Shown here piece by piece: positions 1-64,000 of a stretch of 64,000 bases of DNA. The notes beneath the pieces were generated by a model. The model was not told the DNA's origin and ran no database searches. It saw only the letters and a program-made list of their open reading frames with translations. Position 1 is the stretch's first letter, and every line of letters begins with the position of its first letter. This DNA is from Hyphomicrobium sp. (lineage in GTDB: Bacteria > Pseudomonadota > Alphaproteobacteria > Rhizobiales > Hyphomicrobiaceae). The stretch spans positions 1 through 64,000 of the forward strand of contig PERT01000007.1 in assembly GCA_002928955.1 (NCBI GenBank), given 5' to 3'. Made by a program: the position numbers and the translations under genes.

Positions 1-160
1 TGTTCCGGTTCCGACATTTGCTTCCCGGCGCAGCGCCGTTTGGAGCACTGGCGAAACCAAAAGGGACATTCGCGAGGTCATGATTTTCGTGCAGCTTTTG
101 CATCTGATGTTTGGTTTTTGAACCATCCACGAGTGGGGACCAAGCGTCAGTTGCGTTACG
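1..160 (+). repeat. Left copy of locus-flanking repeat with palindrome
   Basis: This copy has two conserved boxes. Box A is at 1-20. Box B, at 101-153, has imperfect 15-nt palindromic arms (101-115 and 139-153) around a 23-nt spacer ending in cgagtgggg. The same arrangement, with 80 nt between boxes and a 23-nt spacer, occurs on the opposite strand at about 34053-34213. It lies 110-270 nt upstream of gmd, as the right copy lies upstream of the WbpM-like gene, so both point into the polysaccharide locus. It may be a shared promoter/operator module or a small mobile palindromic element. The left end may continue outside the window. Confidence 0.7.
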
Positions 161-270
161 CTAGCCTTGTCGATGTGGCATCATTTCGACTGATCGGTAA
201 CAGCGATGTGTCACGTTTTTCGCCAATTGGAATTCTGGCTGGCGCCAGTTAAAGAGACTGGAGTCGCAGC

Positions 271-1344
271 ATGCAGTCTCGCAAGGCGCTGATCACTGGG
301 GTAACCGGGCAGGACGGGGCGCATTTGACACAGTTGTTGCTCGGCAAGGGCTACGACGTTCATGGCGTCAAACGCCGGTCTTCGTCGTTCAATACGCAAC
401 GGCTGGACGAAATCTACGTTGACCCGCATGAAAGCGAGACGCGTCTCCATCTCCACTACGGAGATTTGACAGACTCGACCAACTTGATTCGGTTGATTCA
501 GGAAATCCAGCCTGACGAGATCTACAATCTGGCGGCGCAAAGCCATGTTCAGGTGAGCTTCGAGACGCCCGAGTACACTGCCAACGCCGACGCGCTCGGC
601 ACGTTGCGGTTGCTCGAAGCCATACGCATCCTGCGCATGGAAAAGTCCGTCCGCTTTTATCAGGCATCAACGTCCGAGATGTTCGGCAAGGTGCAGGAGG
701 TTCCGCAACGGGAGACGACGCCATTCTATCCGCGCTCTCCTTACGGTGCCGCAAAGGTTTATGCCTACTGGATCACGGTGAACTACCGTGAAGCTTATGG
801 GATGCATGCGTCAAACGGCATTCTGTTCAATCACGAAGGTCCGTTGCGCGGCGAGACGTTCGTGACTCGTAAGATCACGCGGGCGGTATCGGCGATCGAA
901 CACGGGATGCAAAAGTGTATCTTCCTAGGCAATCTCGATGCCAAGCGCGACTGGGGACACGCCCGGGATTTCGTCGAGGGCATGTGGCGGATGCTGCAGC
1001 AGGACATACCCGATGACTATGTCCTGGCGACCGGACAGATGCATTCGGTGCGGGAATTCGTCGAACTCGCGTTCGCGCACGTTGGCCGTAAGATCGTATG
1101 GCGCGGTCACGGGGTGGACGAGGTCGGTGCCGATGCAAAGACCGGCGAAGCTCTGGTTCGGATCGATCCGCGCTACTTCCGGCCGACCGAAGTGGATGAA
1201 TTGCTCGGCGACCCCTCGAAGGCGCGCGCGCGCCTCGGCTGGCAGCACACTATCACCTTCGACGAATTGGTGGCCGAAATGATGCAGTCGGATCTCAAAT
1301 CCGTCGCCGAAGAACGTTCCCGCCGCGATCGCTCGGCCTATTGA
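271..1344 (+). CDS. gmd: GDP-mannose 4,6-dehydratase
   Basis: Converts GDP-D-mannose to GDP-4-keto-6-deoxy-D-mannose, the first step to GDP-L-fucose and other GDP-6-deoxyhexoses. The protein has 357 aa, the usual family length. An extended SDR Rossmann motif GVTGQDG is at residues 10-16, the STSE catalytic segment is near 133-136, and Tyr158/Lys162 form the YGAAK motif. A GGAG-like ribosome site precedes the ATG at 271. It is the first gene of a plus-strand run followed 37 nt later by fcl, the next enzyme in the pathway. The flanking repeat with a palindrome sits just upstream and may control the operon. Confidence 0.95.
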
Positions 1345-1381
1345 TCGGAGTTGCACGCTGACAGCTTCATCTTCGACCGCG

Positions 1382-2329
1382 ATGGCGGGTAAAGTCTTCG
1401 ATCTCCTCGGCAAACGAGTGTGGGTCGCTGGTCACCGCGGTATGGTGGGTGCGGCCGTCGTGCGGCGGCTGGAGTGCGAGGGTTGCGCGGAGATCATCAC
1501 GGCGACACGCGCCACGGTCGACCTGACGCGGCAATCCGCGGTCGAAGGTTTCATGCGCGAAGCGCGACCGGATGCGATCTTCCTGGCGGCGGCGAAGGTC
1601 GGCGGCATTCTCGCCAACGACACCTATCCAGCAGACTTTCTCTACGAAAACCTCGTTATCGAGACCAACGTCATCGCCGAAGCCGCAAGGCTGGGGGTCA
1701 GTAAACTCTTGTTCCTTGGCTCGTCGTGCATTTATCCAAGGCTCGCGCCCCAGCCGATCACGGAGGACGCGCTGCTGACCGGACCGCTTGAGCAAACCAA
1801 CGAGTGGTATGCCGTCGCCAAGATCGCCGGGATAAAGCTCTGCCAGGCCTACCGCCGCCAGCACGGGCTCGACTTCATCTCGGCGATGCCGACCAACCTC
1901 TATGGTCCGGGCGACAATTTCGATCTCAACGGGTCGCATGTATTGCCTGCGTTGATCCGCAAGGCAGACACCGCGCGGAAGCAGCAAGCGCGTGAGCTCG
2001 TCATCTGGGGCAGCGGCATGCCTCGGCGCGAATTCCTGCACGTCGACGATTGCGCGGATGCTCTGGTCATGCTGATGAAGAATTATAGTGGCGATCAGCA
2101 CGTCAACGTCGGTTCCGGCGAGGATCTGACGATTCTTGAACTGGCGCGGCAGGTCGCATCCGTGGTCGGGTTCAAGGGCGAAATCGTCACTGATCCGTCA
2201 AAGCCCGACGGCACGCCGCGCAAGCTCATGAGTGCAGACAAGCTCCGGGCCATGGGTTGGTCGCCACGTATTCCACTTGAGCAAGGCATCCGTCAGACCT
2301 ACGGGTGGTATCTGGCGAACGTGGACTAG
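1382..2329 (+). CDS. fcl: GDP-L-fucose synthase
   Basis: Epimerises and reduces GDP-4-keto-6-deoxymannose to GDP-L-fucose. The 315-aa protein matches family length. The NADP-binding motif GHRGMVG is at residues 17-23, an SSCIYP segment is near 114-119, and Tyr143/Lys147 form YAVAK. The Gmd-Fcl order is the standard GDP-fucose cassette, so GDP-L-fucose is a very likely product of this locus. The next gene starts 42 nt downstream in the same direction. Confidence 0.95.
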   Translation: MAGKVFDLLGKRVWVAGHRGMVGAAVVRRLECEGCAEIITATRATVDLTRQSAVEGFMREARPDAIFLAAAKVGGILANDTYPADFLYENLVIETNVIAEAARLGVSKLLFLGSSCIYPRLAPQPITEDALLTGPLEQTNEWYAVAKIAGIKLCQAYRRQHGLDFISAMPTNLYGPGDNFDLNGSHVLPALIRKADTARKQQARELVIWGSGMPRREFLHVDDCADALVMLMKNYSGDQHVNVGSGEDLTILELARQVASVVGFKGEIVTDPSKPDGTPRKLMSADKLRAMGWSPRIPLEQGIRQTYGWYLANVD

Positions 2330-2371
2330 ATTCTGGATCGACAAGGCGTGAGTCTCAGAACCCTATGAGCT

Positions 2372-3721
2372 ATGTCGACCGGCCCGCAGAACATAGGCAG
2401 CGCAAGGCAGATGGCAGCGGCTGATCCATCCCACGGCACCCAGCGGGTGGCTGCGGGCAGCATCGATATCTCGCCGCAGCCGCCCATCGCAGTCGGCGTC
2501 GTAGGGCGACGCGCCACGCACCTTGACGGTGCGTTGGAGGCCAACGTCATTCTGGTCGATGGCCATGACGGCCAGCCGGTCGTACTGGTGCAGATCGACA
2601 CGCTGTTTGTGGACGCCCATTCGACCCAGTCCCTGGCGAGATACGCAGGTATGGACCCTGGCCGCATGGTTCTGCTTGCGAGCCACACCCATTCCGCGCC
2701 CATGCTGACGGACCAGTTGTGTCCTACGGCGCAGTATGCTCCCGAGCGCAGAGCCGCGGTCGAGGTTCGTATCGGGGAATTGATTTCGCAACTTGTCAAT
2801 GCCCAGCGGCGCCAGTGCGCGACGCGGTTTGGCACCGTTGAGACACCAGTCAACATCAATCGCCGCTCCGTCGGGTACTTCATGGATCTTAGGGCGGCGA
2901 GGAAGGGATCGCTGCGGCTGAGACGTCGATGCGTCATGCAGCCGGATCCGTACGGTCCGGTCGATCGACTGCTGCGAGCATTACGCTTCGACGACGAGAG
3001 CGGCCACCCTGTCGCCGTGATATGGGGCTTTGCGGCGCATCCGTCACGCCAGCCGGACCGTTTAAGCGTATCGCCGGACTTCCCTGGGCGGGTTCGCGAG
3101 CGGCTCCGGGCGCGGCTGGGTTCACATGTTGCGGTCCTGTATGTGCCTGGGCTCGCCGGCAGCACGGTTCCGCTCGTTCCCTTCGCCTTCCCGCGCGGCG
3201 TGGGTGCCCTGTTGCGCTGGATGCTGCCGTTTTTGCCCTACTCGCATGCCTTCACGACCCAAAGCTTTTCGGCGTGGTGCAACCAACTTTCGAGCGCCGC
3301 CGAACAAGCCGTGACGTCGTCAAGGCCCGTCGCGCTTGCCCCCCCACGCATCGTGAGCGGCCGCTCCAAGAAGATCTTCGTGGGGCCGGGTACCGGCGCG
3401 GGGGTCGAGTTGGAATTGCGCAGCGTCGCATTCGGGCCGGAATTGGTCTTGGCTGCGACGAGTGGCGAAATGCTCGTCGAGTGGCTCGATGTCATACCGA
3501 AGCGGTTACTCGAAAATGTCTGGCTGACAGGGTATCTGGCGGGCCGGCCGACGTATCTGCCGACGGCGGCCGTCATCGCAGAAGGGGGCTACGAGGCAGA
3601 GGGTTTCCTAGCACCGTTCGGCATGAGCGGCGCGTTCGTGCCGGACATCGAGGCGACGGTCATTGCGGCACTGTCAGAGGTGATTGGCGACAGCATGAGC
3701 GGATCCCCGTCAGGGGATTGA
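2372..3721 (+). CDS. Neutral/alkaline ceramidase-like protein
   Basis: A 449-aa protein resembling the catalytic N-terminal region of neutral/alkaline non-lysosomal ceramidases. The clearest signature is the metal-binding SHTHSAP at residues 104-110, followed by NINRRS (about 165) and an AAHP motif (about 215). The C-terminal immunoglobulin-like domain of full ceramidases is not evident, and I see no classical signal peptide. It is co-directional with fcl (42 nt spacing) and the following membrane-protein gene. A role as an amidohydrolase on an acyl or acetamido group of a sugar or lipid is inference. Family membership is fairly secure; the substrate is unknown. Confidence 0.7.
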   Translation: MSTGPQNIGSARQMAAADPSHGTQRVAAGSIDISPQPPIAVGVVGRRATHLDGALEANVILVDGHDGQPVVLVQIDTLFVDAHSTQSLARYAGMDPGRMVLLASHTHSAPMLTDQLCPTAQYAPERRAAVEVRIGELISQLVNAQRRQCATRFGTVETPVNINRRSVGYFMDLRAARKGSLRLRRRCVMQPDPYGPVDRLLRALRFDDESGHPVAVIWGFAAHPSRQPDRLSVSPDFPGRVRERLRARLGSHVAVLYVPGLAGSTVPLVPFAFPRGVGALLRWMLPFLPYSHAFTTQSFSAWCNQLSSAAEQAVTSSRPVALAPPRIVSGRSKKIFVGPGTGAGVELELRSVAFGPELVLAATSGEMLVEWLDVIPKRLLENVWLTGYLAGRPTYLPTAAVIAEGGYEAEGFLAPFGMSGAFVPDIEATVIAALSEVIGDSMSGSPSGD

Positions 3722-3776
3722 CGCGCTTGAAGCGCCGCACGCCTGCCGCTTGTCCGGTCAGCTCGATTGGGTCAAC

Positions 3777-4886
3777 ATGATGCCGGCCAGTATGATCCAT
3801 ATTCCAAGCCAATATCGTGCGCTCAAGGGCTCCGCCAGCACGACGTGGGCGAGCAGTGGCACGAGCGCCGCGCCGGCCAGCCTGTTCCGGCACGGCGTTG
3901 TCTTGCTCCTCGTCGGCTTCGCACTGGCCACGGCCGCGCGTCACCGCAAATTGTTCGGCGCGCCGCTGTTCGCCGCTGCTCTGGTGACGATGGCCTCACT
4001 CTATTGGTTTGCGATTGCGCGAGCCTCGATCACGGGCGAATTCATCGCGCCGCGTCCGGGATTGAGCGGCCTTTACTTCGCGCCACGCGTCAATCTGGCA
4101 CCCTCCGCCGATGTGCGGCGCCTGATCGCCGAGGCCGACTGGCCTTCGGGCTTGACGAGCGAGACGATCCTCGCTGGTAAGACGGAATACGCCCAGTTCG
4201 AGGACGCGGCGCGGCGATGGCGCAGCCAGGGTATGTCGAACGCGCAGGTACTCGACCGCTTCGAAGCGCTCGGCAAGCGTGTACGCCACGACGGCGCCGC
4301 GACGGAAGCCAGGGCGGTGGCGCACGGGACCGTCGCCGCCGGAATTGATGTGCCGTGCTTCATGGCCGGCGCGGGGGAGGATTTCACTCGTGGAATGACG
4401 AACGCTCAAGCCTGCGAAGTCAACAGGGCGTGGACGAAGGTGTTCGCCTGGGTCGCGGTCGATCGCAAGCTGGTGACACAGCTCTTCGAGGCGTCGTTCA
4501 GGGACACCGCCGTTCCCGGCTTGCAGGCATTCGAGCGCGCGTGGATGCGTTGGTTCAAGGAAGCGCCGCGGATGCTGCGTGATCCGCTTGGCCTCGGGCG
4601 GATCGACCTGTCGGCGCTGACCATAGCGTTTCTTGTCGCGGCCATTGTGGTTGTCCGTCGCGATCTGGTCCTCGGTTTGTGCCTCATCGGTCTGCCAGCG
4701 GTGACGATCTACCTGCACGCGCTCGTGCCGTTCGCCGGAACCCGCTATGTCTACCCGCTGATGCCGATCTATGCGCTGTCGATCCCGCTGGCCATCGCGA
4801 TGCGGCGCGCGATCGCCCCGTCTCCGTTGGTCGCCGGTCTGGCGCAGTTGATACGTCAGAACGTGCTGCGGAGGTCGCCGTCCTGA
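3777..4886 (+). CDS. Membrane protein, possibly C-terminal part of a GT-C glycosyltransferase
   Basis: About 369 aa from the ATG at 3777; a TTG at 3750 is an alternative start. Two hydrophobic stretches lie near residues 45-90, a soluble loop of about 170 residues follows, and further helices near 285-350 include a GTRYVYPLMPIYA segment. That last motif resembles the RY.YP loop near the end of GT39/GT-C membrane glycosyltransferases. The usual N-terminal DE motif and the full set of helices are missing, so it may be a truncated glycosyltransferase or a separate small membrane protein. It follows the ceramidase-like gene and converges on rfbG, whose stop codon is only 10 nt away. Confidence 0.5.
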   Translation: MMPASMIHIPSQYRALKGSASTTWASSGTSAAPASLFRHGVVLLLVGFALATAARHRKLFGAPLFAAALVTMASLYWFAIARASITGEFIAPRPGLSGLYFAPRVNLAPSADVRRLIAEADWPSGLTSETILAGKTEYAQFEDAARRWRSQGMSNAQVLDRFEALGKRVRHDGAATEARAVAHGTVAAGIDVPCFMAGAGEDFTRGMTNAQACEVNRAWTKVFAWVAVDRKLVTQLFEASFRDTAVPGLQAFERAWMRWFKEAPRMLRDPLGLGRIDLSALTIAFLVAAIVVVRRDLVLGLCLIGLPAVTIYLHALVPFAGTRYVYPLMPIYALSIPLAIAMRRAIAPSPLVAGLAQLIRQNVLRRSPS

Positions 4887-4896
4887 GGTGGTTGGG

Positions 4897-5946
4897 TCAG
4901 ATCTTTCGATTGCCGATGAGCTGGGCGTAGGCGGCAATTTGCCGGTGCACGACGGCGGGCAGATGGCCGGGGGCGGCCATATAGCCTTCATCGGTCCAGC
5001 GAATGGCCTCTTCGAACGACAGCGCGGGCGTCCACCCGAGCACGATTCGTGCACGGTCGATCGCCAGCGAGAGGGCGCGCGCTTCGTGCGGTCCACGGTC
5101 GTTCGTCGTGGTCCATTGTCGCCGCGGATCGATTGCTACGAGCGCGCGCACGAGCTCGCCGACGCTGCGGTCGCCCTCAGCGCCTGGACCGAAATTGCAG
5201 GCGTTGATCGGTTCGGACTGTGAGGCTGTGTGCGCCGCCAGCGCCATGTAGCCGGCGAGCGGCTCGAGTACGTGCTGCCAGGGGCGCGTCGAAGCGGGAT
5301 TGCGCACGAACAGAGCGTCGCCCTTTGACCATGCGCGGAAACAATCCGGCACGATCCGGTCGGCGGTCATGTCACCCGGGCCGATCACGTTGCCGGCGCG
5401 CGCGGTCACGACCCGGATGCCACACTCCTCGGCAAATGACGCGCGCCACGATGCCACCGCCAGTTCGCAGCCGGCCTTGGAGGCGCTGTAGGGATCGTGA
5501 CCGCCGAGTTCGTCGGTCTCGCGATACGGAAACTCCCATTCGCGGTTCTGGTAGACCTTGTCGGTGGTGACGGCGACCACTGTCGCGGCCTGACCCGCAG
5601 AGCGCAGCGCTTCGAGTACGTTGAGCGTGCCGTTGACGTTGATCGCCCAGGTTTCGCGAGGCTCGCGATAGCCGCGGCGTACGATGGCCTGCGCGGCGAG
5701 ATGGAAGACGAAGTCCGGGCGCGCCGCTTTGACGGCTTCGAGGATGCCGTCATAGTCCCGCACGTCGCAAAGAACATGGCGTAGCCGTTGATCGAGCGCC
5801 AATTGCTCGAAAAGCGAGGCGGGATATTCGGGCGGGAGTGCAACGCCGGTGACATCCGCGCCCTGCGAAATGAGCCATTCGGCGAGCCAGGCCCCCTTGA
5901 ACCCGGTGTGTCCGGTCAGGAGCACCCGCTTTCCCTGGAATTTCAT
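4897..5946 (-). CDS. rfbG: CDP-glucose 4,6-dehydratase
   Basis: Converts CDP-D-glucose to CDP-4-keto-6-deoxyglucose, the branch point for CDP-linked 6-deoxy and 3,6-dideoxyhexoses. It has 349 aa, with an SDR motif LTGHTGFKGAWL at residues 10-21 typical of this enzyme, VTTDKVYQNREW near 127-138 and YSASK as the catalytic pair. The partner cytidylyltransferase rfbF lies 24 kb away on the other strand at 29592. I find no rfbH-type 3-dehydrase in the window, so a CDP-6-deoxyhexose is more likely than a dideoxyhexose unless the enzyme is encoded elsewhere. Confidence 0.93.
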   Translation of the reverse strand: MKFQGKRVLLTGHTGFKGAWLAEWLISQGADVTGVALPPEYPASLFEQLALDQRLRHVLCDVRDYDGILEAVKAARPDFVFHLAAQAIVRRGYREPRETWAINVNGTLNVLEALRSAGQAATVVAVTTDKVYQNREWEFPYRETDELGGHDPYSASKAGCELAVASWRASFAEECGIRVVTARAGNVIGPGDMTADRIVPDCFRAWSKGDALFVRNPASTRPWQHVLEPLAGYMALAAHTASQSEPINACNFGPGAEGDRSVGELVRALVAIDPRRQWTTTNDRGPHEARALSLAIDRARIVLGWTPALSFEEAIRWTDEGYMAAPGHLPAVVHRQIAAYAQLIGNRKI

Positions 5947-6022
5947 CAGTGCCTGCCTGTCGGTGAGGTCGTGTCGGGGGTTGCGCGGACGGCGCGGACA
6001 CTCGGAACGGTCATGCGCGTTT

Positions 6023-7093
6023 TCAACTCGGTTGCGAGGACGGGCCGCCGGATGCGGCTCTTCGGGTCAGCCGCTTCCTCAGCTTAGCGGCGGCGAAGGT
6101 TAGGCCGCGTCGAAGCTCGCCGCCCATGACGCGCCCGACTGCTGTGGTCCCCGCCCCCCAGACGATAGCGAGTGATCGCGGCAGGTACAACGTCGGCGCG
6201 ACCCAGAACCAGTAGGTGGGCCAGGTGCGGTAGCGCTCGCCGAAGTGCTGCTTCATCGAGTCGAGACCGTTGCGCCGCGCCAGGCGGAAGTCGAAGGCAT
6301 AGAACGGGTAATACGTGCGCAGCATTGTCCGTTCGATCGCACGGATGGTTTGTGGCTTGAGGCCCGGTCCGGCATGATCGTCGTAAGTCGACCAGAGCTC
6401 CTTCACGAATGCCTTGGCGTAGTCGTAGTTGAAGGAATTCTGCCGCTTCCCGGCGATCACGAAGCGCGTGATGAGCAGGTTGCGTTGCGCCGCGATCGCC
6501 GCGCGTAGCACCAGCGGCAGCGTCGCGAGATCACCATTTGTGTAGCGGTCGAGCGACTGGCGAGGGATGACGGACTTGTTGATGACGCACGCCGAGGTGA
6601 ACGTCGTTCGAAGCCCGACTTTTTCCAGGAATGCGTTGCTTTCGTCGAACTCGAATTCGTCGCCGTAGTTACCAGGGTATTCAGCGCGAAAATCGTCGTC
6701 GTAGCCGTAAGCGCCGACCACGACCACGCCGTAGTCGGCGCTTGCAAGACGCGTCAGCAGAGGCTTCAGGCTTCCGTCGACGAACAGATCGTCGTCTCCG
6801 AGCAGCAGCACGAACTTGCCGGCGGCCTCAGCGTAGCTTTGCGCGAAATTCGGGCCCCACCCGAGGTTTTTTTCGTTGCGCAGATAGCGTATGCTCATCC
6901 CTCCGGCGACCGCGTCCGAGACCACCTGCGGCGTTTCGTCAGGGGAGCAATTGTCGGAGACGATCAGTTCGACGACACCCGCGGGCACGCCATCCAGCTC
7001 CGTGCGTAACTGATCGAGATTGGCGCGCAGATATCCCGCCCGGTTGAAGGTCGGGATCGCGATCGTCAACAACGGCTTTGAGGACGGGGGCAT
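6023..7093 (-). CDS. Glycosyltransferase family 2
   Basis: A 356-aa GT-A type transferase, probably adding one sugar to the lipid-linked repeat unit on the cytoplasmic face of the membrane. The N-terminus has the family start IAIPTFNRAGYL (residues 11-22), then SDNCSPDET (46-54) and the metal-binding LGDDD at about 98-102. A hydrophobic patch near 295-315 may contact the membrane. It lies upstream of rfbG on the same strand, 76 nt away. Donor and acceptor cannot be read from the sequence. Confidence 0.85.
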   Translation of the reverse strand: MPPSSKPLLTIAIPTFNRAGYLRANLDQLRTELDGVPAGVVELIVSDNCSPDETPQVVSDAVAGGMSIRYLRNEKNLGWGPNFAQSYAEAAGKFVLLLGDDDLFVDGSLKPLLTRLASADYGVVVVGAYGYDDDFRAEYPGNYGDEFEFDESNAFLEKVGLRTTFTSACVINKSVIPRQSLDRYTNGDLATLPLVLRAAIAAQRNLLITRFVIAGKRQNSFNYDYAKAFVKELWSTYDDHAGPGLKPQTIRAIERTMLRTYYPFYAFDFRLARRNGLDSMKQHFGERYRTWPTYWFWVAPTLYLPRSLAIVWGAGTTAVGRVMGGELRRGLTFAAAKLRKRLTRRAASGGPSSQPS

Positions 7094-7215
7094 TGGGAGC
7101 GCCGCTGGCTTAATCTCAAGCGTCGTGCCACACGCACGACGATGATGTCAATCATGAGAGGCGGACGACCAGGTCGCGGTCCAACATCGTCCGCACGTCT
7201 GCCCCAGCGTGGGCC

Positions 7216-7932
7216 TCAATCCGACGCTCTGACGAAGGTGAACTCCTCGTTTGTCGTCGGCGAGCACCAGACACATGCAAATCCTAGGCTGCGAAGGTGG
7301 GACACCGCGCGTTCTGTCGCTGCGGGGCCGAAAACGTCCCAGCGGTGATGAAACTCGACGCAGATCATGTCGATCCGGTGCGCGTTCTGCCGGAACGAGT
7401 CCGAAGCAAACACGTCGTACTCGGCGCCCTCGACATCCATTTTCATTAGGTCGATGCGATCGGCGCAGACACGATCAATGACATCACCGCACGACAGCAG
7501 TTCGACTTCGACAGATCTCTGGCCGACGTGACCGACCGACACCAGCGAGCCGCTGACGTGGCGCTCGTCGTTCGGGAGATGGAAGGTGGCCTTGCCGGAT
7601 CGGGCGCTGATGCCAAACTTGTGGAGCACGAACGAGGGGGGGGCCAAACGCTCGACGTAGGCAATGGAGCGCGGTGTCGGTTCGAAGCCATGGACCGTGC
7701 AGCCGTAGCGGCTGATCAACGATTGCGAGAATGAGACATCCTCGCCGAGCCCGATGTCGATCACGGCCGAGTTGCGATCGAGGCGGCCGCCAGGTATCTT
7801 CCATCCGCCGTACTCGCTGCCGTGTCTTTCGAGCAAGAGTCTCTTGTCGAGAGCTATGATCGGTTCGTGTCCGAGGCGTTTTTTTGCGGCCAATCGCAGT
7901 CGCCGAAGCCCCTGCTTCAAAAAGTTCTGCAT
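7216..7932 (-). CDS. FkbM family methyltransferase
   Basis: A SAM-dependent methyltransferase of 238 aa. The SAM-binding region SAVIDIGLGEDVSFS is near residues 55-69 and the family segment DLMKMDVEGAEYDVF near 160-175. In polysaccharide loci FkbM proteins commonly O-methylate sugar hydroxyls, so methylation of a residue of this glycan is the likely role. The usual DxGxxxG is slightly altered (DIGLGED). It is on the minus strand upstream of the GT2 gene, 122 nt apart. Confidence 0.8.
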   Translation of the reverse strand: MQNFLKQGLRRLRLAAKKRLGHEPIIALDKRLLLERHGSEYGGWKIPGGRLDRNSAVIDIGLGEDVSFSQSLISRYGCTVHGFEPTPRSIAYVERLAPPSFVLHKFGISARSGKATFHLPNDERHVSGSLVSVGHVGQRSVEVELLSCGDVIDRVCADRIDLMKMDVEGAEYDVFASDSFRQNAHRIDMICVEFHHRWDVFGPAATERAVSHLRSLGFACVWCSPTTNEEFTFVRASD

Positions 7933-8142
7933 CCCTCGGTACCTTTATCAGCAATCTTTCAGACCGGTCCGTTCCTGCGGACATTTTCTGCGCCAACGGT
8001 CGTATTCTAGCCACTCGATCATGAAGCGCAGTTGTGCAACACTGCCCGAGTAACGCGTCTGAGCACAAGATTCGACAACCACTGCCCCAGCAACAACCGG
8101 ATTGCTGAAGGCCTCTCATCGTGGAAATCTGGGAACTAGAGC

Positions 8143-8649
8143 ATGAAACGGTTGGCCTTCGTCGGTCTTCTACTGCTCCTGGCGCTGACCTCTGCATTCG
8201 TTACCAACACCTTTCTACTGGTCGAGGACACGCGGCTCAATTTGGCGCTGGAAAAGGCGGCAACGATGAGTTCGCTCAACGGGAGTGAGGCATCGGTCGG
8301 AACCGACGGGAACGCGAATGGCGGTTCGAATTTCTTCCATACCGGCATTGAGGATCAGCCGTGGTGGCAGGTCGATCTCGGCGCAGTGCATCAGGTTTCG
8401 GGCTTCGAAATCCACAACAGATCAGACTGCTGCATGGAGCGCGCGGATTCCTTGACCGTGCAGCTCTCCACGGACGGCAAGACCTGGACCAAGGTCTATA
8501 GTCATGACAAGAAGCCTTTCGGCAGCGAGACGTCGCAGATCCCGCCGCTCAAGATCAACACGAAATCGGCCCCTGCGCGATTTGTTCGCATAAAACTCGC
8601 GGAGCGAAACTACCTGCATCTGTCGGAGGTGCGGGTTCTGGGCGAATAG
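8143..8649 (+). CDS. Exported discoidin (F5/8 type C) domain protein
   Basis: A 168-aa protein with an N-terminal signal sequence or anchor (hydrophobic residues 4-25) and then a single discoidin/CBM32-like domain starting with NLALEKAATMSS. Landmarks are QPWWQVDLGAVHQVSGFEIHN near residues 70-90 and FVRIKLAERNYLHLSEVRVLG at the end, both typical of the fold. Such domains bind carbohydrate at the cell surface, so it may bind the glycan made by this locus. It stands alone on the plus strand between the minus-strand FkbM and DUF2793 genes. Confidence 0.8.
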   Translation: MKRLAFVGLLLLLALTSAFVTNTFLLVEDTRLNLALEKAATMSSLNGSEASVGTDGNANGGSNFFHTGIEDQPWWQVDLGAVHQVSGFEIHNRSDCCMERADSLTVQLSTDGKTWTKVYSHDKKPFGSETSQIPPLKINTKSAPARFVRIKLAERNYLHLSEVRVLGE

Positions 8650-8671
8650 GCAGTCGCCGGCTTGGCAACCC

Positions 8672-10180
8672 TTACAGCTCCGCGCTCGCTGTCCAGCCGC
8701 CTACAACGGCGATTGCCGCACCCGCTGCAAATGAGCCACCCATCTGCGGCACGAATCCGGTCTCCGAAACACCGGGGACCGACATCGAGGTTGTGCTGAC
8801 CCACCCTCCGGCAAGGTACTCCCATTGCCCCGCGACTGTGCCGAGATTCGTGCGATAAAACGCGATGGTCGGCACGTCACGCATGCGCGTTGGGAAATTG
8901 ACGAATGGGCCATAGGCGACATCTGAGGCTAGCCCGCCGCCGATACCGTAAGCGGTATCCCTATTGTAGGAGACACCGTCTGCCGGCGCGATACCCGCGC
9001 GCATCGATTTGGAAAAGTACCGCTGGCAGAGATCAACCTCGACGGCGCTCGGCCGCGCCTGCCAGTCCGTCGCCGCAGCCCCGACTTCGAGCTTCACGCG
9101 CTTCCACCACGTTGGATAGCTCGTGGGCGTCAGCGTCACGTTGAGGTTGCCGGTATCGCCCGCGCCGAGCGTCAGCGTGAGAGAGCGCCGCCCGCTGCCC
9201 GGCGTGATCGCGCCCGAGGCTGACCCGACCGCCACGATCAAGTTGCCGCCGGTCAGCCCCTCGACCGAGACCGTAACCTGTTGCGATGCGAGGCTGGCAT
9301 AGCCCCACGCCGTGACCTCGACAACTTGCCGGATCGCGCCCGCGTTGAGCGTCAGTGTTTGCGTTGCCGCGTTCCAGCCGATGTTGCTCGCGCCCGCAGC
9401 CCTCCAGCGATCGACGCCATAGACACCATCTGCCAGCGCGCCGAACGCGAAGCCGCGCTGATTAATGCCGAAATCGCCGTTGACGAGCAAATTCGGCTTG
9501 TCTCCGAGCGGCGTGAACGGGAACGACACGACGCCGCTTGCGCGGTCTATCCGCATCGCCTCTTTCCACGACGAACCGTCCGGCGACACCTTGACATTGT
9601 AGTCGTCGTCGCCGGTCAGCCCAAACTCCGCGCGGCCGGAAAAGCCGGTTTGGAACAGCACCGACGCCGTGTCGCCGGCCGTAGCCTTGTTGATCTTCTG
9701 CTGATGGCCACCGCCGTCGTGATTGAACAGCGAGGCGGGCGACGAGACCGACAGCCGGTTGGTCGCGTCCGCCGTCGCGTTGATGCCGACGAGAGCGCCG
9801 GATGCGGGGTTGAGCAATGTTGAACCGCTACCGTCACCGCCACCGACGCCGACCCACATCGTGCCGTTCCATAGGACGAGTGCGTTCTCGTCGGCGACCC
9901 ATGCGAGCCATCCCGCGCGGGGCGTATGGATCGCCCAGGCACCATCCTCGAAGGCAGCGATCTTGCCCTCGTGCCCGGCCCAAGAACCAGTGGCGGCGGC
10001 TGCGACAATGAAGCGCTGGCCGGGAGCCGGCGACAGCGGTGGCGCGGCCAAATCGCGATCGGCTACAGAAAGCTGGACGATCGAATCGAGGGTTCTTATT
10101 GCTTCGTTGTGCGTGACGTGTTTTTGCGCCTGAGCGGCGCTGATGTACGGCAGCCCCAGGTTGTGTGACGTCTCGCTCAT
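8672..10180 (-). CDS. DUF2793 phage-type structural protein
   Basis: A 502-aa protein whose first 110 residues match the DUF2793 pattern (LPYISAAQAQKHVTHNEAI at 10-28; W-rich AGWLAWVADENALVLWNGTMW near 92-112). A repetitive, glycine/alanine/threonine-rich beta-type region follows, with a carbohydrate-binding-like segment NLLVNGDFGINQRGF near 230. DUF2793 proteins are normally found in prophages and gene-transfer-agent-like tail modules, but no phage gene surrounds it. It may be an isolated tail-fibre remnant or a recruited surface or adhesin protein. Expression is unproven; the reading frame is fully open. Confidence 0.75.
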   Translation of the reverse strand: MSETSHNLGLPYISAAQAQKHVTHNEAIRTLDSIVQLSVADRDLAAPPLSPAPGQRFIVAAAATGSWAGHEGKIAAFEDGAWAIHTPRAGWLAWVADENALVLWNGTMWVGVGGGDGSGSTLLNPASGALVGINATADATNRLSVSSPASLFNHDGGGHQQKINKATAGDTASVLFQTGFSGRAEFGLTGDDDYNVKVSPDGSSWKEAMRIDRASGVVSFPFTPLGDKPNLLVNGDFGINQRGFAFGALADGVYGVDRWRAAGASNIGWNAATQTLTLNAGAIRQVVEVTAWGYASLASQQVTVSVEGLTGGNLIVAVGSASGAITPGSGRRSLTLTLGAGDTGNLNVTLTPTSYPTWWKRVKLEVGAAATDWQARPSAVEVDLCQRYFSKSMRAGIAPADGVSYNRDTAYGIGGGLASDVAYGPFVNFPTRMRDVPTIAFYRTNLGTVAGQWEYLAGGWVSTTSMSVPGVSETGFVPQMGGSFAAGAAIAVVGGWTASAEL

Positions 10181-10550
10181 GGCGGCTGTGCTTCCTGTCT
10201 GGTTCGACTAGGCGACGAGAATAGATGCGACGACAAGCGGCGGGGATAACTGCCTGATACACGGCTGTCATTGGCAGGCACCAAAGTCGCACCGCACAAA
10301 AAATGGAAAAGTGGATTCTTTCGCAAACGGCTGCACGGCAGGTGAAGCGGCGGACACGTGGTGGGAAGCGATTGACGACCACGTCAATATGACGAACAAG
10401 GTGAATTGGGCACGCCTATCGTCCGGTTCTGATCTGGAGGCTTCCGTTCACGACCAAATGGCGTTGGCGGATTCGTGACGCGCCCGCTGGGCTCGGTACA
10501 GGGTGTTCGGTATTTGGTGCAGGTATGGAAGGTGATGGTAGGTACGACAG
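10181..10550. other. Divergent intergenic region, no gene seen
   Basis: This 370-nt stretch separates the minus-strand DUF2793 gene from the plus-strand amidotransferase gene, so promoters for both must lie here. I see no convincing small gene, terminator or repeat. Confidence 0.5.
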
Positions 10551-11693
10551 ATGACCAAGCGGGCCTATCAGATCTGCTCACGCTGCATCATGGATACGAC
10601 TGATCCGAACATCACGTTCGACGGGCGGGGACGTTGTGACTACTGCCACAACTTCGACGAGTCTATCAAGCCGAGCTGGCGAACCGATGAGCGCGGCGAA
10701 CGCGAGCTCTTGGAAATTGCGGCGAAAATCAAGAAGGCCGGCGAGGGCAAGGACTTCGATTGCATCATTGGCTTGAGCGGTGGACTCGATAGCTCCTTCG
10801 TCACCTACATCGCGAAGGAGAAGATGGGACTGCGACCTTTGCTGTTTCATGTCGACGGCGGTTGGAACACGGATCAGGCTGTCAGTAACATCGAGCGGCT
10901 CGTAGATGGGCTCGGTCTCGATCTCTTCACCGAGGTGATCGACTGGGAGGAAATGCGCGACTTCCAGCTTGCTTGCCTCAAGGCCCAGATCGCCGACCAG
11001 GATTTGCCGCAGGACACCGCGTTCTTCTCGACGCTCTATAAATTCGCGCGCAAGCACAACATCAAGCACATCATCACCGGCTCCAACTATTCGACCGAGT
11101 GCTGTCGCGAGCCGGAGGAGTGGGGGGCCTATCCCGGCATCGACCGAACACTGATCATGGACATTCATGCGAAACACGGCACTATCCCGTGGAAGACGTT
11201 CCCGATTGTCGACGTCTTCACTTACAAAATCTATTACAAGTACGTTCTTGGGATGGAGGTCGTGAAGCCTCTCAATCTCGTGCCTTACATCAAGTCGGAA
11301 GCCGAGACGCTGTTGGGGGAAAAGTTCGGCTGGCAGAAATTCCAGCACAAACACCACGAGTCGCGCTTTACGAGATTTTACGAGGACTACTGGATGCCGC
11401 GCAAGTTCGGCTACGAGAAACGCCGCGCGCATTTTTCGAGCCTCATCATGACCGGCCAAATGACTCGTGATCAGGCGCTCGAACGCATTTCCAAGCCGGA
11501 AATGGACGAGCATTTCCTCGAGCGCGAGTTCGAGTATGTCGCCAATAAATTGTCGATTTCCGTCGACGAACTCCGCGCGCTCTTCGATGGACCCAACAAG
11601 ACCTTCAACGATTACAAGAACAAGCGTTACTGGATCGGCGTCGGATCGAGCGTGATGCGCCGGTTCGGTCTGGAAAAGCGGCTGTTCCGCTGA
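10551..11693 (+). CDS. N-acetyl sugar amidotransferase (WbpG/WbuX/LfnA family)
   Basis: A 380-aa ATP-pyrophosphatase-type enzyme that turns a sugar N-acetyl group into an acetamidino group, using ammonia delivered by HisH/HisF-like partners. A zinc-finger-like CxxC pair is at Cys9/Cys12 and Cys29/Cys32, and the PP-loop SGGLDS at residues 76-81. The partners lie in this window at 15793-17186. Because they occur beside fnlABC (UDP-L-FucNAc) and a WbuB-like transferase, the closest known analogue is the L-FucNAm module of E. coli O145 (wbuX) and P. aeruginosa O12 (lfnA). No pseudaminic, legionaminic or ManNAc3NAcA genes are present. Family is secure; substrate is inference. Confidence 0.85.
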   Translation: MTKRAYQICSRCIMDTTDPNITFDGRGRCDYCHNFDESIKPSWRTDERGERELLEIAAKIKKAGEGKDFDCIIGLSGGLDSSFVTYIAKEKMGLRPLLFHVDGGWNTDQAVSNIERLVDGLGLDLFTEVIDWEEMRDFQLACLKAQIADQDLPQDTAFFSTLYKFARKHNIKHIITGSNYSTECCREPEEWGAYPGIDRTLIMDIHAKHGTIPWKTFPIVDVFTYKIYYKYVLGMEVVKPLNLVPYIKSEAETLLGEKFGWQKFQHKHHESRFTRFYEDYWMPRKFGYEKRRAHFSSLIMTGQMTRDQALERISKPEMDEHFLEREFEYVANKLSISVDELRALFDGPNKTFNDYKNKRYWIGVGSSVMRRFGLEKRLFR

Positions 11694-11729
11694 TCCCTCG
11701 GTGGCATTGGCGCCGCGTCCTGACGTGAG

Positions 11730-12962
11730 GTGAAAACGTTGGCCAAGCGCATTCTCCTCATGACACAATGGTTCGACCCCGAGCCGACGTTCAAGGGGCT
11801 CGTCTTTGCAAAAGCATTGGCGAAGCAAGGGTTCGAGGTCGAGGTTGTCACCGGATTTCCCAACTATCCGGGCGGCAAGCTCTATCCGGGCTACCGTCTC
11901 CGGTGGCGGCACAAGGAAATAATCGACGGCATCGCCGTTACGCGGTTGTTTCTCTATCCGAGTCATGACCGGTCGGTGTTACGCCGCGCTTGCAACTACC
12001 TGAGCTTTTTCACATCGCTCGTGCTCTACGGTGTTTTCAGCGCGCGTCAGGCCGATGTCATCTATGCCTATCATCCACCGCTGACCACGGGGCTCGCCGC
12101 GGCACTGATCAAGCTTGTGCGGCGCACGCCGCTGATCATTGATATTCAGGATCTCTGGCCCGACACGCTCCGCGCGACCGGCATGATTTCCAACGCACGG
12201 GCGCTCGGGCTCATCGGTGCGTTCTGCGACTGGATGTACCGGCGCTGCGATCACATCGTGGTGTTGTCGCCGGGCTTCAAGAAGGCAATCACGGCGCGGG
12301 CGATTGCCGACGGGAAGATCGAGGTGATCTACAATTGGGCTGACGAGGCGGCGTTGCTCAAGCCTGCGGGCGATGTCCCGACAGGGTTCGCGAAGGACAA
12401 GTTCAAGGTTCTGTTCGCCGGCAACATGGGGGCGGCGCAGGCGCTCGACAGCGTGATAGAGGCCGCCGCGCTGATCCGCGATACCGCACACCACGTGCAG
12501 TTCCTGTTCATCGGTGGCGGCATGGACGTCGAGCGACTGAAGGCCGTGGCCCATGACAGGCAGCTGTCCAATGTCGGATTTTTACCCCCAGTTCCGATGT
12601 CCGAAATTGGCTCGCGCCTTGCTGCGGCGGACGCGCTGCTCGTGCATCTGAAGCGCGATCCGTTGTTCGAGATCACGATTCCGTCGAAGACGCAGGCGTA
12701 CATGGCCGCCGGCAGGCCGATCATCATGGGTGTGACCGGGGATGCGGCCGACCTCGTGGTCAAAGCCGATTGCGGCGTTCTGGTGGAGCCCGAAAACGCG
12801 CAAGCAATCGCGGAAGCGGTCGTGGCATTGAGCCATACTCCGCTAGACCGCCTGGCCGTGATGGCCGCCAATGGCCGGCGCTTCTATTTCGATCAGATAT
12901 CGTGCGAGGCGGCGACAGCCAAATTTGCGCGGTTGTTCGATACTCTGTCCACGCGCACCTGA
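11730..12962 (+). CDS. WbuB-like family 4 glycosyltransferase
   Basis: About 410 aa; retaining GT-B fold. The N-terminus LLMTQWFDPEPTFKG and VTGFPNYPGGKLYPGY are characteristic of the WbuB-type family, which transfers L-FucNAc/L-FucNAm in O-antigen synthesis. The C-terminal half has EVIYNWADE near 200 and an E-x7-E-like region EPENAQAIAE near 353. The gene is 36 nt after the amidotransferase, so it is probably co-transcribed and may transfer the amidinated sugar. The start is either the GTG at 11730 or the TTG at 11739; a GAGGTG sequence is well placed for the latter. Confidence 0.8.
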   Translation: MKTLAKRILLMTQWFDPEPTFKGLVFAKALAKQGFEVEVVTGFPNYPGGKLYPGYRLRWRHKEIIDGIAVTRLFLYPSHDRSVLRRACNYLSFFTSLVLYGVFSARQADVIYAYHPPLTTGLAAALIKLVRRTPLIIDIQDLWPDTLRATGMISNARALGLIGAFCDWMYRRCDHIVVLSPGFKKAITARAIADGKIEVIYNWADEAALLKPAGDVPTGFAKDKFKVLFAGNMGAAQALDSVIEAAALIRDTAHHVQFLFIGGGMDVERLKAVAHDRQLSNVGFLPPVPMSEIGSRLAAADALLVHLKRDPLFEITIPSKTQAYMAAGRPIIMGVTGDAADLVVKADCGVLVEPENAQAIAEAVVALSHTPLDRLAVMAANGRRFYFDQISCEAATAKFARLFDTLSTRT

Positions 12963-12997
12963 ACCGGACGTGCTCTCTACCGGGCTGGAAGCAAGGG

Positions 12998-14194
12998 TCA
13001 GCGTGTCTCGGCGCCGGCCGCGACGTCCGCCAGCACGTCGCAGGTGCGGTCGATCTCCGCCTCCGTCAGCGTCGGATGTACCAGGAACATGATGCTGGTC
13101 TCGCCCAGGCGTACACTCGTCGCGAGAGGAGCCGCGGGGCGCCAGGGTGTGGCGTCGAATGCCTTCTCGCGATAGACCTCGGAACAGGATCCGGTGTAGC
13201 AGGGCACGCCGCGCGCATTGATTTCGGCCACGATGCGGTCGCGCGTCCAGCCGGGTGCCAGGCGTTCGGGTCGGACGTAGATGTAGCTGCGATAGGCAGC
13301 ATGTTGGCCGTCAGCCGGCAACTCGGGGACCGAGAACAGCCGGAACCGTCGCGCGGCTTGCCAAATGCGCTCGCAGTTGGCGCGGCGGCGGCGCGACCAG
13401 TGGTCCATCCGACGCAACTGGATACGCCCGATGGCCGCCTGCACCTCGAGCATGCGCCAGTTGGTGCCGAAGCTTTCGTGCAGCCAGCGAAACCCCGGCG
13501 GATGCTGGCGCTTGTAGACGGCATCGAAGCTCTTGCCGTGATCCTTGAAAGACCACATCCGCGACCATAACCCGGGATCGCTGGTCGTAACCATGCCACC
13601 CTCGCCGCCGGTCGACATGATCTTGTCCTGGCAAAACGACCATGCGCCAACGTGGCCGATGGAGCCGACCGAGCGGCCCTTGTAGCGCGCGCCGTGGGCC
13701 TGCGCGCAGTCCTCGATCACCTTGAGGCCGCACCGGTCAGCGAGGCGCATGATCGGGTCCATGTCACACGGCCAGCCGCCGAGGTGCACGGGGATCACGG
13801 CTTTCGCGTGCGGGCCGACTACCGCGGCGATCGTCTCGGCCGAGATGTTGCCGCTCGCCGGATCGACGTCGGCGAACACCGGGACGGCACCCGCAGTGAC
13901 TACGCACGAGATCGACGCGATGAACGAGCGCGGCGTGACGACCACCTCATCGGTCGCTGAGCCACCGTTGACCGCGCCGATGCCGAGGCCGTGCAGGGCG
14001 AGATCGAGCGCCACTGTGCCGTTGGCCAATGCGATGGCGTGCGGCACGCCGGTCCATTCGGCGAACTCGCGCTCGAACGCGCGTCCCTCCTCGCCGGTCC
14101 AGTAGTTGACGCGGTTCGATCGTACGACGCGCGCGACAGCCTCCGCTTCCTCGTCGGTAAAGGACGGCCAGGGCGAGAAGGGTGTGTTGAGCAT
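12998..14194 (-). CDS. DegT/DnrJ/EryC1/StrS (PglE-like) sugar aminotransferase
   Basis: A PLP-dependent sugar aminotransferase of 398 aa. The PLP lysine is Lys191 in SFCQDKIMSTGGEGG, and EDCAQAHGA (161-169) and the early SNRVNYWTGEEGRAFE region fit the family. It starts 7 nt upstream of a PglD-like acetyltransferase gene that is upstream of it on the same strand, so the pair should make a 4-amino then 4-acetamido sugar from the 4-keto product of the WbpM/PglF-like dehydratase at 31825. UDP-diNAcBac is one candidate product. Perosamine-type chemistry from the Gmd product is the main alternative. Confidence 0.88.
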   Translation of the reverse strand: MLNTPFSPWPSFTDEEAEAVARVVRSNRVNYWTGEEGRAFEREFAEWTGVPHAIALANGTVALDLALHGLGIGAVNGGSATDEVVVTPRSFIASISCVVTAGAVPVFADVDPASGNISAETIAAVVGPHAKAVIPVHLGGWPCDMDPIMRLADRCGLKVIEDCAQAHGARYKGRSVGSIGHVGAWSFCQDKIMSTGGEGGMVTTSDPGLWSRMWSFKDHGKSFDAVYKRQHPPGFRWLHESFGTNWRMLEVQAAIGRIQLRRMDHWSRRRRANCERIWQAARRFRLFSVPELPADGQHAAYRSYIYVRPERLAPGWTRDRIVAEINARGVPCYTGSCSEVYREKAFDATPWRPAAPLATSVRLGETSIMFLVHPTLTEAEIDRTCDVLADVAAGAETR

Positions 14195-14200
14195 GTTCGA

Positions 14201-14860
14201 TCAGGTCTTGTGCAAGGGCCGAGCCGGATTGCCGACGACGGTGACGCCGGGCGGTACGCTTCTTGTCACCACCGCACCCATGCCGACGACGGCGCCTCGG
14301 CCTATGACGAGCGGATTTCCGGGTGAGCCTTGCTTGATGATTGCGCCAGTCCCAATATAGGCGTGATCCTCGATGAGGACGTTTCCATTGCAGCATACCT
14401 TGGGTGCGAGGGTTACGAAGTCGCCGACCACACAATCATGTGCCACGTAGGAGTAGATGTTCGCGTGAAAGCCCTGCCCGATCCTGATATTGGAGGTGAG
14501 TGTGGTGAAGGGTGCCAAGATCGCACCCGGTCCAATCACCACACCGTCCATTACTACGGCGTTTTCGGCACGGATCGATAAGGGTTGAATGCTGCGCACG
14601 CGGCATGTATGCCAGAGCTTTTCGCGTATCCGGCTGTCGGAAATGGCGATCGCCACATGGCGAGAGCTGGCCGCCATATCACAGAATTCGCCGAGTTTGA
14701 CAACCCGATGCGTGTTGATCTCACGACCGACATCGCCGTCGTCGATGAAAACGATCCGGCCAGCGTCTGCGCCCTTCATGTACAATCCGGTGCGGAGGAC
14801 CGGCATGATCTCTCGGCCAAACCCCGCGGCACCATACACTCCGTAAAGCGCGCTCTCCAT
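14201..14860 (-). CDS. PglD/NeuD-like sugar acetyltransferase
   Basis: A 219-aa acyltransferase. Residues 1-80 form the small Rossmann-like nucleotide-sugar-binding domain of the PglD/NeuD group (VYGAAGFGREI at 8-18). From about 95 there are hexapeptide repeats of a left-handed beta helix. The catalytic base is probably His141 in SYVAHDCVVGDF. It acetylates the 4-amino group made by the adjacent aminotransferase. The order phosphoglycosyl transferase, acetyltransferase, aminotransferase mirrors the pglC-pglD-pglE arrangement; the gaps are 3 and 6 nt, indicating tight coupling. Confidence 0.88.
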   Translation of the reverse strand: MESALYGVYGAAGFGREIMPVLRTGLYMKGADAGRIVFIDDGDVGREINTHRVVKLGEFCDMAASSRHVAIAISDSRIREKLWHTCRVRSIQPLSIRAENAVVMDGVVIGPGAILAPFTTLTSNIRIGQGFHANIYSYVAHDCVVGDFVTLAPKVCCNGNVLIEDHAYIGTGAIIKQGSPGNPLVIGRGAVVGMGAVVTRSVPPGVTVVGNPARPLHKT

Positions 14861-14863
14861 TGT

Positions 14864-15508
14864 TCAACGTCCTTCGGAGTTGCCGGTGAACGGCGGCATT
14901 GTGGCGTCGCCGGCGGCGCTGATGCCGTCGCGCATGACCACCTTGAACACGGTCATGATCAGGATCTTCAGGTCGAGCATCATGCTTTGGTTGTCCACAT
15001 ACCAGACGTCGTAATCGAACTTCTGCCCCCAGCTGAGTGCGTTGCGGCCGTTGACCTGAGCCCACCCCGTGATGCCGGGCGGCACCTCGTGGCGCCGCAT
15101 CTGGTGCGCGTCGTAGAGCGGCAGGTAGTCCATCAGCAGCGGACGCGGCCCGACGAGGCTCATCTCGCCTCGCAGCACGTTCCACAGTTCAGGCAATTCG
15201 TCCAGGCTGCTCGATCGCAGAAACCGGCCGAACCTGGTCAAACGTTGCGCGTCAGGCAGCCGCGGCTCGCCTGGCCGGGGTTCGAGCATGCTGCGGAACT
15301 TGATCATGCGGAAGGGACGGCCGGCAAGGCCGGGGCGGACCTGCGTGAACAAAATCGGCGCGCCGAGATTGATGCGCACCAAGAGAGCTATGAGCGCGGC
15401 CACAGGAAGCACGACCGGCAGGCTGGCAGTGACGGTCAGCACGTCGAACGTCCGCTTCCACGGTGAGAGTCGTGTTGGCATGTCGGCCGTGACCCCGCGC
15501 TCAGACAT
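14864..15508 (-). CDS. PglC/WcaJ-type undecaprenyl-phosphate phosphoglycosyl transferase
   Basis: About 214 aa, the compact monotopic form. A hydrophobic re-entrant helix lies near 22-45, followed by the family signature FRMIKFRSM (about 66-74), SLDELPELWNVLRGEMSLVG and PGITGWAQVNGRN. It transfers a sugar-phosphate from UDP-sugar to undecaprenyl phosphate and so starts repeat-unit assembly. The neighbouring aminotransferase and acetyltransferase suggest that the first sugar is a 2,4-diacetamido-trideoxyhexose. I prefer the ATG at 15508; ATG 15481 is also possible, and the open frame runs to 15568. Confidence 0.9.
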   Translation of the reverse strand: MSERGVTADMPTRLSPWKRTFDVLTVTASLPVVLPVAALIALLVRINLGAPILFTQVRPGLAGRPFRMIKFRSMLEPRPGEPRLPDAQRLTRFGRFLRSSSLDELPELWNVLRGEMSLVGPRPLLMDYLPLYDAHQMRRHEVPPGITGWAQVNGRNALSWGQKFDYDVWYVDNQSMMLDLKILIMTVFKVVMRDGISAAGDATMPPFTGNSEGR

Positions 15509-15792
15509 GGCAATGCCTGCGAATCTGCCTTGCCGGACCGTGCCGCCTCCCGGACAGCCGCCCACCACCCGCCATGGAATGGCCGCCGACGAATATGGCG
15601 CCGGTACGGTCGCAGACCTCGGAGAGCGGCAGGTGATCGAGTTCGACAGACATGGATGGCAGGACCTTCGGTTGCGGCTGGCTTGCGCGACGGCGACGCT
15701 AAACGCAGACGGACACGGTACTGGAAATTGTGACGTCGCTCACGCGGTTCGGCAAGCCTTCGATAAGCGGACCGCCGCGATCCCGCATTGTA

Positions 15793-16563
15793 CTATCCGG
15801 CAGCGGCGAACACCTCGTTCTTGCGGCTCTCGGGGGGGTAGTTGATCAGCACCGCCCTCAACGAACCCTTGAACACGAACATGCTGCCCGCCGCGGCACC
15901 GATGACGCCGCAGGCGGAAATCAACTCGCGGACATGATCGAGCGTACCGGCCCCGCCGAGCACGCTGATGGGCACATCGATACTGTCCTTCAAACGGCGG
16001 GCGAGGGGCACATCATAGCCCTTCATGACGCCGTCGCGGTCGATCGAGTTGACGACGATCTCGCCGGCACCGACTTTGGCGAGTTCACGCGCGAACGCGA
16101 CGGGCTCGCGGCCAGTGGCCTTCCTGCCGTTGTGCGTGAAGACTTCGTAGGCACCACCGGCGGTCTGCCGGACGTCGAGCACCACGACGCAACTCTGGCG
16201 GCCGACCTCATCGGCGATGCGCGGGATGAGATCCGGCTGCTCGATTGCGGCAGAACTGACGGCGACTTTCTCGACTCCGAGCCGTACCAGTTGCTTGGCT
16301 TGCGCAGCCGTCTTGACGCCGCCTCCATAGCAAAGCGGCATGCGGCACTCGTTCGCGAGGTGGGCGATCATCTTGTAGTTGGGTTCGCGACCCTCTGCGG
16401 TCGCGTCGATGTCGAGGACGATCAGCTCGTCGGCTTCCTTCTCGTTGAAGATCTTCACCGCGTTGATCGGATCGCCAACGTACTTGTAATCCGTGAAACG
16501 CAGGGATTTCACTAGGCCGTTGTTGTGGATGAGCAGACAGGGGATGATTCGAGGCCGCAGCAT
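15793..16563 (-). CDS. HisF-like (AglZ/HisF2) acetamidino-modification protein
   Basis: A 256-aa TIM barrel closely resembling HisF, the cyclase/ammonia-lyase subunit. The residue matching the essential first catalytic aspartate of true HisF (the D in IIPCLDV) is replaced here: residues 6-13 read IIPCLLIH. The second aspartate in VVVLDV is retained. This is the pattern of HisF paralogues that only channel ammonia to a sugar amidotransferase, so it should not be called a histidine gene. It starts 5 nt beyond the stop of the HisH-like gene upstream and presumably serves the amidotransferase at 10551. WbuZ is the analogue in E. coli O145. Confidence 0.85.
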   Translation of the reverse strand: MLRPRIIPCLLIHNNGLVKSLRFTDYKYVGDPINAVKIFNEKEADELIVLDIDATAEGREPNYKMIAHLANECRMPLCYGGGVKTAAQAKQLVRLGVEKVAVSSAAIEQPDLIPRIADEVGRQSCVVVLDVRQTAGGAYEVFTHNGRKATGREPVAFARELAKVGAGEIVVNSIDRDGVMKGYDVPLARRLKDSIDVPISVLGGAGTLDHVRELISACGVIGAAAGSMFVFKGSLRAVLINYPPESRKNEVFAAAG

Positions 16564-16568
16564 TGTGG

Positions 16569-17186
16569 TCAGACCTCAGAGAATGTCTTGAGCAGGCCAG
16601 CGCCGAAGCGGTGGCTCTTCTCGGGATGGAACTGGACACCGTAGATGTTCCCGGAGCGGACGATGCAGGCGAACGAGATGCCGTAGTCGGCGGTTCCTGC
16701 CACATGCTCGGCGTTGGCGCACTCGAAGTAGAACGAGTGGAGAAAATAGAACCGCGCATCGTTCTCGAACCCTTTGAGAAGGGACGGTCCATTCTTGGGT
16801 CTGACGTCGTTCCAACCCATGTGCGGTAGCGGCAGCTTCGCATTGTGCGGCAACACATCCCGCAGCGCTCGTACCCGGCCGGGGATCCATCCGAGTCCTT
16901 CTCGAACGCCTTCGTCGCTGCCGTTGGCGAGAATCTGCATGCCGACGCAAACGCCCAGCACGGGTACCTTCCGAACTGTGACCAATTCCTCGATCCGCGG
17001 ACGCATTCCGGACGCGTCGAGAAGATCCATCGCATGATCGAAGGCACCGACGCCAGGCAGGATGATCCGCTCCGCACCATCGAGATCGGCCGCAGCATGG
17101 GCAATCTTGATCTTGATGCCGATCCGCCTGCAGAGGTTGACGAAAGCCAGGACGTTACCGAGGCCGTAATCGATGATCGTTATCAT
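16569..17186 (-). CDS. hisH: HisH-like glutamine amidotransferase subunit
   Basis: A 205-aa class-I glutaminase starting at the ATG at 17186 (MITIIDYG), the family's standard start. The nucleophile Cys80 lies in LGVCVGMQ, and the His-Glu pair is in GVQFHPEKS near the C-terminus. It releases ammonia from glutamine for its HisF-like partner, 5 nt downstream. Neighbourhood and the missing HisF aspartate place it in sugar amidination (WbuY-type), not histidine synthesis. The glutaminase triad is intact. Confidence 0.87.
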   Translation of the reverse strand: MITIIDYGLGNVLAFVNLCRRIGIKIKIAHAAADLDGAERIILPGVGAFDHAMDLLDASGMRPRIEELVTVRKVPVLGVCVGMQILANGSDEGVREGLGWIPGRVRALRDVLPHNAKLPLPHMGWNDVRPKNGPSLLKGFENDARFYFLHSFYFECANAEHVAGTADYGISFACIVRSGNIYGVQFHPEKSHRFGAGLLKTFSEV

Positions 17187-17381
17187 GGGGTGGCCAGAAC
17201 CCTCGTTAGTGCTGCCGGGTGCCATCGAGCCTGCCGAAACCAGGTCCTGGCATCGATACTCACAACTTGATGCCGTTGTCTCAATGACCTAGCGGCGTTC
17301 CGTCACCGAGTACAGGCGCAGAACGCTGCTGGACAAGGGAATCCGCGGGGGCTGGTGCGCGGGCGTCTCCCTCGCGGGTTT

Positions 17382-18515
17382 TCAATCGTAACGTCGCCAC
17401 ACGACCCGCTGCACGTAATCTGTGTAGCTGACCATGATTCGCAGGATCTTGTCCGAGACGTTGGGCATCCCGTAGTCGCCGACGAGCCGCATCCCTCGAT
17501 CGGCGCCGCGAGGTTGCCTGGCCAGGATAGCAAGTCCCTGCCTTACGCGATCGAGAGACAGGCCGACCATCATGACAGCGGCTTCTTCCATGGCTTCCGG
17601 CCGCTCATGCGCCTCACGAATATTGAGTGCTGGAAAGTTCAGGATCGACGCTTCCTCGCTGATCGTCCCGCTGTCGGAGAGGACACAGCGGGCGGCGGTC
17701 TGGAGGTGGACGTAATCAAAAAAGCCGAGCGGTTTCATCAGCCGCACCAGGGGGTCGAAGGCGATGCCCGCGGCAGAGATCCGCTTTTGCGTCCGCGGAT
17801 GTGTGGAGACGACGACCGGCAAGCCATGATCGGCTGCAACGCCGTTGAGTATCGCGACAAGGCGCCGGAAGTTGCGCTCCGGCTCGATGTTCTCTTCGCG
17901 GTGCGCGCTGACGAGGAAATAGCCCTCGCTCTCGAGGCCAAGGCGAACCAGAACATCGGATTTCTCGATACCCGGGCGATAGTGCGTCAACACCTCGAAC
18001 ATCGGGCTGCCGGTCTTGATGACCAGTTCCGGAGACAAGCCTTCGCGCAGCAGGTACTCGCGCGCGATATCGCTGTAGGTCAGATTGACGTCGGCAGTGT
18101 GATCTACGATGCGTCGGTTGATCTCCTCGGGTACGCGTTGGTCGAAACAGCGATTGCCAGCTTCCATGTGAAACACGGGAATCTGGCGGCGTTTCGCGGG
18201 CAGCACGGAAAGGCAACTGTTGGTGTCGCCCAGTATCAGCAGCGCCTCCGGTTGGATATCGGCAAGAACGCCGTCAACTCGGGCGATCACGTTGGCGATG
18301 GTGGTTGCGGCGTTGGCGGCCGCGCTGTCGAGGAAGAAGTCAGGCTTGTGCACGCCGAGGTCGTCGAAAAACACCTCGTTGAGTTCGTAGTCATAGTTCT
18401 GGCCGGTGTGGATCAGCGTGTGCTGGCAGTGCTCATCGAGCCGTGCAAGGACACGGGAAAGGCGGATGATTTCGGGCCGCGTACCGACCACCGTTGCGAC
18501 CTTAAGCAGCTTCAC
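17382..18515 (-). CDS. fnlC: UDP-L-FucNAc synthase (C2-epimerase; FnlC/CapG/WbjD)
   Basis: A 377-aa non-hydrolysing UDP-GlcNAc 2-epimerase family protein. Motifs are HTGQNYDYELNEVFF (about 36-50), LGDTNSCLSVLPAKR, HMEAGNRCFDQRVPEEINRR and SAHREEN. As the third enzyme of the FnlA-FnlB-FnlC route it inverts C2 of UDP-2-acetamido-2,6-dideoxy-L-talose to give UDP-L-FucNAc. Its start overlaps the end of fnlB by 4 nt. ManNAc formation by a WecB-type enzyme is an alternative, but the neighbours argue for FnlC. Confidence 0.9.
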   Translation of the reverse strand: MKLLKVATVVGTRPEIIRLSRVLARLDEHCQHTLIHTGQNYDYELNEVFFDDLGVHKPDFFLDSAAANAATTIANVIARVDGVLADIQPEALLILGDTNSCLSVLPAKRRQIPVFHMEAGNRCFDQRVPEEINRRIVDHTADVNLTYSDIAREYLLREGLSPELVIKTGSPMFEVLTHYRPGIEKSDVLVRLGLESEGYFLVSAHREENIEPERNFRRLVAILNGVAADHGLPVVVSTHPRTQKRISAAGIAFDPLVRLMKPLGFFDYVHLQTAARCVLSDSGTISEEASILNFPALNIREAHERPEAMEEAAVMMVGLSLDRVRQGLAILARQPRGADRGMRLVGDYGMPNVSDKILRIMVSYTDYVQRVVWRRYD

Positions 18516-19633
18516 GCGTCCACCTTTTGCGCTATCGTGTCGGGTAAGTCGCGGTTGAAAATTTCATTGGCCCACAGCATGACGATCAATTCATCCGTGC
18601 CGGCATTGGTGACGGAATGCACCCAGCCGGGCACCGTCTCAACGATGCGGCCCTCGCCCCCGCGGGTGACGATCTGATGGCACTCGCCAGTGACGATATG
18701 GCGAAATCCGAAGCGCGCCGTGCCTTGCAGAACGAGGAACTTCTCGGTCTTCGAGTGATGATAGTGCTCGCCACGTGTCACGCCCGGATGCGCTGTAAAG
18801 TAAGAGAACTGTCCGCTGTCGCTGGTCTTCAGCATTTCGACGAACTCGCCGCGCTGATCGGAATGGCGCGGCACGTCGTAGACGAACTGCTGCGGCTTGA
18901 GAAAACTCAGGTAGGTCGCATTGAGCGCCCGCACCAGGCCCGAGCCGGCGCGCGGCATGAGCAATGTGGTGCGGCTCGCGGCGATCGAGCGGATGATGTC
19001 GACGACCTCGCCAACGCTCGTGTCGTAGACCGGCTCCACCGCGCGCAGGCCCGCGTCCTTTGCTGGCGATTCCAGCAAGTCAATAAACGTCGAGACGACA
19101 TCGTCGACGTAGATAAGCCGCAACGGCGCCGCCGGATCGTGGATTGTCGGCGTCTCGCCGGCTGCGATCTGAGAACAAAATGTCGCAACCGCAGAATTGT
19201 AGTTCGGCCGCGACCATTTTCCGAAAACGTTGGTAAGCCTGAAGATGTGCGCCGGTGCACCGCTGCGGCTGGCATAGGATTCGACCGCTGCCTCTGCGGC
19301 GCGCTTGGAGCGGCCGTACGGATTGTCTTTCGAGGCTTGTGTCGATGACGTGTAGACGATAGGCGCCTTGCGGCCGGCGGCAACGAGCCGTTCGCAGATA
19401 GCCTGCGTCAATCCTGCATTACCAGTGTCGAACTCGTCGTCGGTCTTCGGGCGGTTGACGCCGGCGAGATGAAACACGAAGTCGGCATCCCGACACTCAG
19501 CGTCGAGATCGGCTGTCGTGGCGGTGCGCGTCAGGCGTGCGACATCGGTGATGCCATTTTCGGCAAGCCGCACGCGCAGGTTCGTGCCGATGAAACCATC
19601 GCTGCCTGTGATCAGGATGCGCATGTCTCTCAC
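18512..19633 (-). CDS. fnlB: UDP-2-acetamido-2,6-dideoxy-L-hexulose reductase (FnlB/CapF/WbjC)
   Basis: A 373-aa two-domain protein. Residues 1-240 are a short-chain reductase (LITGSDGFIGTNL near 6-18; YGRSKRAAEA near 106). Residues from about 245 form a cupin domain with RGEHYHHSKTEKFLVLQGTA. This fusion is diagnostic of CapF/WbjC/FnlB, in which the cupin epimerises C3 and the SDR reduces C4. It overlaps fnlA and fnlC by 4 nt each, so the three steps are translationally coupled. Confidence 0.93.
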   Translation of the reverse strand: MRDMRILITGSDGFIGTNLRVRLAENGITDVARLTRTATTADLDAECRDADFVFHLAGVNRPKTDDEFDTGNAGLTQAICERLVAAGRKAPIVYTSSTQASKDNPYGRSKRAAEAAVESYASRSGAPAHIFRLTNVFGKWSRPNYNSAVATFCSQIAAGETPTIHDPAAPLRLIYVDDVVSTFIDLLESPAKDAGLRAVEPVYDTSVGEVVDIIRSIAASRTTLLMPRAGSGLVRALNATYLSFLKPQQFVYDVPRHSDQRGEFVEMLKTSDSGQFSYFTAHPGVTRGEHYHHSKTEKFLVLQGTARFGFRHIVTGECHQIVTRGGEGRIVETVPGWVHSVTNAGTDELIVMLWANEIFNRDLPDTIAQKVDA

Positions 19634-20670
19634 GCCTCGAAATCGAAGTCGGCATGCTCGCCGCGAATCAAACGCCGCATCGGCTCAATCTTCAACAGGA
19701 TATTCTTTGTACCTTCGAGGTCGAGCCGCAGGGTGTTGTGCGAGTTATAGTCCTCAGCGCGGTTGATGCGCTGTTCGCCCCGGTCTACGTACACCGTGTA
19801 GTTGAGATCGCGCGCATCCGGCGGCACGCGATAGTATTGGCCCCGGTCTTCCGCGCACGACATTTCCTCGCGGCTCAGCAGGGCCTCGTAGAGTTTTTCT
19901 CCATGTCGCGTTCCGATTTCCTCGATCGGATGGGTCGGGCGCCCCATCAATTCGACGATCGCCCGCGCCAGTGTGCCGATCGACGTGGCGGGTGCCTTCT
20001 GCACGAAGATGTCGCCGTTGACGCCGTGGTTGAAGGCGTAGAGAACGAGCGACACGGCATCATCGAGCGTCATCATGAAGCGCGTCATCGCCGGGTCGGT
20101 CACGGTGATCGGCGCGCCGCGAAGGACCTGCGCGACGAACAATGGAATGACCGAGCCGCGAGAGCCCATGACGTTGCCATAGCGCGTGCCAGTGATCACG
20201 GTTCCCGTGCCCTCGAGGTTGCGCGACATGGCAACCATAACCTTTTCCATCATCGCCTTCGAAACACCCATGGCGTTGATAGGATAGACTGCTTTATCGG
20301 TCGAAAGGCAGACGATACGCTTGACGCCCTGGTCGATGGCGGCGGAGAGAACATTTTCTGTGCCGAGGATATTCGTGCGCACGGCCTCCATAGGGTGGAA
20401 TTCGCACGATGGCACTTGCTTGAGTGCTGCGGCGTGAAAAAGATAATCGACGCCACGCAGCATTCCTTCCACGCTTCGGGCCTCGCGGACGTCGCCAAGG
20501 TAGAAGCGCAGCTTGGCGCTCGCGTACCTTTTTCGCATGTCGTCCTGCTTTTTCTCGTCGCGGCTGAAGATGCGAATCTCTGCCAGATCCGAGTTGATTG
20601 CCTGGCGCACGAGAGCGTTGCCAAACGACCCCGTTCCGCCAGAAATTGCCAGTATTCGTCCCGAGAACAT
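19630..20670 (-). CDS. fnlA: UDP-GlcNAc 4,6-dehydratase/5-epimerase (FnlA/CapE/WbjB)
   Basis: A 346-aa SDR making the 4-keto-6-deoxy-L-arabino intermediate from UDP-GlcNAc. The nucleotide motif ISGGTGSFGNAL is near residues 9-20, STDKAVYPINAMGVSKAMMEK holds the catalytic region (Met-x-x-x-Lys replaces the usual Tyr-x-x-x-Lys, as known for this subgroup), and HAAALKQVPSCEFHP is the UDP-GlcNAc dehydratase signature. It is the first gene of the fnlA-fnlB-fnlC run, followed at a 195-nt gap by the hisH-like gene. Confidence 0.93.
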   Translation of the reverse strand: MFSGRILAISGGTGSFGNALVRQAINSDLAEIRIFSRDEKKQDDMRKRYASAKLRFYLGDVREARSVEGMLRGVDYLFHAAALKQVPSCEFHPMEAVRTNILGTENVLSAAIDQGVKRIVCLSTDKAVYPINAMGVSKAMMEKVMVAMSRNLEGTGTVITGTRYGNVMGSRGSVIPLFVAQVLRGAPITVTDPAMTRFMMTLDDAVSLVLYAFNHGVNGDIFVQKAPATSIGTLARAIVELMGRPTHPIEEIGTRHGEKLYEALLSREEMSCAEDRGQYYRVPPDARDLNYTVYVDRGEQRINRAEDYNSHNTLRLDLEGTKNILLKIEPMRRLIRGEHADFDFEA

Positions 20671-20783
20671 CGACCGTTTCCCCCACCCAGAAATCCATTC
20701 GACGATGGTCCAGTTCGCAGGTTCAGGTCATTATCCTAGTCCGTCGCCGCATTCAAACGCCGTGCTGGACCGCAGTCGTGACC

Positions 20784-22016
20784 TCAGTTGGCTTTTGATG
20801 CCGACGGCGTCAGGACGCCGCCAGGGCTTGCCGCCGGGATTTCCACGAAACGCAGCACCTTTTGGATGACCTTGTCCCAGTCGAGGTATTCGTCAGCGAC
20901 AAGATCAGCGCCACGGCTCATGCGCTCACGCAGGCTGGCGTCAACGGCAAGGCGCGAAATCTCCTCTGAAATGCGCTCGGCCGTGATCTCGTCGGGTGAC
21001 AGGATGACCATGTTGTCGTGTGCGTTGAGGTAGGAGGGATCCTGGCCGCCCAGGTCGCCGACGACGAGCGGCAGTCCCATGCCGATCGCTTGTTGCCACA
21101 GCACTGATTGGCTCGCCGGGAATACGGCGAAATCCGCGGCATCGAGGCACTTGAACACGCCCTCGCGGTCCTGCCATCCGACATAGTGTACGTTGGGCAA
21201 GCCCTGGCCCGTGGCAAAAACCTTGGCGCTGTAGTCGGGATAGCTCTTTTCGCCTTCACCGATTACGATCAGGTGTATGGGAAGGTGCGCGAGCTTCGAG
21301 ATCGCCGTGATCGCGAGTTCCGTCCGCTTCAGCGGCGTGAACTTGCCGCCGGTGAAAACGACGATATCGCCCTCGCTGATGCCGAGCTTCGCGCGCAGGT
21401 TGCAACCCTGCTTCTCTTCGCGAATCCGGCGTGCGCTCGTCATGTCGATGGCGAGCGGGAGCAATTCCATCTCGGAGTCGCGAACACCGTAGTGCTCGCG
21501 AAGAAAATCCATGCCGCCAGGAACAACAGGGAATATCTTCGACAGATATCGACGCGCTTGGCTTAGGTAATGTCGGCGAATGACGCCGTGAAGGATGGTG
21601 CGCGAAAGCCAATTCTTGCCGGAATTTGTGCGATCCGCGTGATAGTCCATAATCATCCGGCAGGAGGGATTGCGCCTTAGATGGCGAACCGCCTCGGGGA
21701 AGTTCAACGTGATGTCGTGCGCGTAGATCAGGTCGGGCTTCTCGCTGTCGAGTATCCCGTCGATTGGTGTGAAGCGTCGAATCTTGTTCATCACGTTCCA
21801 GCGGTATCGGAGCCGAACGACCTTGATGCCCTTCGCGACATAAGTGCTCGGAGCGGCTGTGGCGTCATGCCTGTCGGTCAGATAGTCGAATACAGACCGG
21901 AAGGTCGACGTGACGAACGTCACATCATGGCCCTGCTTGATGCACGTCTCCGATACGAGATTCTCCTGGTACTCCAAGTTCTCGTCGAAGAAGTCGCTGA
22001 TCATCACGACTTTCAA
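20784..22016 (-). CDS. Glycosyltransferase family 4/1 (GT-B)
   Basis: A 410-aa GT-B fold transferase. The start MKVVMISDFFDENLEYQ fits the family, DIVVFTGGKFTPLKRTELAI marks the start of the C-terminal Rossmann domain (about 225), and HYVGWQDREGVFKCLDAADF follows near 275. A canonical EX7E is not obvious (GGQDPSYLNAHDNMV). It overlaps the upstream ligase/polymerase gene by 4 nt and lies upstream of fnlA. It probably adds one sugar of the repeat unit; the linkage is unknown. Confidence 0.82.
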   Translation of the reverse strand: MKVVMISDFFDENLEYQENLVSETCIKQGHDVTFVTSTFRSVFDYLTDRHDATAAPSTYVAKGIKVVRLRYRWNVMNKIRRFTPIDGILDSEKPDLIYAHDITLNFPEAVRHLRRNPSCRMIMDYHADRTNSGKNWLSRTILHGVIRRHYLSQARRYLSKIFPVVPGGMDFLREHYGVRDSEMELLPLAIDMTSARRIREEKQGCNLRAKLGISEGDIVVFTGGKFTPLKRTELAITAISKLAHLPIHLIVIGEGEKSYPDYSAKVFATGQGLPNVHYVGWQDREGVFKCLDAADFAVFPASQSVLWQQAIGMGLPLVVGDLGGQDPSYLNAHDNMVILSPDEITAERISEEISRLAVDASLRERMSRGADLVADEYLDWDKVIQKVLRFVEIPAASPGGVLTPSASKAN

Positions 22017-23233
22017 GCGGCGGCTCCTTCAAGCCTGCGTATCGGACTGGCGGGGCAGGGTGATGGCACGAAACTCCATGCCACCACGGCGGCCATCAGG
22101 CACCAGAATATGTTGGATCCGTAGATGTTGCCGCTGAAAAGTATGGAGGTTGCATACTGAGCATAAAGTGCCGGTAGCCAAGCCCGCTCGCGCGACGCTG
22201 CGGCCGTTCTGAAAGCAATCCAAAGCGATGATATCAGAAGCCCGCTGAACAGGACGCCGGAAACGACGCCGTTGACCAGGAACGCCTCGACAACGAGATT
22301 GTGCGGGTAGGATTCGATTGGATCTATTCCGGCGCCGATCAGCGGATCGAGAAGGAAGGCCCGCCACGCCAGTGCGAGCAGGCTTTCGCGTGAACTGTCC
22401 TCGAATGCGCTTGTGGTCAAGCGTTCGACGATCAGCAGCGGCGTTTCCGATGCCAAGCCGAACAATGCGATCAATGCAGCAATTCCCGCAAGGGCAAGCG
22501 TCGGCATCAGAACCAGGCGCTGGGCGAGCGCTATCAGTCCGCAGGCCACGATCAGCGCCAGCACAGGCCCGCGCGAACCGCCGGTGACCAGTGCGGCGAG
22601 GCCGAACGATATTGCGGCGAGCAAATAGACCTTCGTGGACAGCGTGCTGCGCCCCCCCCACAGCAGCCACCAACCGCTCAGGATGATGGCCGTCGCGCCG
22701 AGGTGGCCGAGCGAGATCGGATTGAGCATGGCGGATTCGAGCCGGCTCGCGGCCAGCACATCGATGTCGCTAACGCCGCGCATATTCAAGATGTGGGCAA
22801 GGCCGGCGACAATACCGATGCTCGCAAGCAGAAGCATGAACCGGGGCGCGCGTATCTGATCGAGATGGCGAGCGCCAACCGCGAGGCCGATGGCGGGAAG
22901 GAAGGTTGTGCCGATGCCGTAGAGCAGATACTCGCTGACGGCTTGCGGCAGTTCCACCGGCGAGATCAGCGTGTCCATGAGCAACCGAAAAAGATAGAGG
23001 CACCAGAATGTCCACCACAACGTCCAGAAGACAGGGTGGCGGAACCGCTCGAATGCATACGGGGTCATGACGAAAAGCAACAGGCTGACCAGCAGCACGA
23101 GCGCGCGGTACGGCACAGTGACGACGCGGCCGCTCTCGGCACCGACCGTGACCTCCGCGAGGACCGCCGCCAGCGGATAGCCAACCACTGTCAGCGAGAG
23201 CGCGAGTGATGCAACGCGGGACCGATCGAGCAT
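22013..23233 (-). CDS. O-antigen ligase/polymerase (Wzy_C) membrane protein 1
   Basis: About 406 aa from ATG 23233 (MLDRSRVASLAL). The open frame continues upstream to 23806 only as a shadow of the Wzz-like gene. There are roughly ten hydrophobic helices and the family loop IDPIESYPHNLVVEAFLVNG with the conserved PHN. Such proteins either polymerise repeat units (Wzy) or ligate the chain to lipid A core (WaaL). A second family member is at 30378, so the two may divide these jobs. Proximity to the chain-length protein slightly favours Wzy for this one. Confidence 0.83.
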   Translation of the reverse strand: MLDRSRVASLALSLTVVGYPLAAVLAEVTVGAESGRVVTVPYRALVLLVSLLLFVMTPYAFERFRHPVFWTLWWTFWCLYLFRLLMDTLISPVELPQAVSEYLLYGIGTTFLPAIGLAVGARHLDQIRAPRFMLLLASIGIVAGLAHILNMRGVSDIDVLAASRLESAMLNPISLGHLGATAIILSGWWLLWGGRSTLSTKVYLLAAISFGLAALVTGGSRGPVLALIVACGLIALAQRLVLMPTLALAGIAALIALFGLASETPLLIVERLTTSAFEDSSRESLLALAWRAFLLDPLIGAGIDPIESYPHNLVVEAFLVNGVVSGVLFSGLLISSLWIAFRTAAASRERAWLPALYAQYATSILFSGNIYGSNIFWCLMAAVVAWSFVPSPCPASPIRRLEGAAA

Positions 23234-23250
23234 CGTCCTTGGTCCTTGGG

Positions 23251-24099
23251 CTAGAGCCCGCTCCGAGCGCCAAGCCCGCCGGAAGCGGGTGCGAATGCCG
23301 CCCGAGATCTCCCCAACCACTCGAGCATCAGCGCGAGGAGTACACCAATCGCGGCACCAATAGCTCCGGCGACAAATAAGCTTCTGGTATAAGTCAGCGC
23401 GGCTGCGTTTTCGACCGGAAGCGTCGGCGGGCTCAAGACGATCTCGCGGCTTACGCCGGAAAGCGCCCCCCGCCGTTCCGTCAAGCGGGAGACAATCTGC
23501 TCCCGCTCGGTGAGCAGCCTGAACAGCGGTCCGGCAAGCTCGCCTTGCAGCGAATTCGGTACCAAGAGGGTCTTCGCTTCGCCCTGGAACTTCTCGACCA
23601 GCGCGGAAGTTTCCTTCAACTGCTTCTCGAGCCGCGAGATCTCGACCTCGACACGTGCCTGCGTGATCGGCTTTGGTTTCGTCAATTCGAGCCATTGATC
23701 TATGAGGTTGTTGGCAATCTGCTGCGCGCGGCCTGGATCTTGATCCTTCACGTCGAATTGGAACAATGTCGGCTTTAGCTTGCGCTGGGCGAGTACGATG
23801 CTCCACTCGATTTGCCGGTTCATCCGCCTGCGGGTAGCTTCCGGCGTTTCGTTTCGCAGAGCAGGGAATTTGGCGGCGATCGAATCGAGGACAACAGGCG
23901 CACGCATGAGGCTTTCGGCCTCTGCAGCCTGTTCAGCGCTGAGAGCAAGCACAGTCGTATTGATGTAAACGGGAGGGCTCCTCGACTCGACAAGGGCCCA
24001 TGCTCCGGCGAACAAGACGACACTGCCGAGGATGAGCCAGGATCGCCCGATGATCGCCGTTACCCAGTCGGTGATCGTGAACGGTCGTGCTTCGGACAT
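23251..24099 (-). CDS. Wzz-like chain-length determinant protein
   Basis: A 282-aa inner-membrane protein with a helix near residues 18-36, a periplasmic domain rich in coiled coil (about 130-200; SRLEKQLKETSALVEKFQGE) and a second helix near 240-262. This topology is that of polysaccharide co-polymerases that set chain length. There is no C-terminal tyrosine-kinase domain. It is followed 17 nt later by the Wzy/WaaL-like gene, consistent with Wzy-dependent polymer assembly, although no Wzx flippase is seen in the window. Confidence 0.85.
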   Translation of the reverse strand: MSEARPFTITDWVTAIIGRSWLILGSVVLFAGAWALVESRSPPVYINTTVLALSAEQAAEAESLMRAPVVLDSIAAKFPALRNETPEATRRRMNRQIEWSIVLAQRKLKPTLFQFDVKDQDPGRAQQIANNLIDQWLELTKPKPITQARVEVEISRLEKQLKETSALVEKFQGEAKTLLVPNSLQGELAGPLFRLLTEREQIVSRLTERRGALSGVSREIVLSPPTLPVENAAALTYTRSLFVAGAIGAAIGVLLALMLEWLGRSRAAFAPASGGLGARSGL

Positions 24100-24244
24100 C
24101 TCAAACGATTCCTGTCTGGTTCACTGGTGGGAGGCGGGTGGTTCGAAAGCGCGTGGCGCACACGGTCCCGTGTCGAAAACCGCAGCGGAGCCTATCCGAC
24201 CAGGTCGTCAGCCACAACCCGCGTTGGCTCAGCACCGCGATCCG

Positions 24245-25540
24245 TTAGAGACGGAACACTGTGAATCCCGCGTCGGCGCAGGCATGGCGGTCGAATAATC
24301 CTTTCACGTCCGACAGTACCGGTCTGGCGCCACGCGTGAGCGCCCGCAGCTCGATTGGGCTCATAGCACGATAAGGGGCATGGCCAACGGCCACGACGAG
24401 TGCGTCGACCGGAAGGTCGGGCGTCACCTGTCCGAGCGCAATCCCGTATTCGTGCTCGACCTCCGACGGGTTGGCGTAGGGATCGGCGACGACGACCTCG
24501 GTACCGTTGTCCTTCAATTCGCGAACGAGGTCGGCGACCTTGGAATTGCGGATGTCCGGGCAATTCTCCTTGAAGGTGATGCCGAGCACGCCGATGCGAC
24601 AGCGCGGCACGTCCATGCCGTTGCGGAGCATGCGCTTGATCGTATTTCGGGCGACATAGCGCCCCATGTTGTCGTTGATGCGACGGCCGGCCAGCACGAC
24701 CTGCGGAATGTAGCCGAGTTGCTCCGCCTTGTGGGTCAGGTAGTAGGGATCAACTCCGATGCAGTGGCCGCCGACGAGCCCCGGTCGGAAATTGAGGAAG
24801 TTCCACTTGGTGCAGGCAGCAGCCAGTACTTCAGTGGTGTCGATGCCGACACGATCAAAGATCAGCGAAAGCTCGTTCATCAGGGCGATGTTGAGATCGC
24901 GCTGCGTGTTCTCGATGACCTTGCATGCTTCGGCAACTTTTATGCTGCTCGCGCGGTGTGTACCGGCCGCGATGATGGAGGCATACAACCTATCGACGGC
25001 CTCCGCCACGGCTGGTGTCGAGCCGCTCGTCACTTTAACGATCGTTGTCAGCGTATGCACCTTGTCGGCAGGAACGATGCGCTCAGGGCTGTAGCCGCAG
25101 AAGAAGTCGGTGTTGTAACGCTTGCCGGAGGCGCGCTCGAGCGCCGGAACGCAAACCTCTTCGGTGGCGCCGGGAAACACGGTCGACTCGTAGATCACTA
25201 TGGCGCCTTGCGGCATCAGTCGGCCGATCATTTCCGAGGCGCTGACGAGCGGCCGGAGGTCCGGTCGGTTGGCCTCGTCGATCGGCGTTGGTACGGTGAC
25301 GATGAAAATCTTAGCGCGCGACAGGTCGTTCACGTCGTCTGAAAAGGTCAGGTGCTTGGTTCGAGCGAGCTGCGCCTGGTCGATCTCGAGCGTGCTGTCG
25401 GACCCGGTGCGCAATTCGGCGACGCGTGCCTTGTTGATGTCGAACCCGATGACGGGGCGGTGCTGTCCAAAGCCTACTGCCAGTGGCAGCCCGACATAGC
25501 CGAGCCCGATGACCGCAATTGTTGAGCCGTCGATATTCAT
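24245..25540 (-). CDS. Nucleotide-sugar 6-dehydrogenase (WbpA/TviB type)
   Basis: A 431-aa NAD-dependent dehydrogenase that oxidises C6 of a UDP-HexNAc to the uronic acid in two steps. The NAD motif IGLGYVGLPL is near 11-20, the VPTPID segment near 87, and the catalytic cysteine is in GGHCIGVDPYYLTHKA (about 260). YNTDFFCGYSPERIVPAD and the FKENCPDIRNSKV segment fit the WbpA/TviB/VipA group acting on UDP-GlcNAc or UDP-GalNAc better than UDP-glucose dehydrogenases. The product would give the polymer an acidic HexNAcA residue. Confidence 0.9.
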   Translation of the reverse strand: MNIDGSTIAVIGLGYVGLPLAVGFGQHRPVIGFDINKARVAELRTGSDSTLEIDQAQLARTKHLTFSDDVNDLSRAKIFIVTVPTPIDEANRPDLRPLVSASEMIGRLMPQGAIVIYESTVFPGATEEVCVPALERASGKRYNTDFFCGYSPERIVPADKVHTLTTIVKVTSGSTPAVAEAVDRLYASIIAAGTHRASSIKVAEACKVIENTQRDLNIALMNELSLIFDRVGIDTTEVLAAACTKWNFLNFRPGLVGGHCIGVDPYYLTHKAEQLGYIPQVVLAGRRINDNMGRYVARNTIKRMLRNGMDVPRCRIGVLGITFKENCPDIRNSKVADLVRELKDNGTEVVVADPYANPSEVEHEYGIALGQVTPDLPVDALVVAVGHAPYRAMSPIELRALTRGARPVLSDVKGLFDRHACADAGFTVFRL

Positions 25541-25727
25541 GAGTACCCCGGCGATGAAGTCTGCTCCCCGTCACTGGCGACGGTGAAACTCTCGGATTCT
25601 GGCGCCTTCAATTACACAACTCGGCTGGCTTCGCCAGTCTGCGACACTCGAGCGTCCAGCAGTGTGCCACCCGCGCTGCGCACGAGCTCAGGTGCGATGA
25701 TCCGCCTCAGTCGCGTCAGCCGAAGGC

Positions 25728-26492
25728 TCAATCCTTCGACCAGCCGCGTTTGGCGCGAAAGGCGGCATCGGTCGTTTCCCGCGTGGCTAGTACGCGGTTC
25801 ATTCGGCTGATCGCGGCTTCGCAAAGCTCGTCGCGCAACCCGTGCTGTTCGACCACGACTTCGCGGAGCTTGTCGTCTGCGCTCGCTGCATTGGTGAACC
25901 ACCAGACCGGATGGGCGGTAAACTGCACATCGCGTCGCGCGGCAAGATAGTCGAGCGGAGTCCTTTCCCGCCACCGCATGGCGCTGTCCGAAACGTATGC
26001 GAAGCGTTCGCGAATGGTCGTTGAGTAGGCTTCAACCTCGATCTGGTCGTCGAAATTGAGATAATCAGAGCTTGCTGGGCGATGCTGGGATGCCGTCCGC
26101 ACAGGTGCACCGACGACCGACCCAAGCACGCCCAGCTCTGCTTTGAACTGGCTTACGGCCGCCTCCCGTGTACCCGGATAGGTCTCGCTGTCCCAATGCA
26201 GGCCAACCTCGTGACCGAGTTCGACCAGCCGTCGGATCAGGGCGCGTCCAGTAACGCTGACGGCGTTGTAGTGCTCGTTCGCCAGCATGATGTAGTAGGT
26301 CGATGTAACGCCGAGCGCGTGCTCGGCTTCCGCCATCGCCACCGCGCGAATGAGCGAGAAATCGACATCGTGGCTAAGAAACAGAGCCGGTGCGGGTGCC
26401 GCCATGGCTTGGGTGGCCGGCGCGAACGCATAGCCCGCCGCCAGGAAGCGACTTAGCAGGTCGGTGTAGCCGCGCGAGGTGAACTCAATCAT
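25728..26492 (-). CDS. Polysaccharide deacetylase-like (CE4) protein
   Basis: A 254-aa protein with the NodB-fold motif FLSHDVDFSLIRA near residues 37-49 (the HD metal-binding pair) and GHEVGLHWDSETYPGTREAAVSQF near 90-113, which supplies further conserved histidine. It has no signal peptide, so it probably acts in the cytoplasm on a nucleotide-sugar or lipid-linked intermediate. It starts 12 nt after the stop of an LpxD-like acyltransferase gene, suggesting deacetylation followed by re-acylation of an amino sugar; this is inference. Confidence 0.72.
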   Translation of the reverse strand: MIEFTSRGYTDLLSRFLAAGYAFAPATQAMAAPAPALFLSHDVDFSLIRAVAMAEAEHALGVTSTYYIMLANEHYNAVSVTGRALIRRLVELGHEVGLHWDSETYPGTREAAVSQFKAELGVLGSVVGAPVRTASQHRPASSDYLNFDDQIEVEAYSTTIRERFAYVSDSAMRWRERTPLDYLAARRDVQFTAHPVWWFTNAASADDKLREVVVEQHGLRDELCEAAISRMNRVLATRETTDAAFRAKRGWSKD

Positions 26493-26504
26493 GTTGAAGA
26501 GGTC

Positions 26505-27407
26505 CTAGTTCAATCCGTCGCGCTTTCGCAAAGGCTTGGCTGGGTTGCCGGCGACCACGGTTTCACTCTCGACAGAACGGACGATATTGGCGCCGAGCCC
26601 CGCATAGGCGCGATCTCCCATCGTCTTCTGGTTCATCAGGTTGGCGTTGTTGCCGAGGTATCCCTGACGTCCGACCTTCGAGCTGCCGCCGATGCATACA
26701 CATGCAGTGATGATCGCATCCTCGCCGATATCGCAGTTGTGGCCGAGATGAACGTGATCGTCGATCTTGGCGCGATGGCGCACGATTGTCGGATCGAGAG
26801 TGCCGAGGCAGACGGTGACGTTGCAGCCGATCTCGACGTCGTCCTCGATAAGGACGCCGCCAAAGTGCGGCATGCGCAACGTGTGGCCGTTCTCGTCATA
26901 GCCGACGCCGAACCCCTCCTCACCGACGACGGCGTGCGATTTGACGAGGCAGCGCTTTCCGATGCGCACCTTGTTGCCGACGACGACATGGTGCCGCAGT
27001 TCCGTGTCGTCACCGATCTCGACGTCGTCGGCGACCACGCAATATTCACCGATCGTGACATTCAGCCCGATCTTGGCGCTGCGGCCGATGATGGCAGTCG
27101 GGGCGATACGGGCGGGTGCCCGTTCCACGAAAAAGCGCCAGCAAACCTTCGCGAAGTCCATGCGCGGCTGGTCGACCTCGATCAGCGCAAGCCCAGGCAT
27201 CGGACCCGTCGTCGAGCCGCGGCCGACGAGCACGGTCAGTTCCTTGAACTCCTGCAACCTGCCTGCCACTTCGGGCGTGAACGCTTTTGCGAAGATGACG
27301 GCGCCAGTGGCCGGCTTGCCCAGGCTGGCGACGTGCGAAACCTGGAGGTCGGCGCCGACGAGAGTGCCATTCAGAAAACGACAAATTTCTACCGCGGTGG
27401 TGGGCAT
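26505..27407 (-). CDS. LpxD-like hexapeptide N-acyltransferase
   Basis: About 300 aa from ATG 27407 (MPTTAVEICRF); the frame is open to 27482, but that extension is not family-like. Residues 1-95 resemble the LpxD uridine-binding N-terminal domain. From about 100 a left-handed beta-helix of hexapeptide repeats follows, with HLGHNCDIGE (about 225) matching the HxxHNCxIG catalytic segment. It is probably not the essential lipid A gene, because the locus has no lpxA/fabZ/bamA neighbours. It may N-acylate an amino sugar of the surface glycan after the adjacent deacetylase has acted. Confidence 0.78.
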   Translation of the reverse strand: MPTTAVEICRFLNGTLVGADLQVSHVASLGKPATGAVIFAKAFTPEVAGRLQEFKELTVLVGRGSTTGPMPGLALIEVDQPRMDFAKVCWRFFVERAPARIAPTAIIGRSAKIGLNVTIGEYCVVADDVEIGDDTELRHHVVVGNKVRIGKRCLVKSHAVVGEEGFGVGYDENGHTLRMPHFGGVLIEDDVEIGCNVTVCLGTLDPTIVRHRAKIDDHVHLGHNCDIGEDAIITACVCIGGSSKVGRQGYLGNNANLMNQKTMGDRAYAGLGANIVRSVESETVVAGNPAKPLRKRDGLN

Positions 27408-27929
27408 GGCGTTCGGCTCGTTGCTCCGTTGATCGAGGCGGAAACTAATGTCAAGGCAATGACGCCGCAAGAGCATCCTCAAAACGAACCCTGCGTCCCA
27501 GGCTTCAGAGTGACTGCTTGCTCACGCCCGTTTCGAAGTAATGCATTGGATGTTTGTAGAAAGCGGCGAACTGGTAGCTCAAAAGCTTTTGGACATTTGA
27601 CGTGAGCAAATGCACACGTTGCGATTGTGGCCTTGCCGCATTGCTTCGGTGTGCGATTGAAAAAGGTAGGCTATAACATGGTTCCTTTGGTGCGGCACAG
27701 GCTTTGTAAGCGGCGTGCGTGAAATAGCCAGCGCATTCGAATTGTGCAATCGCATTGATGCTGCGGCCGGCGGGCGCGGAAAGCGCATCAACGGCGCAGG
27801 CCGTTTCCACCCCTTCGCTCCGCCGGGTGCGCGGCTTCGCTCCGCGCCTGAACCGGCTCGAACGGGCCACGAAAAATATCAAGGAAGCTGCCGGTTCAAA
27901 GTGTCAGGGATATCCCCGGTTATTCAGAT
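27408..27929. other. Gene-poor region upstream of the LpxD-like gene
   Basis: About 520 nt between the LpxD-like start and the IS630 remnant. Several short open frames exist, but none has convincing codon use, a ribosome site or a recognisable domain. It may contain the promoter of the minus-strand LpxD-like/deacetylase pair. Confidence 0.45.
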
Positions 27930-28448
27930 TAGCAGTGGGGTGCACGCGGTCGACGGGGTAGGCCGCGACCAGGGGCAGTGTCGTTCCATGGCCATCTGCG
28001 ACTTTCGCAACCAGTCGCCCCCGATGGGCGCGCAGCCATTGAGGCGATCCATATTGGTGGTCACGGCGGTGTGGTCGTTGAATTCGTCGACAAAGACGAG
28101 ACATTTGGCCCCGAACTTCGGATATTCCTCTTTTGTTCGGAGCTCAAAGTCTTACGTACTGCGCAACGCAAGGCTGATCCTGCGTCGTGTCGAAGACGCA
28201 ACTCCGACACTTGGCGTGCAAAGCATTTTTGATTGTGATCTCCTGCCGGTCGTAGAGCCACCCTGCCGAGCCGGTGGCGCCGCCGATCCGCTGCTCACGC
28301 AGCAGACGCGCGCGAAGCTCACTCGGCGTCGGATTGCGCACTATGGGAACCGGATCGAACACGCTGCCGGTGCGCTATCCCCCTTCTCGATGAGTGCGAC
28401 CACACGCGCGCGCTGATCCTTGCGTAAATTTTCGCCATCAATGTTCAT
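27930..28448 (-). pseudogene. IS630-family transposase remnant
   Basis: Minus-strand translation in several frames recovers pieces of an IS630 (DDE) transposase in order. An N-terminal LRKDQRARVVALIEKGDSA starts at 28448, a helix-turn-helix-end segment follows (NPTPSELRARLLREQRIGG; DRQEITIKNALHAKC), then the first catalytic aspartate region CLVFVDEFNDHTAVTTNMDRL, then GRLVAKVADGHG in a shifted frame. There are at least two frameshifts, and the C-terminal third with the second and third catalytic acids is missing. It is a dead insertion sequence in the middle of the polysaccharide locus. I did not find its terminal repeats. Confidence 0.75.
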
Positions 28449-28585
28449 TTCTGGTTGCCCTGGAGAGCCCCCATTCTGATTTGCGCTGCTACCGGAATCC
28501 CCCTGTGGCACTTGCGATTCACTTCAGGTAGATAAACTCCGGGCCGCCTCGGGCTCTGTCGGACTTCGCGAATGGATTTCTCAGA

Positions 28586-29533
28586 ATGCCGCCAGTCCTA
28601 GAACATCGATCACTGGCGAACCAGAATGTCCTCGTTGCCGGGGGTACGGGTTTTATCGGACAGGTTCTTGTACGGAAGCTCGAAGAACGGGGCGCACTCG
28701 TAACCGTCCTGGCCCGCAGCCATCCTTTGGAGAGCTGCGCACGGCGGACACTCGTTGTCGACGACTGGCAACCGCAAGCTCTTGTCTGGGCATTGTCGCC
28801 GCACCGGTACGACGCGGTGTTCAACCTCGCAGCGTATGGCGTCGCGCCGGTCGCCCGCGATATCCGACAGATGATACAAATCAACGTCGATGTCGCCTCT
28901 GCCCTCGTGTGTGCGGCCAAGGCCTGCGGCGCGCGCATGTACGTTCACGTCGGATCGTGCTCCGAATACGATGCAACATCGGCGACGTCCGCCATTGCCG
29001 AGGAGCATCTGCTCCAGGCCCGCAGCCTTTACGGATCGAGCAAGGCGGCGGGAACATTGGTCGCGTGTGCGACCGCTGCGGCGGAGGAGCTTGCGTTCGT
29101 CGCCGCAAGGCTGTTTCACGTCTACGGTTCCGGCGAGTCCGGCCATCGGCTGATGCCGACGCTGGCACGGCGACTATCCGCCGGGGAACGGGTGCCATTG
29201 TCTCCGGGAACGCAGGTTCGTGACTTTCTCCATGTCGATGATGCCGCCGATGGACTGCTTTCACTCGCCTGCGCGGGCATGGCCATTGGCGGTCAGCATA
29301 TCGTCAACCTCGGCACGGGGGTGGCGACGTCGGTGCGCGACTTCGCACTGGCCGTTTCCGCAGCCACCCGAACGTCACCCAGCCTGCTGGGCTTCGGGGA
29401 TATTCGATTCAGGCCAGACGATGTCATGCATCTGGTTGCGGACACGCGACGTCTCGGCGACTTGACCGGCTGGCGGCCCAAGCGCGATGTCACGACGGGA
29501 ATCATGCAGGCGCTCCAGGGCCTGAAAACGTAG
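28586..29533 (+). CDS. NAD-dependent epimerase/dehydratase-family nucleotide-sugar reductase
   Basis: A 315-aa extended SDR: LVAGGTGFIGQVLV near 16-29, VGSCSEYD near 129-136 and YGSSK as the catalytic pair near 152-156. It is followed 58 nt downstream by rfbF, so it probably acts on a CDP-linked sugar, reducing or epimerising the 4-keto-6-deoxy product of RfbG. Abequose-synthase-type or tyvelose-epimerase-type enzymes are relatives, but no 3-dehydrase is present to make a 3,6-dideoxy substrate. Confidence 0.75.
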   Translation: MPPVLEHRSLANQNVLVAGGTGFIGQVLVRKLEERGALVTVLARSHPLESCARRTLVVDDWQPQALVWALSPHRYDAVFNLAAYGVAPVARDIRQMIQINVDVASALVCAAKACGARMYVHVGSCSEYDATSATSAIAEEHLLQARSLYGSSKAAGTLVACATAAAEELAFVAARLFHVYGSGESGHRLMPTLARRLSAGERVPLSPGTQVRDFLHVDDAADGLLSLACAGMAIGGQHIVNLGTGVATSVRDFALAVSAATRTSPSLLGFGDIRFRPDDVMHLVADTRRLGDLTGWRPKRDVTTGIMQALQGLKT

Positions 29534-29591
29534 TCGGGATTGACCGTCTGTGGCTTCGCTGCGCTGTCATGCAAACTGAGGAGGTTCCACT

Positions 29592-30362
29592 TTGAAGGTC
29601 GTTATTCTCGCCGGTGGATTTGGGACCCGACTGTCCGAGGAGACCGACGTGCGGCCGAAGCCGCTCGTTGAGATCGGCGGGCGACCGATCCTCTGGCACA
29701 TCATGAAGACCTATGGCGCTCACGGCCTGAACGACTTCGTGATCTGCTGCGGCTACAAATCGTCGATGATCAAGGAGTTCTTCGCGAGCTATTACCTCAA
29801 GACCGCGGATATCACGGTGGATCTTCAGACGAATTCGATCGAGTACTTGAAGACCGCGAACGAGAAGTGGCGGGTGACGTTAGTCGATACTGGGCTCGAG
29901 ACGATGACGGGTGGACGGCTCAAGCGTGTCGCTGATCATGTTGGTGACGAGACCTTCTGCATGACCTACGGAGACGGCGTCTCCAATGTCGATATCACCA
30001 AGCTGGTTGCTTTCCACAAAGGGCATGGCAAGCGCGCGACGGTAACCGCGGTTCCTTCTCCCGGCCGTTTCGGCATTCTGGATCTGGAAGCGAAAGGGCG
30101 GGTGGCACGTTTTCATGAAAAGCCGTCGAACGAGATGGGTTTGATCAACGGCGGCTATTTTGTGCTCGAGCCGTCGGTGATCGACTACATTGGCGACGAT
30201 TCGACGACCTGGGAACGGCGACCGCTCGAACAGCTCGCGGCCGATGGCGAACTCGTCGCCTTTCGCCACGAAGGGTTCTGGCAACCGATGGACACGCTGC
30301 GTGACAAGCGCGAACTCGAGGACCTCTGGTCGCGAGGCAATGCACCCTGGAAGGTCTGGTAG
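29592..30362 (+). CDS. rfbF: Glucose-1-phosphate cytidylyltransferase
   Basis: Makes CDP-glucose from CTP and glucose-1-phosphate, the substrate of RfbG at 4897. It has 256 aa, the usual length. LAGGFGTRLSEETDVRPKP at residues 6-24 is the nucleotidyl-transfer signature, and ICCGYKSSMIKEFF, MTYGDGVSNVDI and the C-terminal HEGFWQPMDTLRD are specific to this cytidylyltransferase. A GAGG ribosome site precedes the start. It converges on a ligase/polymerase gene whose stop codon is 15 nt away. Confidence 0.95.
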   Translation: MKVVILAGGFGTRLSEETDVRPKPLVEIGGRPILWHIMKTYGAHGLNDFVICCGYKSSMIKEFFASYYLKTADITVDLQTNSIEYLKTANEKWRVTLVDTGLETMTGGRLKRVADHVGDETFCMTYGDGVSNVDITKLVAFHKGHGKRATVTAVPSPGRFGILDLEAKGRVARFHEKPSNEMGLINGGYFVLEPSVIDYIGDDSTTWERRPLEQLAADGELVAFRHEGFWQPMDTLRDKRELEDLWSRGNAPWKVW

Positions 30363-30377
30363 TCACAAGCGTTCCAT

Positions 30378-31652
30378 TCAGGACCGCCGTAGGATCGAGT
30401 AATGAGCCATCGCGAGGTTCAGGATGGCCAGCCCGAAGATGGAGATGAACCAATACTGCCAGATGCTGTAGCTGGAGAGCATCTGCGTGGCGACCGCAGC
30501 CATCGTGGCGAACCCGAGCGGTTGCAGTTCTGCGGTGAGTTTCGAGATCGCTGAAATCATGCTCAACCCGAATCCAGCGAGCAGCAAAGCGCCCACTGCA
30601 CCAAGTTCCACCCACACCTGCAGATAGATGTTGTGCGGGTGTGATATTGGCAACGGCCGCACGGATCCGGTCGGGTTGGTTCGCTCGCGAAGTCGTTCGT
30701 CGATCAGCCGAAAACTTGGCTTGGCCGTGTTGGCGTAGTTCGCCCCATGACCCTGGATAGGGCGTTCTGTTGCCAGGTCGGCGAACCCACCCCAGATGAC
30801 GAACCGGTCGGTCACCGAAATTGGCAGCCAAGAAGCGTTTGTGAAGGCTGGCTGACTTGCGAAAATTGAGGCGGGAAGCATCATCAAGCAGGATGCAACC
30901 CATCCGGCTGCAATGAGCCGGCGAATTCCCGCCAACGACACATACGAAAGTCCCAAAGCAATCGCCGCGGCGACAATAGCGAGCTGAGCAGTTTCGTGCG
31001 GAGACATGAACGCAGCTACCGTCCCGAGCACCACGATGGCCGTGATCAGACCTCTCTGGATCCCGATATGGCCGATCTGTCGCGCGCATGCGATGGCAGG
31101 AGCCATCAGAAGCGGCAGAACAGTGGCCCCACGGGTGAATTCTACAGCGCTGAGGCGGACGGACAACTCGGAGTTCCAACCCTTCACCGCGCCCAACGTG
31201 GCATAATCGACAATGAGAATGGCTGCGCCGACGACGTAAGCAACGGCAAGGGATTGCGTCAGGCTGCTTACAACGGCGGGTTTCCTGCTAGGCAAAATAC
31301 CGAGCCCGAGAGCGACGAGCCCCGCCACGAGTGTGAGGGACGCGGACTTAGAAACGCTGTTCGCGGGTATTGTGGCCCAGACCGTGCTCGATGCGCCCCA
31401 AGCACAAAACGCTGCAAAAAGCGCGAACGGCAGCGCGATTCCCTTGATTGGCATCGCTTTGGCGATGAAGGGACGCTGTCCCCTCATGCCATCATACGCA
31501 GCCGATGCAAGCAGTGCGGATACGGTCACAACCAATACGAACATGAACGCGCGTGCACTCATGAAACCCAGCAGCAGAAGGACCGAATAAGACCAACCAG
31601 CCAGGCGAGCTTCCGAGATTTGAAAACGACTCGTCGATGCGCGGTCGGTCAA
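30378..31652 (-). CDS. O-antigen ligase/polymerase (Wzy_C) membrane protein 2
   Basis: A 424-aa polytopic protein with about ten helices. The large loop contains QGHGANYANTAKP (about 293) and SHPHNIYLQVWVELG (about 335), the conserved HPHN region of WaaL/Wzy proteins. With the family member at 22013 it forms a pair, so one probably acts as polymerase and the other as ligase to lipid A core or another acceptor. It stands between convergent rfbF and the WbpM-like gene, 172 nt downstream of the latter. Confidence 0.83.
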   Translation of the reverse strand: MTDRASTSRFQISEARLAGWSYSVLLLLGFMSARAFMFVLVVTVSALLASAAYDGMRGQRPFIAKAMPIKGIALPFALFAAFCAWGASSTVWATIPANSVSKSASLTLVAGLVALGLGILPSRKPAVVSSLTQSLAVAYVVGAAILIVDYATLGAVKGWNSELSVRLSAVEFTRGATVLPLLMAPAIACARQIGHIGIQRGLITAIVVLGTVAAFMSPHETAQLAIVAAAIALGLSYVSLAGIRRLIAAGWVASCLMMLPASIFASQPAFTNASWLPISVTDRFVIWGGFADLATERPIQGHGANYANTAKPSFRLIDERLRERTNPTGSVRPLPISHPHNIYLQVWVELGAVGALLLAGFGLSMISAISKLTAELQPLGFATMAAVATQMLSSYSIWQYWFISIFGLAILNLAMAHYSILRRS

Positions 31653-31824
31653 GGGTAATCCCAGCCATGATTCATGTCGAATTCTTCACGACTCGATCTT
31701 GTGTGTGGTTCCGTATTCGTAAAGTTTGAGGGATGCCATTCGCAAATGCCTGCGCCTCGACTTTAATCCGAACGTCGACCAGCCGGACACACCCCGATGC
31801 ATCGGACCACGTCGCGAGAGGGCT

Positions 31825-33792
31825 TCAGCCCAGGCTATTGACCACAGTGAGCGATGGCTGAGTTTGCGACTCCATAGCCAGAATCTGCAACTTCAGGCGC
31901 TCGTCCATCGAGTATCCTGGTACGACACGTCGCAGGCTTTCGATCGCTTGCGCCGTCAAGTTGAGTTTGAAGCAGCGTTCGATGTCGTCGATGACCTTGC
32001 ATATCTCGGCGTGTGGCAAGTTCTGGGCGGGCGACGCCGTCAGCAGCCCCTGGACTTCAGTTGCAACCAGATTTTCTTCCGCGAGGAACAGTTCCTCGAA
32101 CATCTTTTCGCCTGGCCGCAGCCCAATGAATTTGATTTCAATGTCTGCGTCCGGCTCTCGGCCCGACAGCCGGATCATCTTGCGGGCGATGTCGAGGATT
32201 TTGACCGGAGCCCCCATGTCCAGGACGAAAATCTTTCCTACCTCGACCTGCCCGGTTGACAGATTGCGCGCCGCAGCCTGGAGGATGAGCTCGGTGGCTT
32301 CCGGGATCGTCATGAAATATCGCTCGATCTCCGGATGGGTCACGGTGACCGGCCCGCCAGCGGCGATCTGCTTCTTGAACAGCGGAACCACGGAACCGGC
32401 GGAGCCCATCACATTGCCGAACCGAACGGAGATGAATCGTGTTTTTCTGCTGTCGCAGTCGAGCGACTGGCAGTAGGTCTCGGCCAATCGCTTACTGGCG
32501 CCCATCACGTTCGTCGGATTGACCGCCTTGTCGGTCGAGATCATGACCATGGCGCGTGCGCCCGCTTCCACAGATGCGTCGGCGACGTTGCGTGTTCCGA
32601 CAGCGTTGGTCAGCAGCCCCTCAAGTGGTTGAGCTTCGACGAGGGGTACGTGTTTAAGTGCTGCCGCGTGGAACACCAAATCGGGTTTGAGCTTCTTGAA
32701 CAGCGCCATGATCTGAGCGCGATCGCGGATATTGCACAGGCGCGCCATCAGCTGCGTGTCGCCGGTCTCGCTGCGCGACAGTTCGTCTTGAATGCTGTAG
32801 AGAAGATGCTCGCTGGCATCGAGCAGAACCAGCTGCTGCGGTTTGAAGCTGATGAGCTGGCGGCAAAGTTCAGCACCGATTGATCCGCCAGCACCCGTGA
32901 CGATTATGCGGGAGCCGTCGATCAGGTTTTTGACGGGTGTGGCGTCATGCGAGACCGGCCTGCGTGGAAGCAGATCTCCCAGCTTGATCGGCTTCGGCTC
33001 GGGAATCGTGTTCGCGCCTGCGTCCGATTGCAGCGTTAGAGCCGCATCCGGAAGACGCAGAAGTTCGATCTCATGCGCGTTCGCTACGCTTGAGATGTGC
33101 TCGAACGTCGCCTTGCCATGGCAGACGCGATCTGTCGTCAATACGATCGCGTCCACGTTGAGGTCGCTGTTCGCCATTCTGACGAGAACCGCCGACAGCT
33201 GATCGAGGTTGCCTACAACCCGAACTCCACGGATTGTCTGGCCGACGCGCCTGTTGCGGTCGTCGACAATGCCGACGATGGAGTAAGGCGAGCCGTTCCG
33301 GCTATTCACCCCCTTGATGAACTGCTCGGCGCTTTCCGTTGCTCCGATAAGCAGGACGTTGCGCGCCTTGGCAGACTGCGTGGCCCCCGATCTTCGCAAG
33401 GTCCGATAGCTCCGATACGCGATACGCGAGCCCGACAGAAGGATGATGGTGAGCAGCCAACAGAGCACGAGTGAGCTTCGCGGCATCGCGTTCAGCCTGT
33501 TGAGCAGGAAAACTGTCACGGCGAACGCGGCAGCCGTAGCTGTCGTGGTGATCAAGATGGCTTGCAGGTCGGCCAGCGACGCATAACGCCAGATGCCGCG
33601 GTTCAGGCCTACAAAGGCGGCGGTGACGCCGAACAGTGTGACATAGCCAACGAGGCCATTTAGATGATCAGGACTGAAGGTTCCAAGCGGCACGTAAACG
33701 CTGAGGACAAAAGCAGTTGCCGCAGCCAGTAGATCGTGAAGCACAACGGCCGCGCGAATAAAGTCGGCCCGGTCTATCCGCAATTTGAACAT
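31825..33792 (-). CDS. WbpM/CapD/PglF-like nucleotide-sugar 4,6-dehydratase
   Basis: A 655-aa membrane-anchored enzyme. Four helices lie in residues 12-110, a CoA-binding-like Rossmann domain spans about 145-260, and the catalytic SDR starts with VTGAGGSIGAELCRQL near 290. HAAALKHVPLVEAQP and STDKAVNPTNVMGASK carry the catalytic region, with Met in place of Tyr as in WbpM. It makes UDP-2-acetamido-4-keto-2,6-dideoxyglucose from UDP-GlcNAc, the precursor for the aminotransferase and acetyltransferase at 12998-14860. It is the outermost gene of the locus. A possible operator is 60 nt upstream and the right flanking repeat is about 260 nt upstream. Confidence 0.92.
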   Translation of the reverse strand: MFKLRIDRADFIRAAVVLHDLLAAATAFVLSVYVPLGTFSPDHLNGLVGYVTLFGVTAAFVGLNRGIWRYASLADLQAILITTTATAAAFAVTVFLLNRLNAMPRSSLVLCWLLTIILLSGSRIAYRSYRTLRRSGATQSAKARNVLLIGATESAEQFIKGVNSRNGSPYSIVGIVDDRNRRVGQTIRGVRVVGNLDQLSAVLVRMANSDLNVDAIVLTTDRVCHGKATFEHISSVANAHEIELLRLPDAALTLQSDAGANTIPEPKPIKLGDLLPRRPVSHDATPVKNLIDGSRIIVTGAGGSIGAELCRQLISFKPQQLVLLDASEHLLYSIQDELSRSETGDTQLMARLCNIRDRAQIMALFKKLKPDLVFHAAALKHVPLVEAQPLEGLLTNAVGTRNVADASVEAGARAMVMISTDKAVNPTNVMGASKRLAETYCQSLDCDSRKTRFISVRFGNVMGSAGSVVPLFKKQIAAGGPVTVTHPEIERYFMTIPEATELILQAAARNLSTGQVEVGKIFVLDMGAPVKILDIARKMIRLSGREPDADIEIKFIGLRPGEKMFEELFLAEENLVATEVQGLLTASPAQNLPHAEICKVIDDIERCFKLNLTAQAIESLRRVVPGYSMDERLKLQILAMESQTQPSLTVVNSLG

Positions 33793-33852
33793 TGCTCGCT
33801 CTTCTCTGAACCGCAGAATGCTCGAGCGTCCGCAGGGTGATCAATCTGATCG

Positions 33853-33875
33853 TTGATAGGCCGTATAGCTATCAA
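33853..33875. promoter_or_regulatory. Possible operator palindrome upstream of the WbpM-like gene
   Basis: Perfect 7-nt arms ttgatag (33853-33859) and ctatcaa (33869-33875) flank a 9-nt spacer, with one extra flanking base of partial symmetry. It lies about 60 nt upstream of the start at 33792 on the minus strand, a suitable position for a transcription-factor site. No regulator gene is adjacent, so function is inference. Confidence 0.35.
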
Positions 33876-34052
33876 TCACAATCCGACGCGTCAATGTGGC
33901 CTTTTTCACTATACCCTGTTCCCGTGCCCGCATAGTCTGCTCGTCGACACGGGACGACACTCTCAGGGTGAATAACAGTTTCGCACCAGACGGTCGTGAC
34001 ACGGGGGCAACCCGGATCCGGTAGCCGTGCCATCGGTTTGGAGGCTGCATCA

Positions 34053-34213
34053 GTGTAGCGCATCTGACGTTTGGTCCCCACTCGGGGCTGGATTCAAAAC
34101 CAAACGTCAGATGAAAAAGCTACATTAGAATCATAGGTCTGCTCGTGTTCCTTAGGCGCCGACATTTGATATTGTGCGCGCTGCAGTAGGAAACAAATGT
34201 CGGCGCCGGAACA
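34053..34213 (-). repeat. Right copy of locus-flanking repeat with perfect palindrome
   Basis: Homologous to 1-160 but on the opposite strand. Box A is at 34194-34213 (18 of 20 identical to positions 1-20). Box B has perfect 15-nt arms at 34061-34075 and 34099-34113 around a 23-nt spacer. The spacing between boxes (80 nt) and the spacer length equal the left copy. A further perfect 14-nt inverted repeat, 34154-34167 with 34194-34207, is present only here. The unit sits upstream of the minus-strand WbpM-like gene. It may be a shared regulatory module or a mobile palindromic element. Confidence 0.75.
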
Positions 34214-34301
34214 CTAGGAGATCATCCGCGAGCGCACGATCCGTCTGTCGGATGACGACTTGCTCGTGACCTTACTTACGAAGGCTTCTTAAGGAGCGTG
34301 G

Positions 34302-34478
34302 CTACGTCTCCGGTCTTATCAGTCGATGGCATGTTTCAATGCGCTTGTATTCTTGCACCTTGAGCCTGCTGGCTTCGGTTCCAACGCGTGTGTCGGGAGG
34401 CGTGCTTGCCGTGTGAGCCGAGCAGCCAGCGGCAAGGGGTAAGTGGGCGCAGCAAGCGCTGCGTAGGAGATGTTTCAT
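34302..34478 (-). CDS. Small lipoprotein, unrecognised
   Basis: A 58-aa product from ATG 34478, preceded by AAGGAG six nucleotides upstream, one of the strongest ribosome sites in the window. The N-terminus MKHLLRSACCAHLPLAAGC is a lipoprotein-type signal with lipobox LAAGC, placing the lipidated cysteine near residue 19. The mature peptide of about 40 residues is charged and hydrophilic. I recognise no family. It is in the accessory patch next to the flanking repeat and may be an island gene. Confidence 0.55.
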   Translation of the reverse strand: MKHLLRSACCAHLPLAAGCSAHTASTPPDTRVGTEASRLKVQEYKRIETCHRLIRPET

Positions 34479-34760
34479 GAGGTCTCCTTTCCGCCTTATG
34501 CGGGACCTCAAAAACCGCTCTGACACACCCACACTTCATGCCGTCCAGTGGGCGGCGGGCCACGCTGGAGCGGCACTAAACAGGAAAGCGCCCCAGAAGG
34601 GAGCCCTCACGTCGACGGTCATCGCTTCCCAGCTGCACCGTGGGACCATCTTGCTCACTCATGAGCTGATCTGCAACGCTCATGCCCAGGGAATTGCCAA
34701 GGGACTTGCCCGTTGGCCTTTTAAGAACTCTCGTGTCGGCTCATCCAGGTCCGAATTCGA

Positions 34761-35102
34761 TCAGTCGCGGATCCAGTACTCGGTCGCGCTGTCTCGCATC
34801 TGCGCATCGTCGATCTTCGCGATCACCTGCGCATTGTTCCACTTCACCGCTTCGAGTTCCCGAATTCCTCTGTACGAGCGCTGGACAAAGGTCTGCAGCG
34901 CTTTGGATATATCCTCCGCGGTTTTCGCGCCAACCTTTTTAGCAAGCTCAATCCGCCCCTGGGCAACGGATGCCAGCTCCTTAGCTTCAGCTCGCTTGAG
35001 TTCGCTCATTCTCTCAACATACGGGTTCGAGCACGCATCTGCTGCGCCACCCGGCCCCGACGGCTTGAGGTCAACGTTCGGAGGATGGTTAGAGGACGAC
35101 AT
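34761..35102 (-). CDS. Unrecognised 113-aa helical protein beside the patatin gene
   Basis: From ATG 35102 (MSSSNHPPNVDL), 113 aa; the frame is open to 35192 (143 aa) if an upstream start is used. The first 30 residues are Pro/Ser-rich and probably disordered. The rest is predicted helical by eye (MSELKRAEAKELASVAQ; TAEDISKALQTFVQRS). It has no signal peptide, membrane segment or known motif. It lies on the same strand downstream of the patatin-like gene, 151 nt from its stop (61 nt if the longer start is used), so the two may form an operon. Function unknown. Confidence 0.5.
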   Translation of the reverse strand: MSSSNHPPNVDLKPSGPGGAADACSNPYVERMSELKRAEAKELASVAQGRIELAKKVGAKTAEDISKALQTFVQRSYRGIRELEAVKWNNAQVIAKIDDAQMRDSATEYWIRD

Positions 35103-35253
35103 GAGGCAGGACCCTGATGGCTGTTCGCGCCTGCGGATGGCCAAATCATATAGCCACATGGCGACACACCTGCAAGCGGACCAAGGTCTCACGAATTGAT
35201 TACTAGCACGTTACTACGCGCGAGACAAGTATACTTACCGTCTTTCCGACGCA

Positions 35254-37431
35254 CTACTTCTGCCGGTCTGGCTTCGACACGTGATTTACGTAGGTTAATA
35301 TAATATTCGTGTTGCTTTCGAACTGATCGTGAATAGTATTAATTACCGATTCCGCAATTGTCGGCTCCAGAGCAGCCCGTAATTCTGCTTCATGTACACC
35401 AAATTGTTCTTCGGGAACGTTTGCCTCAATGCAAATGACGTAGCGCGATTTCTTTGGTTCGCCCCTACTAGGGTCTTCATCTCGCGATCCATGTATGTGA
35501 ACCGGTATTGCCCACCGCCACTTCGCCCGGTCCTGTGGCTTGACAGCCAGCTTGATGGCGGCCCGATACCTATCCCTGACAGGGTTGAAATTGGGCCAAT
35601 CCGCCCTGCCCTTCACAGCAAACTCGGGTTTGCCAGACAAGAATGCCCGACCAACGAGCGTCGCGTCATGGGGAAGCAACAGCCGATCGTCCGGCATAGG
35701 CTCCGGGATAGCCGACCCAGCACCCTTGCGGTACTGCCGCCCCGTGACGATGCGATGAAAGTCATCTTCGCTGGACGGTCGGCATAACACGACTCTCAGG
35801 AGGCAATCCGCACCTGGCTTGACCAGCCGTTCCAGCGCTTTGGCCCGCAGATCAAAAGCAAGGCTGCTGATGTCATCACAAAAGCGCTGATAGTGATGTG
35901 GTTGAGTGCAGAAGAAATTGCCGAGGCGAACGCGTGTCGTCAGCTCCGCGATGGACGTGGCTTCCGCCACCTTTTCCTCGTCATAAAGTTTGTCGAAGTC
36001 CAGCGTTCCGATATCCGTCCGGATTGAAAAAAGCGCAAGTCGATCATGTGGGCGCGTTTCGAGCGTCGACCCCCCGAATATAGCCGTATATAACGTGCCA
36101 GAGAAAAGTTCTTCAAAGGGTTGCTTCAGTCGACGAAAACTGAGCTTCCTTAGGCGTTGCCTATCCGCTTCAAACGACAGCACCTGCTGATTCGCGTCAT
36201 TATGATCTAGCGAGACAGCAACAACCCACGAATCCGGATTCAAGCTTCGTCGATCATGAAACGTCCAAGCCGGAATGTTACTGATGAGTCCCCCATCCTG
36301 ATAGAACGCATCACCAATATGCACCTTCTTAAATATCACCGGGATCGCAATTGAGGCCGCCACGGCGTCGGCGACCCGAACATCTGGCGTCTCGCGCCTA
36401 GAAAAGAGCGCCAACTTGCGAGACTTGATGTCTGTCGCAACAATCCGGAGGCGCACATCGAGCCACGACAAGTGTTTGAACTTTAGCCCATTTAGCGTTG
36501 CCTCGGCTATTGCATCTTTTACTTGAGGCTCTATCGACGGGGTTCTGACAGCCTGCTCGCTGAGGACTTCATCGAATTTTGCAAGTAGCGCCTTATTGAG
36601 ACTTTCGGCGAAGTCATGGGTTGGGAGCAACCCCTTCAAGACGCGCCTGATATGAAAAAGACCAACACCCAAAAGGCTCGCGACAAAAATAGCCGTGTAC
36701 GCATGAGGTTGAGAGTAGGCAATAGAAGCCGCGGATCCTAAGAAGTCTGCAATGTTGTAATAATGAACCCTTAAAAACGTGAATTCGAACCATCGAAGCG
36801 GAATAGAACCCGAGATCGCTAGATAAATCAAATTGATGACCACATGGAGCGCCAAAAAACAAAGCGTGATGCTGGTGGCCGACAGGATCGAGCTGAAGAG
36901 GAATGCTGCCATGGTCTTTATGAAGCCATACGGCTCAAAAATGAAGCGCCTAGCTGCGTTCAGCTTGTGCTGGGCTCCCTCGCGGAATAAATCATCAATA
37001 TCACGAATCTTAAGCTGCTTGGCAATTTTCAGGCGGCCCTGTCGATCTACGATTTCATCGGGCTTATAGCCAACAGTGATCAAGGATCCGACCAGCGCGC
37101 CGACCGATGAGCCGGCAACGCCTCGAATTTTGAGCCGAGGCCAAGTCGCTCCAGAAGACGTCTCAAGAGTGTCGGAAATGACCCGATAGGCACCGATGTG
37201 GGCAAGACCCTTGGCGCCTCCCCCCTCAAGCACGAGAAATACTTCCACATCCTCGCCTCGATTAGGCGCGGCAAGAAGTTGAGGTGCGCCGAGCGCGCCC
37301 CCCGAAAAACCGCTTCCCCCCATTCCAACCCACCGTACGCCAACTGTTTGGGCGTATAGTTGCACCAAGACGAGTAACTCCGCAATCGTCGCACCGGAGT
37401 AGACGTTGGGCTGGTCACCGCTCAGGCACAT
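35254..37431 (-). CDS. Patatin-like phospholipase with membrane insert and C-terminal GAF-like domain
   Basis: About 725 aa from ATG 37431 (TTG 37437 also possible). Patatin elements are the oxyanion loop LEGGGAKGLAHIGAY (about 68-82), the nucleophile motif GSSVG (about 107-111) and the catalytic DGG (about 379-381). Between nucleophile and aspartate lie two hydrophobic segments, about 172-208 and 240-262, so the hydrolase seems split by a membrane module. The last 170 residues (SGKPEFAVKGRADW; YVICIEANVPEEQF) resemble a GAF-type sensor, tentatively. Base composition is less GC-rich than its neighbours. It sits next to a tRNA-Glu and a dead IS, suggesting horizontal transfer. It is not a short CapV-type CBASS effector. 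Confidence 0.7.
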   Translation of the reverse strand: MCLSGDQPNVYSGATIAELLVLVQLYAQTVGVRWVGMGGSGFSGGALGAPQLLAAPNRGEDVEVFLVLEGGGAKGLAHIGAYRVISDTLETSSGATWPRLKIRGVAGSSVGALVGSLITVGYKPDEIVDRQGRLKIAKQLKIRDIDDLFREGAQHKLNAARRFIFEPYGFIKTMAAFLFSSILSATSITLCFLALHVVINLIYLAISGSIPLRWFEFTFLRVHYYNIADFLGSAASIAYSQPHAYTAIFVASLLGVGLFHIRRVLKGLLPTHDFAESLNKALLAKFDEVLSEQAVRTPSIEPQVKDAIAEATLNGLKFKHLSWLDVRLRIVATDIKSRKLALFSRRETPDVRVADAVAASIAIPVIFKKVHIGDAFYQDGGLISNIPAWTFHDRRSLNPDSWVVAVSLDHNDANQQVLSFEADRQRLRKLSFRRLKQPFEELFSGTLYTAIFGGSTLETRPHDRLALFSIRTDIGTLDFDKLYDEEKVAEATSIAELTTRVRLGNFFCTQPHHYQRFCDDISSLAFDLRAKALERLVKPGADCLLRVVLCRPSSEDDFHRIVTGRQYRKGAGSAIPEPMPDDRLLLPHDATLVGRAFLSGKPEFAVKGRADWPNFNPVRDRYRAAIKLAVKPQDRAKWRWAIPVHIHGSRDEDPSRGEPKKSRYVICIEANVPEEQFGVHEAELRAALEPTIAESVINTIHDQFESNTNIILTYVNHVSKPDRQK

Positions 37432-37604
37432 CACCAAAGAAACAGCACCAGGGGGCGCTGCCGGTCGCCGCCCCCCTCGCGGAAGGCCCCGCTAAGGCGG
37501 CCCGGAGGGAAGGCCATCCGCGAGGGTCCCGGCTCCGAAGAAACAGCATCGCCCGGGCCCGGGGCTGCAACGTCATGGGCGACCGTAGACGTCGGGACCG
37601 GCGA

Positions 37605-38057
37605 GCGCGAGTATAGGCTCGATCCGGCGGTTCTACGATCGCCACGGCATCACGTTCAAAGAAAGCCCTGCACGCGGCCGAGCAGGATCGGCCTGATCTC
37701 GCTGCGGCCCGCGCCGGCTTGAAGGCCGAGCAGTCGAAGCTCGCGGTGCAGCGGCTCGTTTTCATCGACGAAACCTCTGTCACCACGAAGATCACGCGTC
37801 TTTACGGGCGCGCACCAGTTGGTGAGCGTCTCGGTGCGAAGGTTCCGCACGGCCAATTGAAAACGCTGACGCTTGTCGCGGCCCTGCGCATCGATGGGAT
37901 CTCAGCGCGTTACGTGATCGACGGGGCGATGGATGGCCAGGCGTTCCTCTCCTACGTCGAGCAGGTGCTCGTACCGATCCTGAGGAAGGGCAACATCGTC
38001 TTCATGGACAACGTGCGCACGCACAAGGACATCGGCCTCCAGAACGAGATGTTACCG
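37605..38057 (+). pseudogene. Truncated IS630-family transposase
   Basis: Translation gives SIRRFYDRHGITFK, then after a frame change at 37667-37680 (ttcaaagaaagcc) KKALHAAEQDRPDLAAARAG, LVFIDETSVTTKITRLYGRA and VFMDNVRTHKDIGLQNEM. These are the central part of an IS630 DDE transposase with the first two catalytic aspartates. The N-terminal helix-turn-helix and the C-terminal third with the last acid are missing. Some IS630 elements use frameshifting at A-rich sites, but the missing ends make this one inactive. It ends 29 nt from the tRNA-Glu 3' end. Confidence 0.8.
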
Positions 38058-38085
38058 ATGACTCCGGATTGTACAAGTACCGGAA

Positions 38086-38161
38086 TGGCGCCCCGTAGGG
38101 GATTCGAACCCCTGTTGCTCACGTGAGAGGCGAGCGTCCTAGGCCTCTAGACGAACGGGGC
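38086..38161 (-). tRNA. tRNA-Glu (anticodon CTC)
   Basis: 76 nt including an encoded CCA end (38086-38088). The acceptor stem begins GCCCCGT, the D-arm reads TCTAGAGGCCTAGGA, the anticodon loop is CTCTCAC with anticodon CTC, and the T-arm is AGGGGTTCGAATCCCCT. The layout matches bacterial tRNA-Glu closely. The 3' side adjoins the accessory patch with an IS remnant and the patatin gene, a usual place for island insertion, but I found no duplicated 3'-end fragment that would mark an attachment site. Confidence 0.95.
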
Positions 38162-38333
38162 AGAACGAGATTCGATCGTATAGGTGAGGTGGCGGTCTCG
38201 ATCAAGCCCGATTTCGCGGCCGTCCGGTCGCACAGCATGCGTCCGGTCGAGCGCACACCTGTCGAGCGGCAGAGGTCACCCTTGAGGCCCACGGCCGTCC
38301 AAATCCTTGGGGCATGAAACAAAGTGGCAATGG

Positions 38334-38768
38334 TCACTTCGATGCGAAAGGGGCGACCTCGACCCGCGAGATGGTGCGGCCGGTTTCGAGGTCGACGATG
38401 GCGATGCCGCTGCCCGATGGTCCCTCATAGTGCACCGCAAGCCGCGTGCCCGCCAGTGAGACCGAACGCATGTTGGCCCCCGTCGGCAGCTCCAGCTTTG
38501 CCGAGGCAGCGATTTGTGCAGCGCCCGCTGACAGCGGCGGCTGTTGCGCCGATTGCGGCGGTGGCAGCCGCGACGACAGGTAGAAAATGCGCGCGATGAT
38601 ACCGATGAAGCCCAGGATAAGGATCACGGCCATCACCACGACCGCGATTTTCATGTTTCTGAGAAACACCGGATCGTTGAAGATGTCGCCGTTGCTGGCG
38701 TTTGTCGCGCTGGGGGGGCGCGCGGCGGCGCCGGTCGCCGTGGCAGTCGTGGCATTGGTCTCGGGCAT
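38334..38768 (-). CDS. Conserved single-span membrane protein (DUF6476-like)
   Basis: A 144-aa protein. The N-terminus is Ala/Thr-rich, then a transmembrane helix spans residues about 39-61 (MKIAVVVMAVILILGFIG), with a C-terminal domain (AGTRLAVHYEGPSGSGIAIVDLETGRTISRV) that looks like one beta-propeller-type repeat. Proteins of this kind occur next to rluD in Hyphomicrobiales, as here, where it diverges from rluD with 109 nt between starts. Function is unknown. Confidence 0.7.
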   Translation of the reverse strand: MPETNATTATATGAAARPPSATNASNGDIFNDPVFLRNMKIAVVVMAVILILGFIGIIARIFYLSSRLPPPQSAQQPPLSAGAAQIAASAKLELPTGANMRSVSLAGTRLAVHYEGPSGSGIAIVDLETGRTISRVEVAPFASK

Positions 38769-38877
38769 CAGTAGCCTTCGGAGCGCCGGGTTGACGCGTG
38801 GGGTGAGATTTTTCCGGCGCGGGACTTCGCGACGTTTCGAGCGAGATGTTTATGACGCGGCGGTCTAAGGTGCTGTC

Positions 38878-39954
38878 ATGACGAGCGACATTGCTTCCCC
38901 CGCGATTGCAGAACCCGCCCTCGTGATGATCACCGCCGACGAGGGCGGTCAGCGGCTGGATCGCGTGCTGGCCGTCCGCTTGCCCGGGTTCAGCCGGTCA
39001 CGCATCAAAGTGCTGATCCTGAGCGGACATGTCAGCCAGGATGGACGGACATTAGGTGACCCCGGCCAGCCGGTCAAACCAGGGGACCGGATTGCGATCC
39101 TGGTGCCTGAACCTGTTGCGGCGGAACCCGAAGGCGAGGCCATGGACCTCGCGATCGTCTTCGAGGACGCCCATCTGATCGTCATCGACAAGCCGGCGGG
39201 GCTCGTCGTGCATCCTGCGGCTGGCCATTCCGGTGGTACGTTGGTCAACGCGCTCATCGCGCATTGCGGAGAAAGCCTTTCGGGAATAGGTGGCGTGAAA
39301 CGTCCCGGCATCGTTCATCGGCTGGACAAGGAGACATCGGGACTTCTGGTGGTCGCCAAGACCGACATCGCCCACCGGGCGCTCGCCGACCAATTCGCCG
39401 CGCATGGGCTCGATGGCAGACTGCGGCGGGCCTATCTGGCGCTGGCCTGGGGGGTGCCCGAGAAGTCACAGGCCCGGATCGAGGCGCGCATCGGGCGCAG
39501 CCCCTCGAACCGCACGCGTATGGCAGTCGTGAAGGGTGAGGCCGGCCGCCATGCCGTCACGCACGTTTCGGTGTTGACGACCTACGGCGGGGCAGCAGGG
39601 ATTGCACCACTTGTGAGCCAGCTGCGGCTCGAGCTTGAGACCGGACGCACCCACCAGATCCGCGTGCATTTGGCCCATATCGGACACCCCTTGCTGGGCG
39701 ATCCGGTCTACGGCCAGGGATTCAAGGCGAGCGCGCGGCGTCTGAATGCGGGCGCTCAATCGGCCTTGGAAGAGCTTGGACGTCAGGCGTTGCACGCGAT
39801 GGAACTCGGCTTCGAACACCCCGCGACCGGCAAGTCCTTGCACTTTATCTCGGCGCTGCCGGCCGATATGGCAAGGCTGGTGGCGGCCCTGGCAGGGCAA
39901 AGCGGGAGCCCGATTGCGACCGAACCAATCAAATCCAAGTCGAACAAGCGGTGA
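38878..39954 (+). CDS. rluD: RluD-type 23S rRNA pseudouridine synthase
   Basis: A 358-aa RluA-family enzyme. It has an N-terminal S4 RNA-binding domain (about 25-85; GGQRLDRVLAVRLPGFSRS), then the catalytic domain with HRLDKETSGLL (about 143-153) holding the catalytic aspartate, and RTHQIRVHLAHIGHPLLGD near 258-276. Likely isomerises uridines in helix 69 of 23S rRNA. It lies upstream of rpoH, a common arrangement in this order. Confidence 0.92.
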   Translation: MTSDIASPAIAEPALVMITADEGGQRLDRVLAVRLPGFSRSRIKVLILSGHVSQDGRTLGDPGQPVKPGDRIAILVPEPVAAEPEGEAMDLAIVFEDAHLIVIDKPAGLVVHPAAGHSGGTLVNALIAHCGESLSGIGGVKRPGIVHRLDKETSGLLVVAKTDIAHRALADQFAAHGLDGRLRRAYLALAWGVPEKSQARIEARIGRSPSNRTRMAVVKGEAGRHAVTHVSVLTTYGGAAGIAPLVSQLRLELETGRTHQIRVHLAHIGHPLLGDPVYGQGFKASARRLNAGAQSALEELGRQALHAMELGFEHPATGKSLHFISALPADMARLVAALAGQSGSPIATEPIKSKSNKR

Positions 39955-40086
39955 AATCGCGCCTTTACCCATCTGAGCGAGCCATTGGGTTCGATGACCT
40001 CGCCTTAACCACATCTCCGGCACACTCCCTGCTCTACTCAGCCCGCGAGTTGGGCCGAAAAATCGGAACGAACCCTGGGGATCCCG

Positions 40087-40344
40087 ATGCCGCTGCGCTT
40101 CAAGCTGATGACTGCGATTTTCGTGCTGCTCATGCTTATGGCCACCGACAACAGTAACAGGCCGTTCGACGACATATTGAACGTGTTCGCCGGGCTTGCC
40201 GTGTTCCTGGGGTTCGCGCTCGTCTCGGTGATCCCGAACTCCGGCCGCACCGATCGCGTCGACCGCGCGCTCGATGGCGGCAGCTGGGCCGATCGGATCG
40301 ATGTTGAGGCCGTTGAACGCAACCGTAGCCGGACGCCGAGCTAA
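40087..40344 (+). CDS. Small membrane protein, unrecognised
   Basis: An 85-aa protein with two hydrophobic segments, about residues 5-20 and 31-50 (VFAGLAVFLGFALVSVIP), and a charged C-terminal tail of about 30 residues. A GGGGAT stretch precedes the ATG. I recognise no family. It lies between rluD and rpoH in the same direction, with 132 nt and 499 nt gaps, so it is probably transcribed independently or with rluD. Confidence 0.55.
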   Translation: MPLRFKLMTAIFVLLMLMATDNSNRPFDDILNVFAGLAVFLGFALVSVIPNSGRTDRVDRALDGGSWADRIDVEAVERNRSRTPS

Positions 40345-40843
40345 GCGGACGTCGAACGGAATTCTCTTAGTCGCCCTGTTTCCGGCCTATGGTCGCAAAC
40401 CAGGGGTTTGAGCCTCAACAAATCGGGCTCGCGCAAACTGCGAGGTTCATTTGGGTTTTGATGCTCGGGACGTCCACTATTTATGATAAGACTTTAGTTT
40501 AATACCGTTCGCGTTTTTCGTGCATATATCTGTTGTCCGGGATTTATGAACTTTTGAGTGTTCCCCTGGTTGCGTGGCATCCGCCGCGACCCCATATCCG
40601 TAGATCTCGGCACGCAATGACCTGCATGACCAGGGTGGGAATGAGGACGACCATGTAACGCCACTTCAGGTTGGGATGACAGAATCGTGGTGGGTGCGGA
40701 ATCTCTGATGCCTCTATCATCTCGGATCGCGCGGTCATCGACGGAGCGGACGGAACCACGAGTTCGGTCTGTGGTTAGGCATCAGGTTTAACGAGGCAGC
40801 GGCGATCCTGGTTGTTTGGTCAGGGCGCGCTGGATAAAACCAA
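40345..40843. other. rpoH leader region
   Basis: About 500 nt without a convincing gene. A markedly AT-rich patch at about 40475-40525 stands out from the GC-rich surroundings and is a likely promoter zone for rpoH. No clear hairpin thermometer could be assigned by eye. Confidence 0.4.
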
Positions 40844-41734
40844 ATGGCTATCAAATCACTGCCCACAATCGCCGGCGGCTCGGCGGGCCTCTCGCGCTAT
40901 CTGCAGGAGATCCGCCGCTTCCCGATGCTCGAGCCGGGCGAGGAATTCATGCTCGCCAAGCGCTGGCAGGAGCATGGTGACAAGGTCGCGGCTGAAAAAC
41001 TGGTCACATCGCATCTGCGGCTTGTCGCCCGCATCGCCATGGGCTACCGCGGCTATGGCCTGCCCATTGGCGAGGTGATCTCAGAGGGTAACGTTGGCTT
41101 GATGCAGGCGGTCAAGAAGTTCGAGCCTGACAAGGGCTTCCGGCTGGCAACGTATGCCATGTGGTGGATCCGCGCGTCCATCCAGGAGTACATTCTGCGC
41201 TCGTGGAGCCTTGTGAAAATGGGCACGACCGCCGCTCAGAAAAAGCTGTTCTTCAATCTGAGGCGCACCAAGAGCCAGATGCAGGCACTGGAAGAGGGCG
41301 ACCTCAAGCCGGATCACGTCTCGGCCATCGCCAAGAAGCTCGGCGTGGGTGAGCAAGACGTCATCTCGATGAACCGGCGGCTCGGGGGCGACGCCTCGTT
41401 GAATGCGCCGGTGCGGGCGGACCAGGAATCGGGCGAGTGGCAGGATTGGCTGGTGGACGACACGCCCGACCAGGAAGAGCGCTTCGTGGAAACCGAGGAA
41501 CTCGGTCACCGCAGGAACTATCTCAAGTCTGCGCTGTCGGACTTGAGCGATCGCGAGCGGCGGATCTTCGAGGCGCGTCGCCTGGCGGAGGACCCGGCAA
41601 CGCTCGAAGACCTATCGGCCGAGTTCGGCGTCAGTCGAGAGCGTATCCGGCAGATCGAAGTGCGCGCATTTGAAAAGGTGCAGAAGGCTGTTCAACGAGC
41701 AGCGAAGGCGACCGAGTCTTCGCCTGCCCTTTGA
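40844..41734 (+). CDS. rpoH: RNA polymerase heat-shock sigma factor (sigma-32)
   Basis: A 296-aa group-3 sigma factor. Region 2 includes YRGYGLPIGEVISEGNVGLM and ATYAMWWIRASIQEYILRSW, followed by the RpoH box AQKKLFFNLRR (about 128-138) that distinguishes sigma-32. Region 4 ends with LEDLSAEFGVSRERIRQIEV. Directs transcription of chaperone and protease genes. Alphaproteobacteria often carry two rpoH genes; which paralogue this is cannot be decided here. Confidence 0.95.
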   Translation: MAIKSLPTIAGGSAGLSRYLQEIRRFPMLEPGEEFMLAKRWQEHGDKVAAEKLVTSHLRLVARIAMGYRGYGLPIGEVISEGNVGLMQAVKKFEPDKGFRLATYAMWWIRASIQEYILRSWSLVKMGTTAAQKKLFFNLRRTKSQMQALEEGDLKPDHVSAIAKKLGVGEQDVISMNRRLGGDASLNAPVRADQESGEWQDWLVDDTPDQEERFVETEELGHRRNYLKSALSDLSDRERRIFEARRLAEDPATLEDLSAEFGVSRERIRQIEVRAFEKVQKAVQRAAKATESSPAL

Positions 41735-42875
41735 TCCTTTGCGCGATCGATGAATGCGTCGCCTGAAGGGACAGGCATGGCTCCCGACCGGGTCTTGGGT
41801 TGCTGCGGGCTTACCCATTGATGCGGCGGGTTATGGCCGGTTCTGCTGCAACGCCAAATTGCCTCGGGGTGTGACACAAAATTAGAGGGCGAATCACGTA
41901 ATGTTCTCTCAGTGAGAGAGCAATCGTTCACTGAGACTGGGTCTAGGCTTTGCCTGACGCCCAGGTCAGACGTGTGCATGTGTCGGAGCAGAGGGGCAAA
42001 TGCCCTTGACGCCTCTGAGCCAGATAGAAGTGGAACCTGGCCAACGTGCCGGGACAGCGTGTGGTGGCAATGGATGGGGCCACCTGAGGGCGCGCTTTTC
42101 CGGTCTTTGTGCAGCTCGATCGCAGTCCCAGTCCAAGACCGCCGACTTCATCGCCCGATCACCGCCACGACCGATGTTTGCCACTGCACCAGCCTCGGTG
42201 CAGAGCGAGCGCGCGACGCCGTGCCGGAGACGGGCGGCTGGCCGCAAGGCCGGTCAGAAGCGGCAAACACTCGATGGAGTGGCCCATGCTGAAGCGCCGT
42301 CTTCCAAGTCTGGTCCCGGTTCCGGCCGTCGCTTGTCTCACGCGAACGCATCACTCATCTGCCGGCGCACGGCCAGCGTCGGGGAGGCGTTCTGATCCGG
42401 ATTGGATCGTTCTCCTCTGGCGCCTCAAACCCAAGCGTCCTCCAAGTAGCACCTAAATCAATTCCTGCCGGCAGGGCGTGCGAACTCTGCTCCGGCGAGA
42501 AAATTGAAAGGCTGGTCCCGATGGGCCAGCCTTTTTCGTTTGCCGTGGTTCTGGTGCCACAATTCTGGTGCAATCCTGCGAACGGCCGCGCAGATGCGCC
42601 GGAGAGAAGCGCCGGAGACATGAGGAGCACGAGCAACTCTGTCATCCCAGAGTTGCTTTCATCACCAGCACTCGGCCGGCCACCTCGCAGCAACCGGGGA
42701 CCAAGCGTTCGTGAGGCCACGCTAGGCGCGGACTAACGTCGACCAATACGCCCGTCCTCGAACCCGTCTGGACGGGCTCTTAGGCGGTGTTGGCATCGGT
42801 TTTGCTCGTCCGGCACGGCCAAGGTCCGAAAACTTGCCACTCAGCCTTTGCTCAAACCTTGCCCTGGACGAGAAC
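41735..42875. other. 1.1-kb region without a convincing gene
   Basis: Several open frames up to 131 codons exist on both strands, but none shows a start site, domain or composition that separates it from chance in GC-rich DNA. The only clear signal is a strong hairpin terminator at about 42507-42537. Because nothing annotated precedes it for 770 nt, an unrecognised small RNA or short gene may lie upstream. Confidence 0.5.
42507..42537 (+). terminator. Rho-independent terminator
   Basis: The perfect stem aaaggctgg (42507-42515) pairs with ccagccttt (42526-42534), a 10-nt loop lies between, and a run of five T ends at 42536. It could stop read-through from rpoH or end an unseen transcript in the preceding gap. 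Confidence 0.75.
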
Positions 42876-43088
42876 ATGCGCCTTTCCATCTCGATGACCG
42901 GTCCCCAAGCGGCGGGTCAACCCCGCGAAATTCTCGAGGATTGGCTGGCGTTCGCCGCGTGGGTCCTGCTCGCGTTCGCATTGCTATCGGTCGCTGTCGT
43001 GGCGGCCTACGTCGTCAAGTCCAAGCTTGGCATCAACGTGTTGCCCGGTCCGTCGCCGTTGCATGGGCTTTATCTGCTGATCCGGTGA
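42876..43088 (+). CDS. Small single-span membrane protein
   Basis: A 70-aa product from ATG 42876 (MRLSISMTGPQ); an upstream in-frame start gives 84 aa. One strong transmembrane helix at about residues 27-46 (FAAWVLLAFALLSVAVVAAY) is followed by a short tail. No family is recognised. A terminator follows 20 nt after the stop, which supports a real transcription unit. Confidence 0.5.
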   Translation: MRLSISMTGPQAAGQPREILEDWLAFAAWVLLAFALLSVAVVAAYVVKSKLGINVLPGPSPLHGLYLLIR

Positions 43089-43107
43089 CGGCTCATCGAC
43101 AAAAACA

Positions 43108-43137
43108 AGGGCTCGGTGGTGCGCCGCCGAGCCCTGT
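43108..43137. terminator. Bidirectional terminator between convergent genes
   Basis: The stem agggctcgg (43108-43116) pairs perfectly with ccgagccct (43127-43135) over a 10-nt loop. An A-rich run precedes it and T residues follow, so it can serve both the small membrane-protein gene and the minus-strand L,D-transpeptidase gene ending at 43177. Confidence 0.7.
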
Positions 43138-43176
43138 TCAAGTTAATTCTTTCGATCTTGAACGACTGATCCGGGA

Positions 43177-43971
43177 TCAGCCGTTCACGCCCTTACCGGA
43201 TGCGCTGACCACATTCGACGGCAGCTTGTTCAGCACCTTCACGGTAGTGCCGACGCCGGCGAGCCCGGCCAAGTGTACAACATGCCCGTTCAACATGCGG
43301 AAGCAACCCGACGACGCCGCCTGGCCGATGGTCTTGACGTCGTTCGTGCCGTGGATGCGATAGAGCGAATTGCCGAGATAGAGTGCCTTGGCGCCGAGCG
43401 GATTGCGGATACCGCCGGTCATGACTTCCGGCAATCCAGGCTGGCGTTCCCGCATCTCAGCCGGCGGACGCCAATCCGGCCAAGACGCCACGCGGCTGAT
43501 TTTTTCGGTGCCGGTCCACGTGAAGCCGACGCGGCCGACCGAGATCGGATACTTGTAGGCCGTCGTCGAGGACAATACGTAAAATAGCGACTTGCCTGCG
43601 GTATCGATGACCACGGTGCCCGCACCATAGCTATTCGAGAATCTCACAGTCGGCGGTGACGAGGGAGAAATGGCTGGCTGTGGGCCACCGTCCAATTGCT
43701 TCGGGAATTTGACAGCCTGCGGCTTCTGGTTCTGTGGCGCAGGCTCGTCGTCCTCCGCGCCCAGTAGAGCCGGATTTTGAGCGTTGGCCTTTTGTTTGGC
43801 TGCAGTTGCTGTCTGCGCAGCGCGTGACGGCGGCTTGCCGCGCTGCTCGATCCACTTCGGCATCTGATAGCCCGAAGGCTGGTCGAACGGATGGAATGCC
43901 AGGGCTTGGTCCCACGCACTGGATGCCGCAACTGCCACGGCCGCAACCAGAATAGCCGTCGATTTGATCAT
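43177..43971 (-). CDS. L,D-transpeptidase (YkuD domain)
   Basis: A 264-aa exported protein with a signal peptide (residues 1-25, ending ALA) and a Gln/Pro/Ala-rich linker to about 115. The YkuD catalytic domain follows, with RIHGTND near 205 and the active-site segment SSGCFRMLNGHV (Cys about 222). Cross-links peptidoglycan stem peptides or attaches proteins to them in the periplasm. It stands alone, facing the preceding gene across a shared terminator. Confidence 0.9.
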   Translation of the reverse strand: MIKSTAILVAAVAVAASSAWDQALAFHPFDQPSGYQMPKWIEQRGKPPSRAAQTATAAKQKANAQNPALLGAEDDEPAPQNQKPQAVKFPKQLDGGPQPAISPSSPPTVRFSNSYGAGTVVIDTAGKSLFYVLSSTTAYKYPISVGRVGFTWTGTEKISRVASWPDWRPPAEMRERQPGLPEVMTGGIRNPLGAKALYLGNSLYRIHGTNDVKTIGQAASSGCFRMLNGHVVHLAGLAGVGTTVKVLNKLPSNVVSASGKGVNG

Positions 43972-44087
43972 GTTTACTCGCCCTCGTTAAGTGTGAGCGC
44001 GGGACATAGGGATCCATACAACGCTTGACCATACCGCGGTGTCAACATGGTTAAGTTTCGCTGGTCCGTCACCGTGATCTCGTCACG

Positions 44088-44660
44088 TCAGTCGTGTTTC
44101 CTCAATGCGTGCCAAGTTCCATCCGCGCCAATCACCAGCCGCCACCAAGTCCATTTTTTCTTGACACGCATAGCCGCCAGAGCTTCAGGCGCCATGAGTG
44201 TGGCGAAATCGGCCAACTCCGTGGCGCTCAACTGATCAAGCTGCTTCTCGGCGAGATAGGGCCAGACGAACACGGCGTTGTTTTCCACGTCACGCCCGAG
44301 TGCCAGTTTTGCCGGCGGCAGCGCCAGGATGCGTCCCAGCTGTTCCAGCACATCATGACCTTGCCCATCTACCGATAGCGATTTCCAGTGGGAGATGGGG
44401 TCGCCGTCGGCAGTATCGGCATAAACAACTGGCAGCTCGTTGAGATCGAGCGGCTCCTGCAGATCTTCGATCCGGCCGGTCGAGACCGCAGCAGCGATCC
44501 GGTCGCGCATTTCGGCTGCGAGCGGCGCAACGGTCGTCACCGCGAACCCAGCCCGGGCCCCCGACCGCATCCTGAGCGAACTTTCGGCATAGACCCGAAA
44601 GGGTACCGCCGCATGGACAATCGCTGCGAGCACAAGTACCACTAGCGCGCGGAGCGCCAA
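44088..44660 (-). CDS. Exported protein of unknown function
   Basis: About 190 aa if translation starts at TTG 44660, which places a signal-type hydrophobic segment (ALRALVVLVLAAIVHAAVPF) at the N-terminus; the frame is open to 44921 without a better start. The mature part contains a WPYLAEKQLDQLSATE segment and ends WWRLVIGADGTWHALRKHD. No family is recognised. Proteins with a C-terminal VI..DGTW.A region look like periplasmic conserved hypotheticals of this order. The start is uncertain. Confidence 0.55.
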   Translation of the reverse strand: MALRALVVLVLAAIVHAAVPFRVYAESSLRMRSGARAGFAVTTVAPLAAEMRDRIAAAVSTGRIEDLQEPLDLNELPVVYADTADGDPISHWKSLSVDGQGHDVLEQLGRILALPPAKLALGRDVENNAVFVWPYLAEKQLDQLSATELADFATLMAPEALAAMRVKKKWTWWRLVIGADGTWHALRKHD

Positions 44661-44923
44661 TCGCTCTGCGACGAGGCGGCAGTCAAGGGGGATTGAACGT
44701 TGCGCGAAGCCGCCATGCCCTGCCTTGCGTCCGGCGCATCGGCAAAGCCAATTCCCGATGCCTCGGCGTGCGTTTCTCGGAGCGGCCAAGATATCTCCCT
44801 CCATTGGTTCATCGTCCGGAGACCCACCCGAAAAACTGACCCCAGCAGCGGGATGACGGCGACACCGACATCGGTCATCTTTTCGCCCGCAGCCCGGTTC
44901 GATCCGCGCGGAGGGCCGCACCA

Positions 44924-45586
44924 GTGATGGATCTGATCCCCAACCCGCTGATCATCCCGGTCGGGTTGGTGATCGGCATTCTTGTGGCGGCTCCCGTCGG
45001 TCCGGTCAACGTGCTGTGCATACAGCGCGCCGTCGAGCGCGGCATGTGGGGCGGGATCGCGGCCGGCCTTGGCGCGGTTCTCGGCGATGGGCTGATCGCG
45101 CTCTTTGCCGGCCTCGGCGTCGGCGCTATCTCTGGCGCGATCGTTCAGTATCGGACCACCATCCAGATCGTCGGCGGCTTAGCCCTGGCGCTGTTCGGCT
45201 TGAAGCTCTACTTCACCGCGCCTCGGATGGTCGCCCGCGATCGGGAGGCCGACAACCCAGCCCGCCTCAAGGACTTCGTGTGGGACATTCCTCAGACGTT
45301 CATCCTCACGATCACCAATCCGGGCGCTGTGCTCGGCTTGTTCGCGATATTCGGCGGCATCAGCACGTTCGTCGAGGTCGATGGCTACATTGATGCGCTG
45401 ACCATGGTCGCTGCGATCATGGCCGGCAGCCTGATTTGGTGGGTGCTTCTGTCGAGCTTGATTGGTCGCATCCGGCATCGGCTCAATCCCGATCGCCTCA
45501 GGCAGATCAACCTTGGATCAGGTTTCCTGCTGATGGTCTTCGGTGCTGTTCTGATCGGAGAGATGGCCTGGAAATTCTGGCGGTAG
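44924..45586 (+). CDS. LysE-family exporter
   Basis: A 220-aa inner-membrane protein with about six helices. The N-terminal APVGPVNVLCIQRA (about 22-35) is the LysE/RhtB signature, and ALALFGLKLYF and ITNPGAVLGLFAIFGG follow at family positions. Exports an amino acid or similar small metabolite; the substrate is not predictable. It converges on the small minus-strand gene 19 nt downstream. Confidence 0.87.
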   Translation: MMDLIPNPLIIPVGLVIGILVAAPVGPVNVLCIQRAVERGMWGGIAAGLGAVLGDGLIALFAGLGVGAISGAIVQYRTTIQIVGGLALALFGLKLYFTAPRMVARDREADNPARLKDFVWDIPQTFILTITNPGAVLGLFAIFGGISTFVEVDGYIDALTMVAAIMAGSLIWWVLLSSLIGRIRHRLNPDRLRQINLGSGFLLMVFGAVLIGEMAWKFWR

Positions 45587-45605
45587 TCACTCTACAGAAA
45601 AACGC

Positions 45606-45923
45606 CTACTGAACCCGGCGCCCGAGTGAGAATTCGCCTTTCTCGAGCCGGCCCTCGAGACCTCTCGCCAGCGCCACCACCGCATCCTCACCGTAAATCG
45701 ACACGAGGTCCGTCAGCGCCGTGAACAGAGCGGCATAGGCCATCATCTGCGGCGTGACGCCCATTTCCGAACCTTCGTCCCAAGCCGCCAGAATCAGATT
45801 GAGTGCTGTAAAACTCTGGTCGTCGCGGTCGCCGAACTCATACCCCAAAGCCGTCACGAACTTCCCCTCCGTGGTCATGGTCGTCTGCGGCCCCTCGGTC
45901 CGGATCGATGTCGTCATTCTCAC
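45606..45923 (-). CDS. Small conserved hypothetical protein
   Basis: A 105-aa soluble protein. The middle (TALNLILAAWDEGSEMGVTPQMMAYAALFTALTDLVSIYGEDAVVALARGL) is amphipathic-helical and regular, which argues for a real gene. No signal peptide or known domain is seen. It lies upstream of the LysE stop in convergent orientation. Confidence 0.6.
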   Translation of the reverse strand: MRMTTSIRTEGPQTTMTTEGKFVTALGYEFGDRDDQSFTALNLILAAWDEGSEMGVTPQMMAYAALFTALTDLVSIYGEDAVVALARGLEGRLEKGEFSLGRRVQ

Positions 45924-46025
45924 CTAGCACGGTCGCAACCGAGCCCAGGCAGCATCTACAATTCATTGTAAACCGGCGGGCTGCACGACGCAGGCGGGTG
46001 GCCGAGAGGAAGACACGGTGGCGAC

Positions 46026-46460
46026 CTACGGGATCGCTTTCATAAGCGTTTCGGAGATCTGGACGCCTTCGGCGAGAAATTTGTTGATGGCGGTCTGAGC
46101 GGAGGGCGTGCACGCAATATAGGTGCGGCTATAACTTCGGTAGCCCTGGTTGAAGCTGCGCGAGAGCCGCGCCCGGCGCAGCGCCGATGATCCCTCGGCG
46201 TCCATCAGCTCCGTCATCCGCTCTCGCCAGAACTGGCCGTCGTTCGATCCGCACAACTCGCGCAGGTAGTGTACCGCGCCGAGAATCTCGGAGAGGCGGA
46301 GCAGTCGGTCGTCATACGGTTTATTGTCGGGAGCCGCCGCAGCGGCCCCACCTGCGCCACTGCTCAGTGCCAGCATGACACTGACGGCCACGGCTAGTCT
46401 CTGACGCGCGCGGATGGACTGGCGTTCGACCTTTTCGGGTATCTTTGCCGGCTGTCGCAT
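46026..46460 (-). CDS. TIGR02301-family exported protein
   Basis: About 144 aa from ATG 46460, which has GGAG 5-6 nt upstream. A signal peptide with a hydrophobic stretch near residues 22-40 (AVAVSVMLALSSGAGGAAAA) is followed by a conserved region RLLRLSEILGAVHYLRELCG and ARLSRSFNQGYRSYSRTYIACT, the pattern of the TIGR02301 family found in alphaproteobacteria. Periplasmic; function unknown. It starts about 90 nt from the NUDIX gene's stop, on the same strand. Confidence 0.75.
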   Translation of the reverse strand: MRQPAKIPEKVERQSIRARQRLAVAVSVMLALSSGAGGAAAAAPDNKPYDDRLLRLSEILGAVHYLRELCGSNDGQFWRERMTELMDAEGSSALRRARLSRSFNQGYRSYSRTYIACTPSAQTAINKFLAEGVQISETLMKAIP

Positions 46461-46547
46461 GAGGCTCCGTCGCGCAACGAGTGCGCTAATCGAGATACGA
46501 TAGTGATGACCTTGGTCGGGCAAGCACGCGCGATGGGATTGAAAGTG

Positions 46548-46967
46548 TCACACTTCGCCCGAGACTTCTCTCCATGCGCGACGGATAAGCTCCTCTGCGC
46601 CGGCGGTCAACGGAAGTTGCCCCAGCCTGCTGAGGGGTACGAAGCACGCCGATCGCGCATCACTGGCGGCCCGTGGGGTCCCTTCGGCGCACAGGCCGAA
46701 GTAAACGTGAATGCGATAGTACGCCGCTGGCCGGTCGTCGAGTTTCGGTACCTCGACCGAGTGCTCGGCCAGCCACGAGAGATCAATGGCGTCGAGCCCT
46801 GTTTCCTCGCGGGTCTCGCGCCGGGCCGCAGCCACCGGCGTCTCGTCCCGCTCGACGTGCCCGCCCGGCAGACTCCAGCGGCCGGCCAAAAGACCTTTGC
46901 CACGTTCCACCAGCAGCACGCATCGATCGCGGAAAAGCACGGCGCTGGCCGCTTCCATTACTGTCAT
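46548..46967 (-). CDS. NUDIX hydrolase
   Basis: About 139 aa from ATG 46967; the frame is open to 47072. The Nudix box runs from GGHVERDETPVAAARRETREETGL, with the signature GX5EX7REUXEEXGU intact. LLAGRWSLPGGH just before it is typical of ADP-ribose/MutT-like members. Hydrolyses a nucleoside diphosphate linked to another moiety; the substrate is unknown. Confidence 0.85.
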   Translation of the reverse strand: MTVMEAASAVLFRDRCVLLVERGKGLLAGRWSLPGGHVERDETPVAAARRETREETGLDAIDLSWLAEHSVEVPKLDDRPAAYYRIHVYFGLCAEGTPRAASDARSACFVPLSRLGQLPLTAGAEELIRRAWREVSGEV

Positions 46968-47132
46968 CGCTTGGGCACCAGCGCACATAGGCCCGGCTGT
47001 TGCATGTTCTCGTGTCGGACGATGGTCATCAGGCGATCGAGCCACTAACTTCCCTCCGCAACACCATGACAAAGGCGGACGCCCGATGCCAAACTTCTCC
47101 TTGCCACACCTGCTCCCGAGGACCGATTACTC

Positions 47133-47813
47133 ATGTGCTCGCGCTATAGCCTGACATCGCCGCCGGAAGCCGTCCGCTCCTATTTCCGTGCGCGTAACAA
47201 ACCCGAGTTTCCTCCGCGCTACAACATTGCCCCCACGCAGCCGGTGCTCATTGTCCGGCTCGGCCACAAGGCCGAGCGCGAGTTGGCGCTGGTGCGCTGG
47301 GGTCTCATTCCGTCATGGGTCAAGAATCCGGACGAGTTCACCACCCTCATCAATGCGCGGTCGGAGACCGCGGCCGAGAAGCCCTCGTTCCGCGCGGCGC
47401 TGAGACATCGGCGCTGCTTGGTTCCGGTCGACGGCTTCTATGAGTGGACTGGTAAACCGGGCGCCAAGCGGCCGCATTTGTTGCGTCCGCGCGCTGGCGG
47501 ACCAATGGCGCTGGCGGGCATTGCCGAGCACTGGATGTCGGCAGACGGCAGCGAGGTGGAGACCATGGCAATACTGACGGTGCAGGCCAATCGCACGGTG
47601 TCCTCCGTGCACGACCGGATGCCGGTCATTCTTGCACCCCAGGATTTCGATCTTTGGCTCGACTGCCGCCCTGGCACGTCGGTCGATGCCGCCCCGCTCA
47701 TGGTACCGGCCGCCGATGACCTGCTCGAGATCGTCGAGGTCTCAGCCAAGCTCAACAACGTGCGCAACGAGGGCCCGGCGGTTCAAGAGATGGCACCGAA
47801 ATCCCTGCTTTGA
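47133..47813 (+). CDS. yedK: SOS response-associated peptidase (YedK/HMCES/SRAP)
   Basis: A 226-aa protein that crosslinks to abasic sites in single-stranded DNA. Met-Cys2 begins the chain, so the catalytic cysteine is exposed after Met removal. Other family marks are RYNIAPTQPV (about 30-39), NARSETAAEKPSFR, RCLVPVDGFYEW and VHDRMPVIL with the conserved His. Full-length and intact. It diverges from the NUDIX gene. Confidence 0.93.
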   Translation: MCSRYSLTSPPEAVRSYFRARNKPEFPPRYNIAPTQPVLIVRLGHKAERELALVRWGLIPSWVKNPDEFTTLINARSETAAEKPSFRAALRHRRCLVPVDGFYEWTGKPGAKRPHLLRPRAGGPMALAGIAEHWMSADGSEVETMAILTVQANRTVSSVHDRMPVILAPQDFDLWLDCRPGTSVDAAPLMVPAADDLLEIVEVSAKLNNVRNEGPAVQEMAPKSLL

Positions 47814-48238
47814 CGGACCCGCCGGTCGGCGTCATCGTTGGCGGTTCGACAGGGTTAATGGCGTCGGCGGCATTTCGCTTCGATGCTGAGAGCCGGGCGA
47901 CGGCGCAACCCGGCGGATTGTCGGTATGCTCGCGGACCAGTTAACAAGCCCATGATCTTTAGACATTCTTACCGTTGACCAAGATTGCGTCTGGCGACTT
48001 CTCCCCCCTCGCGGAGAAAACAGTAATTGGTTATCTTGCATCGGAAATTCGGCCGGCCTTGGTCGCCGGTCCGGCTCAGACAAGAGTGCGCCTCTTTCTA
48101 GCGCTAACGTGAGCGAGCGGTCGTTTGAATTGCGGTGCAGCACCCGTTCAGGGCGGGCACAGCTCTTGCGTGCCGGAATGTTGATTTGTTGAGCCGGATG
48201 GTCCGTTCGTCCGGACGGCGTTTCGAGTAAGGAGTTCG
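47814..48238. other. Leader of the Clp_N/coiled-coil gene
   Basis: 425 nt without a gene. A modest hairpin (ttctcc/ggagaa) near 48000-48020 with following A residues might terminate yedK. Nothing else is recognised. Confidence 0.4.
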
Positions 48239-50200
48239 ATGATGGGCTATCGCGGCGATGATCTCGATCTCAGGACACCGCAAAACTGGTCCGCGTCGTC
48301 CGGTGAAATCGCCGGATGGGCGGGGGAAGGCGGCTCCCGCGGCCGTGGTGTCCATTTTGGCGGCCGTGGTCCGATCTGGGTTGACGATACTGTGCTGGCT
48401 GCCTGCAATCACGCTTTCGAGGTCGCGCTCGCCCATCGTGCCGGTGAAGTTCGCATCGAGCATCTGCTCTACGCCTTGACCCGTGTCGAAGCCGCGGCCG
48501 AGATTCTCGAAAAACAGGGTGTGCGCGTGTCGACCTTGAGGCGAGAGAGCGCGACCTACATCGCCAGCGACATTCCGGTTGGTCTGCCGAACGGTATCGG
48601 CGAGCCGCGCCGGTCGGAAGCCTTGGAGGATGCGCTGCGGCTGGCCGCGGCGGAGGCCATGCGCCGCAATGCACCAGCGACAACCGGCGATCTCGTGCAT
48701 GTGTTCCTCGATGTCCGGCCAGACCTGCCGGGCCTCGGACTGCTGTCGCGCAATATCGTGCGGTCTCAGCGCGACATGCCTGAGCCTCTGCTGCCGCTCG
48801 GCCACGCGGCGGGCTATGATCCGCGTTTTACCGTCAGTCCCGCCGAACCGCCGCGCGAGCGGGTGCGGATGCCGGCCGGCAGTTTCTACGTGAACGAGCC
48901 TCAGCGCGTGGCGATCCGCTCGGAGTTGGCTGCCACCACTGCCGACACTGTTCAGAATACCCGCATCGAGGCGCTGGAGCAGATGGTGCGCGCGCTGTCC
49001 CATGATCTCATCAGCGAGCGCAAGTCCTTCTCTGGAATGCTCGAGAATATGCAGCGCGATTTTCTGGCGCAGCGCGACGACGCCAGCCGGCTCGGTGGCG
49101 GGCTTTACGACCGGTTGCAGTCGCTCGAACAATTGGTGACTGCGCACGGTGGAGATGGCGGGGCCAGAATGCAAATGTTCGATCGTCTTCAAGCTATCGA
49201 AGTCGGCCTGGACAAGCGGCTTGGGGATCTGTCGCGAACCTGGTCGATGCTGTCCGACCGTTTGCAGTCCTTGGAGCAGGCCATGCATGCGTCGCGTGCA
49301 TCGAGCCATGTCGATCTGGCGCCGCTGACCGACAAGATGGCCACGATCGAGCGGACTTTGTCGTCGAGCGCGGCGACGACCGTCGACAAACTCAAGTCGC
49401 TTGAGCAAAGTGTGGCCTCCCGGGTTCAGCCTGAGCTCGATTTCAGCCCGATCAGCGACCGGCTTGACGTCATCGAGGAGGCACTGCTTTCGCAGGAGGG
49501 TGATGCCAGCCGCGACGTAGCCAACCGTCTGTCGGGCATTGAAAGGCTTGTGCAGTCGCAGCGTGCCGAGATCATCGCCGAGACCGAAGTATTGAAGTCC
49601 GACATCGCTGCCATCTCGGGACTTATCATGAGGCAGCCGGGTGAGGCCGAACGGATGCAGAAGTTCGCGGGCCTGCTGGATCAGGGCCGCGGCGAGACGG
49701 TGGCTGCCATCGCAGGACCCGTTCTGCAGCGAGTCGGAGCCCTGCAATCGGAAAGTGCCGCCTCGCTCGCCCAAATGTCCGACCGGCTCGCCTCGGCAGA
49801 GCGGGCCCTCACCGCCAGCGTTCAGCAATCCAACGAGCTGCACAAGGCCTACGAGCAGGAACTCGGCGAAGTGCACAAAGCGCTCGTCAAGCTCAACACC
49901 AACCAACACACGCTGGCGGGCACCATCGACCAGTGGCGCACGCACGGCACCAGTGAGCTTTCGGTCATCGGCGGCCGGCTCGACATGTTGGCTCGGGAAA
50001 CCCAAAAGCCGGTGCAGATGCTTGAGCAGATGTCGACCAGCATGGACGCGATGCACAAGATTACGGTGGCTCGCTACCATCGGCGCAACCGGTTCTGGTA
50101 CTGGCTACTCGGCACGGACGACTGGGTGGCCGCCAGCTGGCCGTCACAATTGTCCAAGCTCGAATCTGAGCGCAACCTCGTGAAACCCGTCCGCCGCTGA
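48239..50200 (+). CDS. Clp_N-domain protein with long coiled coil
   Basis: A 653-aa protein. Residues about 55-165 form a Clp amino-terminal (substrate-binding) domain (ACNHAFEVALAHRAGEVRIEHLLYALTRV). From about 240 to 620 the chain is heptad-rich coiled coil with repeated DRLQSLEQ/DRLDVIEE-type units, ending in an aromatic RRNRFWYWLLGTDDW segment. There is no AAA ATPase domain, so it is not an unfoldase. It may be a scaffold or envelope-associated adaptor. A long antisense frame overlies it but is a shadow. Confidence 0.75.
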   Translation: MMGYRGDDLDLRTPQNWSASSGEIAGWAGEGGSRGRGVHFGGRGPIWVDDTVLAACNHAFEVALAHRAGEVRIEHLLYALTRVEAAAEILEKQGVRVSTLRRESATYIASDIPVGLPNGIGEPRRSEALEDALRLAAAEAMRRNAPATTGDLVHVFLDVRPDLPGLGLLSRNIVRSQRDMPEPLLPLGHAAGYDPRFTVSPAEPPRERVRMPAGSFYVNEPQRVAIRSELAATTADTVQNTRIEALEQMVRALSHDLISERKSFSGMLENMQRDFLAQRDDASRLGGGLYDRLQSLEQLVTAHGGDGGARMQMFDRLQAIEVGLDKRLGDLSRTWSMLSDRLQSLEQAMHASRASSHVDLAPLTDKMATIERTLSSSAATTVDKLKSLEQSVASRVQPELDFSPISDRLDVIEEALLSQEGDASRDVANRLSGIERLVQSQRAEIIAETEVLKSDIAAISGLIMRQPGEAERMQKFAGLLDQGRGETVAAIAGPVLQRVGALQSESAASLAQMSDRLASAERALTASVQQSNELHKAYEQELGEVHKALVKLNTNQHTLAGTIDQWRTHGTSELSVIGGRLDMLARETQKPVQMLEQMSTSMDAMHKITVARYHRRNRFWYWLLGTDDWVAASWPSQLSKLESERNLVKPVRR

Positions 50201-50317
50201 TCACATCGCGCGGACTTCGTTAACGCGGCCCGGAACTTGCTCCGTCATCGCAAGTGCTGGAAGGTCCGTCCTTCCGGTTGTGCCCATGCAATCCGACCGC
50301 GCGAAAGTAAAGCCGCC

Positions 50318-51157
50318 ATGACCATCGCGAGCCCAACGTGCCCGCCTGATCGCCGCACGGCACCGAACGTGACCCAACTCCGGCCGGCTTCGATCGTGGT
50401 TTTGACCGCCGGTGGCCCGCTTGCCCCGATCGTCGTCAACGGCTTGGTCAATTCCCTGGCGGGCTCGGGCCGCACGCTGACCGTGATCGAGGAGCATCCA
50501 GAGACCAAGACTGCGATTATCCGCCGCCGCGCGAAACTCCTGGGCTGGACCGCGGCTCTCGGCCAGGCGGCGTGCGGGGTGCTGCAACGGGCACTCAGCG
50601 GGCAGCGCAAAGCGCGGCTCGACGCAATCGTCAAGCAGCATCGGCTGGATACCGGGGCTGGTTTCGCAGTGCCGGTCCACCGCGTCAACTCGGTCAACTC
50701 GGATGCCTGTCGCGACCTGCTCAAATCCCTCGCGCCGACGGTGGTGGCCGTCTACGGCACCCGCATCATCAAGGCAGAGACTCTGTCCGCTGTGCCGGTG
50801 CCGTTCATCAATTATCACGCAGGCATCAACCCGAAGTATCGCGGCCAGCATCCGGGTTACTGGGCGCTGGCTTCGGGCGACGCGGCCCATGCGGGCGTGA
50901 CGATCCATCTGGTCGATGCGGGCGTCGATACCGGCCACGTACTTTATCAGGCGCCGGTGACGTTCACACCTGATGACAGCATCGCGACGTACCAATACCT
51001 CCAAGCCGCCTACGGACTGCCGCTGTTCGCGCGGGCTATCGAGGACGCGCTGGCTGGACGCCTCAATCCGCGCGCTGTCGACCTCCCGTCGCGCCAGTGG
51101 TTCCCGCCGACGATCTGGGAGTACGTGGCCATCGGGCTCACGCGCGGCGTGTGGTAA
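50318..51157 (+). CDS. Formyltransferase-fold protein
   Basis: About 279 aa from ATG 50318. The C-terminal half has the folate-dependent formyltransferase catalytic pattern: NYHAGINPKYRGQHPGYWAL supplies the Asn and His, and GVTIHLVDAGVDTGHVL supplies the Asp, near residues 165-215. The protein lacks the C-terminal Fmt domain, so it is not methionyl-tRNA formyltransferase; a sugar or amino-acid formyltransferase is plausible. It is convergent with the FAD oxidase, whose stop is 3 nt away. Confidence 0.78.
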   Translation: MTIASPTCPPDRRTAPNVTQLRPASIVVLTAGGPLAPIVVNGLVNSLAGSGRTLTVIEEHPETKTAIIRRRAKLLGWTAALGQAACGVLQRALSGQRKARLDAIVKQHRLDTGAGFAVPVHRVNSVNSDACRDLLKSLAPTVVAVYGTRIIKAETLSAVPVPFINYHAGINPKYRGQHPGYWALASGDAAHAGVTIHLVDAGVDTGHVLYQAPVTFTPDDSIATYQYLQAAYGLPLFARAIEDALAGRLNPRAVDLPSRQWFPPTIWEYVAIGLTRGVW

Positions 51158-51160
51158 TCC

Positions 51161-52600
51161 TCACACAACCTTGCCAGGATTGAGGATGCCATGCGGATCG
51201 AACGTGCGCTTCAACTGGCGCATCAGGTCGATCTCCACCGGCGATTTCCGCCGCGCCATTTCCTCGCGTTTCATGCGTCCGATACCGTGCTCGGCCGAGA
51301 TCGAACCGCCCAACTCGTGCACCAGCGCGTGAATGGCCTCCTGGACCTCGTCCCACCGCGCGAGGAACAGCGCCTTGTCGCCGTCCACCGGCTGCGAAAC
51401 GTTGTAATGCACGTTGCCGTCGCCGAAGTGGCCGAACGGCACCGGCCGCGCACCAGGGCAGACTTTATCGACGATGACGTCGGCCCGGCCAATGAACTCG
51501 GCGATCGACGCGATGGGAACGGAAACGTCGTGCTTGATCGAGCCGCCTTCTGATTTCTGTACCCCGGGCACGCACTCGCGGATTTTCCATAGGTCCCGCG
51601 ACTGGCCGGGTGACGCGGCCAATGCTGTGTCGATCACGGCTCCGGCCGTCATCGCTTCAGCCAGGATGGCTTCAAGCATGGACGCCGCGCGCCCGTCCTC
51701 TGCGCCGCCGGAAATCTCGATCAGGACCGTCCACGGCGTTACAGCGATTGGCGGCACCTTCACGCCCTGGCCGTGACGCTTTACGAAAGCGAGTGCGGTT
51801 TCGGACAGGAACTCGAACGCCGTCAGGCTCTGGCGGGCGCGGGCTTCGGCCAGCCGGAACAGCTCGCCCACCGCTTCGATGGTCGGCACGGCTGAGAGCG
51901 CGGTCGCGGTTTCGGCCGGTCGCGGGGCGAGCTTCAGGGCCGCCGCCGTGATGATGCCGAGGGTGCCCTCCGAGCCGATGAACAGTTGCTTCAAGTCGTA
52001 GCCCGTATTGTCCTTCTTGAGCGTCCTGAGCCCGTCCCACACGCGACCGTCGGCCAGTACGACTTCGAGGCCATAGACGAGTTGGCGGGCGTTTCCATAA
52101 GCGAGTACTGCTGTGCCGCCGGCATTTGTCGCGAGGTTCCCGCCGATGCGGCAGCTGCCTTCCGAGCCCATGCTGAGCGGGAACAGCCGGCCTATGCCCT
52201 CGGCCTCCGTATGCACGTCTGCGAGCGTCACACCGGCTTCCGCGACCATCGATCCGCCGGCCGCGTCAGTGCGGCGGATGCGCGTCAATCGTTCCACCGA
52301 TATTACGATCTCGTGGCCGTGCTCGAACGGGATCTGGCCGCCGACGAGGCCGGTATTGCCGGCCTGGGGCACCACCCCGACCCGCGCCGAATGGCACAGC
52401 GCGAGGATCTTCGACACCTCGTCCACCTTGCCGGGTCGCAGAATGAGGGGAGAACGTCCGACGTATTTGTCGCGCCATTCGATCAGATAGGGCCGTTGCA
52501 AGTCGGGGTTGGTCAGCGCGTGCGCTGGCCCGGTGATCTCGGCCAGACGGCGGATCAACTCGGGCGTTGGTGGGTTCAGGGGAAGGAAGGAGTCGGTCAT
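51161..52600 (-). CDS. FAD-linked oxidase (D-lactate/D-2-hydroxyglutarate dehydrogenase type)
   Basis: About 479 aa from ATG 52600, with AGGAAGGAG 4-5 nt upstream. The FAD-binding PCMH domain holds VVPQAGNTGLVGGQIP and PLSMGSEGSCRIGGNLATNAGG. The C-terminal cap ends with SAEHGIGRMKREEM and FDPHGILNPGK, typical of the GlcD/D2HGDH family. Oxidises a D-2-hydroxy acid and passes electrons to a quinone or carrier; the substrate is uncertain. Confidence 0.88.
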   Translation of the reverse strand: MTDSFLPLNPPTPELIRRLAEITGPAHALTNPDLQRPYLIEWRDKYVGRSPLILRPGKVDEVSKILALCHSARVGVVPQAGNTGLVGGQIPFEHGHEIVISVERLTRIRRTDAAGGSMVAEAGVTLADVHTEAEGIGRLFPLSMGSEGSCRIGGNLATNAGGTAVLAYGNARQLVYGLEVVLADGRVWDGLRTLKKDNTGYDLKQLFIGSEGTLGIITAAALKLAPRPAETATALSAVPTIEAVGELFRLAEARARQSLTAFEFLSETALAFVKRHGQGVKVPPIAVTPWTVLIEISGGAEDGRAASMLEAILAEAMTAGAVIDTALAASPGQSRDLWKIRECVPGVQKSEGGSIKHDVSVPIASIAEFIGRADVIVDKVCPGARPVPFGHFGDGNVHYNVSQPVDGDKALFLARWDEVQEAIHALVHELGGSISAEHGIGRMKREEMARRKSPVEIDLMRQLKRTFDPHGILNPGKVV

Positions 52601-52974
52601 CGGCGGCGTGCTCTGCGGGGCTCTTTGGTCGTGGGACCGAACCGTAGCACTCGCCACCCGCGCCGCCAAACGGTGCCGTGTTTGAACGGCGTCATCCCGG
52701 CGTCCATGCGGAGCATGGCTCCGCCATGAAGGCCGGGGCCCACGTGAGTCACCATTTGCCGCATGTCAGAAGCGGGAGCACACACCAACCCTGAGACCGG
52801 TCGCGGCGCCGAATTCTCGACGCGCTGGCATCAGTAACGACGCCCGTTGTCGTGGGTCCCGGCCTGCGCCGGGATGACGGAGCTTGGAGTTGGCTGTCGG
52901 GCCGCGCCGAACGTGACACGGCCGGGTGTGGTTGCTAGAACGCGGCTCCTATCAAGAATCGAGAAAGTCGGACG
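52601..52974. other. Divergent intergenic region with inverted extragenic repeats
   Basis: 374 nt between the minus-strand oxidase and plus-strand ileS. It holds two oppositely oriented copies of an extragenic repeat (52690-52745 and 52850-52879). No gene is seen; promoters for both flanking genes must be here. Confidence 0.6.
52690..52879. repeat. Pair of inverted extragenic repeat units
   Basis: cgtcatcccggcg at 52690-52702 is the exact reverse complement of 52867-52879. A second box, ggccggggcccac near 52731, pairs with gtgggtcccggcc near 52854. The two copies thus face each other over about 100 nt and could form a large hairpin in the ileS leader. Repeats with the GTCATCCCGG core are common between genes in alphaproteobacteria. 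Confidence 0.65.
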
Positions 52975-55900
52975 ATGGCCAAGGACAAGTCGGCGAAGCC
53001 CAAGGGTCCCGCGACGGACAACGCGCCGGATGCGCCAGCAGCTGTTGGCACCAAGGCGAAGATGGCGAGCCCTTTCGGTACCACGGACGGCGCAACATCA
53101 AACGCCCCTTCCGGCCGGCTCCCCGCAGGGGAGTCGGAAGGGGCAACCAAAGAGAGAGACTGGAGCGCAACGCTCTTCTTGCCCAAGACCGATTTTCCCA
53201 TGCGCGCGGGGTTGCCTGAACTCGAGCCGCGAATGCTCGCCCGCTGGGCTGAAATCGGGCTCTACGACAGGCTGCGCGCGCAATCGAAGAGCTGGCCGAA
53301 GTTCGTGCTCCACGATGGCCCGCCGTATGCGAACGGCAATATCCACATCGGGCACGCGCTGAACAAGATCCTCAAGGATCTGGTGGTCAAGTCGCAGCAG
53401 ATGCTGGGCCACGATAGCAACTACGTGCCCGGCTGGGACTGCCACGGCCTGCCGATCGAGTGGAAGATCGAGGAAGAGGTCTACCGCTCCAAGAACAAGC
53501 CCAAGCCCGACTTCACCGATCCGGATGCGATCATCGCGTTCCGGCAGGAGTGCCGAGCCTACGCCGGCAAGTGGCTCGACATCCAGCGCGAGGAATTCAA
53601 GCGGCTCGGCGTGGTGGGCGATTGGGATCACCCCTATTCGACCATGGCCTTCCCGGCGGAAGCCACGATTGCGCGCGAGATCATGAAATTCGCCGAGACG
53701 GGGCAGCTCTATCGCGGCTCGAAGCCGGTGATGTGGTCCGTGGTCGAGAAGACCGCGCTGGCCGAGGCCGAGGTCGAGTACCAGGATTATCAGAGCGATA
53801 TGGTCTGGGTGAAGTTTCCGATCGTCCAGGCGAGCGCGAGTTCTCGCAATCCTGGGACGGTTCAAGATCCATTTCTACTCACAAGCGCTTCCATACTGAT
53901 TTGGACCACCACGCCGTGGACCTTGCCCGGAAACCGCGCGATCAGTTTCTCGTCCAAGATCAGCTACGGTCTCTACGAGGTGACGGCCGCGCCCGAGAAC
54001 AACTGGGCCAAGGTTGGAGACAAATACATCGTCGCCGACAAACTTGTCGGCGACGTCATGAAGGCGGCGAAGGTGGAGGCGTTCAAGAAGCTCAGCACAG
54101 TCTCAGCGAAAGACCTTGCGGCCTGTTTTTGCGCCCACCCGCTCGCCGCTCTCTTTCCCTCTCCCCTCGGGGGAGAGGGTCAGGGTGAGGGGGCCTCAAG
54201 CCCGCGCGCTGATGCTCGTACCCCCACACCTAGCCCCTCCCCGCAAGGGGGAGGGGCACAGCCTGGCTACGGTTTCATGGTCCCGCTCCTCGATGGCGAT
54301 CACGTCACCGACGATACCGGCACGGGCTTCGTGCATACCGCGCCGGGCCATGGCGCCGACGACTACATCATCTGGACCGCCAGCCAGAAGGCGCTGCGCG
54401 ACCGCGGCATCGAGACCACGATCCCGTTCACCGTCGACGCCGACGGCGTGCTGACCAAGGCCGCGCCCGGCTTCGAGGGCAAGCGCGTGCTTAAGGAGAA
54501 TGGCGACAAGGGCGACGCCAACGACGCGGTGATCAAGGCGCTGCAAGAGGCCGGCATGATCATCGCGCGCGGCCGTTTGAAGCATCAGTACCCGCACTCG
54601 TGGCGCTCGAAGAAGCCGGTCATTTTCCGCAACACGCCGCAGTGGTTCATCTCGATGGACAAGGCGCTGGGTCCCGCGCCGGGATCATCAGAGAATGCCA
54701 TTGAGAATATTCTTGAAGATCATTCGCTGAGAGATCGTGCCGAACGCGAAATCATGCGCGTTGAGTGGGTTCCTGAATCGGGTCGAAATCGCATTCTAGG
54801 AATGATCTTGAGCCGCCCCGACTGGGTGGTTTCTCGGCAAAGGGCGTGGGGCGTGCCGATCGCCGTGTTCCGCAACACCGAGACCGATCAGGTCATTCCC
54901 GGTCCCGGGTTCGTGCACAACACCGAGCTGGTCCGCCGCATCGAGACATCGTTTGCGGAAAGGGGCGCGGACGTATGGTTCGAGGCCGATGCCAAGTCGC
55001 GCTACCTCAAGGGCCTCGTGCCCGACGCCGACATGGCCAAGTGGGAGCAGGTCCGCGACGTGCTCGACGTGTGGTTCGATTCCGGCTCCACGCACGCCTT
55101 CACACTGGAGGACCCCAAGGCGTTTCCAGGGCTCGCGGGCATCAGGCGCAAAAGTGATGGTGGGGTCCTGCCGGAGGCGGGCAAGCAAGGAATCCTGCCG
55201 GAGGCGGGCCAGAAATTTGACCGCGTCATGTATCTCGAAGGCTCGGACCAGCATCGCGGCTGGTTCCACTCGTCGTTGCTCGAAAGCTGCGGCACACGCG
55301 GGCGCGCGCCCTACGACGTGGTCCTCACCCACGGCTTCGTGCTCGACGAGAAGGGGCAGAAGATGTCGAAGTCGCTGGGCAACGTCGTCGCGCCGCAGGA
55401 CGTGATGGCCAAGTCCGGCGCGGACATCCTGCGGCTGTGGGTGGCCGCGTCCGACTATTCCGACGATCTCCGCATCGGGCCGGAGATCTTGAAAACGTTC
55501 AGCGAGACCTATCGCAAGCTCAGGAACACGCTGCGCTGGATGCTCGGCGCGCTCGCGCATTACGACACCAAGGCCGACACGGTCGCGGCCGAGGATTTGC
55601 CGGAGCTGGAGCGGCTGATGCTGCACGCACTCGCGAGCCTCGACGCAGAGGTGCGCAAGGCCTACGAAGCCTACGAGTATCGCAAGGTCGTTTCCCTGCT
55701 GTCGCAGTTCATGAACACAGAGCTTTCGGCGTTCTATTTCGACATCCGCAAGGACGCACTCTACTGCGAAGCGCCGTCGAGCGCGAAGCGGAGAGCCGCA
55801 CTTACCGTCGTCGATCACATCTTCCGCTGCACGGCGACGTGGCTCGCCCCTATCCTGTCGTTCACGGCAGAGGAGGCCTGGTTGCAGCGCAATACCGATG

Positions 55901-56352
55901 CTGTGTCGGTGCACCTGGAAACGTTTCCAGCTCTCCGTGACGCGTGGATCGACGTCGATCTTGAGCAGAAGTGGGAAAGAATTCGCGCGGTCCGCTCCGT
56001 GGTCACCGGCGCGCTCGAAATCGACCGCGCAGCAAAGCGGATCGGGTCGAGCCTCGAAGCCGCACCGATCGTCCACATCACCGATGCCGCGCTGCGCGGC
56101 GCGCTCGATGGCGTCGATCTCGCCGAAGTGTGCATCACCTCGGGCATCACGATCGCGACGACGCCACCACCTGCCGACGCCTTCACGCTGCCCGATGTGC
56201 CGGGCGTCGGCGTGGTGTTCCGCGCCGCACCCGGCCGCAAGTGTGCGCGGTCCTGGCGCATCACCGAAGATGTGGGTTCTGATCCGGCGTACCCGGATCT
56301 CTCGAAGCGCGACGCCGCAGCCGTGCGCGAGATCGAAGGGCGGGCGGCATGA
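52975..56352 (+). CDS. ileS: Isoleucyl-tRNA synthetase with inserted segments
   Basis: A class-I synthetase of 1125 aa, longer than the usual 940-1000. The HIGH motif is [11 protein letters not shown] (about 120) and KMSKS is in [10 protein letters not shown]. The CP1 editing region has [10 protein letters not shown]. Extra in-frame segments are residues about 44-57 (from a DNA palindrome), about 394-428 ([16 protein letters not shown] onward, from a two-hairpin element) and about 729-750 (repeated LPEAG). The C-terminal zinc site is reduced to KCARSW with no other cysteines, as in relatives. lspA overlaps its end by 4 nt. It remains fully open and so is probably functional. Confidence 0.93.
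53105..53143. repeat. Palindromic element inside ileS, N-terminal extension
   Basis: The outer stem ccccttccg/cggaagggg (53105-53113 with 53135-53143) and inner stem gctcccc/ggggagt (53118-53124 with 53128-53134) form a nearly perfect hairpin with a gca loop. It is translated in frame as part of a low-complexity stretch before the synthetase core. Confidence 0.75.
54157..54256. repeat. Two-hairpin palindromic element inside ileS, editing region
   Basis: Hairpin 1: ccctctcccc (54157-54166) with ggggagaggg (54170-54179). Hairpin 2: cccctcccc (54234-54242) with ggggagggg (54248-54256). Between them is cagggtgagg and its partial complement near 54221. This layout is that of extragenic repeats common between genes of this order, here translated through as a Pro/Gly/Ser-rich loop. 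Confidence 0.8.
55166..55209 (+). repeat. Tandem 27-bp period duplication in ileS
   Basis: tcctgccggaggcgggc occurs at 55166-55182 and again at 55193-55209, 17 of 17 identical, a period of 27 nt, giving GVLPEAGKQ then GILPEAGQK. It lies just before the conserved [12 protein letters not shown] catalytic segment, in a loop that is shorter in typical IleRS. Confidence 0.75.
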
Positions 56353-56897
56353 CATCGGGTAGCGTCGGCGGTCCCGGAAGCGCGCGATCCGACCCCTGGT
56401 TCTGGGGACAGTTTGCGCGGCTCGGCGGGACGGTGGCACTGGCCACGCTGGTGCTCGATCAGGCACACAAATGGTGGATGCTGTTGGGCGTTGGTATCAT
56501 GGAGGGCCAACGCTTCAAGCTGCTGCCGTTCCTCGATATCGTCTACGTGATCAACAAGGGCATCAGTTATTCGCTGTTCACCCAAAGCAGCTTCATGGGT
56601 CAAGTCATGCTAGCAGCATTCGCGGTGTTCGCGTCGGTGGCGCTTTGGATCTGGCTGTGCCGCGGGGCGACGAACCGGCTGATGGCGTGGAGCATCGGTC
56701 TTATAATCGGCGGCGCCATCGGCAACGCCATTGACCGCATTCTGATCGGTGGGGTCGCGGACTTCTTCTCGCTGCACGCCTTCGGGTTCTACTGGTATGT
56801 GTTCAACGTGGCCGACGTGGCGATTGTTGCCGGGGTGGCCGGACTGCTGTATGAATCCTTCGTCTTGAGTCGCAATGACGCCTCAAAGCCTATGTAG
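56349..56897 (+). CDS. lspA: Lipoprotein signal peptidase II
   Basis: A 182-aa inner-membrane aspartyl protease with four helices. The two catalytic aspartates lie in [16 protein letters not shown] (about 122-137) and [12 protein letters not shown] (about 153-164). Cleaves signal peptides of prolipoproteins. It starts within the ileS stop region (4-nt overlap), the classical ileS-lspA coupling. A lipoprotein gene follows. Confidence 0.95.
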
Positions 56898-56959
56898 TTC
56901 AACGACATACGGCTCAGTATATGGCTCAGTGTTCGGGACCGACAGACAGGGATTTCGAA

Positions 56960-57409
56960 ATGGCCGCGACACCAGTTAACATGCTGAAAAGATTGTGTTT
57001 TGCGTGTCTGTCCGCGACCGCTCTTGCCGGCTGTGCGCCGGGCGACATCGCGCTTGAAGGCAAGATTTTCGACGCTGTTGGCCTCTCCGGAACCCAGCAA
57101 GGTGGTGGCCGGGTCGTCAAGCTTGCGGACCGCGCGCCGCTGGTGGTGCCGCCCAGTCTGACGAGCCTGCCAGCGCCTGGTGAAACGGGATCGACGACGG
57201 CCGATGCCATCGCCGGCATCGACGATCCGGACCGCAAAAAGAACGTCGACAAGGCTACGCTCGAAAAGCAGCATGCCGAGTTTTGCAGGGTGAATTACGA
57301 ACTGGCCAAAGCGCGCGGCGACCAAACCGCGGAGGGCGTCGTGGGTCCACTCGGCGCTTGCCGGCCATCGATTTTCACCGCTATCCAGAAATGGAACGTA
57401 GCGGAGTAA
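56960..57409 (+). CDS. Lipoprotein of unknown function
   Basis: About 149 aa from ATG 56960; ATG 56981 (MLKRLCFACLSATALAGC) is equally good and puts a lipobox ALAGC at the right distance. The mature protein contains Pro-rich LVVPPSLTSLPAPGETGS and a helical charged C-terminal region with Cys residues (about 108 and 133). It lies between lspA and two M16 genes, the usual position of a small lipoprotein in this order. Function is unknown, presumably outer-membrane or periplasmic. Confidence 0.7.
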   Translation: MAATPVNMLKRLCFACLSATALAGCAPGDIALEGKIFDAVGLSGTQQGGGRVVKLADRAPLVVPPSLTSLPAPGETGSTTADAIAGIDDPDRKKNVDKATLEKQHAEFCRVNYELAKARGDQTAEGVVGPLGACRPSIFTAIQKWNVAE

Positions 57410-57973
57410 GGCGATCGCCGACAGCGGCTTGTCTCCGTTCCGCCACCTGCCTGCCGAGTGGTCCGGCGCCGATTGCGCAGTGGCGACGGATCGTAGCTCC
57501 GCCATCCAATTTTATTGGCATTTGGTGTGCACATCAGCGACATGACGTCGCGGATCAGGAGTTGTGCTGCGCAAGGGCGCTGCTCCGCCGTGCTCGGGCC
57601 GTGGACGCGACGCTTCATCCTGGCGCTACCCCTTGTGATCGCGACATCATCCACCGGCACATGAACGGCTTGTCATTTGACTTCGAAGGTCTGACATCGG
57701 ATTCGAAAAGGGGATGAGTTGCGATCGCGGCGCTCGGGAACACGGATCGACGGTCATGATCGGGCTTGATCACCTCGCGCGGACGGGCATGTAACGGAGG
57801 CCGGGCTTGATACAGAGAATGATCATGAACCTCACGAACGCATCCGACGACGGCTGCATCCTGGTTCATGGTGACCACGGAACCGGTAGCTGCCGGATCA
57901 ACCCGCGGGGCCCGACCTCCGACCTCACCGCCCGACGGTTCCAGATTGCCCATCAGCACAAGGACGCCCTTTC
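57410..57973. other. 564-nt gap without a gene
   Basis: Open frames here are short and discordant, including a minus-strand 164-codon frame that reads through the M16 start and looks like a shadow. I see no RNA gene or repeat. The promoter of the M16 pair is probably in the 3' part. Confidence 0.45.
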
Positions 57974-59461
57974 GTGCCATATCACTCCATGATCGGGACT
58001 GTCTCGATCCGAACCACTTCGACCCGATGCCGGACGAGGACGATTCGACGATCCACGTTCTCGCTCGTCCTGTCCCTTTCGATGACGGTGGCGCTCTCCA
58101 TGTTCGCAATCACTCAACAAGCTCTCGAACTCAGCGCCGCCCCGCGGGCCACCGAGTTCAAACTCGACAACGGGATGCACGTCGTGGTGATCCCCGATAC
58201 ACGTGCGCCGGTCGTGACGCACATGGTGTGGTATCGTGTCGGCGCGGCCGACGAGCCGGCGGGCGTGTCAGGGATCGCTCACTTCCTTGAGCACCTGATG
58301 TTCAAGTCTACCGAGAAGATCCCGATGGGCGAGTTCTCGAAAATTGTGGCGCGCCTCGGTGGCCAGGACAACGCATTCACCAGCCAGGACGTGACGGCCT
58401 ACTTCCAGCGCGTGGCCAAGGCGCAATTGCCGAAAGTCATGGAGATGGAAGCCGACCGCATGATCAACCTGCAATTGACCGAGAAGGAAGTGCTGACGGA
58501 GCGCGACGTGATCCTCGAGGAGCGACGCTCGCGGGTCGAGAACAGCCCCGCATCGATCCTCGACGAGCAGATGGACGCGGCGCTCTATTATTCCCATCCC
58601 TACCAGAATCCGGTCATAGGCTGGGAGCACGAGATTGCGCGGCTGACGCAAAAAGATGCGTTGGATTTCTACAAGAAGCACTACGCACCGAATAACGCCA
58701 TCCTGGTGGTATCGGGCGACGTGACGCCCGACGAAGTCAAGACGCTGGCGACAGCGACTTACGGCAAGCACAAGGCGAACCCCGCGGTCGGCGCGCCGCG
58801 CGTTCGCCAGAAGGATCCGCCACACCGAGCGGCCCGCCGCCTGGAACTCAAGGATACGCGGGCCGGCAAGGCATCGGTGCACCGGACCTATATTGCGCCG
58901 GCCTACAATACCGCCGCTCCCGGCGAGGCCGAGGCGCTCGATCTGCTCCTGAAGGTGGTTGGCGGCGGTTCCACGAGCCGTCTCTACAAGAAGCTCGTGG
59001 TCGAGGACAAGGTCGCTTCCTCGTCGAGCGGGTACTATTCTGGCGGCGCTCTTGACTACGGCAAGATCGCCTTCCACGCGATCGCCGCTGAGCCCGGGAA
59101 CGCCGGTCTCGACAAGGCTGAAGCCGCGATCGACAGGGTGCTCGCGGACGTGCGTAAGGACGGCATCACGCAGGCTGAACTCGACCGCGCCAAGAATTTG
59201 TACCTCGCCGACTACATCTACGAGAGCGACAGCCAGAATACGCTGGCGCGCCGTTACGGCTGGGCCCTCACCATCGGGCGCAAACTCTCGGATGTCGAGG
59301 GTTGGCCCGAGGCGATTTCGAAGGTCACGCTCGACGACGTGAAGATGGCCGCCGCCAAACATCTCGACATCCGCAGATCGGTGACTGGACGGCTGCTGCC
59401 GGAGGCGCCAGAAACGGCCGCGGCCGGAACAGCACCGCCTGCCCCGAAGCCGCGGACGTGA
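57974..59461 (+). CDS. M16 zinc peptidase (active subunit)
   Basis: A 495-aa protein from GTG 57974, chosen because AAGGA lies about 10 nt upstream; ATG 57989 is an alternative. A signal peptide (hydrophobic STFSLVLSLSMTVALSMFAI, ending near residue 50) is followed by the peptidase domain with the inverted zinc motif HFLEH (about 98-102) and the distal Glu in the ERDVILEERRSR region (about 175). Probably a periplasmic peptidase forming a heterodimer with the next gene product. Confidence 0.9.
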   Translation: MPYHSMIGTVSIRTTSTRCRTRTIRRSTFSLVLSLSMTVALSMFAITQQALELSAAPRATEFKLDNGMHVVVIPDTRAPVVTHMVWYRVGAADEPAGVSGIAHFLEHLMFKSTEKIPMGEFSKIVARLGGQDNAFTSQDVTAYFQRVAKAQLPKVMEMEADRMINLQLTEKEVLTERDVILEERRSRVENSPASILDEQMDAALYYSHPYQNPVIGWEHEIARLTQKDALDFYKKHYAPNNAILVVSGDVTPDEVKTLATATYGKHKANPAVGAPRVRQKDPPHRAARRLELKDTRAGKASVHRTYIAPAYNTAAPGEAEALDLLLKVVGGGSTSRLYKKLVVEDKVASSSSGYYSGGALDYGKIAFHAIAAEPGNAGLDKAEAAIDRVLADVRKDGITQAELDRAKNLYLADYIYESDSQNTLARRYGWALTIGRKLSDVEGWPEAISKVTLDDVKMAAAKHLDIRRSVTGRLLPEAPETAAAGTAPPAPKPRT

Positions 59462-59507
59462 ACGCACAGGAATGCAATTTTTGCTTCACCCCCATGAGGC
59501 CTGATCC

Positions 59508-60875
59508 ATGCTTTGCTCACGCGTAGTCGCGGCCGATCCGCGTCACATCATCCGCCGCGGCATTGCGGTGTCGTTCGCAATGCTCGCCACGCTCGCACTT
59601 CTCACACTCATTTATCCGGCCCATGCCATGAAAATCGAATCCGTGAAAAGTCCAGGCGGCATCGAAGCCTGGCTTGTGTCCGACAGGAGTGTGCCGCTGG
59701 TGGCGCTCAGGTTCGCGTTCGATGGCGGCAGCGCGCAGGATCCGGCCGGAAAGGAGGGCGTTGCGAACTTCCTGTCGGCGATGCTCGACGAGGGCGCGGG
59801 CGATCTCAGGTCGAATGCCTTCCAGGAGCGCATGGAGGAGATCGCCATGCGCATGAGCTTCGACGACGCCAAGGACGAGTTTTACGGCAACATGGAAATG
59901 CTGAACGTCAACCGCGAAAAGTCGGTCGAGATGTTGAAGCTCGCGCTGACCAAGCCGCGGTTCGACGATGAGGCCATCGATCGGATCAAGGCGCAGCTTC
60001 AGGCGGGACTGGTCTATGCCGCGCGCGATCCCGACAAGGTCGCGTCCAAGGAGTGGTTTGCCCTCGCCTTCGCGGGCCACACCTACGCTCGGCCGGCGAG
60101 CGGGACGAAGGACACGATCGCGGCGATCAATCGCGAGGATCTCGAAGCCTATCGCAAGCGGGTGTTCGCCAAATCGAACCTCAAGGTGGTCGTGGTCGGT
60201 GACATCGACAAGGCGGCGGTAGAAAAATTGCTCGACGACGTCTTCGGCGCGCTGCCAGCCAAGGCCGAGTTGACGCCGGTTGCCAAGTTCACACTCGCCG
60301 ACAAGGGACAGCAGAAGGTGATCGAGATGCAGGTGCCGCAGTCGGTCGCCGTGTTCGGAACGGGCGCGATAGCGCGCAAGGACCCCGACTTCATGGCAGC
60401 GTTCATCTTGAACCACATTCTCGGCGGAGGCGGGTTCGCGTCGAAGCTGATGGAAGAGGTGCGAGAGAAGCGGGGGCTCGCATACTCGGTCTACAGCTAT
60501 CTGCAGCCGTTCCGGCATTCAGCGATTTTCGCTGGCGGCGTGGCGACCAAGAACGAGTCGATCTCGCAGTCGATGGACGTGATCCGCGGCGAGTTGAAGC
60601 GCATGGCCGACCAGGGGCCGAACGCGACCGATCTCGACAATGCGAAGAAGTATTTGATCGGGTCGTATCCGCTGCGCTTCGATACGAATGCAAAGATCGC
60701 AAGCCAACTGCTCGGCATTCTGCAAGAGGACCTTGGCATCGACTACGTCGACAAGCGCAATGCGCTGGTCGAGGCGGTGACCCTTGACGACCTGAAGCGG
60801 GTGGCGAAACGTCTGCTCAGACCCGAAAGCCTGATCGTGACCGTCGTCGGCCAGCCGATGAACATGCCCAACTGA
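59508..60875 (+). CDS. M16-family protein lacking the zinc motif (partner subunit)
   Basis: A 455-aa protein with a signal peptide (AVSFAMLATLALLTLIYPAHA, about 20-42). It has the M16 fold (GGSAQDPAGKEGVANFLSAMLDEGAG), but HxxEH is replaced by NFLSAM, so it cannot bind zinc there. The C-terminal R/Y-type region GGGGFASKLMEEVREKRGLAYSVYS that completes the active site of the partner is intact. It follows the active gene by 46 nt, the standard arrangement of paired bacterial M16 proteins. Confidence 0.9.
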   Translation: MLCSRVVAADPRHIIRRGIAVSFAMLATLALLTLIYPAHAMKIESVKSPGGIEAWLVSDRSVPLVALRFAFDGGSAQDPAGKEGVANFLSAMLDEGAGDLRSNAFQERMEEIAMRMSFDDAKDEFYGNMEMLNVNREKSVEMLKLALTKPRFDDEAIDRIKAQLQAGLVYAARDPDKVASKEWFALAFAGHTYARPASGTKDTIAAINREDLEAYRKRVFAKSNLKVVVVGDIDKAAVEKLLDDVFGALPAKAELTPVAKFTLADKGQQKVIEMQVPQSVAVFGTGAIARKDPDFMAAFILNHILGGGGFASKLMEEVREKRGLAYSVYSYLQPFRHSAIFAGGVATKNESISQSMDVIRGELKRMADQGPNATDLDNAKKYLIGSYPLRFDTNAKIASQLLGILQEDLGIDYVDKRNALVEAVTLDDLKRVAKRLLRPESLIVTVVGQPMNMPN

Positions 60876-61325
60876 GGGCGTAAGTTCCGTTCCATTCGTG
60901 TGCGACGGCGGATTACGCTTCATTCTGCACAGGGGACCGTCGCGAATTCCGGGGTCGAAAGAGCACTTGTGTTCCGGTTCGCGCACGTGCTCCCCTGGAG
61001 GTGCGCTTTAGAGCACATGTGGGAACCATAAGGAACACGACCAACCTTACGATCCCGATGTCATTGAAGTTTCGAAGCTCGCTCTCGCGGAAGCCACGAG
61101 ACCGGAGCGGACTTCGAGTGATCACGCGAGCCGCCGGACGCTTGTTTCGAGACACGACCCTGGGTAGCGGCCGAGCCATCGCGCCAATCCACCCGGGTCA
61201 CCCCGTCAGTTATTGCCGGGCTCCGGCGAGCCGCTGGCGTTCTGCGTGTGGTGTGACGGATCCCCGACCCCGACCTGCGCTGGGGCAGTCGAGCGCCGAG
61301 ATGACGGTGTTGCGCGGCGGCGGGG
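60876..61325. other. 450-nt gap between convergent genes
   Basis: No gene is seen. Imperfect GTCA/TGAC-bounded GC-rich palindromes at about 61190-61310 resemble degraded extragenic repeats. No strong terminator was found. Confidence 0.4.
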
Positions 61326-62300
61326 TTAGTCTTCGCGGGACGTCTTCGGACCGCGTTTGAAGAGGCGACGGCGGGGCTTCTTGGGATCGGGCGTCGGCCC
61401 GGCCGCGGGCGGGGGCAGTGCGTCGAGGGTCTCGGCCTCAATGAGACGCGAGAGTTGTCGCTTGAGAACGTCCTTGGCGGGAACAGCGGCGGCCAGGATC
61501 TCCTTGGCCTTCAAAAAATCCAGCACCTGGAAGCGGCTCATGCCGGCATCGATGAGAATGTCGGGTTGTTGCGATTTGAGCTTTTCGCGGATCAGCGAGC
61601 GCTCGAACAGGAACGCCGTGCCGAACAACGCTTCCGAAGCGGTCGGCAGCGCGCGGTCGGCGGACGGCAGTGGAGCGCCAGTCACGTCGATGGCGACGGT
61701 GACGTCGGCGTGGCCCGACAGGATGTCGAACGGCAGTGGATTGACAAGGCCGCCGTCGATCATCGCGCGACCCTCAACCGCGATGGGCTGGAAGATGACG
61801 GGCAAGGCCATGCTGGCGGCGATGGCCGGCTTCAACGGCCCGGATTGGATCACGCAGGCGTCCTGGGCGTAGAAGTCGGTCGCGACGATTTTCAGCGGAA
61901 TGTGCAGGCTCGCGAAATCTGCGGGGAAACGGCGCGGCAATAGTAGATCGAGCACGGCAAGGGGGTTGAGGAACGCGGTGCGGGTGCCGAAGATGCCGAG
62001 CACGCGGTTGATCGGTGGAGCGCGGGCCGAGAACAACTCGCGAATCAGATCGAAGCGCTGGCCGAGCACCTCCTCGGTGTGGGCGCGGATTTCACGCGCG
62101 GTCATGCCTGAGGCATAAGCCGCGCCGAACACCGCGCCGATGGAGGTGCCAGCGATGATCTTCGGCCGGATGCCCAGTTCGTCGAATGCCTCCAGCATGA
62201 GTATGTGGGCGAGCCCACGCGCGCCGCCGCCGCCGAGGGCGAGTGCGATAGTCGGTCCACGGAGCGTGACGGCGTTATGCTGGGCGCGCGTCATGGGCAT
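61326..62300 (-). CDS. Patatin-like phospholipase (RssA type)
   Basis: A 324-aa protein from ATG 62300. The oxyanion loop is LGGGGARGLAHI (about 21-32), the nucleophile Ser is in GTSIG (about 52-56), and the catalytic Asp is in DGGLVNPLPFDI (about 190). The C-terminal tail is basic (KKPRRRLFKRGPK). Its start overlaps the purD stop by one nucleotide in TGATG, so translation is probably coupled. Compact and without membrane segments, unlike the patatin at 35254. Confidence 0.9.
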   Translation of the reverse strand: MPMTRAQHNAVTLRGPTIALALGGGGARGLAHILMLEAFDELGIRPKIIAGTSIGAVFGAAYASGMTAREIRAHTEEVLGQRFDLIRELFSARAPPINRVLGIFGTRTAFLNPLAVLDLLLPRRFPADFASLHIPLKIVATDFYAQDACVIQSGPLKPAIAASMALPVIFQPIAVEGRAMIDGGLVNPLPFDILSGHADVTVAIDVTGAPLPSADRALPTASEALFGTAFLFERSLIREKLKSQQPDILIDAGMSRFQVLDFLKAKEILAAAVPAKDVLKRQLSRLIEAETLDALPPPAAGPTPDPKKPRRRLFKRGPKTSRED

Positions 62301-63589
62301 CAAACGGATGCGCGGGAGGCGTCACGCGCGATGGCCCGCCAGCCGATGTCGGAACGGCAGAAGCCGCCCGGCCAGTCGATCTTGGCGATCGCCGCGTAGG
62401 CGCGAGCCTGGGCTTCCATTACGGTCTTGCCGCGGGCAGTGACGTTCAAAACGCGGCCGCCATCCGCAAGGATGCGGGCTCCGTCGCGGCGGGTGCCTGC
62501 GTGGAAGATCTCGACGCCATCGACCGCACCGGCTGCTTCGAGGCCACGGATCTCGGTGCCCTTTTCCGGTGTGCCAGGATAGCCGCGCCCGGCCATGACC
62601 ACGGTAAGGGCGCAATCGTCGAGCCAGCGGAGATCGAAGGTCGCGAGCGCGCCGTCGGCCGTCGCCAACAGCGCGGTCAGGAGGTCGGATTTCAGCCGCA
62701 TCATAAGGACTTGCGTTTCGGGGTCACCGAAGCGGACATTGTATTCGATCAGCTGAGGACCCTTTGCAGTGATCATCAGCCCGGCAAAAAGTACGCCTTT
62801 GAACGGCATGCCGCGAGCCGCCATGCCGGCGATGGTCGGCTGGATGATCTCGGTCATGGTGCGCTCGATCATCCGAGGCGTCATGACCGGGGCTGGCGAA
62901 TAGGCGCCCATGCCGCCTGTGTTAGGGCCGGTGTCGCCGTTGCCGACGCGCTTGTGATCCTGGGCGGTGGCGAGGGCAAGCACGTGGTTGCCGTCGGAGA
63001 GGGCGAAGAAACTCGCCTCCTCGCCGTCGAGGAATTCCTCGATGACCACTTCTGAGCCGGCTTGACCAAAGGCACCCGAGAAGCAGGCGTCGAGGGCGGC
63101 TTCGGCCTCGGCCATGGTTTGGGCGATGACCACGCCCTTGCCAGCCGCGAGTCCATCGGCTTTGACAACAATGGGAAGTGGTTGACGGGCGAGGTAGGCC
63201 CGTGCGGCACTGGCTTGACTAAAGCGGCCATAGGCACCGGTCGGGATGCCTAGATCGCGGCAAAGGTCTTTGGTGAAGCCTTTTGAGCCTTCGAGCTGAC
63301 TCGCCGCCTTGGACGGTCCGAAGTGCTTGATTCCGGCCGCCGTCAGCGTATCGCCGAGGCCAGAGACGAGTGGCGCTTCGGGGCCGATGATCACGAAGCC
63401 GATGTCGTGGCGGCGGGCGAATTCGACTACGGCCTTATGGTCGGCGCCAGTCAGGGCCACGAGTTCAGCCAAGTCTGCAATGCCGGCATTGCCAGGGCCG
63501 CAGTAAAGCTTGTCGAGCAGCGGACTCGCCGAGATGGCCCAGGCCAGGGCGTGCTCGCGGCCGCCAGAGCCAATGAGGAGAACATTCAT
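62300..63589 (-). CDS. purD: Phosphoribosylamine-glycine ligase
   Basis: A 429-aa ATP-grasp enzyme of purine synthesis, joining phosphoribosylamine and glycine. The start at ATG 63589 gives the standard N-terminus [18 protein letters not shown]. The conserved [47 protein letters not shown] and [11 protein letters not shown] segments are present. Full length. Confidence 0.96.
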
Positions 63590-63681
63590 TCCGCCGGATG
63601 CCCTTTTCTGGCGCTGTTGCACCTGATAGTTGAAGGTCAGCGCTGTTGCGCTTTACGGTTGCTGGTCGGCGCTGTTGTGCC

Positions 63682-64000
63682 TCACCCGATCACACGCACC
63701 AAAATGATGATGAGAGCGATAAAGGCAATTCCGAACAGCAGCCAGGTGAGCAGGCCGCGGACTTCGCTCTGCAACTCGCTCTGAATGTCGTGGCGCAGGG
63801 CCTTGAGCTCGGACTTGAGTTCGCCGCCCAGCTGCTGAATGTCACCCGAGAGCGCCTGTACGTCCGCCTTCGCGGCGGCATTGGCCTCGATTCCAGATTT
63901 GAGAGATTTGGCGTAGGCGCGCGCCATCGCCTCGGCCTGCGCCGGCGGCACGCCGGATGCGGTCAAGGTGCGGACGAACTCGAGTGTTTCGAAGTTCGCT
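63682..64000 (-). CDS. DUF1640-like coiled-coil membrane protein, cut by window end
   Basis: At least 106 aa; the frame continues upstream past position 64000, where it reads ANFETLEFVRTLTASGVPP, so the start is outside the window. A central coiled coil (ADVQALSGDIQQLGGELKSELKALRHDIQSEL) is followed by a C-terminal transmembrane helix of about 20 residues (LLTWLLFGIAFIALIIILV). This is the layout of DUF1640/CCDC90-type proteins. The function of bacterial members is unclear. Confidence 0.8.
   Translation of the reverse strand, partial: ANFETLEFVRTLTASGVPPAQAEAMARAYAKSLKSGIEANAAAKADVQALSGDIQQLGGELKSELKALRHDIQSELQSEVRGLLTWLLFGIAFIALIIILVRVIG

Follow-up and report, generated by a model that had tools for sequence, protein, structure and literature searches.

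The closest described relatives of the protein studied here are the neutral/alkaline ceramidases of Pfam family PF04734, represented by the Pseudomonas aeruginosa enzyme (2zws) and human ASAH2 (4wgk), for which the setting is sphingolipids. An excerpt of PMC5150637 likens the P. aeruginosa ceramidase to a zinc carboxypeptidase in its mode of action, and part of a review (PMC6952831) describes certain His, Arg (Arg257) and Tyr residues as critical in human neutral ceramidase. Other systems that bear on this work belong to the biosynthesis of surface glycans. In E. coli O145, WbuX is linked to the conversion of L-FucNAc to L-FucNAm in an excerpt of PMC10607449. An excerpt of PMC8003790 lists a gene of the PF02522 type (aminoglycoside 3-N-acetyltransferase, AAC(3)) in the P. 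gingivalis K-antigen operon, and also names both LpxC and LpxD.

A ceramidase-like gene downstream of gmd and fcl

The window, i.e. the whole stretch of 64,000 nucleotides of Hyphomicrobium sp. that was analysed, opens with the first nucleotide of its contig (PERT01000007.1), so that the locus is visible only from there on. Three genes follow one another on the forward strand: gmd (GDP-mannose 4,6-dehydratase, 271 to 1344, TIGR01472), fcl (GDP-L-fucose synthase, 1382 to 2329, NF047922), both above curated cut-offs, and an ORF at 2372 to 3721 whose ATG lies 42 bases past the fcl stop codon. From the ORF itself, profile searches, coding bias and an AF2 model, the product of 449 amino acids is described as a ceramidase-fold putative zinc amidase. 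Coding statistics and bias favour the ORF as a genuine gene, and its product is the sole match to the pattern [ST]H[TS]HS[AG]P among the 382 window ORFs of at least 60 amino acids that were scanned. The original prediction of a gene directly after fcl, with the ceramidase-type metal motif SHTHSAP and no obvious export signal, is borne out. The motif occupies residues 104–110 (2681 to 2701, forward strand) and aligns to 2zws; the N-terminus is not signal-like by a simple rule of our own, and no clear transmembrane segment was found. The next gene (3750 to 4886, forward strand) encodes a protein of 378 amino acids, taken as a membrane protein from its hydrophobic segments, with no Pfam or NCBIfam match. 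It has a TTG start and, besides itself, one weak relative in 120 related genomes, and it may be a 5'-truncated gene.

Family membership and fold

Searched as a single protein, the product of 2372–3721 has no match in Pfam or NCBIfam at an E value of 0.01 and none among PDB sequences at an E value of 1. PF04734 does not match it up to an E value of 10, and its gathering cut-off is passed by no protein in the window's genome. A profile built from ten homologues, seven of which match PF04734, retrieves P. aeruginosa neutral ceramidase 2zws with an E value of 4.4e-29 and human 4wgk with an E value of 3.4e-23. The AF2 model of the protein, with 30 sequences as input, has a mean pLDDT of 90.4 and aligns to 2zws (VIA-align) with Z 34.8 and rmsd 3.2 over 378 residues, spanning chain residues 3–494. 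The match to 4wgk has Z 32.7, and the best unrelated fold only Z 4.5. The C-terminal Ig-like domain of ceramidases is absent, as the protein stops at the position aligned to residue 494 of the 646 of 2zws. A protein of Terrestrivirus (BFVD A0A3G4ZNP7) also matches the model, at an E value of 1e-17.

Phylogeny and distribution

A search of genome contigs with the single protein recovered no relative; from a search of the same kind of contigs with subclade alignments, the best 80 of 116 relatives were used. A careful tree built from 27 rows places 17 sequences on one side of a branch supported at 99/96; these are referred to as the focal branch. The window's clade of seven (Azospirillum, Arenibaculum, Noviherbaspirillum) has support of 100/99 in the same tree. 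In a quick tree of 83 rows the focal 17 receive only 83 SH-aLRT. Internal placements are unsure, because several rows have long branches. By our simple rule, signal-like N-termini occur in none of the 17 focal rows, compared with 45 of the 66 other rows. Mostly from Planctomycetota and Verrucomicrobiota, often with signal peptides and near sulfatases, the outer relatives (L041 to L110) suggest a secreted catabolic branch.

The single protein matches 9 of 385 genomes of the class at an E value of 0.001. Within the taxonomic family, three of 103 genomes have a match: the window's own, one with a truncated copy and one with a weak partial match. A second survey of the class, with the focal profile, brought in just one further genome, the distant G199. 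In the records examined, members of the protein family carry the label of a ceramidase-domain or a hypothetical protein.

Active-site residues

In the alignment to 2zws, H105 and H107 match the two His of the ceramidase motif THTHSGP, in that order (all positions in this section are on the forward strand). H105, H223 (3038 to 3040), E366 (3467 to 3469) and Y395 (3554 to 3556) fall on 2zws chain positions 97, 204 (His), 411 (Glu) and 448 (Tyr) in the HMMER alignment, which we take to be the zinc ligands His, His, Glu and Tyr of the P. aeruginosa enzyme; H223 would thus be the equivalent of the second zinc His. H107, R164 of an NRR motif (2861 to 2863), Y395 and Y407 of a GGYE motif (3590 to 3592) align with the catalytic His, Arg and two Tyr of human ASAH2 by way of the 2zws and 4wgk chains, R164 with Arg257 and Y407 as the likely equivalent of Tyr591. 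Residues H105, H107, P110, R164, H223, E366 and Y395 are invariant across the alignment of 83 rows, and the position of Y407 carries Tyr in 17 of 17 focal rows and 62 of the 66 others.

One loop, S264-T265-V266 (3161 to 3169), is altered. The ceramidase motif serine (position of human Ser354) is V266 here, and V or I in all seven rows of the core branch. Residue 264, an Asp in the family, is Ser in seven of seven rows of the window's clade and Asp in the remaining ten of ten focal rows.

The protein is a divergent relative of the neutral ceramidases that keeps their fold and their metal-binding and catalytic residues. It resembles the PF04734 enzymes 2zws and 4wgk in the fold of the catalytic domain, the zinc ligands and the catalytic Arg and Tyr, but differs in having no signal peptide, no C-terminal domain and no motif Ser, and in lying below PF04734 detection. 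It also differs in its setting among polysaccharide genes, as opposed to the sphingolipids of neutral ceramidases.

Gene neighbourhoods of the focal branch

Of 119 listed neighbour proteins at 13 focal loci, 107 were scanned against Pfam (the 12 left out include short and doubtful ones), which gave GT1 glycosyltransferases (10), flippases (8), Asn-synthase-type proteins (5), Gfo/Idh (4) and Wzy (4). Among 110 neighbours at 15 outer loci, which are our own pick from those with long flanks, GT1 and flippases each occur at most once and sulfatases are top with seven. Comparison of 15 focal and 60 outer loci with our own HMMs, whose seeds come partly from focal loci and so bias the result toward focal counts, a bias of which the Pfam scans are free, gave the same contrast for GT4 (10 of 15 versus 3 of 60), sulfatases (0 of 15 versus 18 of 60) and flippases within 10 kb (10 of 15 versus 0 of 60). 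Nine of these ten flippase loci were found by HMM, and L013 was added to them, since its annotated flippase adjoins the gene and a mis-set gene start hid it from the HMM. Focal members L035 and L037 were left out of the 15-locus count as their flanks are too short. In L013, L034, L103, L019, L040, L036 and L067 a flippase gene borders the ceramidase-like gene directly. Of the 15 focal loci, 13 have polysaccharide genes, counted as flippase, GT4, Wzy or Asn-synthase type; the two without them are L031, which is a phage contig, and L038, where the gene lies next to a tRNA-Val. A surface-polysaccharide role is well supported.

Two proteins without a Pfam match (L013:11048–11809 and 12818–13390) recur near the gene in the Azospirillaceae loci L013, L032, L033 and L103.

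The sugar-locus setting that was originally proposed therefore stands as far as polysaccharide neighbours are concerned, but its link to GDP-fucose does not: gmd and fcl are near no other focal locus, and no other among 95 locus records has both. The setting, which had been put forward as a new context for the family, is shared within a branch and not peculiar to this gene. Searches of open-licence PMC papers turned up no account of polysaccharide loci with a ceramidase-type gene.

An overlapping acyltransferase gene

In five of the 17 focal members the ceramidase-like gene overlaps a PF02522 gene, which lies downstream in L090, L111 and L033 and upstream in L037 and L038, the last two being close relatives that count nearly as one. 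The overlap is of four bases in L090, L038 and L037 and longer in L111 and L033. Because both gene orders occur and the genes overlap, the two are likely to be functionally coupled. A PF02522 gene is also present about 4–5 kb away in L067 and L036, and in L040 a GNAT gene is directly upstream of the ceramidase-like gene. No PF02522 partner was found at non-focal loci among 95 locus records, and the overlap requires four changes on the tree. The overlapping PF02522 gene is a common, not a defining, trait of the branch; the likeness to AAC(3)-type N-acetyltransferases resides in this partner and not in the ceramidase-like gene itself. No partner acyltransferase adjoins the ceramidase-like gene of the window, and a PF02522 acyltransferase of the partner type is absent from its genome.

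The polysaccharide region of the window

Further into the window are a WbuX-type N-acetyl sugar amidotransferase (10551 to 11693, forward strand, TIGR03573 above cut-off) and, on the reverse strand, an initiating sugar-phosphate transferase (Bac_transf, 14864 to 15568, PF02397) and a set at 15793 to 20670 that comprises the WbuX partners HisF and HisH together with what are presumably FnlA/B/C-like proteins (PF00977, PF00117, PF02350, PF14667, PF02719). The locus also encodes Wzy-like and ligase-like proteins, glycosyltransferases and a short protein in which Pfam finds an F5/8 type C domain (8143 to 8649, forward strand). The window's own polysaccharide region thus contains the WbuX/HisH/HisF acetamidino-sugar system with an FnlA/B/C-like set, and by analogy with that system the N-acetyl groups of amino sugars are probably modified in its pathway, which makes an N-deacylase plausible there. 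The WbuX system modifies the N-acetyl group, while the role proposed here for the ceramidase-fold enzyme would be to remove it. WbuX is near just one other focal locus, L036.

Proposed function and alternatives

We propose, with moderate confidence, that the protein is a cytosolic zinc amidohydrolase with a ceramidase catalytic domain that N-deacylates an amino-sugar intermediate in the synthesis of a surface polysaccharide. An N-deacylase of this kind is the most economical reading, in which both activity and substrate are inferred, and it keeps the N-acylated sugar of the original prediction as the most likely kind of substrate. Weighing against it are the lack of a partner-type acyltransferase in the window's genome, the truncated copy and weak constraint seen in the comparison with G002 (below), and the two focal loci devoid of polysaccharide genes. 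A ceramidase-type catalytic domain would have been recruited into surface-polysaccharide synthesis, where it would hydrolyse an N-acyl, probably N-acetyl, group on a nucleotide-linked or lipid-linked amino-sugar intermediate at the inner membrane face, ahead of flipping. Zinc-bound water would attack the amide carbonyl with the assistance of Arg164 and Tyr395/Tyr407, and the freed amine could stay free or be re-acylated by a partner acyltransferase.

More tentatively, the branch could encode a two-enzyme acyl-exchange cassette, in which a deacylase of ceramidase fold and an N-acyltransferase of AAC(3) fold, the two being translationally coupled, swap the N-acyl group of the amino sugar before flipping. 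The core branch would then use the altered active-site loop (GSxxP), and the window's version would be a partner-less one beside an acetamidino-sugar pathway. If such exchange takes place it would be similar to the LpxC/LpxD step of lipid A synthesis, in which an N-acetyl amino sugar is deacylated and a new acyl group is added. LpxC and LpxD differ from the ceramidase-fold enzyme in fold and locus, and the likeness is one of analogy, with no claim of homology.

The alternative that survives best places the enzyme in the same pathway, but acting on another bond of the glycan, such as a uronamide, an amino-acid amide, a lactone or an O-acyl ester. It is possible, if rather unlikely. The Asn_synthase-type amidotransferases, which make up 5 of the 107 neighbours and by our own HMMs, with their bias toward focal counts, are near 4 of 15 focal and 1 of 60 outer loci, are consistent with it, as is the altered active-site loop of the core branch (S264 for D, V/I266); however, the partner gene that repeatedly overlaps encodes an N-acyltransferase and so points to an N-acyl bond, and the catalytic residues fit an amidase.

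A second alternative, which we regard as improbable, is that the gene is a decaying or functionless passenger from horizontal transfer. The scarcity of matches within the taxonomic family and the long branch in the trees are in its favour, as is a comparison within the genus. Among three other genus genomes examined, fcl is present in only one (G002), 97% identical to that of the window. Here gmd and fcl are intact, while the ceramidase-like gene breaks off after about 96 codons, its remnant (L012, about 3000–3363) being joined to a WbuX-like start. Judged from the assembled sequence this copy is broken, unless an incomplete assembly is at fault, and a deletion in G002 is likely because in the window both genes are present on one strand with about 7 kb between them. 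The first 95 codons, compared between the window and G002, give dN 0.062 and dS 0.077 (dN/dS about 0.8); the corresponding values are 0.019 and 0.223 in fcl, and 0.005 and 0.145 in gmd. At least one copy is therefore under weak constraint or has lost it. Against a passenger, the window's gene has 449 intact codons with good coding bias, a confident fold and all catalytic residues. As G002 keeps gmd and fcl with a truncated ceramidase-like gene, the gene is, if the assembly is right, not needed for GDP-fucose. Absence of the gene from related loci with the same glycan had been named in advance as evidence against the original prediction; what is found, fcl with a truncated copy, cuts against necessity.

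It is quite improbable that the gene is a phage-spread surface-modification gene, altering the glycan receptor against superinfection and later captured by polysaccharide loci. L031 is a virus contig, on which the gene (L031:2619–3893) is alone on the strand opposite the tail genes, and within the window's polysaccharide locus there is a DUF2793 protein, tail-fibre-like by its matches to PHROG (8672 to 10180, reverse strand; Pfam, PHROG). Nevertheless, this is the one virus contig only, there are no matches in 50,697 phage records, and most members of the branch sit in polysaccharide loci.

That the protein is in truth a ceramidase or an N-acyl-lipid amidase, placed in a sugar locus by chance, is very improbable, for in spite of the neutral-ceramidase fold and zinc-site residues there is no signal peptide, C-terminal domain or motif Ser, the neighbours across the branch are polysaccharide genes and not the sphingolipid genes that would have spoken against the original prediction, and of seven class I/II aminotransferase genes detected in the window's genome none passes the serine palmitoyltransferase model above its cut-off, so that a sphingolipid link is rejected.

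Implications

The fitting annotation should be ceramidase-fold hydrolase of surface-polysaccharide loci, and not ceramidase. A glycan-acting branch, if true, would correct the ceramidase and hypothetical annotations that family members currently carry. If the acyl-exchange reading is true, the glycan concerned would be an O-antigen or exopolysaccharide and the cassette would be a previously unrecognised one. N-deacylation by the ceramidase-fold enzyme would, if true, represent a new way in which bacteria tailor the N-acyl groups of their O-antigens and exopolysaccharides, and would provide a testable enzyme pair, the products of which would bear on phage reception and serotype.
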